64,000 bases of DNA from Smittium mucronatum (lineage: Eukaryota > Kickxellomycota > Harpellomycetes > Harpellales > Legeriomycetaceae). Under the pieces are notes generated by a model. It made no database searches. It was not told the DNA's origin and was given only the letters and a program-made list of their open reading frames with translations. Below, in pieces: positions 1 through 64,000 of the stretch; the first letter of the stretch is position 1, and every line of letters begins with the position of its first letter. Both the position numbers and the translations under genes were made by a program. Location: contig LSSL01007791.1 of the NCBI GenBank assembly GCA_001953115.1, positions 1 to 64,000 on the forward strand, given 5' to 3'.

Positions 1-462
1 TTTTTTATCGGTCCGGCACTAATCCCGAAAGTGGGGTTCGGGGTTAGAATATATCTGATTTCATAAATCGGTTTATATTTTACCAAGTTTCTTCAACGAC
101 TTGCTTGCATAACTCCGCATAATTAAGAAGAGGGGGAGGGGATTGTTGTTTGAGGGGAAACGCGATAGGGATCGTTAAATCAAATGTCCTTATTCCATTT
201 ATATCGCCGTAACCTGTACATTTAGAAAGCAGGCCTTGTATTGATTACCAAATAATCAATAAACAGTTTCTTGTTGCATTTGAAGCATTGGTTTTGCCGT
301 TAAAGTGCTTAATAGAAGATGTGCATCTATGTAGAAACACGCTAGAAACACGCGCCTTTTGGTGATCGCATGGAATCTCATCTTGTTTGGATGAGTCAAC
401 AATAAAGCAGAGCTTCACAAACTTTAAAATATATTATTTCACTTTACAAACTGTTCTGCCAT
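1..462 (-). pseudogene. Broken or partial protein-coding gene at the left edge, unrecognised
   Basis: Reading the minus strand from about 445 down to 84 gives one frame with protein-like composition (segments such as LCFIVDSSKQDEIPCDHQ, TFDLTIPIAFPLKQQ and NYAELCKQVVEET) and then a good splice donor GTAAAA at 83. The frame holds one in-frame TAA at 245-247. A possible start ATG lies at 462-460 (MAEQFVK), but joining it to the body needs either read-through of a TGA or a 26-nt intron, well below the other introns here. The gene therefore looks decayed, or has introns I placed wrongly, and it would continue off the window. The 'CFIVDSS' beginning recalls a VWA-type strand, but that is too little to name it. 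Codon use and higher G+C than the deserts support former coding. Confidence 0.4.
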
Positions 463-591
463 TTTAAAATATTTTTTTTAATGGTTTGTGAAGATTGATC
501 AAAAGAAAAATATTATGGTGTATGCTATATAATAGGTTTATAAGTGAACATGTAAAAGAATAAAATGCAAAATCGAATTAGACCAAATGCC

Positions 592-1738
592 TCATTGCGT
601 GGTTTGTGGGGGATTCTTTTTAGCAAGATCAATTACGCGCTTAAGTCCAACTAGCCAGCGCCCCTCGTTTTCAAAACAAACTTTATTGATTTGGATATAC
701 ACTAGGGAAGCCTTGTCGTTTTGTCGCTCCATTATCGCTAAACAATATAAATTAAAATTACCCCCAAATTCTTTATAAAAAGTAATAATAAAAAAAGTTA
801 CATGTAGCAATGATTCCCAGATTCGAAACAACTGGTTCAGGTAAAGACGAAATTCTACTAGCCAAAATATCTATTCTTTTCCTAGTATCGCTAATAGACT
901 TTTCCTCAACCTAAAATTCAAAAATTTTAAAATTAAATACTGAAAAAAAACAAAGTCTTGATAAAGAAACCATGGATAAAATAATATAAAATAAACTTAC
1001 TGGAGAAGATGGGGAAAAAAAGTTCAAAACATTGTAGAAACAACCCAAAATATCGCTTTCAGAAATGGAAATGCAAGTTTTATCGTTTTCATCTTTATTT
1101 GCTGCTTCTGGGAGGCTACTAGTGGTGTCATTCTTAGTGGAGAGTTCGGCAGTATTTGGCTTCGGGATGGAATTAATACTTTTAGCAGTTGGTATTAAAT
1201 TGGTGCTAGGTGGGGTAATAGCGGCAGGTTTAGAAAGATCAACCGCTGGAACATATTGAGGCTTTCTGGTTTTAGAAGTTCCATTTGGCTTTTGAATCGA
1301 AGAAAGCGAGCTTTCAGTATTTGTTCTTTTAAACACCTGTTTTGGAGGATCATTCCAATGGCCTTCTGCTGCATGGTTAGAGCCAGTAAAGTTCTGGTAC
1401 TTTTTCAAGGTGGTTTCATCCGTTTCTGCCTCTTTTTTAAGAGACAGGAAAGAATTTTCAGGCGAATTATTAAGCGGTGAATCGTTAGTATCAATTTTTT
1501 TAGGTTGATTTCCATTAATCAAAGTCCCTTCATTATCAGCGAATTCACAGGGAAGAGGAGAGTGGGTTCGTTTGGGAGGAAGTGATTTGGGGGGTGTAGG
1601 TTTATCGAAACTATTGGGTTTTTTATCGAGGGGCAGATCATTTTGGGGGTCTTGAAGCGGCTCAAAACTCAATTTCGATACATCCACATCCCTGGAGGAG
1701 CCAGATAATTGTTTTAAAAAGCTTATTCCGAACGTCAT
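592..1738 (-). CDS. SRA1/Sec31 C-terminal-domain protein, three exons
   Basis: Three exons are read: 1738-1001, 910-802 and 737-592, with introns 911-1000 (90 nt, GTAAGT...TTTTAG) and 738-801 (64 nt, GTAACT...GTTTAG). Phases match (0 and 1), giving about 330 residues ending in TGA. Residues 1-245 are Pro/Ser/Lys/Asn-rich and look disordered (for example KPTPPKSLPPKR). Residues ~247-325 read VEEKSISDTRKRIDILASRI, then a helical stretch, then GRWLVGLKRVIDLAKK. The WLVGLKRVI end matches the WMVGVKRLI-type signature I recall for the helical-bundle domain shared by SRA1 and the C-terminus of COPII coat protein Sec31, and spacing back to the DKAS helix is the same as in human SRA1. I see no WD40 repeats upstream, so this is not a normal full-length Sec31; it may be a stand-alone SRA1-like protein or a Sec31 tail. 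The start is the first ATG after an in-frame stop; an upstream exon cannot be excluded. Confidence 0.68.
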
Positions 1739-3108
1739 TGGAAATACTTTTTGCCTAGAGAATCCGAATAGCTCTAGAAAAGGGATTTGTGGATAATAGT
1801 AGAAATAAACGCCTAATCGATATGATATAAGATGATGGGATTATATAAGGTTAAATAAATAGCAAAAAATTAATGGCATATAAAATAGTAATATTCGACA
1901 ACTTTTATTTCCCAAAGCTATCGCAAAATATCTCTGTTGTTATTGGAAGAATATATGTGTAATTTTGACTGTCTATATATTCTTCCGCCCCTTCAGTTAT
2001 TAATGGTCAATCTGTGCTGATGGCAATTGGATTTGGAATTTAGGCTTATTTACAGGATGATAGGATGTTTTATTGCCACCTTTAGCTTGTATTAAATTTT
2101 TCTAGTAATGTATATTCTTGGCTGCTTATTGGCATCCAGCCTGCCAATTTAATTTATTTGAATCATTTATTAGCTTCAACAAATCATAATCATCTGATTT
2201 GATGAGGTTTTAGCGCCAATTTCCGCTTTCCAATCTATTTAGTCATTGGTCACACAGTTCAATTTATTAATTCGGTTATTACTAAATTGGATTTTTACTG
2301 GTGCAGGTAATCCCAATATTTATTAGTTGTTTTTTTTTTCTTGCTTTTAATTCAAGCCGGAATTTAATGTATGGGTTAATTAAAACTCAAAATGCAAACA
2401 TATTTTTATTAGCCAAACTCACTTGGCCTTTTCAGGACCAGTGGTACAAAAATGACTTTGCCCTTTTTACAAGTATGAATATTGATATTAATAATAATTC
2501 TTTACTATTGGATAAAGTTTCCAATTAAGCCAATTGTATTTGTAGATCAAAATTAATAGAACCGAAACAGGAATTCGGGCCCGATAAGAATAAAATTCCA
2601 CGTATTTATTAACAACGTTTAGTCAATTAAATTCAACTCCATTTATCTAAAGGCTAGAATAAATAAATATCGTCCAATATAAATAGACACGTATTTTTCT
2701 GCCAATAATTATAAGCATATAAAAAATGCTACAATTTAGTTTGCCGAAAATTGGATTGATGGTCTGGCACTCGCAATAAAAAACAGATATTGGCCCCATT
2801 TTAATAAGCCTAGCATCAAACGTCCAATTATAATCTTCCAAATACCCGATTCACGGAAATCAAAAAATATACTGGACTTTATGGTTTCGCAATCGATCAT
2901 AATTCATAAAACTATATATATTTTTTTAATACTAATATATTGATTTTTTTTTAGTACTCTGAAAAATCGATTATTTTGATTCAAATGATGTTTTTATTTC
3001 CAAAAAAAATAATTTAATATTGTGCTACAAAAAAGGAAACCCTAAAATGGTGTTTTTTTAGAGTTCACACATTTATAATTATAATATAGATTTTCTGTTA
3101 CTTTTAAA
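1739..3108. other. Intergenic, upstream of the SRA1-domain gene
   Basis: This interval should hold the promoter of the minus-strand gene starting at 1738. I see no convincing exon: the open frames at 2301-2528 (+) and 2647-2841 (-) have random-looking, Ile/Asn/Phe-rich translations and no splice context. The sequence is AT-rich with scattered T and A runs. Confidence 0.5.
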
Positions 3109-3516
3109 TCAATAATATATGTAAAAATAGAATTTTAGCCTTTGCTCAATCATTCCAAAGTTCGTAGATAATTGACTTGAGATATTATCTCCAGCAATCT
3201 CATCCATCCAATCTTCATCAAATCAGTGGGCAGAGGTACACCGATGTGGTGATTGGATAGGACTTTGCTTAAAGTATGAGTGCAAAAAAAATATTGGGAT
3301 TTATAAGGCTATAAAACAAGAATGGCCGAATCGATTAAAATAGCCCATTTACGTTGTGCAAAATAAAGTAATTTACTAAGTCTACGAAAAGGGATTTCTT
3401 ACATCCAACATTCTTCTGTTATACTTTCTGCGTGTTCTAGGGGAGGTGAGGTGGGAGTTGAAGAAGAATGATTTTTCTTGGCTAATCTATTAAATGCGGG
3501 ATATAGATAAGAAAAT
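3109..3516 (-). pseudogene. Decayed coding fragment, unrecognised
   Basis: On the minus strand, 3516 to 3403 reads as a coding-like stretch (PAFNRLAKKNHSSSTPTSPP, then EHAESITEECW) ending at a good donor, GTAAGA. A second coding-like stretch from about 3285 to 3109 (SPIQSPHRCTSAH, then a TGA, then FDEDWMDEIAGDNISSQLS, TNFGMIEQRL) has an acidic, Trp-containing composition unlike random AT-rich DNA. The in-frame TGA, and the lack of an acceptor that joins the two parts in phase, argue for a relic rather than a working gene. I do not recognise the family. Confidence 0.35.
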
Positions 3517-4944
3517 CAAATACACAATAAGCAATAAGCAATAAGCAATCCTCAAAAGCAGTAAACATTATAAATGGTGCCCCTTATTTCCATTTTATCA
3601 GGATTATTTCCTTATAAAATACAAAAAAGTTCAAATCTACCTGATTTTTTAAATTTATTTCCGCCCAACAATTCTAGTCCCGAAAATGTGGGTAGAGTAA
3701 TAAAAAACGGTTATCCAAACCCTTAAATATTAAAACTTGTAATTGCAAATCTAGCTATATCGCAGATTCATTCTGGAAACTGGAACTCATATGGAAGATA
3801 ATCAATAGTATAGAGCCTATAAATATACTCTGAATATACTCTATCCCTAAAAAAATTTGTTGATACTAATTGTAATTCATCTGAATATATCAATAAATTA
3901 TGCGTAAAAAAAAAAAGAAAAGAAAAGAAACACCATTCGTAACCTGCTAAAAATATGTTCAAATACCGTTTTTGGATTTGGTTTTTATGTTTAGAAAATA
4001 AAGTATAGGCAATAGTTGTGATTATAAGGAATAATTCAATTCTAATTTCTCAGAGTATAGGCATATTATGTTCCAGCAAACAGCCAAGTTACATTATTTT
4101 GAGAGAAGAATGAGCTTTCGCAGCTTAAAATGTTTTGGTATAGCTGATATCCACGATTTTGAACCATTTCGCGAGATTTATAGTTAAATTAGCAATATAA
4201 AATAAAAAGTCAATTATTTAAACGTACCTGGAAAGATACCCTGTCTTCTTTATATATACATATATTCGAGTTTTAATTTTGATGAAATATTCCCGTATTA
4301 GAAAAGTATGTCAAAAAATAACATTCATTTCGGTAGATGAAATTTCTAAATCTAGGTTCAAGACTTCAAATGAAAAAGGTGTTTATGGTGCTTTGAGGGA
4401 AACTCAACACAAGATTGAAAAATCAAAACCATGAAAATTTAAAGCTGTGACGCCCAGTGGATTTAAAACTGATTCGCAATAAGAACCTTTTAATAGTTCC
4501 AAGTTCCTCATTACATTCATGTATTTAAAAAAATTATTAAATTATTGACTTATTCGAAAAGAACGACCACTTAAAGCTCTGCTACAAAAAAAAAAATAGA
4601 CTCACACATTTTGTATGCAATATGATGCTGATCTCTTACAACTTTTATGTTTTATAAACATATTATGAGTATTTTTATCGGTTAATATTAGGTTTCATCG
4701 CCTTAATCGATAATGCTACAGAAAATTAGGAATAAATATTTGAAAAATAAAAGTTAATTAGCGTGCATTATGGACATCACCATCCACATTTTGTTCCATA
4801 AAGACACTCTACCACCAAAAAAAGGATTTATCCTCTTTTAAATAAATAAAAATAGGCTGTTATCAAGGTGTTCTCTTGACGGAAATACCCCAAAACACTC
4901 TAATCACAAAAAATACTTGTTTTTACTAGTTGCGCTAACAACTA

Positions 4945-5693
4945 GGATGGGATATCATAATTGCAGAAAGATTTTATGATCCATCTTCAGATGAATACCA
5001 GCACATTTTTATAAACAGTCCATTAGCAAATCCAAAATTTTATCAGGTGCTTGATAAGCTTAATCCATCAATGGTAGGTAAATTCTACTGAGCCGTTTTC
5101 GTTGAGGAAAAATATGGTAAATTTGATTTATTAGTTTCTAAGAATAACGGAACAAGCTAAAACTCTTTTACATTTATCGATCCAGCTTTTGTTATAACCA
5201 AGAAGTTGGAATCTACTCTATATTTGACCCAAGCGGTGCTCATTAACCCCAACCAGCTGATACATAACTTTATCTACAAAATAGTACTGGCGGGAAAGAA
5301 CCTGAATATAAAAAACACTCCCTCACCCTCTCCCTGCTAAAAGATATATTCAGCATCCTGAGGTTTATTATGGGTAAATTCGAAACCATAGCATACCCAA
5401 TACAATTCAGAAAATTTGTACAGCGATATGAAAATTTCTCGAAAAAGCAATCTAATTCGGCGTCAAATCTTTAAAGCGTGAAAATTAAAAGATATACTCT
5501 TCACAATTTTTTTTTTTATAAAAAAAAGTGATGGAGAATTAGAAAAGTCCTATTGAGGATACCAGCAAGTGCAAAAAATTTCTGAGCCCTGCTAGCACCC
5601 TTCGACCCGACCCTTTTCACTGAATCTGTTGCTAAACGATCATCTATTGATATATACTTCTCTAGGCTTCATAGTAGAATGGGTTTTAAATAA
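4945..5693 (+). pseudogene. Decayed gene, possibly RNase H2 subunit B-like
   Basis: A single frame from 4945 to 5340 gives about 130 codons of protein-like sequence (AERFYDPSSDEYQHIFINSP; YGKFDLLVSKNNG; FTFIDPAFVITKKLES) interrupted only by TGA at 5089-5091 and TAA at 5158-5160. The reading then moves to other frames: 5370-5472 (GKFETIAYPIQFRKFVQRYE) and about 5525-5693 (SPIEDTSKCKKFLSPAS, then TESVAKRSSIDIYFSRLHS, stop TAA 5691). At least three frame changes and two stops indicate decay. The final RSSIDIYF resembles a PCNA-binding PIP box, and FxxxIDPAFV followed by a C-terminal PIP box recalls RNase H2 subunit B (VDPLFL core, terminal SIDTFF). That is a weak, memory-based resemblance. The first stop could be spliced out by a 33-nt GT...AG segment in phase, but this does not cure the later breaks. 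Confidence 0.42.
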
Positions 5694-7010
5694 ATGTATT
5701 AGTTAATAATGTGTCTATATAAACACGCAATAGAAGAGGGTTATCGATTTTTTTTTAAAAATCTTAATAGAAGCCAACTGATATCCAGTTAGTCACTAAT
5801 ATTACAAATATGGGGCTCCCAATCTCTGGGAAGAATCTCAAACCAACAAAAAACGGGTTCCGAGAATAATAGAAGAATAAACCGCCTCTCAAATGCATCC
5901 CACGGATTTAATTACAATTAAAATTCATCGGAGACAGAAAAACCAGACACTAATCACAGATAACCATCTGTTTCTAGCGGATAAAGGTAAATATCCCCTA
6001 GAAAAAAAAAGAAATTGAGCAAGTAGAGAGTCCCATTCAACCGATTTGAAACAACTTTTTCTTTAATATGGATAATTTTGGAAAAAAAAGAATGGATTTA
6101 GACCTAAGGATACTCATTAAATATTTAGAAGGAGATACATAATTAAAGTCGGTAAAATATATAAGCAAGTCAATTAAGATAAAATTATAGTCAGAATATA
6201 TCCGCACTATCCGCTTGTTATATGACAATCAAAGTATTCTTGCCTATGTAAGGATTACATCATTGGTTGGTTTCTCAAAAAGCTAAAGAATCTTTGTGCA
6301 AAGACAAAATGAAAAAAAATGCTTATATTATGAATGTAGTTACGCTTTCGCGAATCAATAGTAGCTTTTTACAAAGGACTTGTATCTAAAGGGAAGTGTA
6401 GTGATATTAGGCTTGTAATGGTGTATATAATCCGGATAATATGAATAATGGAAGAGAAAAGTCTTTTAATCCGCTTGAATCCCTTTTGAATACTTTAGCA
6501 TCTTCCCGTTTCCCTGGTTAATTTTATTCAATATTTAGTCTGCTTATCTTAAATTTTGTTAAATAGAAATTGTTTCTTGAGCCCAATCTCTTATTCCTGA
6601 CACTTTATGGAAAAAATACATGCTAAAATATAAATTAACCTATTTTATATATAGAATACACCCAAAACGAAGAAGACCCCATCTAAATATATGTTTAGTC
6701 TATTTATAGCCGTATAAATCTGATAAAGAAACCTGGAAAATCCAACCTCCAAAATCCGATATCTGCACCTTGAAATAGTGAAGCCAATTTATTTTTGAAA
6801 TAGCATTTAGTATATACCCATAGATCTTTATATATAATTATTAGATGATACTTTTTTTTTCTAGTTCTTGTTTATTGGGTTTTAATTCTTCCAAGGATTT
6901 ATGATTCCAAAGACTGAATCCGGCTATATAAAAGTATATGGATTAATATTGAAGTTCTAACAGCAATTTAAATTAATAGAATTCTGTAATCTAAAGAAAA
7001 TCTTTAAAAA
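5694..7010. other. Gene-free interval
   Basis: AT-rich sequence with short, uninformative open frames (for example 6037-6228 minus, Ile/Tyr/Phe-rich). I find no coding-like stretch, tRNA or clear repeat. A short leader TCTTTAAAAA precedes the ATG at 7011. Confidence 0.4.
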
Positions 7011-7823
7011 ATGGAATATATTTTCGGTCTTGCCGAAAATCCAGAGTTGGAAGCATTCACGGAAATAAACGTCCCAGAATTGGTAACATTCGTTCGTATT
7101 AAAAAACAATCCATATTGTGGTCCATAGCTTATTCGATAATGCTTATAAACTGCAAGAGGCTTTTGGGTACCCTATTTCAATTGTTTTTGAAACAAGTGG
7201 ACATCCAACACGCCCTAATTTATTCAGAAAAATAAATAATTTGGCGAATCCAAATAAATTTGAGGGGGTGGTGTGTGGCAAAACATCCATATCTTTTCAG
7301 AATCTCAGTGAGAATGTGTTTGAACTGCCTTTTTACCAGCAAAATATAGAAAGCTATATATTTGTCATTATTTCTGAGACCGGAGAACTACCCAAGTCGG
7401 CTGATTATCCAAAAATAGTAATTATAGCACCTAATACATCTTCAGACCCAAAAAAAGCTACTTGGTACATGAAGTAAATATATATCCAATTCATAGAAAG
7501 AGAGAGTGAAAACATATTATAGCCAGTTTACCGATAGAAAATAAACAAAGCAAAATTTATTTGGGATAATACTATCTGAGTTGGAAGAGCTGTTTTTCTG
7601 ACCTCCATGTCTTCTGCTTTCTTGGATAGTAAAAAAAAAAAAATTCATCGTGGGAGCAGATAAATATGACCATATAAAACCCCTAATTAAATTAGAATTA
7701 TTTTAATTGGATATACAACCTTTCTTGCTATTCCAGCACCGCACACTGAATACGATCAAGTTCATCACCTACCATAAAGGATGCAAGTATCCACCCAAAA
7801 AGAACAATAAACGGGTATCACTA
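7011..7823 (+). pseudogene. Broken protein-coding gene, unrecognised
   Basis: An ATG at 7011 opens a coding-like frame (IFGLAENPELEAFTEINVPE). From 7103 the coding quality switches to another frame that stays open to a TAA ending at 7477 (HSLFDNAYKLQEAFGYPISI, then VFETSGHPTRPNLFRK, ... ELPKSADYPKIVIIAP). No GT...AG pair of normal size joins the two in phase, so there is either a frameshift or a misread intron. Further coding-like stretches follow: about 7575-7660 (ELEELF, then after a frame change SMSSAFLDSKKKK) and 7737-7823 after a good acceptor TTGCTATTCCAG (RTLNTIKFITYHKGCKYPPK, KNNKRVSLM, stop TAA). The central part has a strand-rich pattern faintly like a sliding-clamp (Rad9-type) fold, which is not enough to name it. 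The Lys-rich end could be a nuclear tail. Confidence 0.42.
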
Positions 7824-9000
7824 ATGTAAATAAAGCATGTAGCACTATATTAAAACAGGATGTATTCAGGGAAGCTTTGTAACCCATACTATAAAACTTA
7901 AGTTAATTAAAAAGACGGACGACCTATCCACCCCTCATAAACTGGGAGTATAATGCATTTGATTTATATAGGTAAAAGGGATAAGAAATATAATCTTCCT
8001 GAATGGTTAATTAATTGGTCGAAAGATAAACTGATTTGAAGCTAAGCATAAGTAGTACTGCGGAATAATGGAAATACATCTGCTAGCTACCTCAAGATCA
8101 AAGTTCGATAAGCGATAGATACTAAATAAAGAGGATATTAAAAGTGTTAAATTAAACCAGCTTGATAAATTAAGCAAAGCCTCTTACAGATACTACCCCG
8201 GTTATACTGTATTTCAAAGATATAATTAAATCCAAAGGCCTAGAATTAACAATAATTGTTATCAAATTTTCTTATTTTTTGGTAGTTTTTGAGCGTATGC
8301 GAACAGGTGTTATACATCCCATTGACTATTAAATAAAATGTTTAAAAGTTTCCCTACATTTTGTCATTGTGGCACCCAAAGAGAAACGCAAGTTCCAAAC
8401 AATAGTTAAGCTACGTTATATTGGCAGAAATATTAATAAGACATTATTTTAGTTGAATAATATAAAGCATATTTATCAAGATTTTTATTTTAATTGTGCT
8501 CTGATCCGCAAATTTATGTCAACAATTTACATTTAAATAGAGAATTCGGATAGATTAGGTATTTTATCAAGTCACTTTAAGCATATATAAATACTGAAAA
8601 TATCCAGAATTCACCAAAATTGATGCAATATGCAATGATTAAATATTTCCAAAGGTCAGTATAATTGACATCGTTATAAATTTTGAAGCGGTATTACCAC
8701 CAGAATATACTTTAGAGCAATATTCTAGATTTAAAACTGTATATTTCATTGGTATTAACGCTTGTACAGAACATCCGGCTCAAAAATTACACAAGTAGTA
8801 ATTCATCTGGAGTCACTTATAAAGCCGTCAAATAAAGTATAAAGTAAATTTAATTCGATCTTTAGCAACAATTAGCTAGTTTTTACTATACGTGTATCCA
8901 TATTAACACTCATCGGCCAATTTCTCTCTTTATATTAACCCCCCTTGAGAAGATATAATAATAATATCGAGAATAGGTACTATATTACTTTTTTAACCAC
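7824..9000. other. Gene-free interval, transition to desert
   Basis: Moderately AT-rich sequence without an open frame or RNA gene that I can support. Isolated words look coding-like but are too short to assign. It passes into the A/T-run desert at about 9000. Confidence 0.4.
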
Positions 9001-10209
9001 CCCCCTCCCCAATTTTCATTTGTAATTTTTCGTAGTATTTTAAATAAATGGCGATAAAGATTTATATATGACCTAATATCTGTATCACAATTTTAGTTTT
9101 TATACAATAAAAAATCATTTTAGATAAACAATCTCAGCATTAAAATCAATTAATTATCGGGTTTAAGTTGAAAGCTCTGATATATTTATAAGATAAAATA
9201 TTTTCCAAAATTCATCTCTATTTATGAAATAAAATAAATCTTTGCATAACAATTAAGTGATATAGATATTAATAACTATATGGTGGGTTTTTAGAACAAA
9301 AATAATAATATTATAAAAGCAAGTGTTATATATTTCAATAACATAAATATAATTGAAAAATTCACCAATTTTATTCAATAATGGTTATCAATATTAACAA
9401 AATAATTTAATGGCTAATATATCTAAGAAAATATACGAGTAAAGCTAAATATTCACTAATAAATTAGCTTGATATTTTCGTGGTTTTAAAAATTACATAA
9501 ATACATCCTTATTAAATTTTTTCGATGGAAAATAAATAAAATAATGATTATCTTTAAAAAAAAATTTAAATTTTTAAATACGACTTGGAAAATAGTTATT
9601 TAAACGGATATTAATATCAAAAATTACTTTTCTTTTTTTTAAAAAAAAAACTGATTTTCTAAAACTAGAATAAAAGAAATTTCTCTTTTTTGTATATTTT
9701 TTATTTTATCTGATAAACATCGTCAATTTAAATGAAAATAAATCCATTTTACTATTTATTTGTTATCCTTGATCAAATCACCTTCAATAAAATGCTATAA
9801 AATCAACAAAAAATAAAATATTAAATTTAATTAATCCATAAGAATTTCAGTCATTTTTTAAAATTTATTGACACAAAGAAACTCATTTTAACCAACAATT
9901 TTCCAAACGCTATTCATTTTCGATTTCAATATCAAGACTTGAAGGTGTAGAAAAAAAGTGGAAATTAAGGGGTTGGTTTTTTTTATTGGTAAAAAACTAG
10001 CTTGATTTCATCGGGTATAATTAATAACGTTAAAGAAATGAAAAATTCCTTTTTTTAAAAAATACTTTTATTAATATCATATTTTTATTAGGAAATAAGT
10101 CAAAAAAATAAAAGACGAAGCTGTTAAATCGATCAAACAAACTTCAAAATGTAAATAATCTAAACATATTGGCAGATAACGATCAAGCTGTCAGTAAAAT
10201 ATCTTTTAA

Positions 10210-10219
10210 CCCCCCCCCC
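10210..10219. repeat. C10 homopolymer
   Basis: Ten consecutive C residues followed directly by a T run, inside DNA that otherwise has almost no C or G runs. Three similar tracts occur elsewhere in the deserts of this window. Confidence 0.9.
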
Positions 10220-13200
10220 TTTTTTTTAGAAATCGTCATATTTAATCTAAAAAAAATTAGCAGAAAAAAAACATAAAATTTTTAACAATGAAGTAAAGCC
10301 CGTCTTTTTTTAAAAAAAAAAATGCGTATAGAGCTCCACGTATATATATATTTTGATGCATTTATATTTGATATGTACAAATTAAATTTGACTCTTTTTT
10401 TTTTAAAATTTCGGTAAAAAAAAAATCAAAAAAACAAAGGAGCTTGATCATCACAAATATAATGTTCATTATATATTATGGTGTATAAACTAGATTTATA
10501 AATAATGAATGAAGTCTTTGAAATAAAAAAAAAAAAGAAACATTTTCTCGTCCGATTAAGACCGGGTTATTTATTTTTCGGTTAGTAAAAACAACAGTAA
10601 TTTTTTTTCTCAATTCTATAAATAATACCAATAAATTGATCGATTTATATTGATATATGTTAAAGCATAAACCATTTTTTCCGGTTAATTTTAATTAAAA
10701 CCCTCTTTGATATCACCATGTTTTATTTACTATGTTTTATTTCCTAATTGATATTATATATCGAAAGATAATAGTAAAACTATTGTGATTTTAATAAAAT
10801 TTTACTTGTCAATATGATAATAAAAGCATTCAGTGAGTAACTAGGGTTTATACAAATAATTTCATAGATGGGAGATAACAAGATTAATTGAATAGTTGTG
10901 AATTATTCTTATTTTTATAAAAAAAAACATCCTTTATATTTAAAAATTGAATATTGTTTTCCAGTTAATCTTGTGAAAGATATTTTAAATTTTCTTTTAA
11001 TAATTAATGTGGCCCAAGAACCAGCACATATTATTACTACCATTTTACCCTAATACAATTTAAAAAATTACATTTTCCACAATACTGAAATTATTTTACG
11101 TAAATTTATGGAGGAATAAATTCAAAAATTAAAATTGCGATTAGAACATTAATCACTTATTAATTTATATTTTTTACATCAATAAATATCTATAAAACAA
11201 GCTTATATTTCCTAAAACAAAAAAATTAATGTTAAATAACATTTAAAATCAGTTGAAAATCTTTTTTTAGAATTACCCTTCTAACTTTTCAATTTTCTGA
11301 TAAATTCTTAAATTTTTACGCTAATAAATAAATTGAATATTCGGAAAATTTTCCAATCCAGTTTTTAAGTTCAGTAATTTTTAGTCAATTAATTGATATT
11401 TTTTTAACTAATAATGCTGTTTAAAGGTATTAAACCGTTTATTTTGAGAAAAATAAAAGTGAATTTTCTTATAAATTTTTTCCAATTAAACATTGTAATA
11501 TTAGATGGCATTTTTTATTATAATTTTTATTTTTACATATATGAAAAATTCATATTAAGACGGTTTCTTACTTATAAACTTTAATCCGACTATAATGGAT
11601 TATAGCTATTAAAAAACGGTTTATAGTTCTAGATTTTAATAAGCTCAAATATTGAGTCTATGACATTTTATAATAAAATGTTATAAAACCTTAAATTTAC
11701 AAGACTCTTACTGTTTAAATTGACTTGAATATATATTATATCTCGAAATATAGTATCATTAAACTTTATTTAATATAAAAAAGATAATAATTGCTAATTT
11801 CACACGATTATAAAAATAAAAACATTAAGATTTAATTTTAAGTAATTATATTAATAATGGGCCATTTAAAATCTAAAAAAATTGAAATTCTTAGAATTAT
11901 ATCTGCAGTTAGAAAACTAAAAGTAAAAAAAAGTTCAATAGTTTATTATAAATCTATTTATAAAAAAAATATAAAAAAGCTTTAAATTAGCTTTATAGAA
12001 ATATCCGTAATTAAATAAATTGCTCGATCGATAAAAAGTTTATAACTTATGCAATTAGTCATCTATTTAAATCATGAAATCTTTTACATATTAATTACTC
12101 GTTAAAAAGATGTTATTAAAAAAAATTATTATTTTATTGATTGAATTTAGGATTATAGTTTTTTTTTTAATTATTTGATTTGAATTTCAGAATATTCTTG
12201 TTATTTTTTAAAAAAAAAAATTTTAATTAATATAATAATGAAAATTATTTGCGCATTAATTGGTTAACATAAACATAAATCGACTAATGGAAAATATTGA
12301 GCGGAAATTTCAAAAAAATAATAATAATAACTTAAAGAAGGGTAACTATATTTCTATAATTTATAAAACTTTAATGTTTAAAAACACGGATTTTTTAATA
12401 CTTTCATAAGTTGAAATGTTCTGCTGATAATAACTGGATATTTTTTACTTTTTTGTACAAAAATACTTGATTTGGAAATATTATTTAAAAATAAAATTGT
12501 TTTTTCTTTAGCAGAATAATTTGCGAATATAAAAATATTTTTATCTTATGAAAGTGAAACTTATTGTGAGATTAATAAGCATATATATAAATTTTTATTC
12601 ATTTAAATTATTTTTTAAGTGTTTAAATCTAATAAAAATTGTTAAATTAAAAAATAAGAGAGTGAGATAGCGAAAAAAACTGATTTTCAATAGCTATTTA
12701 ATTTTAACCTATAGTTTTGCTGGAAATATTCTCATAATTAAATTAAGTATTATGGCTAAATATTTAATACTAGTTTTTAAAAAATTGAAATAGTGCTACC
12801 GAAATTTATCGATTTTCATAAGGGTTGAGAGATTTTTATTTTCTTATATATACCAAAAGGCTAATTTTTAATTCTCAAAGATCGGTATTTCACCTTTTAT
12901 TGAATTTTTTGGTACGGGGATAAAAAAATTAAACCCTAAATTTCTTTTAAAACTAATCAATTCAAAATTTGAAATTTTATAAATAATGTTTAAAATTTAA
13001 AATTGACTAAAAAATATTATTAGGAAATATTCAAATATGATATTTATTTTATATTATATTCAATCTCCTAAAATATTCATTATAAAACCGATTTTTTTGC
13101 TTATTTATGTCTGGATGTTTAATTAAAAATCAAATATTTATTTTAATCGTGTGATTTTAAATAAGAAAAATTAAATTAGCAAGTATTAATTTGTTTCTTA

Positions 13201-14469
13201 TTTTTAAAAATGTATCAGAGCTTTAATAAATTAAATTTAATCTAACTTTATATATATTTGCAGATTAAATAAGCTGTTAAAAATAATTAATAGTAAATCA
13301 AGGTTATTATTTTGTTTATACATGTTCAAAAAAAAATTTTCTTGAAGATGTTATAATTCAAATTGAAAATTACAATAAGTCATTTTATTATTTTATAATT
13401 GTTTTTTTTATTCAAATAGAAAATAGGAAACTAATATTATTCAGTAAAGTTTATCATACATTTTATTTTTCAATTCTCTATCATAAAGTTTATATTCACG
13501 CATTTAAAACTGTATTTTTACGAATTATTATTTAAAATTAGTTATACGTTTTTTAAAAAATATTTCCTAAAATAACAGATGAAAAACGCTTATCACTGGT
13601 TTCAAACCTTGGTAAGTTTTTGATATCTAAAATTCAAAAAAATGTTTATATTAGAATATTATCATAAAAGCCAAAAAAAACCTATAAGTAAAAAAAATCT
13701 TAATAAAATTATTGTTTTAAAGTTCATTGGTATCTTTTTTTATGTTATTTCAAACAATAGTTTTTTGATTTTTTCCTTAAAATATAATTAAATTTATACA
13801 TTTTTTATTATTTTAATTGATTTTTCCAATCAAAAACCAATTATTTTATAAAATTTATGGCTAATTTCTTTGTCTTTTTCCCAATAAAAAAGGCTTTTTT
13901 TATTTCAAATTAATACATTTTTTTAATTATTAACCTTATTTAAATCGGTCTAAACTATTTTTTTGTGAGATATGATCTGAAAAAGTTTGTAAAAAAGAAT
14001 GAACCAATTATTTATTTTGACATGCTTTCATATTTTTATATCTTTTCAAGTTTTGAAAATAATAGTTGAAAAAGCTATTTATGAAATAACTGTTTATCTT
14101 TGATATCTTTAATTTTCTGTTGTGATTCCATTTTTGGAATAACTATAAATTTAATTGGTGGTTATTTTTGTGTTAGAATACTAAAAAAAAACTTTTTATT
14201 TCGATATAAACTTTATAAGCCAATCAATACAGGGAATAGAACTATTAAGAGGATTAAAAATTTAGTTAATTTAAAAACAGGTGAATTTAGTTCTTTTTCT
14301 TAAACCCTTTTTGATAATTTTTTGTAAATAAAAAAAGAAAAATTATCACAGGATTTTCAATAAGAATTATTCAAGCTCCATTTAAGTATTAAATGATGAA
14401 ATTATTGTTATACTATAAATAAAATCACATTAATTCATATTTAATAGGCTGTTTCAGCTGAAAATATAC

Positions 14470-14504
<35 letters not shown>
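14470..14504. repeat. (AAT)n microsatellite
   Basis: About eleven perfect trinucleotide units in a row, bounded by ATATAC on the left and CGC on the right. Confidence 0.9.
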
Positions 14505-14505
<1 letters not shown>

Positions 14506-17500
14506 GCTTTATTATAACTAAATATGAAATAAAGATTATTATATTGTTTTTAAAAATCGCAATCGCTAATATCAGACCAAATAGTTACTGTTCTTCCTAA
14601 TTTTTTTTTTTTTAAATTTTATATAAGATTTTTAATTATATTATAGATTTAAATCCGTCAACCCTATCGAAATTTTGGATTTTAACCTAAAATAATATAT
14701 TATTGTCTAAATGAATTTTTTTATTGTATTTTATTTTTTAAATTTCAAATCAAAGATTTTTAAAAGCTATTTAAATATATTGATATTTAATAAAGCGAAG
14801 ATTAGGTATATATTTATACTTTTAAAAATTTCCAAGAAAATCTGTACGTGAAACTAGTAGATTTAAAAAAAAATTATAACCTTCCAAAAAAAAATTATTA
14901 CTATTAATCAGTCTGTATAATCGATCGAAGCTTGAGATTAAATATAATATTTTAATGAATATGATTTGAATTTTATTTTATATCATTGCTAAAAACCATT
15001 TGTGGTTTAATTTATCTTTATGAATTTATTTATAAACCTTTTTTAGTATGCATACTCTGGATACCTTTCAATGAGTTGAGTATCATTTTTAATCCATTAT
15101 TATCAAAAATTTATAAATCCATTATGAAGTTAATTTTTTAATTTGATGAGTAGCTTTTGAAAAAAAGATCTTTATTTGCCTTTTATTCTTCTAAACACAT
15201 TTATTTGTGCATAAAAACTTCAAATTAAATTTTAAGATAGCAAAATTGTCATCTAGTATCATCTCTATTTCTCTCCCGCCACATTATCTACGATTCTTAC
15301 TCCAAATTAATACTTTTTGTGATTTTATGAACAATTTTTTCTTCCTATAAAAAAAATACTTATTTTGTATACAAAATAATTATTTCTATACGACCAAAAA
15401 ATTTGATAATTGATGTTAGCATTTAAATATTGTGCATATATTTTTAAATTTAATTAATCAAAAAAACTTAATATTTTTTAATTAATTTTTTTTGCGCTGA
15501 TTGGGCTATTTTTCGATTTATCTATTAAAGGTTTAAGTATTTTTATCTTCAGTTAATGTTTAATTTTTGATTTTTTAAAAAAAACCCCGTTTAATCAAGC
15601 TAAATATCATTTTTATTCGATAATTTAATTATCAGAAATGTATATTTGGATAAATATAATTAAACTTAAATATAATATAATATAGTGTAACCTAAAGATT
15701 GTTTAATGTTTTTTATAGATAAAAGTTCTTTTTTGGATAAACGCTAAAAAAAACGAAATTTTAACACTTGGATATATAAAGCAATAGATTAAAATCGACG
15801 TATAATTTTATCGAGTAATATTTTTTTGGAAATATTGGAATTGAAGCTATTAAACAATGGATCACTTTTAAATTTTTCAAACAATAACTAATTTGTTTTA
15901 AAGTATTGTAAATTAATTATTAATTGGTTTTCACTAGCTGTAATTAATTTAAGATGCCATAGTAATGATTTGACAGAGATATTAAAATTAATAATCAGAT
16001 TTCACATCTCCAAAATATTCAATTGGTGATTCATAATAATTGAATGGCTTTACTTTGGAGATAGCTTAGATTTTATCAACCTTTTAATCTCACCCTGAGT
16101 TAAATATTTTTTTCACGAAGAGTAAAAATATTCAATAGCATTCTATTCAATAAAAACCAAAAAAAATACTGCTTTTCTCCTCAAAAGTCTATATTTGAAC
16201 CATGTTATTGAATCACACCTTCCATTTAAATACTCTATTTTTAACACAAAAAAAAATCTTCATTCAGAAAATATTCTTGTGTATCTTTACACACTTCTAA
16301 ATTTGTCTAGGTTTCGAATCTGAATTTTTTTATTAATTTTTTTTAATATCGAAATTCTCTTCAATAAAATATATACAGTGATATTCCAAGATATTTAATT
16401 TTTTTATTAACGTTATTTCAATGAAAAAAAAATTAAAATTTTTAAAATTTTTATTGAAAAAACATTCCTGTTTTTAGCATTTTAGGCTAATTATTTTATT
16501 TGAAATCAAAATTTCACGCCTATTTTAAAAGCCAATTTATCAAGTTTAAATCTATTTTTTATTGGTAGATAAAAGAATTTTATATAAAACTTTTCTAAGC
16601 CAAATTTTGAAAAATTAAAATTGATTTTATGAAAGATAGAAATGGTTTAAAAAAGGTATTACAAATTTAAAAAAAGTAATAATTATTTGAAAAATAGTTA
16701 TAATTAACTCGTGTAGGTGCATTTAATTATAATAAAAGTGAGAAATATTTAGAAAAAGATCAAAGATTATAAATTAATTTAAAAAAAGCAAACCAAATTT
16801 GGTAAAAAGATATGAGTGTGATGCAAATTTAGTGTTTCGATTCCCTAAATGATTTTTTTTTGAGTTGAATTTCATCAGAAAAGTTTTTCGCATGTGTGAA
16901 ATAAATTTTTGAAATTTATCAGCATCAAACTTCCAACGTGACTCTTTTATCGTTCTCTAAATTTCTCTAATTAGCTATTAAACTTTAGATAATTCCTGAT
17001 TTTTTATATCCTTTATTAACCAATTTTACAATACTAAACTTTTTTTTTCGATTTCCTATTTTATGAATAGCCAAAAGTTTCAAATGGGATTCAACATAGA
17101 GAGTATGGACCAAAATAAAATGGGGTTTCTCCTGTTAAACTGCGTGAAATTTCATTTATTTTCAGTTGAAATATGGTATTTTCAGAAACAACGGTTGTGT
17201 TTCATTTTGATATTCTCAAAGATATGTGTTGGTTATTAAATATTTGACCAAATGTTACAAATAACAGATTTTTGGCTATTTTTTAAAAATCTAAGTCTTA
17301 AGTCCTAAGTTTGACAAATAAGATATAATTTGAAAATTAGATATTCTGGTTTTATATATTTTCACTACTGTCTTTTCCCCTTTTTTTGACATATCTCGAT
17401 TTCTTTTGGTAAATAAATTCAAATAACTCTCATGAATTAAAAAAAAAATCCTGAAAATGATATCTCAAGGAATTTCGCTAAGTATTCCTTAATTTTAATT

Positions 17501-20500
17501 TGTATTCCATTAAGTTCACTTAGATTTTCTCCATCTGAATTCTTTTTTGTGGAGAAGACTTTTAAATTTAAATCCACGTTTACTTTATGAAATAAGAATA
17601 AAAAATCATATTATATATATCAAAAATTCAACAGTTATTTTATAGTATACAAAGGATTTATCTCAATTTTTGATTCGAAAAGTTTGATTTTTATTCTGTC
17701 AGCTTGCTGGAATCAGCTCTATCACCCTATCTTCTCTTTGAGTATACCCGATATTTTATCTGACCAAAGGCTGTAAACATAGAAAAATTATTTTCATTAA
17801 TTAGTTCACAGAAATAATAACAATTTCTATAGGAATAAATTGTTTGCAAATTTAACTGATTGTTGATGTTTGTTGTGAATACCCCTGGTATTTGGATCCA
17901 ATTAAATATAATTTATTTCTTAGATATTTATTTTTGAGGAATATTTTGAACTATCTTTAACAGAATAAGGTTTATTGAAAATAAATATGATCTTATTATG
18001 AATTTTTGTTAGGTTTAAAAGCTTGTTTTATTTTATTTTCAAATCTTTTTTTAAAAATCCGCTAAATATATTTAATTTAAAAGAACTTTTGAAAATTTAT
18101 ATAGAAATGATGTCTTATGAATAAAAATTTAATTTTGAAACCTTTCTACCAAAGAGTTTATTTTCGTTGTAATAGAAAAATCTCATTTTTTAAAAAAAAT
18201 TATGTTAAATTAAAATAATTTTTTAAACTGTTTTTTTGGCTCGTTATTTTTTAATGTAAAGAAAATTTATGGATTTTTTTTTACTTACAAATACTCAAAT
18301 TTTTATTGTGAATAGGCATAATTTAAATATTTTATTGCAAAATTTGAAAAAAAAAATTATTATTAGAAATTTTAATGTAAATTTGTACCTAATATATGTT
18401 TTCCCCAAACCAGTTTTACTTTTTTTCGATTCAAATTTATTTTTTTTGTAATTGGTTTGTCTATTTTCAAAAAAAATCACTTTCATTATAATTCGATGTA
18501 CCCCACGGATTAATTATTACTATTCTTCAAATCATTTTTAATTTTTCTTATTTTGTAATAATATTTCCAAATAAAGTATATATTTTTACTTTTTTCCAAT
18601 TTGAATTAATAAGGTGTAAACGAGGAAAAATGCTCGGCAAAAAGAGGATGCTTAACACTTTCCACCTTATGTATATATATATATATAAGATCTTTTTTTT
18701 TATGATACTTCTATCTATGAATTGGATAACTCTGGAGGTTTCAATAGGTGAAATATCTAATAAAGAGTATATAAAATTTTATTTTTATGATAAAGTTATC
18801 TTTTAGCTATGAAATTTTTCTATATTGAAATTATCTATGTAGATACTTATAGGATATTTTCTCAAAAAAAAATACATATTTTTGGATAAAAACTAAGCCA
18901 TTTTTATATTAAAGTTCGTATCATCCATTAAATCGATCATTTAAAACCAATCAGTATTAATAAATAATATCATTTTATTCAAAAATTTTAGAAGGATTAT
19001 AATTTTTTCCCTTGAATAAAAATCTTTTATTATTATTAGATTAATATCTAAATGGCTGTAAATATTTGTAAAAATACCAAATAAATAAATAAATCTCACA
19101 TAAGTGTCTAATATATGACTAAAAGATAAAAATTAAATACATAATCCGCATCATATTTTCAATTAATTAATAAATATCTCTAATAAAAACAACTATGATG
19201 AGAATATTAGAGTAGAATAATTTATATTATTATTTCTTGTCATGTCACAACTATAATGAAAAGATTTCATATATCCTGAAAAATTAAGTTAGCGAGTTGA
19301 AAAAAGACTGATTTATTGATTGATTACACAAAATATGTTGTTAAAACAAAGTAAAACAACAACAAAATAAATATTTATGGCTATTTTATAGCTAATTATA
19401 CATTAAATTTATATAATGGTGCTGGATGAATCATATAATAATAATACCCTCAAATAAATGGAGTAATTTGAATGAATTCATTCTTTCCGTAATATTTAAA
19501 ATCTGTTTTTTTTGAAATATTTGTTACTTATTAGTTATAAAATTCTCTGGAGTTAAAATTTTTTTAAAAAAACTATTCATATTAGAAAATTAATTGCTTA
19601 ATTAATTAAATTATAAGATCACTGAGTTTAGTTTAAGATATATTATTTTATATACACAAGTATTACTGATAAAAAAACACATAAGAAATTTTAAATTTTG
19701 GTAATTTTGAAAACTATCAGATACCTGTATAAAGGATTAAAAGTACGTTTTTTTTTCTTTGGGGAATATTTTTTAATTTTAATCCTAAATATAAATTTTA
19801 TATTTTATATCTGGATTATTTTATAAAACTTTTAGTGATAATTATTTAAAAACTAAACGAGACCTTGGACCCATCTCTCTTCAAAAAAAAAATATAAATA
19901 TAGGCAAATGTGATATTTAAAATTTTTAATAACATCAAATATCTTATAAAATCCGCGATTGAAATTTAAAAAGAAAAAATCACGATATTTTCCAATAATA
20001 TGATTATAAAAATAATTAAATAAGAAAATGGGAGGAAAATCCATGTGGAATTTCGGATAGGTTACAAATACCAGAAAAAAAATCCACGCTTTTATTTTTT
20101 TATTTTAATAAGTAATTAATTGAAAAATTGAATAATAGATAAAAATAAAGAAAATAAACTAAGTAAACTAAGTAATATATTTCACCCTCCTCCTCCTTTT
20201 TTACGCAGAATTTATTCATCTTCCAACTGTTTTCTTAACCGCGCTTTTCCAGGTTATAATAAAATAAATTGGATTGTATTTTAAATAAAATAAAAAATAT
20301 TAGCTTATAATGATTCTTCGTAGAACTCAAGAGAAAAAAAATTAAAATTAATTAATGTAGATGTAATTTTTAAACCCAGTTTTAACTATGTAAATTCCAA
20401 AAAACGGATTATATTTGTGGAATTCTAGGGAGAAAATATTATACTTAGATTTTATTCATCATATAATTTATCCCTTATATAAATAAATCATCATTATCTA

Positions 20501-23500
20501 AAAATACAGCCTAATGATTATATTACTTAAAAATCTGTTTCCCCTATAGAAAAAAAGTCTTTTGATATAGTACTACGTATTTCATTGGGGTTTCACTTTA
20601 TTTTCAGTATTATATTTTCATCTTCCTATATTAAATTTCAAAATAAACATCGATTAACTTAATTATTTTCTATATTAACATTCCATTTTAAACACTAGGG
20701 CTCAAATTTATGAAATTTTTTGTTCAAGATAAGATTTAAAGTTTTAATTTATAAAATAGCGATATTTTTTGAAATTTGAGTGAAATTTAACTCATATTAA
20801 AACTCCCTGATTTGATTTAAAACACTCTTTAACTGGTTATAAGTATTACCTTTTAAAGTTTTGTATTGAATATATGAGTGCAATCCTTTAGAATATTCTT
20901 AAAATAGTTAGAAAATAGTGTTAAATAATCAGTATTGATCTTATAATTCATATAAAATTTTGATTAAAAATATTTATAATAAATTTATCTGCATATTTAA
21001 TATAAAAATGGATAGAAATGAATTTGAAACCTCGATAATAATTAGATAGGCAGAAAAAAATGTTGAAATTATAAATTATGTTTACAAATAAAAGGTATTA
21101 TATGCTATCTATTAAATCTCATAATAATATATAACCAGTTATTAAATCCAACCGTCATTTTTACCCCTATGAAGATTGGATTTTGTAAGTTAATTATAAT
21201 TTGTCGCCTTCTTCTACCTCAGAAGACAACGAAGATTTTTTGTAAAAAAAAATTCTTGAAAATGAAAAATAATAATTTATTGGCTTATTATTAATCTTTT
21301 CTTTCATAGAAATCATTTTTAAAAAAATATTATCTTATAATAAACTATTGATCCTGAGTTGATATTATTTTTGTTACTGCTGGATTTATATTATAATTAC
21401 TGGTAATGTTTTCTAAATTTTCAGCTTTAAAGTTATAAAGTGTCTGGGAGGAAAATCCTTTATAGTTTTTTCTTGATAAAAATAGAGAAAATTTTTTTTG
21501 TTGCATATTTTTAGAAAATATAGGTGATTTCAGAAAATCTTAATTTTATCACGACGTAATTGGGTATTTTCAAATTGATGTACTCATTAAATTTTTAAAT
21601 TTTTGTAATTTAATTTCTTTTTTATTTACTTATAATCATCAGATTAAGAATAAAATTATCTATATTTACATGGCAAACGTTATTAATAATTAAATATTTT
21701 TATTGATTACTTGGATGAAAAGAGTTCATAGTTTTGCTTTTTTAAACGTAATATGAATTAAAAAAGCGAGAATGAAATATTTAAAGCCTGATTATTAAGA
21801 CATACATTTAGTGAGAATTATATTCTCAAAAAGAAAGAATGATTTTTTATTTATTAAACATGACATAATATAATAATTTCCCAAAATCATTCTTTCAAAA
21901 AACTATTATCTATATTTAACATATATTGGAAACTTTTGGATGCCTATTTCATTTTCAGTGGTGATTTTTTTAGATTAATTAAGGGGATAGTTGCTATTTT
22001 TAATAAAAAAATATCAATTAGCATTTAAGATAACATAGTTTCGTAATAAAATTTATGATATATTAAGATTTTATTGGATAAAAAAGAATATATAGTTAGG
22101 TTAATTACATATTTTTCAGAGGTTCAATTTTAACGAAAAACATTTGATATTTTATTATCTGATGTTGGAAAATTAGCTGGATATACGAAAATTCTCAAGT
22201 TTATATTCTTAATTTTCCCCAAAAATGTTTTTAATAAAAATCACGAGACAAGATAAAGCTATTTAGTTCTAGAAAAAATGTCATAAATATCCCCAGAATT
22301 ATAAAAATGAAAATAATATACGAGAGTTTCCATAAAATATAAACTTCAGGCTATATCATACTCTTCTAAATAAATTAAAACTAACTTATTTGAAAAAAAT
22401 GTAAGTTTTTATGGATTTAGAGCTAAATTTCTTACCTCTCACTAAAAAAATCAAATTTATATGAGTGAGATAAAATAAGATCTTTTGTTTATTCTATCAT
22501 TTAAATGGTGTTTAAATCAGTGTATAGAGTTTTATATTGTCTAAAAATAACGGAAACTTTATCATAATATTAATTATTATTAAAATAAATTAGATAAAAA
22601 CTTAATTCACTTGAAATATAAATTTACAACATATGTGGTATTGAACATTTGATATTTTTTTATTTAATGATCTGATTGACATGACGAAAACTATATATAT
22701 ATATATTAAGTATAATTATGAATTCTATATTTGAAATAAAGAGTTTATAAATTAAGCTCTGTAAATTACTAAACCTATAAGAAAATTGTTAAAAAATAAG
22801 CAATTTATATAAATATTTAAGCAAAAGTAGGTTTTATAAATTTTAAGTTTACCCTGTAAGAGATTAAATTGGTTTCATTTTTATCTGATATATAGGATAA
22901 AAAAGAATTCTATTTAAACCAAAAAATGAAAATAAATTAAGAATATTGTGTTTTTTCATAAATTTTATAAAATAAGATCACATTTTTCGATCTTTTCTGT
23001 GTTTTTAAAAATAAAACATAGCTTCACTCGCAGACTTTTAATATAATTAATGAGCGTCTTTAAAAGATTATATGGGATTTAAATATGTGTTATTTGGATG
23101 GTAAATAAACTATTTTCATTGATTATATTTTGCTTATCTTTTTTTTTCTTATAATTTTACCCATAATTGCTGAAAATTCTTTTTTTGTAGAAATAATTTC
23201 AAGAATAATAATTTTATAAAGATCCATGTGATATAAATGTGATAGGTTTGAATTTATGAAGCTTTTAATGAAAATTAAATATGGATAATATTCTTTTAAT
23301 TTTTTGTAGTTTATGTGATTAATTAATATGAAATTTCGTTAAATTAAAAATATGCCCATAAAGTCTGTTACTCGATACCTGAAATCATATCATCAAAAAA
23401 TGATTTTTTAGTTTATTCAAACTAATTGGTTTTTAGAACAATAAACTCAAACAAATAAATTAGAATAATTAACTTTCTTATATAAAAAAGAGTTATTTAT

Positions 23501-24538
23501 TATAAAAGTATTTCTCATGGAAGAAAATGAGTTTACTTTTTTAAAAAAAAGATACAAATCGCCCCTATTATGAAAAAAAAAATATGATGATTCATTTATT
23601 TATTTTATATAAGCAGTTTTGGATAAAATTCTCACTCTTCAAATTGTAATATAAAAGTAAAAGTAGTTAATTATCTCTTATTATTAAGTTAATGATTTAA
23701 TATTTAATAAAAAATGGAAAAAGAAGTAAGCATTAGCTAATCAAATCCATCATTAAGGCTTAAATTTGGATCAGAAAATGCGCAATATTTTTCCATATTA
23801 GCTTAAAAATGGGATTTTAGGGTAAAAAATACCAAAATATCCTTATTCACTAAAATCATGCCCGTTAAATTTATTTATTTCAGTTTTTCTCAGCTTTTTT
23901 GTTTTTTTAGCATTTTTTTTAAAGACTACCACCCCTTTATTCTATTTAAATAATAAAACTTCAGGTCTTTCATTTTAGGTGGGGACTTATATCATGAAAA
24001 ATTATCAAAGATATACAGACTTCAGTCGTCATTAAAATATTTATAAGAAGTCCTCTAAAATATCTCTAGCTATTATAAATAACCCTTCAGTCTACCGAAA
24101 AAATTTTCAGCGATTATTTTTTTTTATAATTTTTTAATGCCTGAAGCATTTCATTACTAATATAGATATTCTGATTTTTTTTTTGCAAATTAGAGGATAT
24201 ATGTTGCGCTTTCTTGTTTCTATGGGTAGACACTCGATCATTTTTTTTAGTTATAACTACCCTGAATTTTATTTTATTTTAAACATGCATACCTTTTACC
24301 CGCCATGATACACGATTTGTTTAAATTTTAATAATCTCTAATCTTGTAACATTTTACAATTTTTTTTAAGAAACTAAGTTGATTATTCACAATTTTTCGG
24401 TAAATGAAACATCTTGCAATGATCCTTAGACTGCTGATCTGATAATCGCATGTATAACTTCAATGATTTCCGCAATCGACCTCTTTAAGAAATATATATA
24501 TTTCCCCTGAATAAAAAAAAAGCATTTCGTAAAAAGAT

Positions 24539-25139
24539 TCATTTTCTATTTTTTGCATAAAAAACTGTACATTCTTTAGTTGATGAAACATCAATTTTCT
24601 TACTTAAAACCATCAATTGAGAAAATTGAACTTTTTTCATTGTAAATATCGTTGGAAGAGGGTTTTCTATTCTAGTTAAACATGAATTAACTCTTGCCTC
24701 TAAATTTTTATCATGAAGCCAAAGGCGAGGCAACGCTAAATTAATCATCACTGACGTTCCTATCATCAACAACAAGCAGAAACATGAGGGTAGGTATTTA
24801 CAACCCGCTTCTTCGCACAAATTATCAGCATTTTTTCAATAGATCCCTGCAGTTACAACGCTAAGCATTTGTACAGCTCCCTTTGGTAGGAATAGTAGGC
24901 GAGAATCTTAATATGGGGTTGAAACTGGAACAATAAAAAATTATCAGTAAAAAAAATATAATATCTACCTTAGCTTTTTCTCTCTTCAAGTTGAATGATG
25001 GGTCCAAATAATAAAATAGGGCAGGAGAATCGATATATACTAATACTGAATTATCACAGTCTCTTTCTTCGGCCTCCTTTCTCCAAGAAAAAACCTCCGG
25101 AGAAAATCCAATAGGGAAAACGCCTGAATTGATAGCCCA
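24539..25139 (-). pseudogene. Broken multi-exon gene, unrecognised
   Basis: Minus-strand exon 25139-24969 reads GVFPIGFSPEVFSWRKEAEE, then VYIDSPALFYYLDPSFNLKR. A 44-nt intron (24968-24925, GTAGAT...GTTCCAG) joins in phase to FQPHIKILAYYSYQRELYKC. The frame then meets TAA at 24855-24853, continues as LQGSIEKMLIICAKKRVVNT, and after a frame change runs as 24820-24539 (INLALPRLWLHDKNLEARVN ... FYAKNRK, stop TGA). The composition (Tyr, Trp, Arg, Glu) is clearly coding-like, and the splice signals are good. One stop plus one frameshift suggest a recent pseudogene, unless extra introns exist. GVFPIGFSPEVF is faintly like trehalose-phosphate synthase (FPIGIDPEKF), but the rest does not follow that family, so I leave it unnamed. 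Confidence 0.48.
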
Positions 25140-25765
25140 TTATTGCTCATATCTATTCCAGTAGCTTATATGAGTAATTCCTAAACTAAATAAATACAAA
25201 AAATCCACCACTAAAACTAGGCCGGAATGCAATAATCCAGCCAAAATAATAATAATATAACTCAATAATAACTTAACTCTAACCAGATACTGGTAAAGTA
25301 ACCTCGAATAATATAAAAAAGTATTTCTATTCCAAAAAACTATAGAAAATATCCTAATTAACTAAACATATTAAAATTACTAAAAAATTCATATAGCGTG
25401 CTAATAATTTTGTTCCAAAAGAAAGTTCGTAACTCTACATATGTCCAAAGTGAGCGATATAACACTTTAATTGAAAATTTTAAAACAAAGATCTCATATT
25501 TTTTGCAATAGTACTTATAGTTTGGTAGTAGTAAATTGCACTGAATTTATTTCTCAGCAGATCTAAAAATGCAAAAAAACAGGTTGCAAATATTAGTATT
25601 TTTATCCAAATATGATAATATTTGGGTGAAATAGATCTACAGAGAATTATATTATATTATTTTACACTAAAGGATTATACTTACATTTAAGTTCTAAAAT
25701 TACGATAAAAATATCCCCTTTTCTCTGTAAAGAAAAAGCATCTTTTTTAGTTTTGAATAAAAGAA

Positions 25766-26130
25766 TTAAAGCAAAGCCAAATCAAACAATATTTTATTGC
25801 AGGTCAATGAAGCTGATGTTCTGAAGTCTCTGGATATTTTTTCAGAGTTCAAATAATGTATAATGAGAGTTAAAAATATAGGACATTTGTATTTGGTTGC
25901 AAAATCCGACCTCTTAACTCTCCTTATTTCTGGTTTCAACAAATCAACTTCAAATAATATATATTTTACTTCAAATTCACCCATAATAAAACCAGTATTG
26001 AAGTATATATACTCAAAACTTTCCAAAGGTTTATTATATGCCCTGGGATGATATATAACTGAATCGCCGGTGTAATTTATATGATTTAATTTCGGAAAAT
26101 TTGCTTGTTACTCTTACATCTTTTCAACAT
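25766..26130 (-). CDS. Putative exon pair of an unrecognised gene
   Basis: An ATG at 26130 starts MLKRF. A 59-nt intron (26117-26059, GTAAGA...GATTCAG) joins in phase to 26058, which reads IYHPRAYNKPLESFEYIYF, then MGEFEVKYILFEVDLLKPEI, RRVKRSDFATKYKCPIF, and ends at a TAA before 25766. The frame is also open upstream of the ATG (THLSELECTG), so the start may be internal and the gene longer. Downstream on the same strand, about 25726-25685 looks like a small exon between a strong acceptor (CTTTACAG) and a perfect donor (GTAAGT), reading RKGDIFIVILELK, so the real 3' structure may differ. It is on the same strand as the broken gene at 24.5-25.1 kb and could be its 5' part. I recognise no domain. 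Confidence 0.4.
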
Positions 26131-27275
26131 CCCGGTACACTCCAATTCAGAGAGATGAGTTACTTTGTTTATTTAATATTGATTAACAGCTAAATATTTT
26201 TGAAATTTTAAACTAATGTTTTATATAAATATTTTTTGAATTCAAAAACAACAGAAAATATGCCTTTATTGAGAAAAAATAAGTAAAAATCACAAAAAAT
26301 ATTTATTTAATTCGAAAAATTTAAACCGATAAGAATATATCGCCATTTCCCCATACTAACTTATTTGGGATGTTAGTGATTTTTTTAAAATTCTATCATC
26401 ATTATTGAAAAAGGTGGGGTTTTATATTTTCACAAAAAAAATTTCGAAACATAACACTGCCAATTTCATGATAAAAAAGTGACTTTTTTTTTTTAAAAGG
26501 GAATTTTATTTATAATATTTATAAAAAAGTGACTTGTCAATTTTCTTAAGATTGAGGCATTTTATTCTTTCAATTTGATTCAAGAATATGAGGCTCTTTT
26601 CTTTTTAATAGTTTTTATATGAATTAACCTGTCACAATTTTTTCTATAAATTAAATTAAACCCATTTTCAATTAAAAACCATACCGAGGTTAATTTTTCT
26701 AAAAAAATAAAAATCAATATGTTGTAATATTTGATAAATTGTAGTTCCAGATTTGAAATAATAATAAGATTAATTTTTTTAACGAATAAAAATGCTTTTG
26801 CGTTAAGAACTCACTTATTTGGATATTTCTAGCCCTATTAAGATTTGATTCAGTAATTATTAAATAAAACCCTAGTATTCTAAATAAAATCTTACACAAA
26901 GAAAAATGAATAATAAAAAAACTATCCCATTAAATTTCATTTGTTAACTCTTGAATATATTTACTGGAGAAGGACTTTCTAAATAATATTTTTCTCCCTA
27001 ATATATCTAGGTGAATTTTTTCCCCAATAGTTAGAAACAAAGAAACTATACATTTTTTTTTTACACTACATATATCTTATAGGTAGGTAAATTCGATTGA
27101 ATCTCAACTATCCTTTCTGAAAACATCATGACTCTGACTGATTTAATTTTTTCAATTTTTTGGTTGACAATTTTTTAGTCAAGAGAATATAAAATAATTA
27201 AGTTTTCTGAATTTTATTCTGTAAGGTTAATAAATAAAAAAGATTTTAGGAAAGCCATAAGTTTGGGTTTAGTGA
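26131..27275. other. Gene-free interval
   Basis: AT-rich, with open frames such as 26714-26899 (-) that look random. No exon, RNA gene or repeat family member was found. Confidence 0.4.
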
Positions 27276-27532
27276 TTATAAATTGTAGATATGTTCAAAT
27301 ATGGTACGATCTCCATATAATTTGGTCCTATCGTTCACTAATCTTGAAACCAGAAAATCCCAAAACTAAGAACCATTGGATAAACTTACCTTATTTTTCA
27401 ACCGAATAATAAATTTCAGATCATTGGCCACATCTTTGATCTGATGTTAATTATTTCTAGTATATTGGAGGGAAAGAAATGATAGCTATCTATTAAACCA
27501 ATAATCACAATGATATTATAGGGTCTGATCTT
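27276..27532 (-). pseudogene. Decayed coding fragment, divergent from uS4m
   Basis: The minus strand reads IRPYNIIVIIGLIDSYHFFP SNILEIIN, shifts frame, continues as IKDVANDLKFIIRLKNK, then passes a 24-nt in-frame segment with GT...AG ends and a TAG, and resumes as FWDFLVSRLVNDRTKLYGDR TIFEHIYNL to a TAA at 27276. The joined sense reads smoothly as helical protein, so this was coding. The frame change, and a stop that only a 24-nt intron could remove, point to a relic. The alternative is a gene with exceptionally short introns. It lies head-to-head with uS4m, whose ATG is about 95 nt away. Confidence 0.4.
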
Positions 27533-27626
27533 TATTTTTTTTTTAAAAAAAAAGCCATTTATACACCCCTTATTCATTAGAAAATAAACCAAGAACCATC
27601 TTAATTTCTCTAAAAACACAAAAGAA

Positions 27627-28519
27627 ATGACTGTTGGAAGATTAGATAGACTTAAATTAACCCGAGGTCTGATTAGACTGTCATGGAACAAAAAAAATCT
27701 CTATTTCCTTGCAAACAAGCGACAGGGAGATCTAGCTACTACCGGTTCAAGAGCTGTTCGCAGATCTGTATTTCAGCAACAATGGATAGCCAAACGTGAG
27801 ACTAGGGCATATCACGATGCTGACATAACTGAAAGGCAGATTAACAAACTTATACCTAGAGATCTACCTACGTCAGGCGGTTTATCAGATTTGAGAAAGA
27901 AAGAAAATCCCGGAAGAATAGGAAATTCCGAAAATTCTAAGGTTAATGGAGCCATTTTAATGTATGCTCAGCTAGAAAGTAGGATAGACTTTATTGTTTT
28001 CAGAAGTCATTTCGCAAATTCTATTTGGAATGCTAGAAGGCTTATATTAGATGGTCATGTCAAACTCAACGGGAAAAGGGTATTTATCCTATTTTTGTTT
28101 CTATCTTTAAAAGATTATCATATTTTATATAATATCAAGGTTTTTTTAAACTTTCTTTTTCATTTCGATCTTAGTTTAAATTCCCTAGTCATCAAGTCAA
28201 AGAAGGTGATTTGATCACCGTTGATCCAAAGATGATTTGTACTTTAAAGCCCCCCAAAAAAACACCCGAATCTAAAGACTCAAAGCCAGATACTAATACT
28301 CCTAGCAAACGTGGGATGGAATATGATTTTGTTCCCTTGCCATATCAACAACCATTTATGTTCATTCCAGATTATTTGGAAGTAAATTATAAAACATGTT
28401 CAACTGTATTTCTGAGGTACCCTACCATCAACAATTCATCCTGCGATCTTCCCTCCCCCTTCCCACCTGAGTTACATGCTATGGCCTTTTTGCATTATTC
28501 AAAGCGCGGAAGATACTGA
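27627..28519 (+). CDS. NAM9: Mitochondrial ribosomal protein uS4m (Nam9 type), two exons
   Basis: Exons 27627-28079 and 28175-28519, joined by a 95-nt intron (GTATTT...GATCTTAG) in phase 0, encode 265 residues ending in TGA. uS4 is a primary rRNA-binding protein of the small subunit; this is the mitochondrial form, so the protein should act in mitochondrial translation. Residues ~1-60 carry the fungal uS4m start (LTRGLIRLSWNKKNLYFL) and FQQQWIAKRETRAYHDADI. Residues ~110-170 form the S4 RNA-binding domain (MYAQLESRIDFIVFRSHFAN, ARRLILDGHVKLNGKR, then FKFPSHQVKEGDLITVDP across the intron). The C-terminal half has YQQPFMFIPDYLEVNYKTC, FLRYP and PSPFPPELHAMAF, typical of fungal Nam9. At 265 residues it is short compared with yeast Nam9 but has all the expected blocks. 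The intron falls inside the S4 domain. It converges on the telomere-protein gene, with about 400 bp between stop codons. Confidence 0.9.
28080..28174 (+). other. Intron of the uS4m gene
   Basis: A GT...AG intron of 95 nt, almost entirely A/T, with a pyrimidine-rich 3' end (CTTTCTTTTTC...TTAG). Reading through it gives a run of Leu/Phe/Ile with no family match, while splicing restores the conserved S4-domain sequence. Confidence 0.88.
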
Positions 28520-28919
28520 TTATATCCTTCGGGCTTACTCAAGTATATTCGTTCCAGTCTACATTCCCTATACTCTTTTTTAATAGATATTTTCAAACTT
28601 TGGTTTACTACTTATTCTATTTTCAAATATCTCAAAATTGCCCGCAAGTTTGAAGCCTCCTTTCCATTGAGGTTTACTAATTTAGAATCATTTCTTTAAA
28701 CAACTAGTTATTAAAGTGCAAAAAAATAAAAATGAAAATCCCATGATCAATTGATAATTGAGGTTATTTTTAACTTTTAGTGTTAGAAAAGTGGTTTTAA
28801 TACAAATATAGGATTAAGTGAAAATGCTTGCCAAGACTAGATGAATGGTTTTGGAAAAATAAGAAATAAAGAAAATAAAAGTCCATAACGAATAATAATA
28901 TAAAAATTAGGGTTTGGAT
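28520..28919. other. Convergent intergenic region
   Basis: About 400 bp between the stop codons of two convergent genes. It must hold both 3' UTRs and polyadenylation signals. AATAAA is present on the plus strand near 28723 and 28865, but AT-rich sequence makes such motifs unreliable. Confidence 0.45.
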
Positions 28920-31900
28920 TTATCCAAAGTACTCGTAGGGCCCAAGCTCTACTCCATTTCTTTTTAAAGCACGGACGATGTTCCGAACCTTATCTTTAAG
29001 TTGCAATGCAGTTCTATTTTTAAGTAACGTACTGTATTTTCCATTCGCACCATGGTGCTCGATCATTTTAGCCCAACACCCAATTCTGTAAAACTCTACA
29101 CATCTGTCCAGACACTCAATCTCCTCTTCCGTCCAAGCATTTTTTATGAACCTACTTCTTGTGGACTGATCAGAAAATACTCTCAGGGTGGAAAAAACAG
29201 TATCTAGACGTTCCCTTGAGCCTTCAGTGCGCGGATGAATAAATATAGATGGGATTTCAGTTTGTTGTCTCATTAAACGAGGTGCTTGAGATGGGCCACT
29301 AGAGGGTTTCTCGGGGTATATAGGAGTCACCATTTTTATCAGTGACCTTTTGGCTGCAGCTTTAGTTTTTGACGTAGAGGTTATAGAAGGGTCTTCAAGT
29401 TTAACTAAAACAGAACCATTTGGTGCTCCAGTGGCTGATTGTGATACAGCCCGGGCGCGTTGTGGAGTCAATAACAAATCAATAACACCGCTTCTCCGAT
29501 CTTTTCTAGTCCTAGGTGACGATTGGGATGAAGGGAATAACTGAGTTGGAGGCATTGACAGATCAGCTGTAGAATGATTTGAGGGCGAATTGTAACTATT
29601 GCTACCCAAGTTTTTATTCCTAGCAACAGGAGCCTCTTCTGAGTCTACAAATAACCCTAAATCGGCGGAAAAGCTCTTAGACTCTTCTGGTTTATATTCA
29701 GAGTCCTCGTCAGAAGATCGGCATTCATAGTTGCTAGGTAAATCAGAATCAGAAGATTTTCTTGAAATAGTATCCTTATCTAGTGTTGGATCCTGAGTCA
29801 ATGGTTTAGAATTTTTTAACAGTCTGGATGATATTCTTCTGCCGTTAATGTATTTATATGTGGAATAAAACATTTCTTGATCATCGGCATCATCTTCTGT
29901 GGTGCTGGAACCATTTTTGGAAGGGGAATAGTTAAAATACAATTCGTTTTTACTAGTAGATTTGTAGTTTGTGGGCAATATCTTTTGCTTTTTTTCAATG
30001 TTTTTCGCAGCATCTATGGCAGATATCAAAGGATCAGGAGTCTGATTGGGAACTTTAGACAATAAATTATATTTTGAGGCAGTGTCTTTTTCTAATACAC
30101 CCTTTTCCCTATTTGGCAAATTCTCAGAAGAACTTTTGAGAATGAGATCAGGAAATTTAATCCTATCATGTAAAAGTGTATGATTCCCAATATCGTTCGA
30201 TTGGTCATTGTTCTTTTCAACAGAGGTCAAAGATCTTGCTGAACTGGTTTCCTTGATTTTCCCTTTATCTTTGTTTGGTTTTTCTGTGGGTTGAATTTTT
30301 GATTTTTGGCCAGGAATAGGAGGTATGAAATTATTGGTATAATCCGTACCCTCAAGTGGTTGTTTTAAAAGTTCGGAAAGCTCCTGGCCTTTATTTGGAT
30401 TGTCAATTGGGCCATTGGAATTTTGACCTTCATAGTCATTAGGACGGGTTTGATAATAGCTGAAAGAAAGTCGAGAGTTGGCAAAAATGTCCTCCCTCGA
30501 AAAAAAAGGATTAATCAATTTAGATTCGATAAAATTCAGCACGATGTTTTCAAAAGTGTTTTTTGAAAATATCCAGGATGCATCTCGTACTGATTTGGAC
30601 GAAATCTATCATAATTACAAAAAGAAAAATAGAGTTTGTATGAGGTTCTTTTTCAAATAGACTAAAATCTCTAATAAAAGAATGGAAAATTATTCCTACA
30701 TCGTTTTGGCGAACAGAAAAAATGGTTTCGATATTACTTAGATAATCAAAACTTCGAATATTAAAGATGGGATTGGAGGACGTAGATGCAATATCTTCTA
30801 TTCGACTGATAAACTTATTAATAATCTCTAAACCTTGGAAAAAACAACTCTCTACCCAATCTCGAAGGTTTTCCCCATTGTTGTTTTTGCATCGATTTAT
30901 AGCGACCTATAAAATACTTAGGGATTAGTTAACTAATAATAAAAAGTTTTTGTGAATTAAAAGAGATAGTTCAAAAGAATTCATCGAAGTATACAGTGTA
31001 TGTTTTAAATAAAATGTTTATTTTTGAGCGAAAAAAAGATATAGGGTGAATAGATGAGTGAGCTGATAAAAGAAAGAGTGCATATTTGATAAAAATGAGA
31101 TAAAAATGACTTACTTGAGTTAACAGCTCAACAAATACGTCAACAGAATCTTCAGAACCATCATATAATAGGTATTCAACTTTGTTTTGGGTGGCGATGG
31201 AGATTCCTAGGAAAGACCAGTCAATGAACATACCTGTGTCAATGTCCTCCTCGAGCTCAGAATTACCATCCGCAAAGTTGATAACTCCATTTAAATTTTT
31301 AGATTGTTTTTTAGAAGCTAAGGAGCTATAAATACCCAAGGAACTTGAAAGAAACAGCTTAGGGATTAAAATCAATCCAAATAAAGAGACGAGGTTAATT
31401 TTTCGGATTAGTTCAGGTTTTGTAATAAATTCGTGGGCATCCAAAGAATCTTTTTCGATGATTGGAATGAATTCATCGATGAAAAATTCATCTTTACTCA
31501 CAAGCCTTCGAGCGCCTATATGAGAAATTAAAACATATAGATTTCTAAAAACTAAAATTAAAAAAAGTATTTTTCCACTAACCATTAAAAGTTTGTAGCA
31601 GTGATTCCAACTCAGCATTTTCAGAGATATGTTTGTACCAATTGTTGTTGTACTCACATTCGAGCTTGTTCTGCAACTCGCATATCTTTTCCACAACCAT
31701 AAATACACAAACAGCCAAGAAATCAATATTGGAGCCATATACAGCATCAGCAAAATTACCACAGTGTATAGTTTCATTTTCATTATCTTCGTCCAAAGAG
31801 TCTTGGGAAGCTACAGATAGAGATATGGGTTTTATGAAAGGCGAATCATGGAGTTCGTGATTTTGGCTGCCTTTAGATGACTTTAATTCCTCAGTAAATG

Positions 31901-34900
31901 AGCTGCTTGAGATTTTAGATATACCAGGACTATTTTCAGTATTTTCAATCAAGACCATTTTATCATTAATGGCGATTTCTGATTCTTCTGAAATATTTGA
32001 TGCGGTTTTTAGAACATTATTTTCGGAAATCTGAGAGGCTTTAGGACTGATAAGTCCAGTAATTCTGTGGTTATTTGATAAATCCACAACTACATCTAGG
32101 TTATCTTTCTTATTTAAAATTTCAGCATTTTTAAATGATGTTTCCGAAACCGGTACATTGATTTCGATTTCTAAGTTAATTTGGGCGTCGTCATCGGCTA
32201 AATTTGGTTTGGGTTTTGATTTTTCATTAAAATCTTGGCTATTGGTGACTTCGGCGTTTTCATTGAACGAGTTTTTCGAATCAACTTCGTTTTGGGATTC
32301 ATCAATTTCAACGGAACGGGTTTGGGTTTCAAGTGAATAGTTTACAGAACTATCATCGATTTCAGAAAAATCTGGAACGCAAGTTGGATCATTTTTAATA
32401 ACTTTTTCATGATCATTTTGAGTTTCTAAACCATCTAATTTAGTTAGATTTCCTAAAAGATTCTCAGAATGGGCTGTGGTTGAAAAATCAACATTCAGGA
32501 TGGTACCCCCATTTTTTGGTTTGGAAATATCTTCACTGAAAAAAATATCCGAACTATTTTGAGGTAGGGGGTTGCTGATTTGCTTTGTATTTTTATTACC
32601 TGCTTCGACGTCACCTAATTTTTCCTTATCTAGAGTAGGAAAATCGGAGAAACTTTTGGAGCCAATAAGAAATTCATCATAATTCGAAATTTTCTCGGTG
32701 ACATTAAATAGAACATTGTTGGATTTTGAAGAGTCAGTGATGGTTCCAAATATTTTTTGTTTGCTGATTTCGCTATTTATTACATTTTGGGAATCGATAA
32801 TATCACCTAAAGGAACGATAAGGTCCATGGAATCATCTTTTGACATGTGTGATTTCGATCCACTATTAGAGATAGATGAAGAGATAGAGTTCTCTTTTTT
32901 GGCTGGAGATAAAGAACTGGATTGAGGGCCCAAAGGTGATTTAATGAGAGGATTAGAATTTATATCATCTTTACTTAACTGTGACAAATTTATTCGGTCC
33001 TGTGGGCTTTTAAGAGATTCCGGCGAACTTTTATTCGGTTCCGTAATACTTGCTATATTATCCCTTTGTGAGTATAAAGGATTTGAATGTTGTGATTCGG
33101 ATGACTGGGTCGAATCCAGCTTGAAATTAATACCAAGATTACTAAATGTATTTTGAGAAGGGCTATCATGTTTAATAGAATCGGTAGTAACACTGATCTC
33201 AACTACTGGAAAGGCATTTGCATCTTTGACTGCAGGAGGAACTGGAGAGATCTTGGTGAGAAGAAGTTTTTCTGAAGGAATTGATTCGATATCTGATGGA
33301 ATATCTAAATCAGAAGATGGATAGTGGTCAAGATCTTCCAGGGGATTTAATATTGGATATACGAAGGAATCAGAATCAGAATCAACAATAGGATTTTTAA
33401 AATTTTGACTCGTAGTATCATCCAAGTAAATGTTAGAGTTTATATTTTCAACATAAGTTTCCCAGGGATGAGATAATCCCTTTTCAGGGCTTTCTTTTGA
33501 TGGAGAACTCATATCCGTACTTTTTTGTTTGGGTTTTTTCATTTCCTTCAAAGTATTAGACTTTGGAGATCCGAATCCTGCCATATTATTAACCTGAGAA
33601 GAAGTGGCATTTAATCTTTTGGGAGATATCCTGGAATGATTCTCAATATTTATGGAATTTTTTGACAGCTTAGAAGGTGTAGTTCGATTAATAATAACCT
33701 CATTGGGAACAGCATTGGGAGTTACTATCTTTTTGTGTGTATTCCCGGGTGTACTCTGTGGAGATATTTTATCATGTTTTGGAATATTAGGTTGAATTAT
33801 ATTAGATGATAAATCTGCTGTTTGGGATGATCTAGTGCCAGTTTTACTGGCTGGAGAATTTTTGAGTGAGTTAGAGGCATTGGGTGGGCTGTTTTGTGAG
33901 CTGTCAATGTTGATGTAAGAAGTTATAACAGACTCGGGCTTTGAAGATAAACCTTTAGAAACTTTCTTTTGAATAATGTTTCCCAACCCTGAGGCATCTC
34001 CAGTTTTAGTATTCTTTGGTAATGTGGAATTTTTTTTGACCCAATCACGAGAAGAAAAAGAATTTTTATCGAGATTTTGATTATTCGTGGAGACAATACG
34101 CTCGGAATCACTTTCTGGGGGTGGCTCATAATAGAATCCACGGTCTTTATGGCCACGTTTTTTTTTTTCAGGATGGCTATCTTCGATGTCTAAAGAGTAA
34201 TCAGAAGACAACTCGATGGTTTTGCGCAATCTATTTTTAGACTTTTTTTTACCTCGAGAAGATTTTGAGGTATTTCTAGGTAGCAGTTTCGATTTAGCTT
34301 TATTTTTTTCTAAAAGTAAATCATTTTTCTGGACGGATCTATTAGAGGTATTCTTGTTTGTGGGAATTTCAACAGGAGCTGAGGGGGGAGTATATTTATT
34401 ATTTTTTTCAGAAGACTCATTCGAGTGTAAATTTTCTTTGGCGAAAGCAATTCCATGGCGATTTTTCTTACTTTTAGTTGATAAGGAATCAAGTTGGGAG
34501 TTTTTCGCCTCACCATTCTGACTTGAAAATGAATCGGTTGAACGAGTATTACTTTTAAAAACATCACTAACATTTTCTGTCTTTCTCTTGAGTGATGATT
34601 GCTGAAATTGAACGCTGTTGTGATCAATTAAATTCTTGGAATGATCCTTGGAAATATAATCAGAAGATTTTGATGAGCTTTCTGTAAAGGAAGGGTTTAA
34701 TCTTCCATTCTGTAATTCCAAGGAAGATGCTTTCGATAAAGAGTTTGACTTAGATTTTTCGTCTCGAATCCTTTTAAGAGTAGGAGTAGCAGTTTGGTTG
34801 TGATTTAGATGGGAATTTCCATCCAATGATAGAGAGCCAATTGACAAACTCTTATGAGAAGGGGTAGTGTTTGGTAGGGGAGCTTTTTTAGAAATCGAAT

Positions 34901-35225
34901 TTTCTGGGCCTGAAAGAGTAGCTTTTGTGAAATAATCTTTATTTGGAAGAATTTTTTCGGATTTAGACTTCGAAGAGATTTTGTGTTGAATTTCGGAAAT
35001 GTTTGAATGCTTGTGCTTTTTCGGTAATGGAGTTTTTAAAGGATCTTCTTGTAGAATTTTGTTTTTAGAAATTGAATTAGGGATTTCCAGAGCGGGATTT
35101 CTCACAAAATTTTTCGCATTATCGGAAGTGGTAGGTTTATTAGTGTTGTGATGGCTAGTTACGACGAAACTGTTCTTAAAGGATTTTCTTCGGGCGCCTA
35201 AGGTTTTACCACTGGGAGGAGCCAT
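28920..35225 (-). CDS. Telomere-repeat-binding protein with TRFH and telobox Myb domains (TRF/Taz1-like), four exons
   Basis: Exons 35225-31583, 31515-31115, 30906-30700 and 30605-28920 join in phase through introns of 67, 208 and 94 nt, giving about 1978 residues. The family binds duplex telomeric repeats as a dimer and recruits capping (shelterin) factors. Residues 1-~1150 are Ser/Asn/Lys-rich and disordered, with a basic stretch near 320-360 (SRGKKKSKNRLRK, EKKKRGHKD) likely to be nuclear-targeting. Residues ~1157-1465 form a helical region spanning the introns; its last helices (FSKNTFENIVLNFIESKL) align with the end of the human TRF2 TRFH domain (FSYETFQQKMLRFLESHL, recalled). A second disordered linker follows. 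Residues ~1907-1963 form a single Myb repeat (WTEEEIECLDRC, CWAKMIEHHG) with the telobox LQLKDKVRN, closest to Taz1/Tbf1. The ATG at 35225 is the first in the frame. The domain order matches Taz1, but the protein is about three times longer because of the N-terminal extension. Confidence 0.85.
30606..30699 (-). other. Intron 3 of the telomere-protein gene
   Basis: A 94-nt intron with donor GTAGGA, a pyrimidine-rich 3' part (CTATTTTTCTTTTTG) and acceptor ATGATAG, phase 0. The downstream frame begins immediately after the TAG that ends the intron and encodes the TRF2-like FSKNTFENIVLNFIESKL helix, which supports splicing over the alternative of a +1 frameshift at TTTTGA. Confidence 0.7.
30907..31114 (-). 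other. Intron 2 of the telomere-protein gene
   Basis: A 208-nt intron with perfect donor GTAAGT, branch-like TTAACTAAT about 25 nt before the acceptor TTTATAG, phase 0. Read-through gives hydrophobic random-looking sequence; the spliced reading continues as VAINRCKNNNGENLRDWVES. Confidence 0.8.
31516..31582 (-). other. Intron 1 of the telomere-protein gene
   Basis: A 67-nt intron with donor GTTAGT and acceptor CTCATATAG, phase 1 (AATG|GC). It removes an in-frame TAG directly after the donor and joins two coding frames inside the predicted TRFH region. Confidence 0.82.
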
Positions 35226-36471
35226 TCTTATAGCTTTGAAGCAATCAATTGAAGATTAAATAACAGCTAAAGGACTGTGTTGTAAATAAATAAAAATTAA
35301 ACCATGGGGATATATGGTCACTAAGATTTATTTTCTGTAGGTATTTCAAAATTCAAAGCCTAAAATATGAAACTGGACAAGTTATAATTATATTTCATAA
35401 AATCTCAAATGATTCTATCTGCATAATTTCCTATAACCAATACATCCACCCTATTGCCAAATTGCTTAAAGGTTTATTAGCTGCTATGTGTGGAATCCAT
35501 TTTATGCAGTATTTTTTCAATTCTCCAAACACCCGTCCAATTTCGCTCAATATGAGCCCAATTTAACAACACACGTACCCACCAATAGTTTTTTATAATC
35601 TTCCCAGCCTTCAATATACATTGATTCTCATCCACCCATATGCTTTTTTTGGCTATTACAAAATGCCATACCTTATGAAGCAAAAAACATATTCAATTGG
35701 CCTAAAAATATATGGCATTTATTTTTAATTATTAAATATCTTGTAAATTCCCTATCACGGACATAAATGAGCTATAGTCGGAAATGCCCATTTTTTGCAG
35801 AAATCGATCTCATAGTTTTTTACAGTTTTTTCAACTTATAATTGGGGATGAGTATCTTCAGCCAGTAGATCCTGCGTAGAGCAAAAATAGCCAGAAATGT
35901 TCGTTTGCTGTATTATAATTCAAGCTTATTGATCCCAGTTTAAAGTTTCACTTAATCTTTAAGTCAAAATAAACATGTAACAAGCTACTACATCTAGCTC
36001 AAGATACCTGATTGAAAAGATAAAAAAAAAGTCGTTACTAACTTATCACCGGTAGCACTAGGTATCAACTCTTATGAAGGATATTACAGAGCTTTACATC
36101 TTCGATACTATATAAAGATGCCTGTTTTTCATATATGGTCTGCTATTTCCCTTTATCAAAACCAAAAAAATATGAAAATTAGCCCATCAAAGTTAATTAT
36201 TTTACGCAAATTTGTTTGATTGTCATACATTATTTTTAATCAAGTGAAAATGTACAAAACATCCGATGGCACGATTTATAATAAACTGCTATTCAGACTA
36301 AAAAGAAATGTATTACATGAAATCCAATTTTGCGCAGTTTTCAGTTAAATTCTATTGGATGAATGTACACCATTAAATTGTAAAACTGATCTGAATTAGT
36401 AATTGGTGTAGAACGCCTATATCTTCAAAATTTTGTCTAAAACTCAGACGGAAAAAAAAATTCACTTGTAG
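35226..36471. other. Upstream region of the telomere-protein gene with weak coding-like patches
   Basis: The first hundred or so bases should contain the promoter of the minus-strand telomere gene. On the same strand, 35683-35477 stays open and reads WVDENQCILKAGKIIKNYWW, then NWAHIERNWTGVWRIEKIL to a TAA, a Trp-rich composition unlike chance AT-rich DNA. It has no ATG at its start, so it could only be an internal exon or a relic. A plus-strand patch near 36110-36175 also looks weakly coding. No family is recognised in either. Confidence 0.35.
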
Positions 36472-36529
36472 TATCTGTTGCATTAAAATTCCGTGATACA
36501 AAAAATATATATATATATATCTGTTGCAT
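36472..36529 (+). mobile_element. SINE 3'-tail insertion with target-site duplication (copy D)
   Basis: The 12-nt direct repeat TATCTGTTGCAT at 36472-36483 and 36518-36529 flanks 34 nt (36484-36517) that begin TAAAATTCCGTGATAC and end in a run of A and TA units. The inserted words are exactly the 3' end of the repeat copies at 47.3, 50.7 and 59.4 kb. This is what a severely 5'-truncated retroposon looks like: only the 3' tail was copied into the target, which was duplicated. Confidence 0.82.
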
Positions 36530-37957
36530 ATAAAAGGAATTCTACTATTTCAAGTAGATTTCTGCATGTGAGAGCATTGAGCCAATATAAGAAACATTGA
36601 TTAAAAAGTGATATCGATATATAAACGTTAATATCCTTATTAATGCAACCCTAAATAATTTTTGAGTTAAGGAAGAGTAAAAAGATGTCTAATAAAGACA
36701 TAGTCACTGCACTTGCATAAATTTGGATAAAGAAAGAAAAAATAGGACGAGTATATAATATACGATATGGGAAAGTTAAAGTTCATAAATATCCATAAAG
36801 CCTGTTATCCAATTTCTTGGGAATTTATGTTAAAATTATTTTTATCTTTTTCATTTCAAACATGGGTTCATGTTTGTAAAAACTATAGTGAAAATTAAAG
36901 TTTGCAGATGGAAACCCAATTTAAAAAAATTTTGATGGCTTTTCTATGTCAAAATAAATTCAAAAATTTTCTTATCTAAGAGGAATTAAACCAAAAAAAC
37001 GCATTTGAAAAATAATTTTCCAGCCTTATATACCTCCTTCAAAAATTTAAATTTAATGCGAGGCATAATAAAAACTCATAAAATACTCTAAAAATGTATC
37101 CATATATATATATATCAAAAATATAATATTTCAAAGTAGAAATAATTGATAATTAAAAAAAAGCATAAATTTTTATTTTAATCTTTTTCAAAAGAGTGAA
37201 AAGAAGATATATTTATTTCAATGAGCTTATATAAAATAAAAATTGAAAAAAATAACTTATAAAAGTTGTGTTTACTTCAAAGGACTTATTCAAAGCCTGA
37301 ATAAAAACGATATGAGAATATATTCTTGCTTTCTTATCATATTTCACAATTATTATTATTTAGCATTGATTTTTTTTTTTTAGATTCTAAATAGTTTTTT
37401 CTACCAACTGAGTTTTTACAGGACAATTAGACATATATCGAAATACATGAAGTAAATTTAATGTATATATATATTTGATTGTCTTACAATATTTATTTTT
37501 AAAAAATTTGTTACAGCTATAATATTTTTGAAAATAAATATAAACTAAAAGTGTACTTTTTTGCTAACATCGGCTTCCCTTAGAAATAAAAGAGATTTAA
37601 ATTAACAATCATATAAAAAATATAATAAGAAAAAAAATTAAAATTATTTTAATTCCATAATCGATAACTCACCCAGAATAAAAAAAATAAAGCCAATTAA
37701 TTCCATTTTGACTCATAGCAAAATTACTCAATAAAAAGCCTCCAAATAAAATTTTTATTGTAAAAAAAATGCTGCTAAACTATTTCAAACTGATTATTTA
37801 TATCCAATTTTCAAAAACGTCAATGATTAGATAAAAATATCTTGTATGAAGAGAGTTTTTTTTTAAAAAAAAGCAAATATTTGATTATGGATGGTAGTAT
37901 TTTTACCCCATATTATTTTTTATGGAATTGGGACTCTAATTTATTTATTTATTTATT

Positions 37958-37970
37958 GGGGGGGGGGGGG
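37958..37970. repeat. G13 homopolymer next to (ATTT)n
   Basis: Thirteen consecutive G residues directly after several ATTT units. It is the longest G/C homopolymer in the window and stands in otherwise nearly G-free DNA. Confidence 0.9.
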
Positions 37971-40900
37971 ATTTAATTGTTTTGGTTGGTGGATGTGGTT
38001 TTATTTTTATTTTTATCATAAATATTAATATATGTTTAATTATTTGAAGCTCCTGTTTTAAAATTTGAAAATAAATATTAACTATGGGATTACTCTAGAA
38101 TTGTTTTAGTTTAGTTTTATCTAAAAAGAAAAATATTAATTAATATTATTTCACAAATAATATTTATATATCGGATAATATTCTATAAACTTTTCTAAAA
38201 AGTTCTAAAAAAAATCGTAAAAAATACCCTAATAGATAAATAAAAATAACTGAATCTGTAGAAATATAATTTTTTTCTTCTGATATTTTCAGACATGTAT
38301 TTTTTTAACTCTTATTTATTTAATTGTAATATACATTAAAGAAATATTTTTAATATAATCTTAACCCCCTCCCCCCATCTCCCAAAATAGACGATATATC
38401 AATATTATATTTTTATTATATTTTTTTTCATTTTTAATGTGTATATATTTTTTCAATGATTGTAATATGAATTTATATCCCAAAATCAAATGTTTAAACT
38501 TTTAAAAATATAAATATTTATATAATAATATTTCTTCGTTTTTCATCCTTGTTTTAATTATTTAATAAAAATATTCGAATAACATTCCAGTATAAATTTT
38601 TTTAAGCTTTTTTTAGTACCATATATATGAAAAAAATTTAGATAACTAAAACGAAAAATAGCTATATTTACATTCATAAATCTACATTTAAGATAATATG
38701 GGCTTAACTATTTGCTCTATTTATTTGATAAAAAATATGAAAGTTTCAAATATTATTAATTTAATGTGATTAGCTATTCAAACCCATACCAATTTCTTTT
38801 TGATAATTTAAGATATAATATATTTGGATAAAGTGAAAATTTAAATTTAAAAATTTTATTTTTATTTTGAAAGAATTGTATTATATAATCTTTGATATTT
38901 TTCCAATATTATTAATAACTTCCGATTATATTTTAATAGAAATTATTCGATTATAAATATTATTAAATACGATTTTCGGAATAAAAAAAGTTCAATTTAT
39001 TTATTTATTTATTAAACTAAAAATGTCTATTAAATATATGTTTAACGTTAATTATAGTTAAAAATTATTGAAAATCGAAAATTTTAGTTTCTATAATATT
39101 GAAAACGTACTTGATATCTTCGATAGTTTTATTTGGACCTTTTTTATAAATATATTAGCAAAAAAAATGTAATTTTTAATTTAAACATTTTTATATATCC
39201 CTTTTTTTAAATTTTATGATTACATAAGATATAGAAGCCCCTATGTTGAACTGCAGTTTTATGATTAATCAATTTAAATAAATTTGATAAAAATGAGAAA
39301 AACTTCAACTTCCTTCAAAAGATTTTTTTTTCTTTTTTTTTACACACATTAATATTTTTTTGAGATTTAAGAAGTATTATAAGTTAAATTATTGGATTAG
39401 TATAAAGTAATTCTATTACCATTTATTTAATATTTGAAATTTTTTATTATAAAAATTCAATTTTTCTCTCTTTAATTATCAGCTAAAATAAAAATAAAAG
39501 CTCTTCTATTTTAGGCTGATTACTTATATAATAGGGTTTTTGGTCCGATTATACTTATTATTTTTTTTTTCTAAAAATATATCTTCTCAGTTGATTTTGA
39601 ATTATTTTCTTATTTCAGCTAGAAATTCAATTATTTTAAATTATTTACATAAATAAAGCTTTCTAAATTTAATTTTTAAATATATATCAAAAAAAATAAT
39701 CTGTTCAATTAACAAATAAACAATAGATATTACAAATAATATTTATATTTAAGGTAAAACAATGTGATCTATTCTGAAATCTGTTCAAATTTAATTTATC
39801 TTTACAATTAACCTTTTTAAATTTTTTTTATGATGTTAATTAATAATATTCAATAGTATTTCATGGAGATAAATATGATATAATATATTCCATAAAAAGC
39901 TTTTAAAAGCTTTCTTTCATATATTTTAAGAATAATTTTAACTAATATACATGCTTTCTTACATTTAAATTTATTTTAAAAATAACAAATATATAAAGGG
40001 GTAAAAAATATATATTCACTTTTCATAGCTGATTTTAGCCAAGATTTTGATTATATTTGTAAGTAAAACCTGGAATTTTTTTAAAAAATCCAAAAATTGG
40101 TCCAAAACATGCCTCTGAATCACATTAATTATGAATGAATAAAAATATTGAAGAAAATATTCAATTTTTAATGTAAATATTTAAATAGGAAATTTTTGAG
40201 TATTTTAGTTTAAAAATCAAAATAACGATTAATATGATATAAATAAGCCATCTAAATGATTTTTTTTTTATAAGAAAAGTTTTTTTTACAATTTTTTTAA
40301 AAAATTCAAGAAAGTTCTCAATTATTGCAAATATAAATTTTATCTGTTCAGATTAACATATTCATTCTATAAATATTATAAAAAAATTATAATTTTTTTT
40401 AATCCTATTAAATATTAATATAGACAATAAAAATATACATTATTGAAATTCACTGAAAATAGTAGCTATAAAAAATCGAATTATTTGGATTCAGTTATTT
40501 ATTAACTCTCTAAGAAAATAAAACTTTTTTGAAAAGTATATCTTTTCGTAAAATTGAATGTTTTCTATACTATTTTTTGGGATGGAGACGAAAATACGAG
40601 TGATAAATTTTAATAGAGTTGCAATAATTTTTTTTTTAGGTGTAAACACATAATAAATTTTTTAAAAAAATCAAGTGATTTTTATTGGATCTGATATAAT
40701 GTAAGATTAAAAAGCATTATAATTTTTTTATAAATAGAAGCATCATTTCCATAATTTTAGAACTATACATGAGAGGTTTTTATGGAAGTATTTTTTATTT
40801 AAGAATTTTTTAAAAATAATTTTTTTCTTGGTTTTGAGTGTCTTTGAACTTTATAAACACTGCTATTGGTAAGGAAAAAATACAAAGGTATGAACTAGGA

Positions 40901-42493
40901 GAGACATTCTCTCTCTCTTTTTTATCAAAACCGATCTCTTTAAATTTCAAATCTTCAAATATATAGTAAAACATTTTTTTAAATTTTTTAAAATGTATTT
41001 TTTATAAGAAAATTCGAAAAGATGGTAGATAATTAATAATTATAAAGCAAAAAGAATATATGAATCTGTGCATAAACTGTTATATAAATGTTATTTTACA
41101 GGAGAAATAAACTGAATTTTCTAAAAAAAATCATTGGTTTTAAATAAGTGACTAAATATTTAAGGTATAAACATAACAATAAACTATCAGCTTTTTTTAT
41201 TTAGACATTCAGAATTTAGTTTTGATTAGGTATTAAAAGAAAATTTCTTTTCTACAACGAAATTATAATTTATATTTAAATATTTAATTAATTTTATAAT
41301 ATATTAAAATCTGATTATAACATTCGGTATTTTTTAATTACTTAAATAAATATATAAGTAGATATCTTGGGTGGAATTATCAACTTTTTAGGAATATAAT
41401 ATTAATATTGCACTTTAATTATCAGTAAGAATTAAAAATAATTGAGAGAGAGTTCTATTTATTTTTTTGGCTAAGCTGAAAATGTAGAATTTTTTATGAG
41501 GGAATTATATTTTTAAAGATGTTTTCAGTGTTAAAATAATTTATTTTTACAGTAATTTAAAATTTATATACACTTTATTATATATAAAAGGTCATTTTGA
41601 ATAATAAATTAACAAAATTTAAAATTTAAAACAATGATTTTCATCTAAAGCTCAATATATCGTAAAAAAGTGTTTTTATTATATATTTAAATATTTTGAA
41701 AGAAAATACTAATAATATGAATATTTTTATAACATATTTTAACATATTATTTCTGATTATTCAATTAAACAAATAAGTTATTTAAAGAAATAAGAATATT
41801 TAATAACAAGATCAAATACTTGAGGGTGAATTTTGATTAGATATTCTGTGACCTAGAAAACTTTTTAATCAGAATTAAATTTTAAATATTTAATTTTAGA
41901 AATTCCCCCCTATAAAATTGCAATGATTTTATAAAAAAATCTCTATTTTTTTCTTTATGTTTAAAATCGCTTACAAAATATTATTTATAAAAATCTCTTA
42001 TGCTAAATTATACCTTCATATTCTGTCGAAGCATTTCATCAAATTAAATCTTAAGTATATAATCACAAATTTATTAGAGATAAATTAATGCCTAAAATTT
42101 ATGAAAATTTTCTGATATAAAACTGATTAAAGTTATTATTTTTTTGGGAACTATTAAATAAAGTATAAAAGGGTAATTATTTAGGACATCTTAAGAGGGC
42201 TGTGTATTTTTATAAAAATAAAAACAAAAATCTAAAATCTAGAAACAAAAAAATATCACAAATTTAGTTTTTTTTATAATTTTTAGATATAATTAATACA
42301 ATAAAATAAACATCCTTTCACTAAGATAACAAAAAAAACAATATTTTATGATAAAAAGAGTATAAAAATATGGTGTTTATTTTTGGTAAATTTGTTTACT
42401 AGAGAATTTTTTTAATATGAGGACAAAAATCTATCGAATAGCAGTTAAAAATATTAAAATTTTGATTTAGATGAAAAACACGGAAGGAAAAAT

Positions 42494-42503
42494 GGGGGGG
42501 GGG
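42494..42503. repeat. G10 homopolymer
   Basis: Ten G residues followed by AGG, in an AT-rich desert. Confidence 0.88.
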
Positions 42504-44983
42504 AGGTGTTTAGAAATGTATTATTAAAAGTTATTTCAAAATATAGTAACAAAGATTTTTTTAAAAAATTAAAAAAATTAGGAGCCTGAATTTTTTTTCT
42601 ATATTTTTTTATTAAATTTTTAAGTATGAATATTTTATTGAAGAGTAAATTGTTCTTATTTTTTTTTGTAAAATAAATGCCATATCCTTTTTTTAGTTTT
42701 AATAATATTTATATCTATTTAATGAAAAATGATATTAAGGTTTTTTAACAAAAAGCTAATATGAATACATAATGTAAATATCTAACTACAATCAAATTCA
42801 ATATTTTATAATCATTTTTTAAATTCATAAATTCACTAATGAAAATTTTGAATATTGCATTCTTTTTTTTTGCAAAAAATAATTTAAGAAGCGGATCTAT
42901 TTTAAATGATGTGATCTAAAATAATATAGCTTGGAAAATGCAAAACATGTTAATCTTTTAAAGGAAAGAATTAAAAAAAGGCTCTTTATTTAATAATTAT
43001 ATCTTATACAATAATTATTCAGTCATAAGTGTAGTGGGGGTGGGGTTTATCTTATTACTTTTAATCTGAGATAAAATATTTTATTATGTATATTAATTTC
43101 TGATATGATTTATATAAAATCAGCATTTTTTTAATCCTAAAGAGGCTATCCGAAAAATTCGAGGCTTTTCTAAATTCAAGGGTGATTTTCAAAAAAAATT
43201 ATTGCATTTATTATGATTAAAGATATTCTGTGAGATAATTATGAGTTGATTTTTTAAGTGGAAATTATTAATACAGAATATTCAATATATTAGCAACTAA
43301 TTTAAAGAACGATATTAATATTAATATAAATATGGTTTATTATAATTTAAATAAATAATTAAAATAAATTTATTCTATTTTAATCAGATCTAAATTACTA
43401 ATAAAAATAATACTCCAAATTTCATTTTTTATAAAATAAATTTATTAATATAAAAAATGTTATATTTTTTAATATCATTAAATTATCAGGATTTATTAAA
43501 TATTATATTGACTGGTTATTCGTATATGCATCAGAAATGGAAGAATTATTGTTTCATTTAAATCTAGAGAGTTTTTTTATTAAACTATATTTAAATGTAA
43601 CTACGATTTGGAGATAGCATATTTTTGTTATGTTTTTATTCTTTTTTCTATTGTAAATGAATCTAAAAAATCTTATTAAGGTCGATTTTATTCAGATATT
43701 ATATGATCTAACATTGACAATTATGTTAAATATTTTTAAAAAAAGTCTCAAAATTTAATAAGACTACCAAATAATTATTTTTAATACCCCTTTAGCATTA
43801 TACCAAAGATTATATGTACATCTAAATTTTATAAAATTTTTGCAGAGGGCAGAAGGGTAAGAGTTTTAGTTTTCCAAAAAAAAATTCTCTATTTTTCTAC
43901 TCAATGAGGCTCAAATTAAGAAGAAAATTCTAAATAAAAGATATAAACTATCAAAAATTATTATGATATTATTTTATCTTCATAAAATTGAATAAGTCAC
44001 AAGTTCCTAAAAGAGAAACCACACTTTTTTCTTGATCTTACTTTTATCTGCTGTTTTTATTGTAATAATTTCGATTTATTACTTGAATGAATATTTGATA
44101 AGCTTTATTAATTAATAAAAATAACATAGTGTCACTCGATATTCATATTAAAATCAATTAGTTATTATGATAAAAAATAGAAATCAGATTAAATTTTTCT
44201 AAAATCTCCCATTAAATGATTCAAAATTACAACTTTGGATTTATTAAGACATATTAACTAAACAAAAAATAAATTCTAGGAGGTCTAGCAGAGTTATTAA
44301 ATCTCTTGAAATTTAAAAAAACCATAAAAATATTTCATTATACTTACAAAATACGATTTATTTTAGTCAAATCATAATTTTACTCTTCTTCGTTCTCAAT
44401 AAGTTTCCAGAGAAAAAAAAAATCAATTTTTTTTTAAATTACCAATAGATGCAAGTGTGAATTTTCCAATAAGTGGCTTTGCATATATTTATAAAATTTT
44501 AGATATTTTTGGTATTGAAATTTTTTTGAAATTTTTTTCACTTAATATTTATAACAGGAAAAATATATAATTAGTTAATATCTCGTTTTATATAAAAGAA
44601 ACTAAAAAAATATTCAGTTCGATTTTTTAATTTTGTGATTTTTATTCTCGAATTCGCCCTCGTTTCAAAATGGAGTATTTGTAGTATGAGCTTTTTTTTT
44701 TCTCAAAAAATTATTTTTGTGTAAATTTGTATTTTTTATCTCTGAAATTTCTGAATTTTGAGAAAGTTATTGAAATTGAAATTTAATATTTTTCAAAATT
44801 GAATTGAAAATTAACGAAAAAAATAAAATTTGTAAATATAAATAATTTAGAATTTACAATATTTACAGCATACACATTTTTACTTGGTTAAAATATCAGT
44901 ATTACATAAAAATAATTTTTAACCCGTATAATTTGAGAATATTTCCTGAAAAATAAACCTATATTTTTAAATAAAATTAGATT

Positions 44984-44996
44984 TCTATACATATAC

Positions 44997-45036
<40 letters not shown>

Positions 45037-45038
45037 TA
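44984..45038. repeat. (AT)n with flanking inverted arms
   Basis: Fourteen AT dinucleotides (45003-45030) preceded by three ACATAT-like units, with ATTTCTATA on the left and TATAGAAAT on the right. The arms are perfect inverted repeats, so the whole can fold into a long hairpin or cruciform. Confidence 0.8.
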
Positions 45039-46571
45039 AAATTTTATTCCGAATAATATTTTAAATTTTATATTAAAAAGATAAAACATACAAGAGGATG
45101 TTTTTCAAGAGTTTTTTTGTGATAAAAGTCCAAATAATTTTTTCAAAACAAATAAATAAAATCTTTTAAAAAAGAGATTTTCTTCATTTTTTTTTAAATA
45201 TATCTGATTATTTTTTTTATCAGAATGGCATGAAGATTAAAAAAAACATAAATTTTTTTTTGGGATATCTTAACTCTACAACAAATTAAAAAAAAATCGA
45301 ATTTCCTTTTTTAATTTTTTTTTAATGAATAGATATATAAAAAAAGTATGCTTGTTATAAAGATATTAAAATAATAGTATTTTTTTAAATGTATAATTGT
45401 GGGTGGAAAAAATACTTACAAAACTCAATATTAAAAATTTATAGTCAACATGAATTCCCCAAGTAAATAATTATATATATTAAATTTATTGAAAATTATT
45501 CAATCAGTTTGATACATAACAAACTTAATTACAAAACAAAATATTTTTAAAATATTTAATTTGAAAAATTGAAATAAAAATCAGCTTAAATCATTTGTTC
45601 GTCATGCAAAATAAATTATAACATGTATTATAAAAAATCTACCATTAATAGAATAAGGTATTAATAACTGTTTAAATATTCTAATATCCATAAAATATCA
45701 CTAGAAATTTTTTTTTTTTTTTAAATTGAGTCAAATATCTTCTAAATGAAATTTTATTAAATTTATACAAGGTAAAATATCATTATACACCCGTAAAAGG
45801 ATAATTTTTTTGAACAGATAGCAAATCTCGAAATATGATTAATAGAAATTATGTATTTATTAAAAAAGATAATTAAATTTGACATAAAAAAATTTGATAA
45901 AAATTTCAAGTAAAATAAAATAAAACTCTTTATTTCTCATTAATATTTGACCAAAAAGGATATGACATATAATTCAAAAAGGGTTTGATAGAAATTTCAG
46001 TGAAATTTATTGTTAATAAATAAGTAGTAATTATAAAATCCTAATATTTTTTTAATGATAACCAAAGTTTTTACAAAAGAATAATTAGTTAAAACCTAAA
46101 TTTTTTCATTTTAAGACTGAGAAAAAAAAAAGAGTATTTTACACGTATTTAGAAATATGTTTAAAAATATCAATACTGAAATTAATAAAACCTCGCAAAA
46201 AACATCAGTTTTCCTATATAACTTTAATAATTTAGTCTCTAAAAAATATATAATCATTAAATCAGTAGTACTATGTATCAATTACCATTAAAAATATAAA
46301 AAAAACAATAATAAATCATTTTTTTACCATTAATATAGAATTATTAAAGTTTCAAAAGTGGTATTGGTAAAATTTTATATAGAAATTTTTATAAACGTTG
46401 AAAATAAACTAATCTTAATGAAAAATATTTTCCCATCTAAATAATATTAAATTCTGTTAAATATACCACTATTTATTCAGAATTGTGATAAATGATATAT
46501 AAATTTGTGTAAATTTTTTTTAAAGGTATAAACTTTCCTTTTTCAAATAATTTTATTTACAATATTCTAAT

Positions 46572-46581
46572 CCCCCCCCCC
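46572..46581. repeat. C10 homopolymer
   Basis: Ten C residues within desert sequence; the next base pattern is TTCTTAATT. Confidence 0.88.
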
Positions 46582-47307
46582 TTCTTAATTGACCCAATAT
46601 ATCAATATATTGCAGTAAGTTATGGTTAAAAATAAATTAAAAGCTTAAAAATATCTATATATGTTTTTTTAATATTTAATATAAAAAAATTAAGAAAAAA
46701 AAAGATCCGTCTAATTTTTTTTTTAAATTTAAAGCTTTAATAAAGATAGTTTTTTAAAAAGGTAATGTGATATTTAATTATGAATGCACAAGAATTGATA
46801 ATTACACAATGTTTTTTATAGCCTAATTCCATTGAAAGATAATTCGAAATTATTTTAAAAAAACATCAGCATCTGTTGTCAGTTTTAATAAAATTTACGA
46901 TCGAAAAGCTCTTTATATCTTTGAATATTAATTAATCGATAAATATATATAAATGTTACACTTTTAGGCTAACCAGATGATTTTACAAAAAATTTTATAT
47001 TCTAATTCTGTGTATGTTTATGTCTATTATTTTACATATATATGTATTTATTTCAAAAAAATTGAGATTTTTCAACGTTATGACTTCACAAAATTTCATT
47101 TGCTATTTCAGATATAAAAAACGAGCAAGAAATTCGTTTTTTTGTATAAGATATCTATAAAGTGATGGTTTTCATATTTAAAGATAGGAGTTTATTATTT
47201 TTAATATTAAAAAAATCGAAGTAAGATGGTTTAATTTTCTGAATAAAACTATTTTTTTTAACTTATCCCTTCTTTTATATTATCCTTTAGTTTCTTTTTT
47301 TTTTCCA

Positions 47308-47896
47308 CCTTGCCGTGGTTTAGGGGCTTATAGTGTACTTTTCGAAGTGCACTAAACTAAAATTTCACACAGCGTTGTACCATTCCTGGTTGGGAGTAGT
47401 GGAGAAAGCAATTCCAGAAGAGGACCATTTCGGAACAGAAGGAACCGATCGTTTAGAAAAGCTGAGGCATATTCTAGTGCAAAAGTCCAGCGTTCAACAG
47501 TCGGACGGGTCTCAGCGTCTAACAGCTATTTTTAGGAAAGCCATGTCGATCAATCCCACGTTTGGGTAGGGTCCTAATTTTATTAATTCTGTTAGAAGTA
47601 GGCTCTGACTAGGGGCTCAGTAACTTCAATAAACAATAGTTCATTGAAAAAGAGCTTAATTCATGACTGCACGTAACCTCAGTCATCCAGCCTAATTGAA
47701 GCAATGACAGGGGGGTATTATTGTTGGTAAATTGAATGCTTATCCCTTAGTTACACAGCCGATAGACCGGCAGAGGGGCTTATTGTATTTGGGATAATAG
47801 TCTTTTCTATGAGCTTTTTTCTTTTTTTCAAATTTTTTTAGTATAGTTTTTAATGATGTTATCTTACAATAAAATTCCGTGATACAAAAAATAATA
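47308..47896 (+). mobile_element. SINE copy A, 5'-truncated
   Basis: About 590 nt, matching copies B and C from the motif CGTGGTTTAG to the terminal ATTCCGTGATACA. The sequence is much richer in G and C than its surroundings. Flanks are TTC-T(10)-CCA at 47292-47307 and TTC-T(7)-CCA at 47897-47909, a target-site duplication whose T run differs in length. The tRNA-like head of copy C is absent, so the copy is truncated at the 5' end. An open frame at 47333-47569 lies inside but is broken by stops at the same place in copies B and C, so it is not a conserved protein. Three blocks vary between copies (around 47400, 47455 and 47490), as in an old multicopy family. Confidence 0.82.
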
Positions 47897-47909
47897 TTCT
47901 TTTTTTCCA

Positions 47910-50722
47910 TAAGTGTTTCTATAATTAGAGCATATTTTTTTCTCCACGATTTCCAATGAAGCTTCTTAAAACTTTCCAAAGGTATTTTAAATTAATTTTT
48001 TAAAAAATTCAGATTTTCTTGATTGTGCCACTAGTATGTTAGCTCCTTAAAGTTTTATATTTATCTGTCATAATAATTCAGTATTTTTAACTTCTAAAAA
48101 TTAAATAAAATTAAATAAAGGTATTAGTAATAATTTAATATTTATATTTAAATCCTATCTTATTTCATTTAATAATATAAATGATTAAGGTTAATTTATT
48201 TTTTGGCTAAAATTAATTTTATTATATGAAAATTAATCAAAAACTAAATTTTTACTAGAGAAACAAGAAATTTTTTTAATGAAAGATCTTTTTATTAAAT
48301 GACATCACATGCGATATTCAAGATTTTTGTTGTAGCTATTTAAATCATTTTTTAATCATTATAACCTGATATCATTTGGCTTTTGATTAAGGGAAATGTC
48401 TTATTTCTAAAAATTTATGATTGACTCAAACTATTTTTCAGTTTTTAAAAGAAAGTTTGTATAGTGAGATTTAATTTAAATAAATAATAGTATTTTTATC
48501 CTCATATTCTGATTGATTGGTTGATTGATTTGATGCTCAAAGAATTTTAATAATTTTTTGATACTCATAAGACAAAGAGGAATAATAATAAAAGTTATAA
48601 AAATAGCTTGAATATAAAATTTTTTGTCACAAAATAAATTTAAAATAATTTGAATATGAGAAAAAAGCTTCTAAATTTCAGATTGATTTAATTTTGTTCC
48701 TCTCTACAGAAAATTAAGGTTAAATAGCAAAAAATTACGGGGGTTTAAAATTTTTCGCATAAATAGACATATTTCTAAGTTTTGTTTTCCATTTTAGCGA
48801 ATAGAATCATCATTAATTTTTTTTTGGAAAAATAGATCGCTTATTTCAAATAAATTGAGGATTATACTAATTAAAATTCCTTTTGGAATGATTTTTTGGT
48901 TCATATATGAATAATCTCATCCCCAATCAAAGGCCTAAAAAAATTTCTTACAATTTCTTGAGATTTGTCTAAAATAATCACACATATGATTTTGCCTCTC
49001 TTAAATACACATTTAAAAATAATGATAAAATTTCCACAGAGTTTTAAAAATAAATTAAACAGGGCCAAAACAATTTATATGAATTATGCAGTGGCGAAAT
49101 TAGATAATAAAACAGTGATGACTAAAGTGAATCCAAAATTATGTAAGTTTTTTTTTTCATTTGATATAATGTTGTTCGTATGATATATGAATGTGCATAT
49201 ATATATTACAGTATTTTTTTAATCATACGGTTACCATTGCTATAGTTTTTTCAGGAAATATTCCAGGAATAGTCTACCTGTTCTAGAAAGGTAAAGATAA
49301 AATAAAACTTTCACGTGAATAATAAACAGTTTAATAGGCTCTAAAAAATACCAATTATTTACGAAATCACTATAGAACCTTTAAAAATTCAATATTTATG
49401 TGGTATTTATTTTCGATTTAATTTCTTTATATCCGAGAAAAAAATCTCGGACGCTACATAAATATCTATAATAAGGGTTTTTATATATTTCATCTCTTCA
49501 TATTTATGATTTTAATTTTTAATACTAGGGATAAAATTTCAGAAAATATTCCACAAAACGTAGAAATAGCTCAAAAAAAAAAATGAATGGAAGAATTCAA
49601 CTATCTTGCAAATATTAAAAAACTCTAGCTTTTAGTAGATAAATTATCTACTTTATTTACTCATAAATATATAAATGACGAATTAAAGAAATTAAATCCT
49701 TCTATTTATTAAAAACTTGTTTTTTCATTTTGTTAATAAAGATATTTCGCTAAAAAAGGCCGATTCTATAATTCTTGATCTTTACAAGTAATTTCTCGTA
49801 TCACTAAAAAAATAATTTGCTATTAATCAGTACAATTCGTGTAAACATCAATTTTAACGGATTATTTAATGCCTTATAAAATTAGCAATGACTATTTGTA
49901 TTCTTATTTGAAGAATCTATTAACTAATGAACCATTAATTTAGAAAATAGACTCTAAATATCCCTTTTTCTTGATTAAGTTTTAACCCTTCAATTAATAT
50001 TAAAAAAATAAGCCCTAATAGCAATTAACTTACAAGACGATACTCCATGATACTTGAAATTATCTTCTTCGTCTAGTGAAAAGTAAAATTTTTCACAAGT
50101 ATTATCTAAATTATTTTAGAGCCTGGAATAAGAAGTGTTATTTAAATAAATACTTTAGTATTCATACTGGCATTCTCAATGATAGAACCACATTAGCTAA
50201 TATTATAATAGCAATGAAGTTTCCTCTAACATCTTAGATTTTTATAATTCCCGGTCTCATATGTGGTGTTCTAATATAAAAACCATACATGTTTATGGTA
50301 CCAAAAAACTGGATGAAAATATTAATAGTAATTCTAAGTAGTGGTAAAAATTTTATAGTTCTAAATTCGATTTTTTTTATGTTAAAATTTCATTGATTCC
50401 GTTATATCTGGTGTTATTTTCGATTAATAACTCTTATCAATAAACTCATCGACTATTCAGAAAATGGAAGGTCCATTTTATCACATCTATCTTTATTAAA
50501 AAAATTAGTAGCTTAAAAAGAAATTTCAGCCATATATATGAATCATCTTGAGCTTTTACTTATTTAAAATTGAATTAATTAAACAATATCTCTCTCAAAA
50601 TTTTTTTGTTTAGCTTTTAAGGTATAAATAGATGTATTTTATTTAATTATTCTTTTATATATTTATGACTAAATAAAGTAGATAATTCCTCTAATATAGG
50701 GATATAATAGATACATTGATAA
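47910..50722. other. AT-rich interval between SINE copies A and B
   Basis: Mostly desert. One weak coding-like patch on the plus strand ends at a good donor: 49037-49143 reads SFKNKLNRAKTIYMNYAVAK LDNKTVMTKVNPKL, then GTAAGT, with an acceptor TATTACAG near 49211. It has no recognised family and may be chance. A transposase-like relic is listed separately at 50058-50237. Confidence 0.4.
50058..50237 (+). pseudogene. Possible IS1595/Merlin-type transposase relic
   Basis: A sixty-codon open stretch, bounded by TGA and TAG, includes WNKKCYLNKYFSIHTGIL followed by NDRTTLANIIIAMKF. The pattern W-x(3)-C...KYFSIxTG...L...I resembles the zinc-ribbon-to-catalytic junction of ISXO2/IS1595 and eukaryotic Merlin transposases (there usually C-x2-C...FSIRTGSFF...L...I), with the second Cys and the FF lost. 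The DDE catalytic region is not visible downstream, where the sequence falls apart into stops. If correct, it is an old, inactive fragment between two SINE copies. Confidence 0.3.
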
Positions 50723-50733
50723 TAAAAATAATT

Positions 50734-51356
50734 ACCCTTTTTTTTATCACGGAATTTTATTGTAAGATAACATCATTAAAAACCACACTAAAAAATTTTT
50801 AAAAAAAGAAAAAGGCTCATAGAAAAGACTATTATCCAAAATACAATAAGCTCCTCTGCCGGTCTATCGGCTGTGTAACTAAGGGATAAGCATTCAATTT
50901 ACCAACAATAATACCCCCCTGTCATTGCTTCAAGTAGGCTGGATGACTGAGGTTACGTGCAGTCATGAATTAAGCTCTTTTTCAATGAACTATTGTTTAT
51001 TGAAGTTACTGAGCCCCTAGTCAGAGCCTACTTCTAACAGAATTAATAAAATTAGGCTCCTACCCAAACGTGGGATTGATCGACATGGCTTTCCTAAAAA
51101 TAACTGTTAGACGCAGAGATCAATCTGACTGTAAAACGCTGGTCTTTTGCAATAGAGTATGTCTAAACTGTGCTAAACGACCAGTTAATCGTGTTTCTAG
51201 ATAATCCTTCTCTGGAATCGCTGTCCTCCGAATCGCTGTGCGTTGTCTCCACTACTCGTAACTTAGAATAGTACAACAATGTGTGAAAATATGGTCAAGC
51301 GTACTTCGAAACGTACACTATTAAGTTTCTAAACCACAAAAAGGTATTTCATTATT
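50734..51356 (-). mobile_element. SINE copy B, 5'-truncated, inverted orientation
   Basis: Minus-strand copy of the same family, about 620 nt, with the 3' end ATTCCGTGATA near 50745-50755 and the 5' end at AATAATGAAATAC. A perfect 11-nt direct repeat, TAAAAATAATT at 50723-50733 and 51357-51367, flanks it. Long stretches of the 3' half are the same as copy A (for example the segment with CTCTGACTAGGGGCTCAG), while the 5' half carries a small insertion shared in part with copy C. It begins slightly upstream of copy A but still lacks the tRNA-like head. Confidence 0.85.
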
Positions 51357-51367
51357 TAAAAATAATT

Positions 51368-54300
51368 GCCATGATGTGGTATTAAATTTTTTCATTTAGT
51401 TTATTTTTTAAAAATAGTAAAAATATATTTAATAGAAAATTTTGGATAATAGATTGCTTCTACTCTTCATTTTTATTTCAATATTATAAATTTATTATAA
51501 AATTTTGAAATATGCATAAATTATTATTTAATGGAAAAAAAAAATTCATTTCTAAAAAAAAAGATAGATAAAACCAAAAATTTATTGTTTATTATAGTTT
51601 TTTTTAAATTCACAATATTTAATAAACAAAATATAAATATAAATATAAATATTTATTTTTTTAATAATATCTTCTCTTTTTTTAAAGTTCTTTTAGATGT
51701 ATTAATACATATTTGATTATTTAACACAAAATAATATATCATTTCTCAAAAAAATGGACCTTTTTCCTCAAAAACCCACAAGTATTCTTCCGATTAAATC
51801 CAATGTATTTTCCTGATTAAAATGTTGGGGTTTTATTGGGTTATTTGTATCAGTTTAACTATATTGCCAAAATTAGGGATTAAAATTTTAAAATCTTAAA
51901 TTTTTTCCACAAATTTATTTAGGGTTATACCAGATTTGTAGCAATACATCTTTTTTCGTATTTTTGATAATAATTTAATTTTGAGGATATAATTTTGAGG
52001 TAATTTGTTACAGAATTTTCGCATTTTCAATACTTTGATATAAAATGTGGGATTTAAAAAACTATTAAATGAACGTGAATATCTGTTTTTTCATTTTGCT
52101 GCTAACTTTCCTTCAGATCTTTTGACCAATAAAAAAAAATTTTATATAATTTTAAACTTAGTATTATCCCCTTATTTAATAAATGGAAATTAAATTCAAA
52201 TTTTTTACTCGTTTAGTAATAATATTTCTACAAAAGAAAAAGTTAAAATAATATATATATAATATAGGGATTATTCATATGAAAGAAGCTATATCACAAG
52301 GCTTTTATCCCTAAAATAAATTAATAAATGCCGTATATATTTTTAGATTTTTCCAATTCTAGTATCAAGTTTACCTAATTGAGTATAAATATTAGCATAT
52401 TATTATTAGATTTATATATATAAGAAATAAATACCATTTTTAAGCCGATTAAATTATTTTTTCTCAGAAAAAAAAAAGAATTTGTGAAAAAAAAATTGTA
52501 AGTTTAATATAAAAGGGGTTTTGTTGCAACAGAGCCTTTTTTGAGGAAAAATATTAACATTTTTTTAAACAAATATACGCATTTTTTAAGGCCAATTTAC
52601 TTTTTTTCAAACCAATATAAAAATTTTTACAAGTAAATAGAATTTTTTTTAAAAATAAATTGATCATTTTCCCATAATAATAAACCCGCAATATTATCGT
52701 ATAAATATTGGATAAAATTTAAAATATGTGATACGTAATTTGAAATAAAACACTATACAGAAAAAATTTACTGGATTATTAATTTAAATATTATTATTCA
52801 GTATATGCAAAAATATAATTAATTAAAATGTCAAAATCGGATTCAAAAATTTTATTTCAATTTATTTTTATTGTTATTAGCTTCTATGTGGCCTATTGAT
52901 AAATAGTAGACTATGGGTTAATCATAAAGCTGAGTTTTAAATAATAAACTTATATTTAAATTTAAAAAGCTCTGAATTTGAAAAAATATATCATATTTTT
53001 AGAAACTATCCTATATTTTATTCATTTTTATAATATAATTTGCTATATCAATTAATAAATATAGGCTATTATAGTGGGAAAATATTCACCTTTTTTTAAA
53101 GAAAGGTTTATCGCAATTTAAAACTCTATAAAATGTGAAAATCTCTTAACAGTTTGTCAATAAGTATTGTCCAAATCTGTGAGCAGAATAATTTATCATT
53201 ATTATTTAGTATTGTTTCCAGTAAAAAATAAGAGAACTTAAATTAAAATAGGAAATTTATAATAGATTTTAATTCGCCGCATATCAGTCTTTTAGGATAA
53301 TTTTTTTATAAAAAAATTGAACTTATTACATAATCTTGTAGATATAATAAAAAAAATTATGAAGAATATTTTTTTACAAAAGTACAATTTTTCACCAAAT
53401 TCTCGTTTATTTTTAAAATGTTAAAGCTGTAAAAATAAATCAAATTATTTATATGAAAAAAATATGTATCACTAATATCACCTTAGTAAAAAACTTATTA
53501 TTTTTTTAGCATAAAATTATTATATCCCTTATCAAATTAGCAAAAATAAAAAAAATATATATATATAAATATTAAATTGTATCATTTTTTATCTATCTGA
53601 AAAAATTAAAAGAAAAGATCCAAAATTAAAAAATTAAAAATCAGTTATAAATCTTAAATAATTCTTAAAAAATGTGAATTTTTTTTTAATTATAATTCGA
53701 AATTCGGACAATCTATCGAAACCGATTTAATTCTTTCAATAATGAGTCCAAAATATCTATTTGAAAAAAATAAATTTTTACTTGAATAACATCTTGGGGT
53801 TTATGGTGAAATATTGAAAAGGCAGGTATTTTTAGAAAAAATCGTTTTTTCCATTCAATTTTCTGCAAATAATTGAAATTAACATTTTTGGAAATTAAAT
53901 ATTATGAGTTTTTTGATGGTTATTTTAGTTTTAGAAAAATTATTCTTCAATTTTATTATTTTTAGAACCCAAATTTTTATAATTTATAATATAATTAAAT
54001 ATTAATATTTATTGATTAAAATAATCATTTTTTGAGTGAATATTATCGGAAATAAATAATGTTGAAAACTATGATATTCAATTAAGATACTGAAAATAAA
54101 CAAGATATAGTATTGAAAAACCGTATATGTTTTTTATTAATTAATATTATCCAATATATTAATAATAAAAGCAGTCTTTTATTTAGAAAAAAAGTTAATA
54201 AATGATAATTTACTAATATTATGACTCATATCTAATATAAATTGGGCGACTAATGTTTAAAATCAATGTTTTAATGTATTAATTTTATTTGGATATAATC

Positions 54301-56001
54301 AAAACTTTAGCAATTGGACTAAAAAAACCTCCAATAAAAAATCTTTTCTTTTAATAAATTTTATATTTTACATTTATAAAAATTTAAAAATTAAAATTAA
54401 ATCGACATTTATTGTCATTTTTTAAATAAAGATAGATAAAAACTCGTTTCTAACCTCTTGATAGTAATTTTTTTTACAATAAAATGCATCATTAAGATAA
54501 AATTAACTTTCTTATACTTATTAAAGTAAATAAAACTATTCTGGTTTGAAAATAGTATTTTTTTGAAAAAATTCAGGCTAATTCTATATCTAACATTCTA
54601 TTTAAGCCAAATCTATAGATGAGGTTTTTGACAATAGTTTATGTATATATATAAACTGCTTATAAAAATATAAACAAAGATAAAGTTTAGATAGATTTTT
54701 TATTTAAATAAAAAATTTATGAGTAGGTTATAAGGGGTATATGGGGTATAATTAGACTTATACATAATTTTTTCTTTCATTTGTATCTTATCATATAGAT
54801 AGAACTTGTATTTTTAAATTAAAGCCTTATTTAGAACCTAAAAAACCAAAGCGATAAATATTCACTATGAAATTTATATATTTATGTTATACTGTATAAA
54901 AAAAATTTAAAAAAACTTAGCATTAATAAATCCATTCCATAGAATGATAGGAAATAATTATACTGTTTTAATATCATATTTTTGTGCTTAAAAATTCTTC
55001 CTTACTAAAATTGTTATTTATTTTCACTGAAAATTATTTTATAATGTAAAAAAGTTTAAATTTTACCATTTTAAAATATCAAAGGCTCTATTTGATCCAA
55101 AGAAAAAAAATAAATACAGTAGAAAAAACTAAAAAAAACAGTAAATTATAAGATAAAAACAACTTATAAAAAAATAATGCAAAAGCCTCGCGACAAAACC
55201 ATGATTAATAGATTAATAAATAATGTGTACTACGATTATATAAATTATTTAAAAATTATTAAGATATGTCTTTTCCCCGATTAATTTCATGATAATAAGG
55301 TATAATTACCCAGTTACAGAACCTCTGGAGTAATTTTTTGCTGGATAAGTTAAAATGGTTCTGTCAAATGAGCTTATTGTCTAGTTTTTTTGTATGAAGA
55401 GTTAATGTTCAAAAAAATAAAACAGACTAATATCTATCATCTATCATCTAACCAATGACTGGTTATGTTAGATGATTACTATCATACTTGATAACTAAAA
55501 TATTTTTGTATAATATGAAAAAGGTTGTCGTATAATTATTCTTATACCTCTACTAGTCCTAGGTATCCTAAATTAGGTATATTCTTTTATTCAGAGGTTT
55601 AATTAATCATTATAATTTAGATAGTAATATATATTTCTTTTTAGGTTTTAATGAGCGAATGCTCTTTTTTTATCACTTATCAAGGTGTTACTCTTTGAGA
55701 CGATGGTTATATTTGATCTTTTATTTATAATTTTGAGAATTAGATAAACTATTAAGATTACTAAAGTTTTTATCTAAGAAATTTCTGCTTATTCAGCATA
55801 CCCAAGAATGAGATTAAATATAAATTTTTTCCTCTATTTAAGTATAAAAATTGATACACGTCACTTTTATTTTTTAGTATGTACTTGAAACTTAATATTT
55901 AATAATAAAATATATATGTTACGTCAATGTGAAATTATCTAAAAACCTCTTGAAAATAAATAATGATCTTAATTGTACGTTACTATCTAATAAGAGTACA
56001 A
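51368..56001. other. AT-rich gene desert
   Basis: A/T-run sequence without coding-like frames; the open frame at 51531-51716 is Lys/Asn/Ile/Phe only. The last few hundred bases before the tRNA genes are slightly less AT-rich but hold no gene I can support. Confidence 0.5.
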
Positions 56002-56075
56002 GCTTCCATGGCGCAATTGGTTAGCGCGTCTGACTGTTAATCAGGAGGTTCCTAGTTCAAGCCTAGGTGGGAGCG
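56002..56075 (+). tRNA. tRNA-Asn (GTT)
   Basis: A 74-nt cloverleaf. Acceptor stem GCTTCCA pairs with TGGGAGC (one T-G pair), discriminator G. The D arm has AATTGGTTAGCGC, the anticodon stem TCTGA/TCAGG (one T-G pair) encloses loop CTGTTAA with anticodon GTT, and the T arm is CCTAG-TTCAAGC-CTAGG. No intron and no encoded CCA, as for eukaryotic nuclear genes. It is the first of two tRNA genes in tandem, only 3 nt before the next. Confidence 0.95.
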
Positions 56076-56078
56076 GCA

Positions 56079-56149
56079 GCGTTAGTAGTATAGCGGTAGA
56101 ATAGTTGCCTTCCAAGCAATTGGCCCGGGTTCGACTCCCGGCTGACGCA
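56079..56149 (+). tRNA. tRNA-Gly (TCC)
   Basis: A 71-nt cloverleaf. Acceptor stem GCGTTAG pairs with CTGACGC (one T-G pair), discriminator A. The D arm is AGTATAGCGGTAGAA. The anticodon stem GTTGC/GCAAT encloses loop CTTCCAA with anticodon TCC. The T arm CCGGG-TTCGACT-CCCGG carries a consensus pol III B box. No intron. The GCA spacer after tRNA-Asn contains no T run, so both are probably made from one precursor. Confidence 0.95.
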
Positions 56150-56163
56150 TATCTTTGAAATTA

Positions 56164-56168
56164 TTTTT
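56164..56168 (+). terminator. RNA polymerase III T-run terminator
   Basis: First run of five T residues downstream of tRNA-Gly, 14 nt after its end. The spacer between the two tRNAs has no such run, which makes this the likely terminator of the pair. Confidence 0.65.
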
Positions 56169-59100
56169 GAAGTAATGTTCGTTTTTACATTACAATAATC
56201 GAAGCATCGCTATATTCTAGATGTGTTAAACATAGGCATAATATGTTTTAAAAAAATCCTCTTATATTTTTACTATGTTTGATTTAGAATTTCGGAGAAA
56301 GCTCCGGTGATTCAGGTTGCAATATTTCAAGAGAAGAGATATCACAAAACATGGGAAACCGAAAAATTTAACATAATAAAAAGTGATTTCCGCTTTCAAA
56401 CCTATCTCTTGAAAAGTAGACATATCTCAATGCCCAAATGAAAATTTCAATGACATTAAGTTTGTTAATCTCAAATTTGAATAAGGGTCTATTTTTATTA
56501 ATATTGTTAAGACTAAAATATAATAGAAATATCCATATTATCGTATATCTATTTATTTATGAAAAAAAGTAATTTTTTGACTTAATTAAGCTTCTTTATT
56601 AATTGAAATTTAATAAATTATTGGAATTTGGAGATATTTCAGCACTTAAATTTATAGCTTTATTATAATAAAGCAGCCCTAGCCCTGAAAGGAGCTTATG
56701 GTGTTTATGATAATATATTGCCCGTGAAATTTTTATTTTATATATTTTTAGCACTTTTTCAACAGAACTGTCGAATAAAAAATCAATAAATTAAATTAAA
56801 AAACACAGGAATATGTGATTAATTTAATAATTTTTTGCTTCGTGGATTAGTTTAAAGAGAGTCCCATATTAAAAAATTATCAAGATACTGATTTTTTATT
56901 ATTAAAATAAATAAGCGATATTTTTATTCACTGATTGCACCTGAGTGATGATAAGAAAATTTATCCATTTATGAATATTTAAATAAATAAAGTATAATAG
57001 TCTCATTTTTTTCTTTTGAAAATCAGTTTTCTGTTTAGAGAAAATAAGACTTCTATTTAAAAAAAATAATATTTGATTGATTATGCCAGAAAAGACTAAT
57101 GGTTTAAAAGCAGTTATACTTTAGAGCCCCGCTTTTCGATTTTAAATATACATACATAGTTTATCATTTGGTTGTTCAGTAGAATTATCAAATGATTTAA
57201 TGTATTTTTAAAAAAATGACTCTATATTAAAACTTTAACTATCTAGAATAATCAAAATAAAATAAAATATTTTATATTTAGGAATTTTAATTGTTTTTTC
57301 ATTAGTTTATATAAAATGATTGTCAAAAATTTTGGGATATTTAAAATTTGTAGTATTATTAATGACATATATGTTCATATAAGATTAAATAGAATAAAAG
57401 CGATTTAAAACGACCAAAAAAATAGTTGATTAATTTAAGATCACTTTAATTTATTGAAAAACAATCTAAATAAATCTAAAATTTCTTGAGAAAGTAGCTT
57501 TATTTCGATTAAAACAAAATTTTCTAAACAATTAGATGAAAATATTTTTAAATTATGGTAATTTAGCATTTTTTTAGATAATTTTTTCTAAAATAGTGGT
57601 AATAATTTTATGATTATTCTCAAGAACTATATATTTTTTACTAATAACGTTAATTTCATAATCTAATGGGGTCAGTTTAAGTATAAAATGTATAAGTATA
57701 CTATAATTTTTATTTGGTATCTATAAGTTATATTAAAATGCTTTTTTATTGCATAGATGGAGTATTTAAATTCAAAAATATTAGTTAGACATCTTTTTAT
57801 TTAACCTATTCACATCAATATAATCCATCGTTTTTCAAAAAAAAAAATTATCAAAATTCTTAAGATCAAAAATATCAATTTAATTTTTAGATTTTTATTT
57901 CTTATTGACATTTTTTGAAAATTTATATATTTATTATAACAAAAAAATGGTAAAATTGTAAAAAAAACCAATCTATACATCAATTAATAAAATATATAGG
58001 CTTAAGTATTTGCATTTTAAGCTAAAAAGAAATTTTGAAAATTTAGCCTGAAAATAATCTTCATTTAAGAAAAAAATTCATTACAGGTTAGAAATCACAT
58101 GATAAATTTTAAAAGTCCCATCTGTTTATATTAAGTGCAGCTTTTTTAGGCTTTTATTTTTGCCTATTTATTTAAACTAACAGGATTCAAAAAAAAAATT
58201 TTGTATGTTGTAGGAATATAAAAATTATAAAGCTGGTTATACGATTTAAATTTTCTTGAAAGCGCTAAATATGAATCTAGTTAAAAATGATTTTTTACTT
58301 CTAAAAAAAAGGATGTTACTTTAAATAATTTCTCCATTAATTTTTGATCAAAATTCATTTGAAACTTAAATATTTGCTAAAACTGAGACTAAAGAAGTTC
58401 CATTTAAACCGCATTTTAACATTTAAAAGAAATATTTTGAAAATTTATGTGATTTTTTTCATAAAATTAAAATTTGAGATATTATCACACAATATTCATT
58501 TTAATTCTTAAATATATTTAAAGTATTTATAAATGATCATATTTTATAAAATTAGGTATTTCTAAATTTTTTGATTTATCATATAGAATATTTAATAATC
58601 AATCTTATTTTAACCCGAATTTTACTAAAATTTTCTTAATACTGACTTTTACATTTTCAAAACATATTTAATTTATTTTGCGAAAAATAAAGGTACGTTT
58701 AAAAAATTATTAAAATCACTGAATTAATATATAATAAATAAAAATCCAAAGATTTTTTGCTAAAAAAACTAAATATATGCATAAAATTTTCTAAAAGATT
58801 ATTTTCAGTGCGAATTGATTTTATCAAATAATTTTTTTTCTTTAAGATGGTGAAAAATAGGTCAAATATCATATTTTTAAGTTTTATATATAAAAAAGGA
58901 TAAATGGTTATATTTGATTATACCAATTCAAAAAAATTAAATATGAATTAATTTTTATGGGATTATAAGTTCCTATCTTGAATTAATTTAATTTTTTTTT
59001 TTTAGAAGATATTAATTTTAACCTTAATAAATATCTTGATTATTAGAAATTCGATATAAAATTATATCGAAATTTAATAAAATAAAAAATAATATTTTTT

Positions 59101-59370
59101 AGTGTTTTTTTTTCATGGTAACAGCTAGTATCATATGGAAATATTTTAAATTGATCAATTAATTTATTTTCAAAGTTCGTTGCATTGGTGGTTTGTTTAT
59201 TTTATAAATATAGCATATTTTAACATAAAAAAAATATGAAAATTCACTGCCATATACATTTTTTAAGATTAAAATTATTTTTAATTTATTATTGGATAAT
59301 TTTTTTCCATAATTACTTGTCTATTATTAATAAAAAAGGTAGAAATTTTGGTATATGGTTATTTTTTGTT
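56169..59370. other. AT-rich gene desert
   Basis: No open frame of coding-like composition, RNA gene or family repeat was found between the tRNA pair and SINE copy C. Confidence 0.5.
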
Positions 59371-59383
59371 GAAATTTTACAAT

Positions 59384-60097
59384 GAGTTTCTAGCTCAATT
59401 GGTTTACGCAATTCCTATGAGTTGCGTGTTCAATCGACTTGATTCCCAGAAATTAAACTTACAAAAACTAAGTTTTGCTTTTTTCTTCTAATAATGAAAT
59501 ATCTTTTCGTGGTTTAGGAATTTAATAGTGTACTTTTCGAAGTACACTAGACCAAAATTTCACATATATTGTACTATTATTGGTTGGGAGTAGTGGAGGC
59601 AGCGCACAGAGATTCCAGAGGAGGGCCATCTAGAAACAAGAGTAACCTATCGTTTAGCACAGTTTAGACTTATTCTATTGCACTAGTCCAGCTTTGATAG
59701 TCAGATTGATCTCTGCGTCTAACGGTTATTTTTAGGAAAGCCATTTCGGTCAAACCAACGTTTGGGTAGGAGCCTAATTTTATTAATCCTGTTAGAAGTA
59801 GGCTCTGGCTAGGATCTCAGTAACTTCAAATAAACAATAGTTCATTGACAAAGAGCTTAATTCTTGACTGCATGTAACATCAGTCATCCAGCCTACTTGA
59901 AGCAATGACAGGGGGGTCTTTCGGTTGGTAAATTGAATGCTTATCCCGTAGGTACACAGCCGGTAGACCGGCAGAGGAGCTTATTGTATTTGGGATAATG
60001 GTATTTTCTATTCGTCTTTTTCTTTTTTTAAAATTTTTTTAGTATGGTTTTTAATGACTTTATCTTAAAATAAAATTCCGTGATAAATTTTTTTTTT
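59384..60097 (+). mobile_element. Full-length tRNA-derived SINE (copy C)
   Basis: A 714-nt element. Its first ~70 nt are tRNA-like: a perfect pol III A box TAGCTCAATTGG starts at element position 8 (59391), as in a tRNA gene, and a B-box-like TGTTCAATCGA follows at 59427. The body from about 59490 matches copies A and B, and it ends at ATTCCGTGATA plus A/T residues. The flanks GAAATTTTACAAT (59371-59383) and GAATTTTTACAAT (60098-60110) are a 13-nt target-site duplication with one mismatch; since the left copy abuts the tRNA-like head, the head belongs to the element. No open frame is conserved among copies, so it is non-autonomous and would depend on a LINE with the same 3' tail. It carries mutations, so is probably old. 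Confidence 0.82.
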
Positions 60098-60110
60098 GAA
60101 TTTTTACAAT

Positions 60111-63100
60111 TTTTCCCAAAAAAATTCAAAAATCGTGGTAATATAATAAAATGATGTAAGAATATTTTTTCAGTAAAAAACTTATCAGGGTATCTGCTAT
60201 TAAAATTCAATGTACTATAGTCAGGTTAGAATTAAAATTTTTATGTGGATTTATTAAGTAAAAAATCATAAAAGCTGTTGAAAGTGATTAATACCTGAAA
60301 ATCTTATTTAGATTGTTTAAACCCCCAAAGTACAATTTTATTTTTCAAAAATGGTAAATTTTTTATTTCTCAATTAATCTATAAATGAATGGATTTATTT
60401 AAAAACAATTATAATATTTTATAAATTTCTTAATATAATATTTTCCTGGTATTAATAAAAATATTTAACTATTTAGAACCTTAAAATTAAAACTCATAAG
60501 ATACACTGTAAATTAAAAAAAATTTAATCGGATTTACTTTTTTTTAATATACCCATTGAAAAAATATATATCCTAGTAAAATCGATAAAATATCTATAAA
60601 AAATTGCTTATTTTAAATATTATTTCTTTAATAATTTATAATTAAGGTAAAATATTTAATTATAATTAATATCGATGAAAAAAATTGTAAAAAATTATGA
60701 GAAAACTTTGACCTTTTCGATAAAATATTACACTTATTCCCAAATTATACTTGCTTTAATAATTTTATCGTGTATTTCAATAGAGAAAAATAAGTTGCTA
60801 AATTTAAATTAACTTTTAACCTTTTAATGAATTTATTTTCGCGTATAAATGATTGATAAAGGAATAAATATTATTTTAAATTAAAATTTTGTCAAAGTAT
60901 GTTTTTCAAAGTTAAGATTTTACAAGTATTGAAACCTAGAATTACTTTTAATGTTTTTTATAAATAAATACCCTATTAAATAAATAAGTATTAAACGATT
61001 AAAATTACGATTTTTATCTTTCAAACCTCCATTTTTTTAAAATTTAATAAATAAAAATTATAATTATAAGTAGTGCAAAAAAATATAAATTTTTTAATAT
61101 TCTATAGCTTTATACTTTAAATTAATTAATATTTAACTAAAATCATTATTAATATGAAGATTATCGAAATATCCATTGATACAATTGGTTTCGAAATAAA
61201 ATTAAACCCAAATAATTTTAGCGATTATCTTGTTAATTTTTTGAGTTAAATGAAAAAATTATATTATGATAAATGTGTAAATTCGATTTTATTTGGAATT
61301 TAAACCTTTTTTTTTGTGTTGAATACGCTAAATTTTGGGAGTTATTTGTAGCTTTATCGATACGGAATTATCCAAAATATACTGAATTTTTAAATTGGAA
61401 AATATAATATTCATATAACTGCTAATTTTTGCCGTTTTTGACGAGTTAGAAAAATTAATATTGTATCATTCAATTATATTTTATTTCTGGTTAATTAATA
61501 CTACTTGTTAATTATTTCCAAAATGACTTAAATATTTCAAGGGAAATTCCTAAATATTTCTTTATAATCAATTGGTATATATTTAAACATTTAATATGAA
61601 AATTTTTTTGGTCGAAATTGAAAAATATTTCGGGTATTAAACTTTTTAAACTAATCTCCCATCTCTTTAAATCTTTCTAGACTTTGAATTTATCTGGATT
61701 CTGTTACAAATATTTTTTTAAAGTTTTAGCTATTTTATTTAGGCTATACCAGTTGAAATTAAATTTTGTTGGATTAAAAATTGAAAACTTTCGGAGGGAA
61801 TTATTTTTTGATCTGATCAAATATAATATTATTGCATTAAAAAGCTTGAAAAAAAAATCTTTTGTATGAATCAAGTTTATTATTAAGAAAAATATAGGAT
61901 AATTAAAGAGAAAAAATAAAAAGCTAAATTTGAAAAGCTTAACTTCCCAAAATTTGGAATATGAGTTTCAAACTCTATTTCTATTGGATTTGAGTTAAAT
62001 TACATGAATGAAAAATGGCGGTAATAGGATATAATTATAATTGGAAAATTAATTGTTTTCTATTTATATATCAAAGAAATTAAGTCATGTTTCATCTGTG
62101 GAAAATAGGGGCGATTTAGTATAATTTTAATTGGATTATTTCATACTTTTAAGTTTTTAATAAAAAAAATATGAAATACTTTTTATTAGAGTCTTTAAGA
62201 ATGTTTTAAGGATTTAATGATGAATATATATATATACATATAAATGTTCTACTTTTATACTTTATTTTTTTGTTTTAAAAAAAATATTATATATTAATTT
62301 TATGATTGAAACCTATTTTTTATTTAAATTTATAATAACTTAAGTCTCAATCATTTTATTTGTACCAATTAATTTTATTTTTTGAAAATTCGAGCTTTAA
62401 ATAGAGTGAACGTTCTTTATATTTAGAAATTATACTTTATCATATCCAGTTATGAAAATAATCATAATTATTTGCTTTTACAGTCTTTTTTGTTAAATAA
62501 ATTATATTTTAAAGTCATTATTTAAATTTATTAATTTATAGTTTTTAATTTAAAAATTTTATATGCATTTAAAAACTATGAGCTTAAAATTTATAGGGTC
62601 GGTCTAAATATATAAAAATCTCAAAATTATGTATTACTTATCCAAAATACTCACAGAAAATGACTTTTAGAATAAATAAATTTCTATTTTTTAATATAGT
62701 TTATAATATATATTGTGCATTGATTTTACCATAGATTAGTGATTTTGATTCTTAAGTATAATTTATCTAAATTTTCTAACAGAAAAATTATTGAATATTT
62801 TAAATTTGATTAACCAAAAACTAGAAAAGCTAAAATTGAAAAATATTCGTAAATTATGATAATCCGATTTATTTATTTCGTTTTTTATATAAAATTATGG
62901 TTACAGTTATTTTTGGTCAAAGCTGAGATTCTTTATCTTTGTATAAAAAACGGGTTTATTCTTTAATATTGAAATAAAATTGTATAAAAAAAAATTGAAG
63001 AATCGATTTATTTTAAACATCTTTTCACTTGATTTAATTTAGATATATATGTACTTAAATTCAAAGAGATTATTTTTAATTAATTTCTATTATATATTAA

Positions 63101-64000
63101 ATTTAAAAAAAATTCTGAAAAGATACCATAACAATAAAATTATAAAAATTTTTTTTCATTAAAGAAATATTTTTACTTGTAAAAAAAAAAAAAAAATTTA
63201 GAGTGCCGTCCAAATTGGGTTTAAATTTTATCTCAAAAAATTTTAATAATATTTTTTAACTATTTACCTAACTTCATTATGTATAACTAGTCTCAAAAAC
63301 AAAAAAACAGAAACTAATGAGCTTTATTAATATTATTCATTTAGATCTAAATAGCTCATTATTAAAATTTATGGAATCTAATCCAAAAGAATAAAATTTA
63401 TTAATCTTAAATACCCAAAATAAAATCTTGATGCTACTAAAAAAAATTAAAATATCTTATTGATAAATAAAATAAAACGAAGAGGGATAGTTATGAGTAA
63501 TTAAATTTTGATTATAATTATTTATGAAATAAACTTATTTACCAATCAAAGATAACAAATTAAAAATTATTTTTACATATAATTCATTGTTTTAAATCTG
63601 AAATTGGTGGGAAAGAATTTATCTCAAGAATTTTTGTTAATTGAAATTAAATTTACCGATTTCTTTAAAAAATAAAAACGAATTTTATCGTAACACTAAA
63701 TACTATTTTAAATATATAATCTCAAACCATTAATTTACACTTGATTATAAATTATAACAATAAGAACAATTCTAAATAGAGTGTCAATAAAATAAAGAAT
63801 CTAATGCGACTTCTTAATTATTTTTTAAATTAACTTTTATCATGCAAACACATTAACTTATAAAAATTCCATTATATTTTTAATTCTTGCCTTTTGTTTT
63901 TTATCTGTTCATTTATCGATTTTACGTTGTTAAACTCGGATGCAAGTTATAATAATCCTTTAAAATAATCTCAGAATTTGCCTGGAACAAAAAAAAATTC
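60111..64000. other. AT-rich gene desert to window end
   Basis: A/T-run sequence; the frame at 61684-61869 (+) has no recognisable domain and could be chance. No RNA gene or repeat family member was seen. Confidence 0.5.

Follow-up and report, generated by a model that had tools for sequence, protein, structure and literature searches.

A probable one-off chimeric retrocopy within an abundant non-coding retroposon family of Smittium mucronatum with a predicted HDV-like module at its 5' end

The DNA analysed here, referred to as the window, covers 64,000 nt (positions 1 to 64,000, forward strand) of contig LSSL01007791.1, C2951 in our numbering, of the Smittium mucronatum assembly GCA_001953115.1, which comprises 73.8 Mb in 2,957 contigs. 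Smittium is described in PMC5954228 as a harpellalean insect-gut fungus. The window has a GC content of 24.5%, and a mitochondrial uS4 gene also lies within it, which matches a Smittium mucronatum protein with 100% identity over 98% of the query. The insertion studied is composed of a head and a body between direct repeats, and two further copies of the body are found nearby. The features are as follows:

47314..47884, + strand: third copy of the body, 5'-truncated and headless
50743..51356, - strand: second copy of the body, headless, with its own 14-nt direct repeat
59362..59383, + strand: left target-site duplication (TSD), 22 nt, of which the 13 nt initially annotated are the right part
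59384..59484, + strand: head, putative retrocopy of a ~101-nt Pol III-like small RNA
59391..59402, + strand: A box of the head
59428..59436, + strand: B-like box of the head, 37 nt downstream of the A box, at head position 45
59455..59475, + strand: 3' hairpin of the head
59479..59484, + strand: T6 of the head
59485..60088, + strand: body, a single member of a high-copy family of non-coding retroposons (its last base could equally belong to the duplication)
59485..59563, + strand: predicted HDV-like ribozyme module at the family 5' end, decayed in this copy
59569..59611, + strand: 43-nt unit, single here and in tandem (twice) in loci L033 and L037
60069..60074, + strand: AATAAA; in most of the other copies seen, ATTCCGTGATAC and then an A-run come next
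60089..60110, + strand: right TSD

The initial annotation described the stretch from 59371 to 60110 as a complete tRNA-headed SINE of 714 nt between two 13-nt duplications. The left 13-mer, GAAATTTTACAAT, is present at 59371-59383, adjoining the head; the right one, GAATTTTTACAAT, is found at 60098-60110 with one mismatch, and the 3' tail ahead of it is indeed common to other copies. A 13-mer pair of such quality near such spacing was obtained in 18 of 20,000 random placements within the window. The match grows leftwards to 22 nt, TTTTTTGTTGAAATTTTACAAT (59362-59383) against TTTTTTTTTGAATTTTTACAAT (60089-60110), with 20 of 22 positions identical and a score of 16, the 13-mer alone scoring 10. 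Among 3,000 random pairs placed 705 apart, none reaches 16, three reach 13 and 48 reach 10, and the highest score in a cross-copy control of 462 mismatched flank pairs is 13. Given this extended match, the T-run ahead of the right repeat is probably for the most part duplication, and the length of the insert is corrected from 714 to about 705 nt (59384-60088). The same repeat test applied at the start of the body (59483 in the script, with 6 nt slack) yields a score of 6, within the control. The insertion is hence real and complete, and since its TSD brackets head plus body, both most likely entered as one insertion.

Concerning the composition of the family, the annotation had proposed a SINE of tRNA head, body and 3' motif, and had named a start of other copies at 59384 as its test. 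Searching the assembly with the 714-nt query gave 41 rows (the best 40 of 2,318 candidates scored), of which 38 were kept after removing the window locus, its duplicate on contig C2884 and one short fragment. None of these 38 rows, from the best 40 of 2,318 candidates, reaches query positions 1-95 (the head being 1-101): the match begins at 96-126 in 22 of them and at 186-224 in the other 16. With the head alone as query, three places were recovered, namely the window locus, its C2884 duplicate and a site on contig C146; a 33-nt pattern from the 3' part of the head, with up to three mismatches, identifies genome-wide the same three places, that of C146 without a body. Contig C2884 duplicates the window contig from about 47469, and two ~3.6-kb stretches compared between them are identical, so that the head counts include one assembly or haplotype duplicate. 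Against three places for the head pattern stand 579 for the 5' end of the body, and the idea that the head recurs throughout the family was rejected, the 38 other rows being headless.

As to the nature of the head, it does carry the A box TAGCTCAATTGG at its position 8, as annotated, together with a B-like box and acceptor-like pairing; its tRNA likeness ends there. ARAGORN and the Rfam tRNA model make no tRNA call on it, and Rfam as a whole offers no known family, with sub-threshold chance matches only. Compared with the tRNAs of the genome (46 distinct ones from the loci analysed, which do not cover all isotypes), the likeness is not significant: the best score of the window head is equalled by 185 of 500 of its own shuffles and that of the C146 head by 41 of 500. 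A tRNA origin is thus unsupported by ARAGORN, by Rfam and by the shuffled comparison. Across the window, A and B boxes spaced as for Pol III are paired 12 times on one strand and 3 times on the other. The solo head at C146:86886 is 90% identical over positions 1-101, with no body behind it; it has an A-like box with one mismatch and no B box, and ends in T7. No direct repeat surrounds it (score 5), as expected of a resident gene. The two heads differ at 10 of 99 aligned positions, nine of them between positions 19 and 53, and this clustering suggests that the parent of the window head may be a paralogue of the C146 sequence and not that sequence itself. Both fold better than their shuffles, with z-scores of -3.29 (window) and -2.80 (C146). 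From its A box and T-run, the head may be taken as a Pol III-type small RNA.

The body, in turn, belongs to a large family. Allowing up to three mismatches, its 5' end is found at 579 places genome-wide and its 3' end at 1,579, and the same patterns read backwards give 0 matches. By eye, the upstream sequences of the copies cease to resemble each other at CCCCTAAGAGTG. Direct repeats scoring at least 10 and ending within -8 to +6 nt of the body start are present in 13 of 22 copies, as against 4 of 462 mismatched flank pairs. The 22 copies tested are the matches beginning near the 5' end, window locus and duplicates excluded; two of them (L012 and L033) are without the first nucleotides, L027 has four extra, and the right flank of L005 ends at the contig end. 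This fixed 5' boundary, with direct repeats at it, places nucleotide 1 of the family at window position 59485. The family is a ~600-nt non-coding element with the fixed 5' end CCCCTAAGAGTG, AATAAA, an A-tail and direct repeats in many copies. Dispersed copies have differing TSDs, many of ~14-22 nt, and a 3' A-tail, as characterizes a non-autonomous poly(A) retroposon. Coding capacity is absent from the majority sequence, whose longest stop-free stretches are 61 codons in sense and 94 in antisense. With one mismatch allowed, it contains four A-like boxes (at 26, 108, 181 and 197) and a single B-like box (at 275), none of the former lying 25-70 nt from the latter.

The window copy has decayed but retains its entire 5' end (CTTCTAATAATG); it differs from the majority of the 22 other copies at 66 of 601 positions. 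Only 14 of these differences are private to it, and 36 are common to the copy at 50743-51356; with so few private differences, the insertion would be younger than a divergence of 11% suggests and derive from a diverged subfamily. It should be noted that the three copies within 13 kb (47314-47884, 50743-51356 and 59485-60088) have many derived substitutions in common: pairwise, 36, 32 and 18 are shared, which may reflect either an old subfamily or local gene conversion.

Positions 1-79 of the body can be drawn as a nested double pseudoknot, P1-P2-P3-P4, with P1 starting exactly at the end of the element. P1 is CCCCUAA/UUAGGGG (7 bp), followed by J1/2 GA; P2, a 7-bp pseudoknot drawn by hand, is GUGAAAU/AUUUCAC; P3 is ACC/GGU with L3 UUGCCGU; J1/4 is CUUAA; and P4 is UAGUGUACUU-UUCG-AAGUACACUA (10 bp), followed by J4/2 GACUAAA. 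P1.1 is drawable only as a single G-C. J4/2 follows RACYAAA, with a candidate catalytic C, then A, and 17 of the 19 aligned copies retain this C. The RNAfold minimum-energy structures of L006 and L044 give P1, P3 and P4 (z-scores -2.33 and -2.62), that of L008 departs in P3, and that of the window copy in P1 and P3.

A fold descriptor, composed after the sequence was seen and with wider ranges, was applied to copies and shuffled sequences. In its strict form it matches at, or 1-2 nt from, the start in 7 of 19 copies (L005, L006, L008, L013, L018, L027 and L044, with L013 and L018 in altered registers); elsewhere it is found once in those loci and at one place, as two overlapping starts, in the window. 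Anchored at nucleotide 1 of the 88-nt majority sequence, it is matched by 1 of 100,000 dinucleotide shuffles, and with any start from 1 to 15 by 2 of 20,000. Covariation was assessed on 19 of the 23 aligned copies, leaving out L012, L024, L033 and L038, in which the 5' end is either truncated or made up of flanking sequence. In this alignment 93.0% of pair cells are paired, against at most 48.2% with the partners slid, and the letter-shuffling control also gives 93.0%. Pair covariation in these copies is not above its shuffled control (score 0.076 against 0.073), and changes on both sides affect one pair (two cells), against a shuffled mean of 1.2 and 1-2 pairs in slid structures. As the copies are decayed retrocopies, the case for a ribozyme is carried by architecture and position and not by covariation. 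According to PMC4908430, cleavage by HDV-like ribozymes takes place at the first nucleotide of P1, which makes the coincidence of element end and P1 start telling. This anatomy suggests that the first 79 nt of the body would form an HDV-like self-cleaving ribozyme, with a cut directly 5' of nucleotide 1. Rfam shows no match to module or body at E up to 5 in eight loci.

Regarding the machinery that could mobilize the family, at least 151 RVT_1 matches are present in the genome, LTR and LINE types together (best 150 of 605 candidates scored), and the two LINE-type ORFs scanned both contain an endonuclease and a reverse transcriptase (RT) domain. Locus L077 (C2526:28000-34000, minus strand) is an L1-like LINE whose ORF1 and ORF2 are both open and whose tail is A12. 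Its ORF1, which has 103 genome matches, contains a CCHC knuckle at 20.2 bits, just below the Pfam cut-off of 20.8, and its ORF2 has endonuclease, RT and zf-RVT domains. A poly(A) retroposon could use a LINE of this type, and no sequence link to the body was found: in eight RT loci, with the low-complexity filter on, no LINE shares the body ends, nothing being obtained at E up to 0.05. In two loci with the filter off, the best match of body and LINE (E 0.002 over 30 nt) was judged an AT-rich chance similarity. The contig stops at or before the 5' end of L077, and the 83 nt of 5' UTR read contain no ribozyme module. In loci L080 (4260-5501) and L082 (3996-5000), a second ORF with GWYW..QPAKFVL near its start follows a single-ORF RT element (~1000 aa), and that of L080, when scanned, has no Pfam match. 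The stretch GCCATTTTTTGTACCATCGCCCCTGA..GGGTTAA, probably another repeat family, occurs both near the downstream flank of L077 and in L084, upstream of the solo head.

The junction of the insertion is end to end, with the T6 of the head directly before nucleotide 1 of the body. Two unrelated transcripts are fused, direct repeats surround the fusion, and each part is also found alone, as the solo head of C146 and the solo bodies. In other copies, T-runs before nucleotide 1 are not in excess (18 of T-type against 16 of A-type), hence joins of this kind are not recurrent. The locus is probably a one-off chimeric retrocopy within a large, non-autonomous, LINE-dependent retroposon family with a predicted HDV-like module at its 5' end, the so-called tRNA head being the passenger of one insertion. 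The predicted 79-nt ribozyme would trim the element from longer read-through transcripts by a cut 5' of nucleotide 1, and proteins encoded by a resident L1-like LINE with a poly(A) tail would copy the polyadenylated body RNA into the genome. At this locus the cDNA would have reached the exact 5' end of the body and run on into an unrelated small RNA of Pol III type (~101 nt), entering it at the 3' U-tail, either by an end-to-end template jump or by copying of a ligated RNA; the TSD attests the joint insertion, and the manner of joining is our interpretation.

Different readings of head and junction have to be weighed against this one. Were the family a true tRNA-headed SINE, the window would hold a rare complete copy and the others would have lost their heads by 5' truncation. 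The A box at position 8, the B-like box 37 nt downstream and the TSD at the head start all fit such an element, as does the tRNA likeness of the C146 head, reached by just 41 of 500 shuffles. However, the headless copies mostly start at CCCC with direct repeats (13 of 22) instead of at scattered truncation points, the head pattern has its 3 places against 579 body 5' ends, and the sole other head, in C146, is without a body. We regard this reading as very improbable, and as a description of the family it is refuted, unless the unassembled portion of the genome harbours many headed copies. Only slightly less improbable, and still very unlikely, is that the head represents a small-RNA gene or pseudogene already resident at the site, behind whose terminator the body inserted, the repeat at the head start being due to chance. 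A solo head without a direct repeat does exist in C146 (score 5), the sequence is AT-rich, and the score of the 13-mer alone is reached by 48 of 3,000 random pairs; yet the score at the head start is 16, against a maximum of 13 in the 462 control pairs and 0 of 3,000 random pairs, and there is no repeat at the body start. The initial annotation saw a genuine complete insertion but read a single chimera as a family.

The remaining alternatives accept the retroposon and concern its 5' end. In one, the module has no ribozyme function, transcription begins at the fixed 5' end, and the role of the hairpins lies in RNA stability or packaging. That covariation is not above its control, that Rfam gives no match, that P1.1 is weak and that the strict fold is present in 7 of 19 copies all speak for it; the nested double pseudoknot with P1 exactly at the element end, matched by 1 of 100,000 shuffles, and a majority sequence devoid of an A+B box pair at 25-70 nt speak against it. 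Active fungal HDV variants, moreover, have C-G at the cleavage site (PMC5640933), and because such variants are proven this reading loses a little weight; we consider it unlikely. A comparable, low likelihood is assigned to a chimera made by ligation of the small-RNA 3' end to the 5'-OH that a ribozyme leaves on the body RNA, followed by reverse transcription, in place of a template jump. A ligation model exists for U6-L1 chimeras. The join runs exactly from T-run to nucleotide 1, as a ribozyme-made 5'-OH would favour, and fungal HDV ribozymes leave such an end (PMC5640933); against this, end-to-end template jumping yields the same product, and the event is single, with no sign of recurrence. 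A bolder version would have an abundant, recently active retroposon freed from host transcripts by its ribozyme, whose 5'-OH would let a cellular RNA ligase weld small Pol III RNAs to nucleotide 1, the head being a record of ligation and not of a polymerase jump; to this we give somewhat less credence still. The chimeric retrocopy with a passenger head is thus preferred.

Beyond the single insertion, the larger finding is the body family, which is probably ribozyme-released. For fungal HDV ribozyme variants, PMC5640933 gives 230 representatives from 26 species; a C-G pair at the cleavage site is typical of them, and cleavage that leaves a 5' hydroxyl was shown for constructs from Penicillium chrysogenum and Aspergillus niger. 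The Smittium module resembles them in its fungal host, its predicted HDV-like fold and its C-G pair at the predicted cleavage site, the two published ones cleaving in vitro; it is without their loop E in P4 and their extra nucleotide between P2 and P3, as far as these are described in PMC5640933. The main text of that paper contains no match to 'transpos', 'repetitive' or 'Smittium', and no retroposon link is seen in it. A cold-tolerant fungus is mentioned in connection with HDV ribozymes in PMC3774820.

Ribozyme-headed non-autonomous retroposons are, as reported, known from trypanosomatids (PMC4035085, PMC8256844) and from insects. In the former, NARTc, RIME and SIDER carry 5'-end ribozymes of the HDV-like L1Tc type, and the SIDER and L1/NARTco ribozymes have a +1 C (PMC4035085). 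The Smittium element differs from these in its fungal host, in its repeatable 43-nt unit, in that no LINE sharing its 5' module was found and in that its ribozyme is predicted. R2 SIDEs (PMC3414825) and R2 ribozymes (PMC3774820) likewise offer a short LINE-dependent element with a 5' HDV-like ribozyme, predicted in the Smittium case; in R2 ribozymes, conservation is described as largely confined to the catalytic C plus four further positions (PMC3774820). In contrast to these R2 systems, the Smittium element is dispersed and A-tailed, has a +1 C and shows no R2 remnant.

Chimeras of WEIRD, Mg-SINE and MGL with direct repeats of 10-20 nt are known in Magnaporthe (PMC2104539), and the WEIRD-Mg-SINE/MINE retrocopy is likewise fungal and bipartite, with an unrelated non-coding RNA 5' of a SINE. 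According to the same source, the Mg-SINE is 5'-truncated there and WEIRD measures 1113 nt, whereas in the Smittium chimera the SINE-like body is joined with its full 5' end and the partner is a T-ended RNA of ~101 nt. The literature searched, mostly open-access, contains no report of a fungal high-copy retroposon with an HDV-like ribozyme as its exact 5' end; the parts, taken singly, have precedents.

Classical tRNA-derived SINEs are non-coding and LINE-dependent. The Smittium family is likewise non-coding and presumably LINE-dependent; an A box is found in the head of the window copy alone, and the family itself differs from such SINEs in having no head, no A+B box pair and an A-tail after AATAAA. 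The chimera is hence a warning that an A box and direct repeats in a single copy do not define a tRNA SINE. If the module does cleave, at least some of the HDV ribozymes of fungi would gain a function, and the family would offer natural variants in large number.

A final point is related to the assembly. A published survey of this genome, in which repeats were annotated by RepeatMasker and Tandem Repeat Finder with the fungal sequences of RepBase as reference, reported a repeat content of 2.94% (PMC5954228). Among the 38 rows (from the best 40 of 2,318 candidates), the body copy runs into a contig end in 16, mostly at the 43-nt unit (L019, L023, L025, L028, L030-L032, L034-L037 and L039-L043). 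The retroposon family appears to break the assembly; longer unit arrays or assembly collapse may lie at these ends, and in several of these rows further sequence of the 43-nt unit is present at the contig edge.
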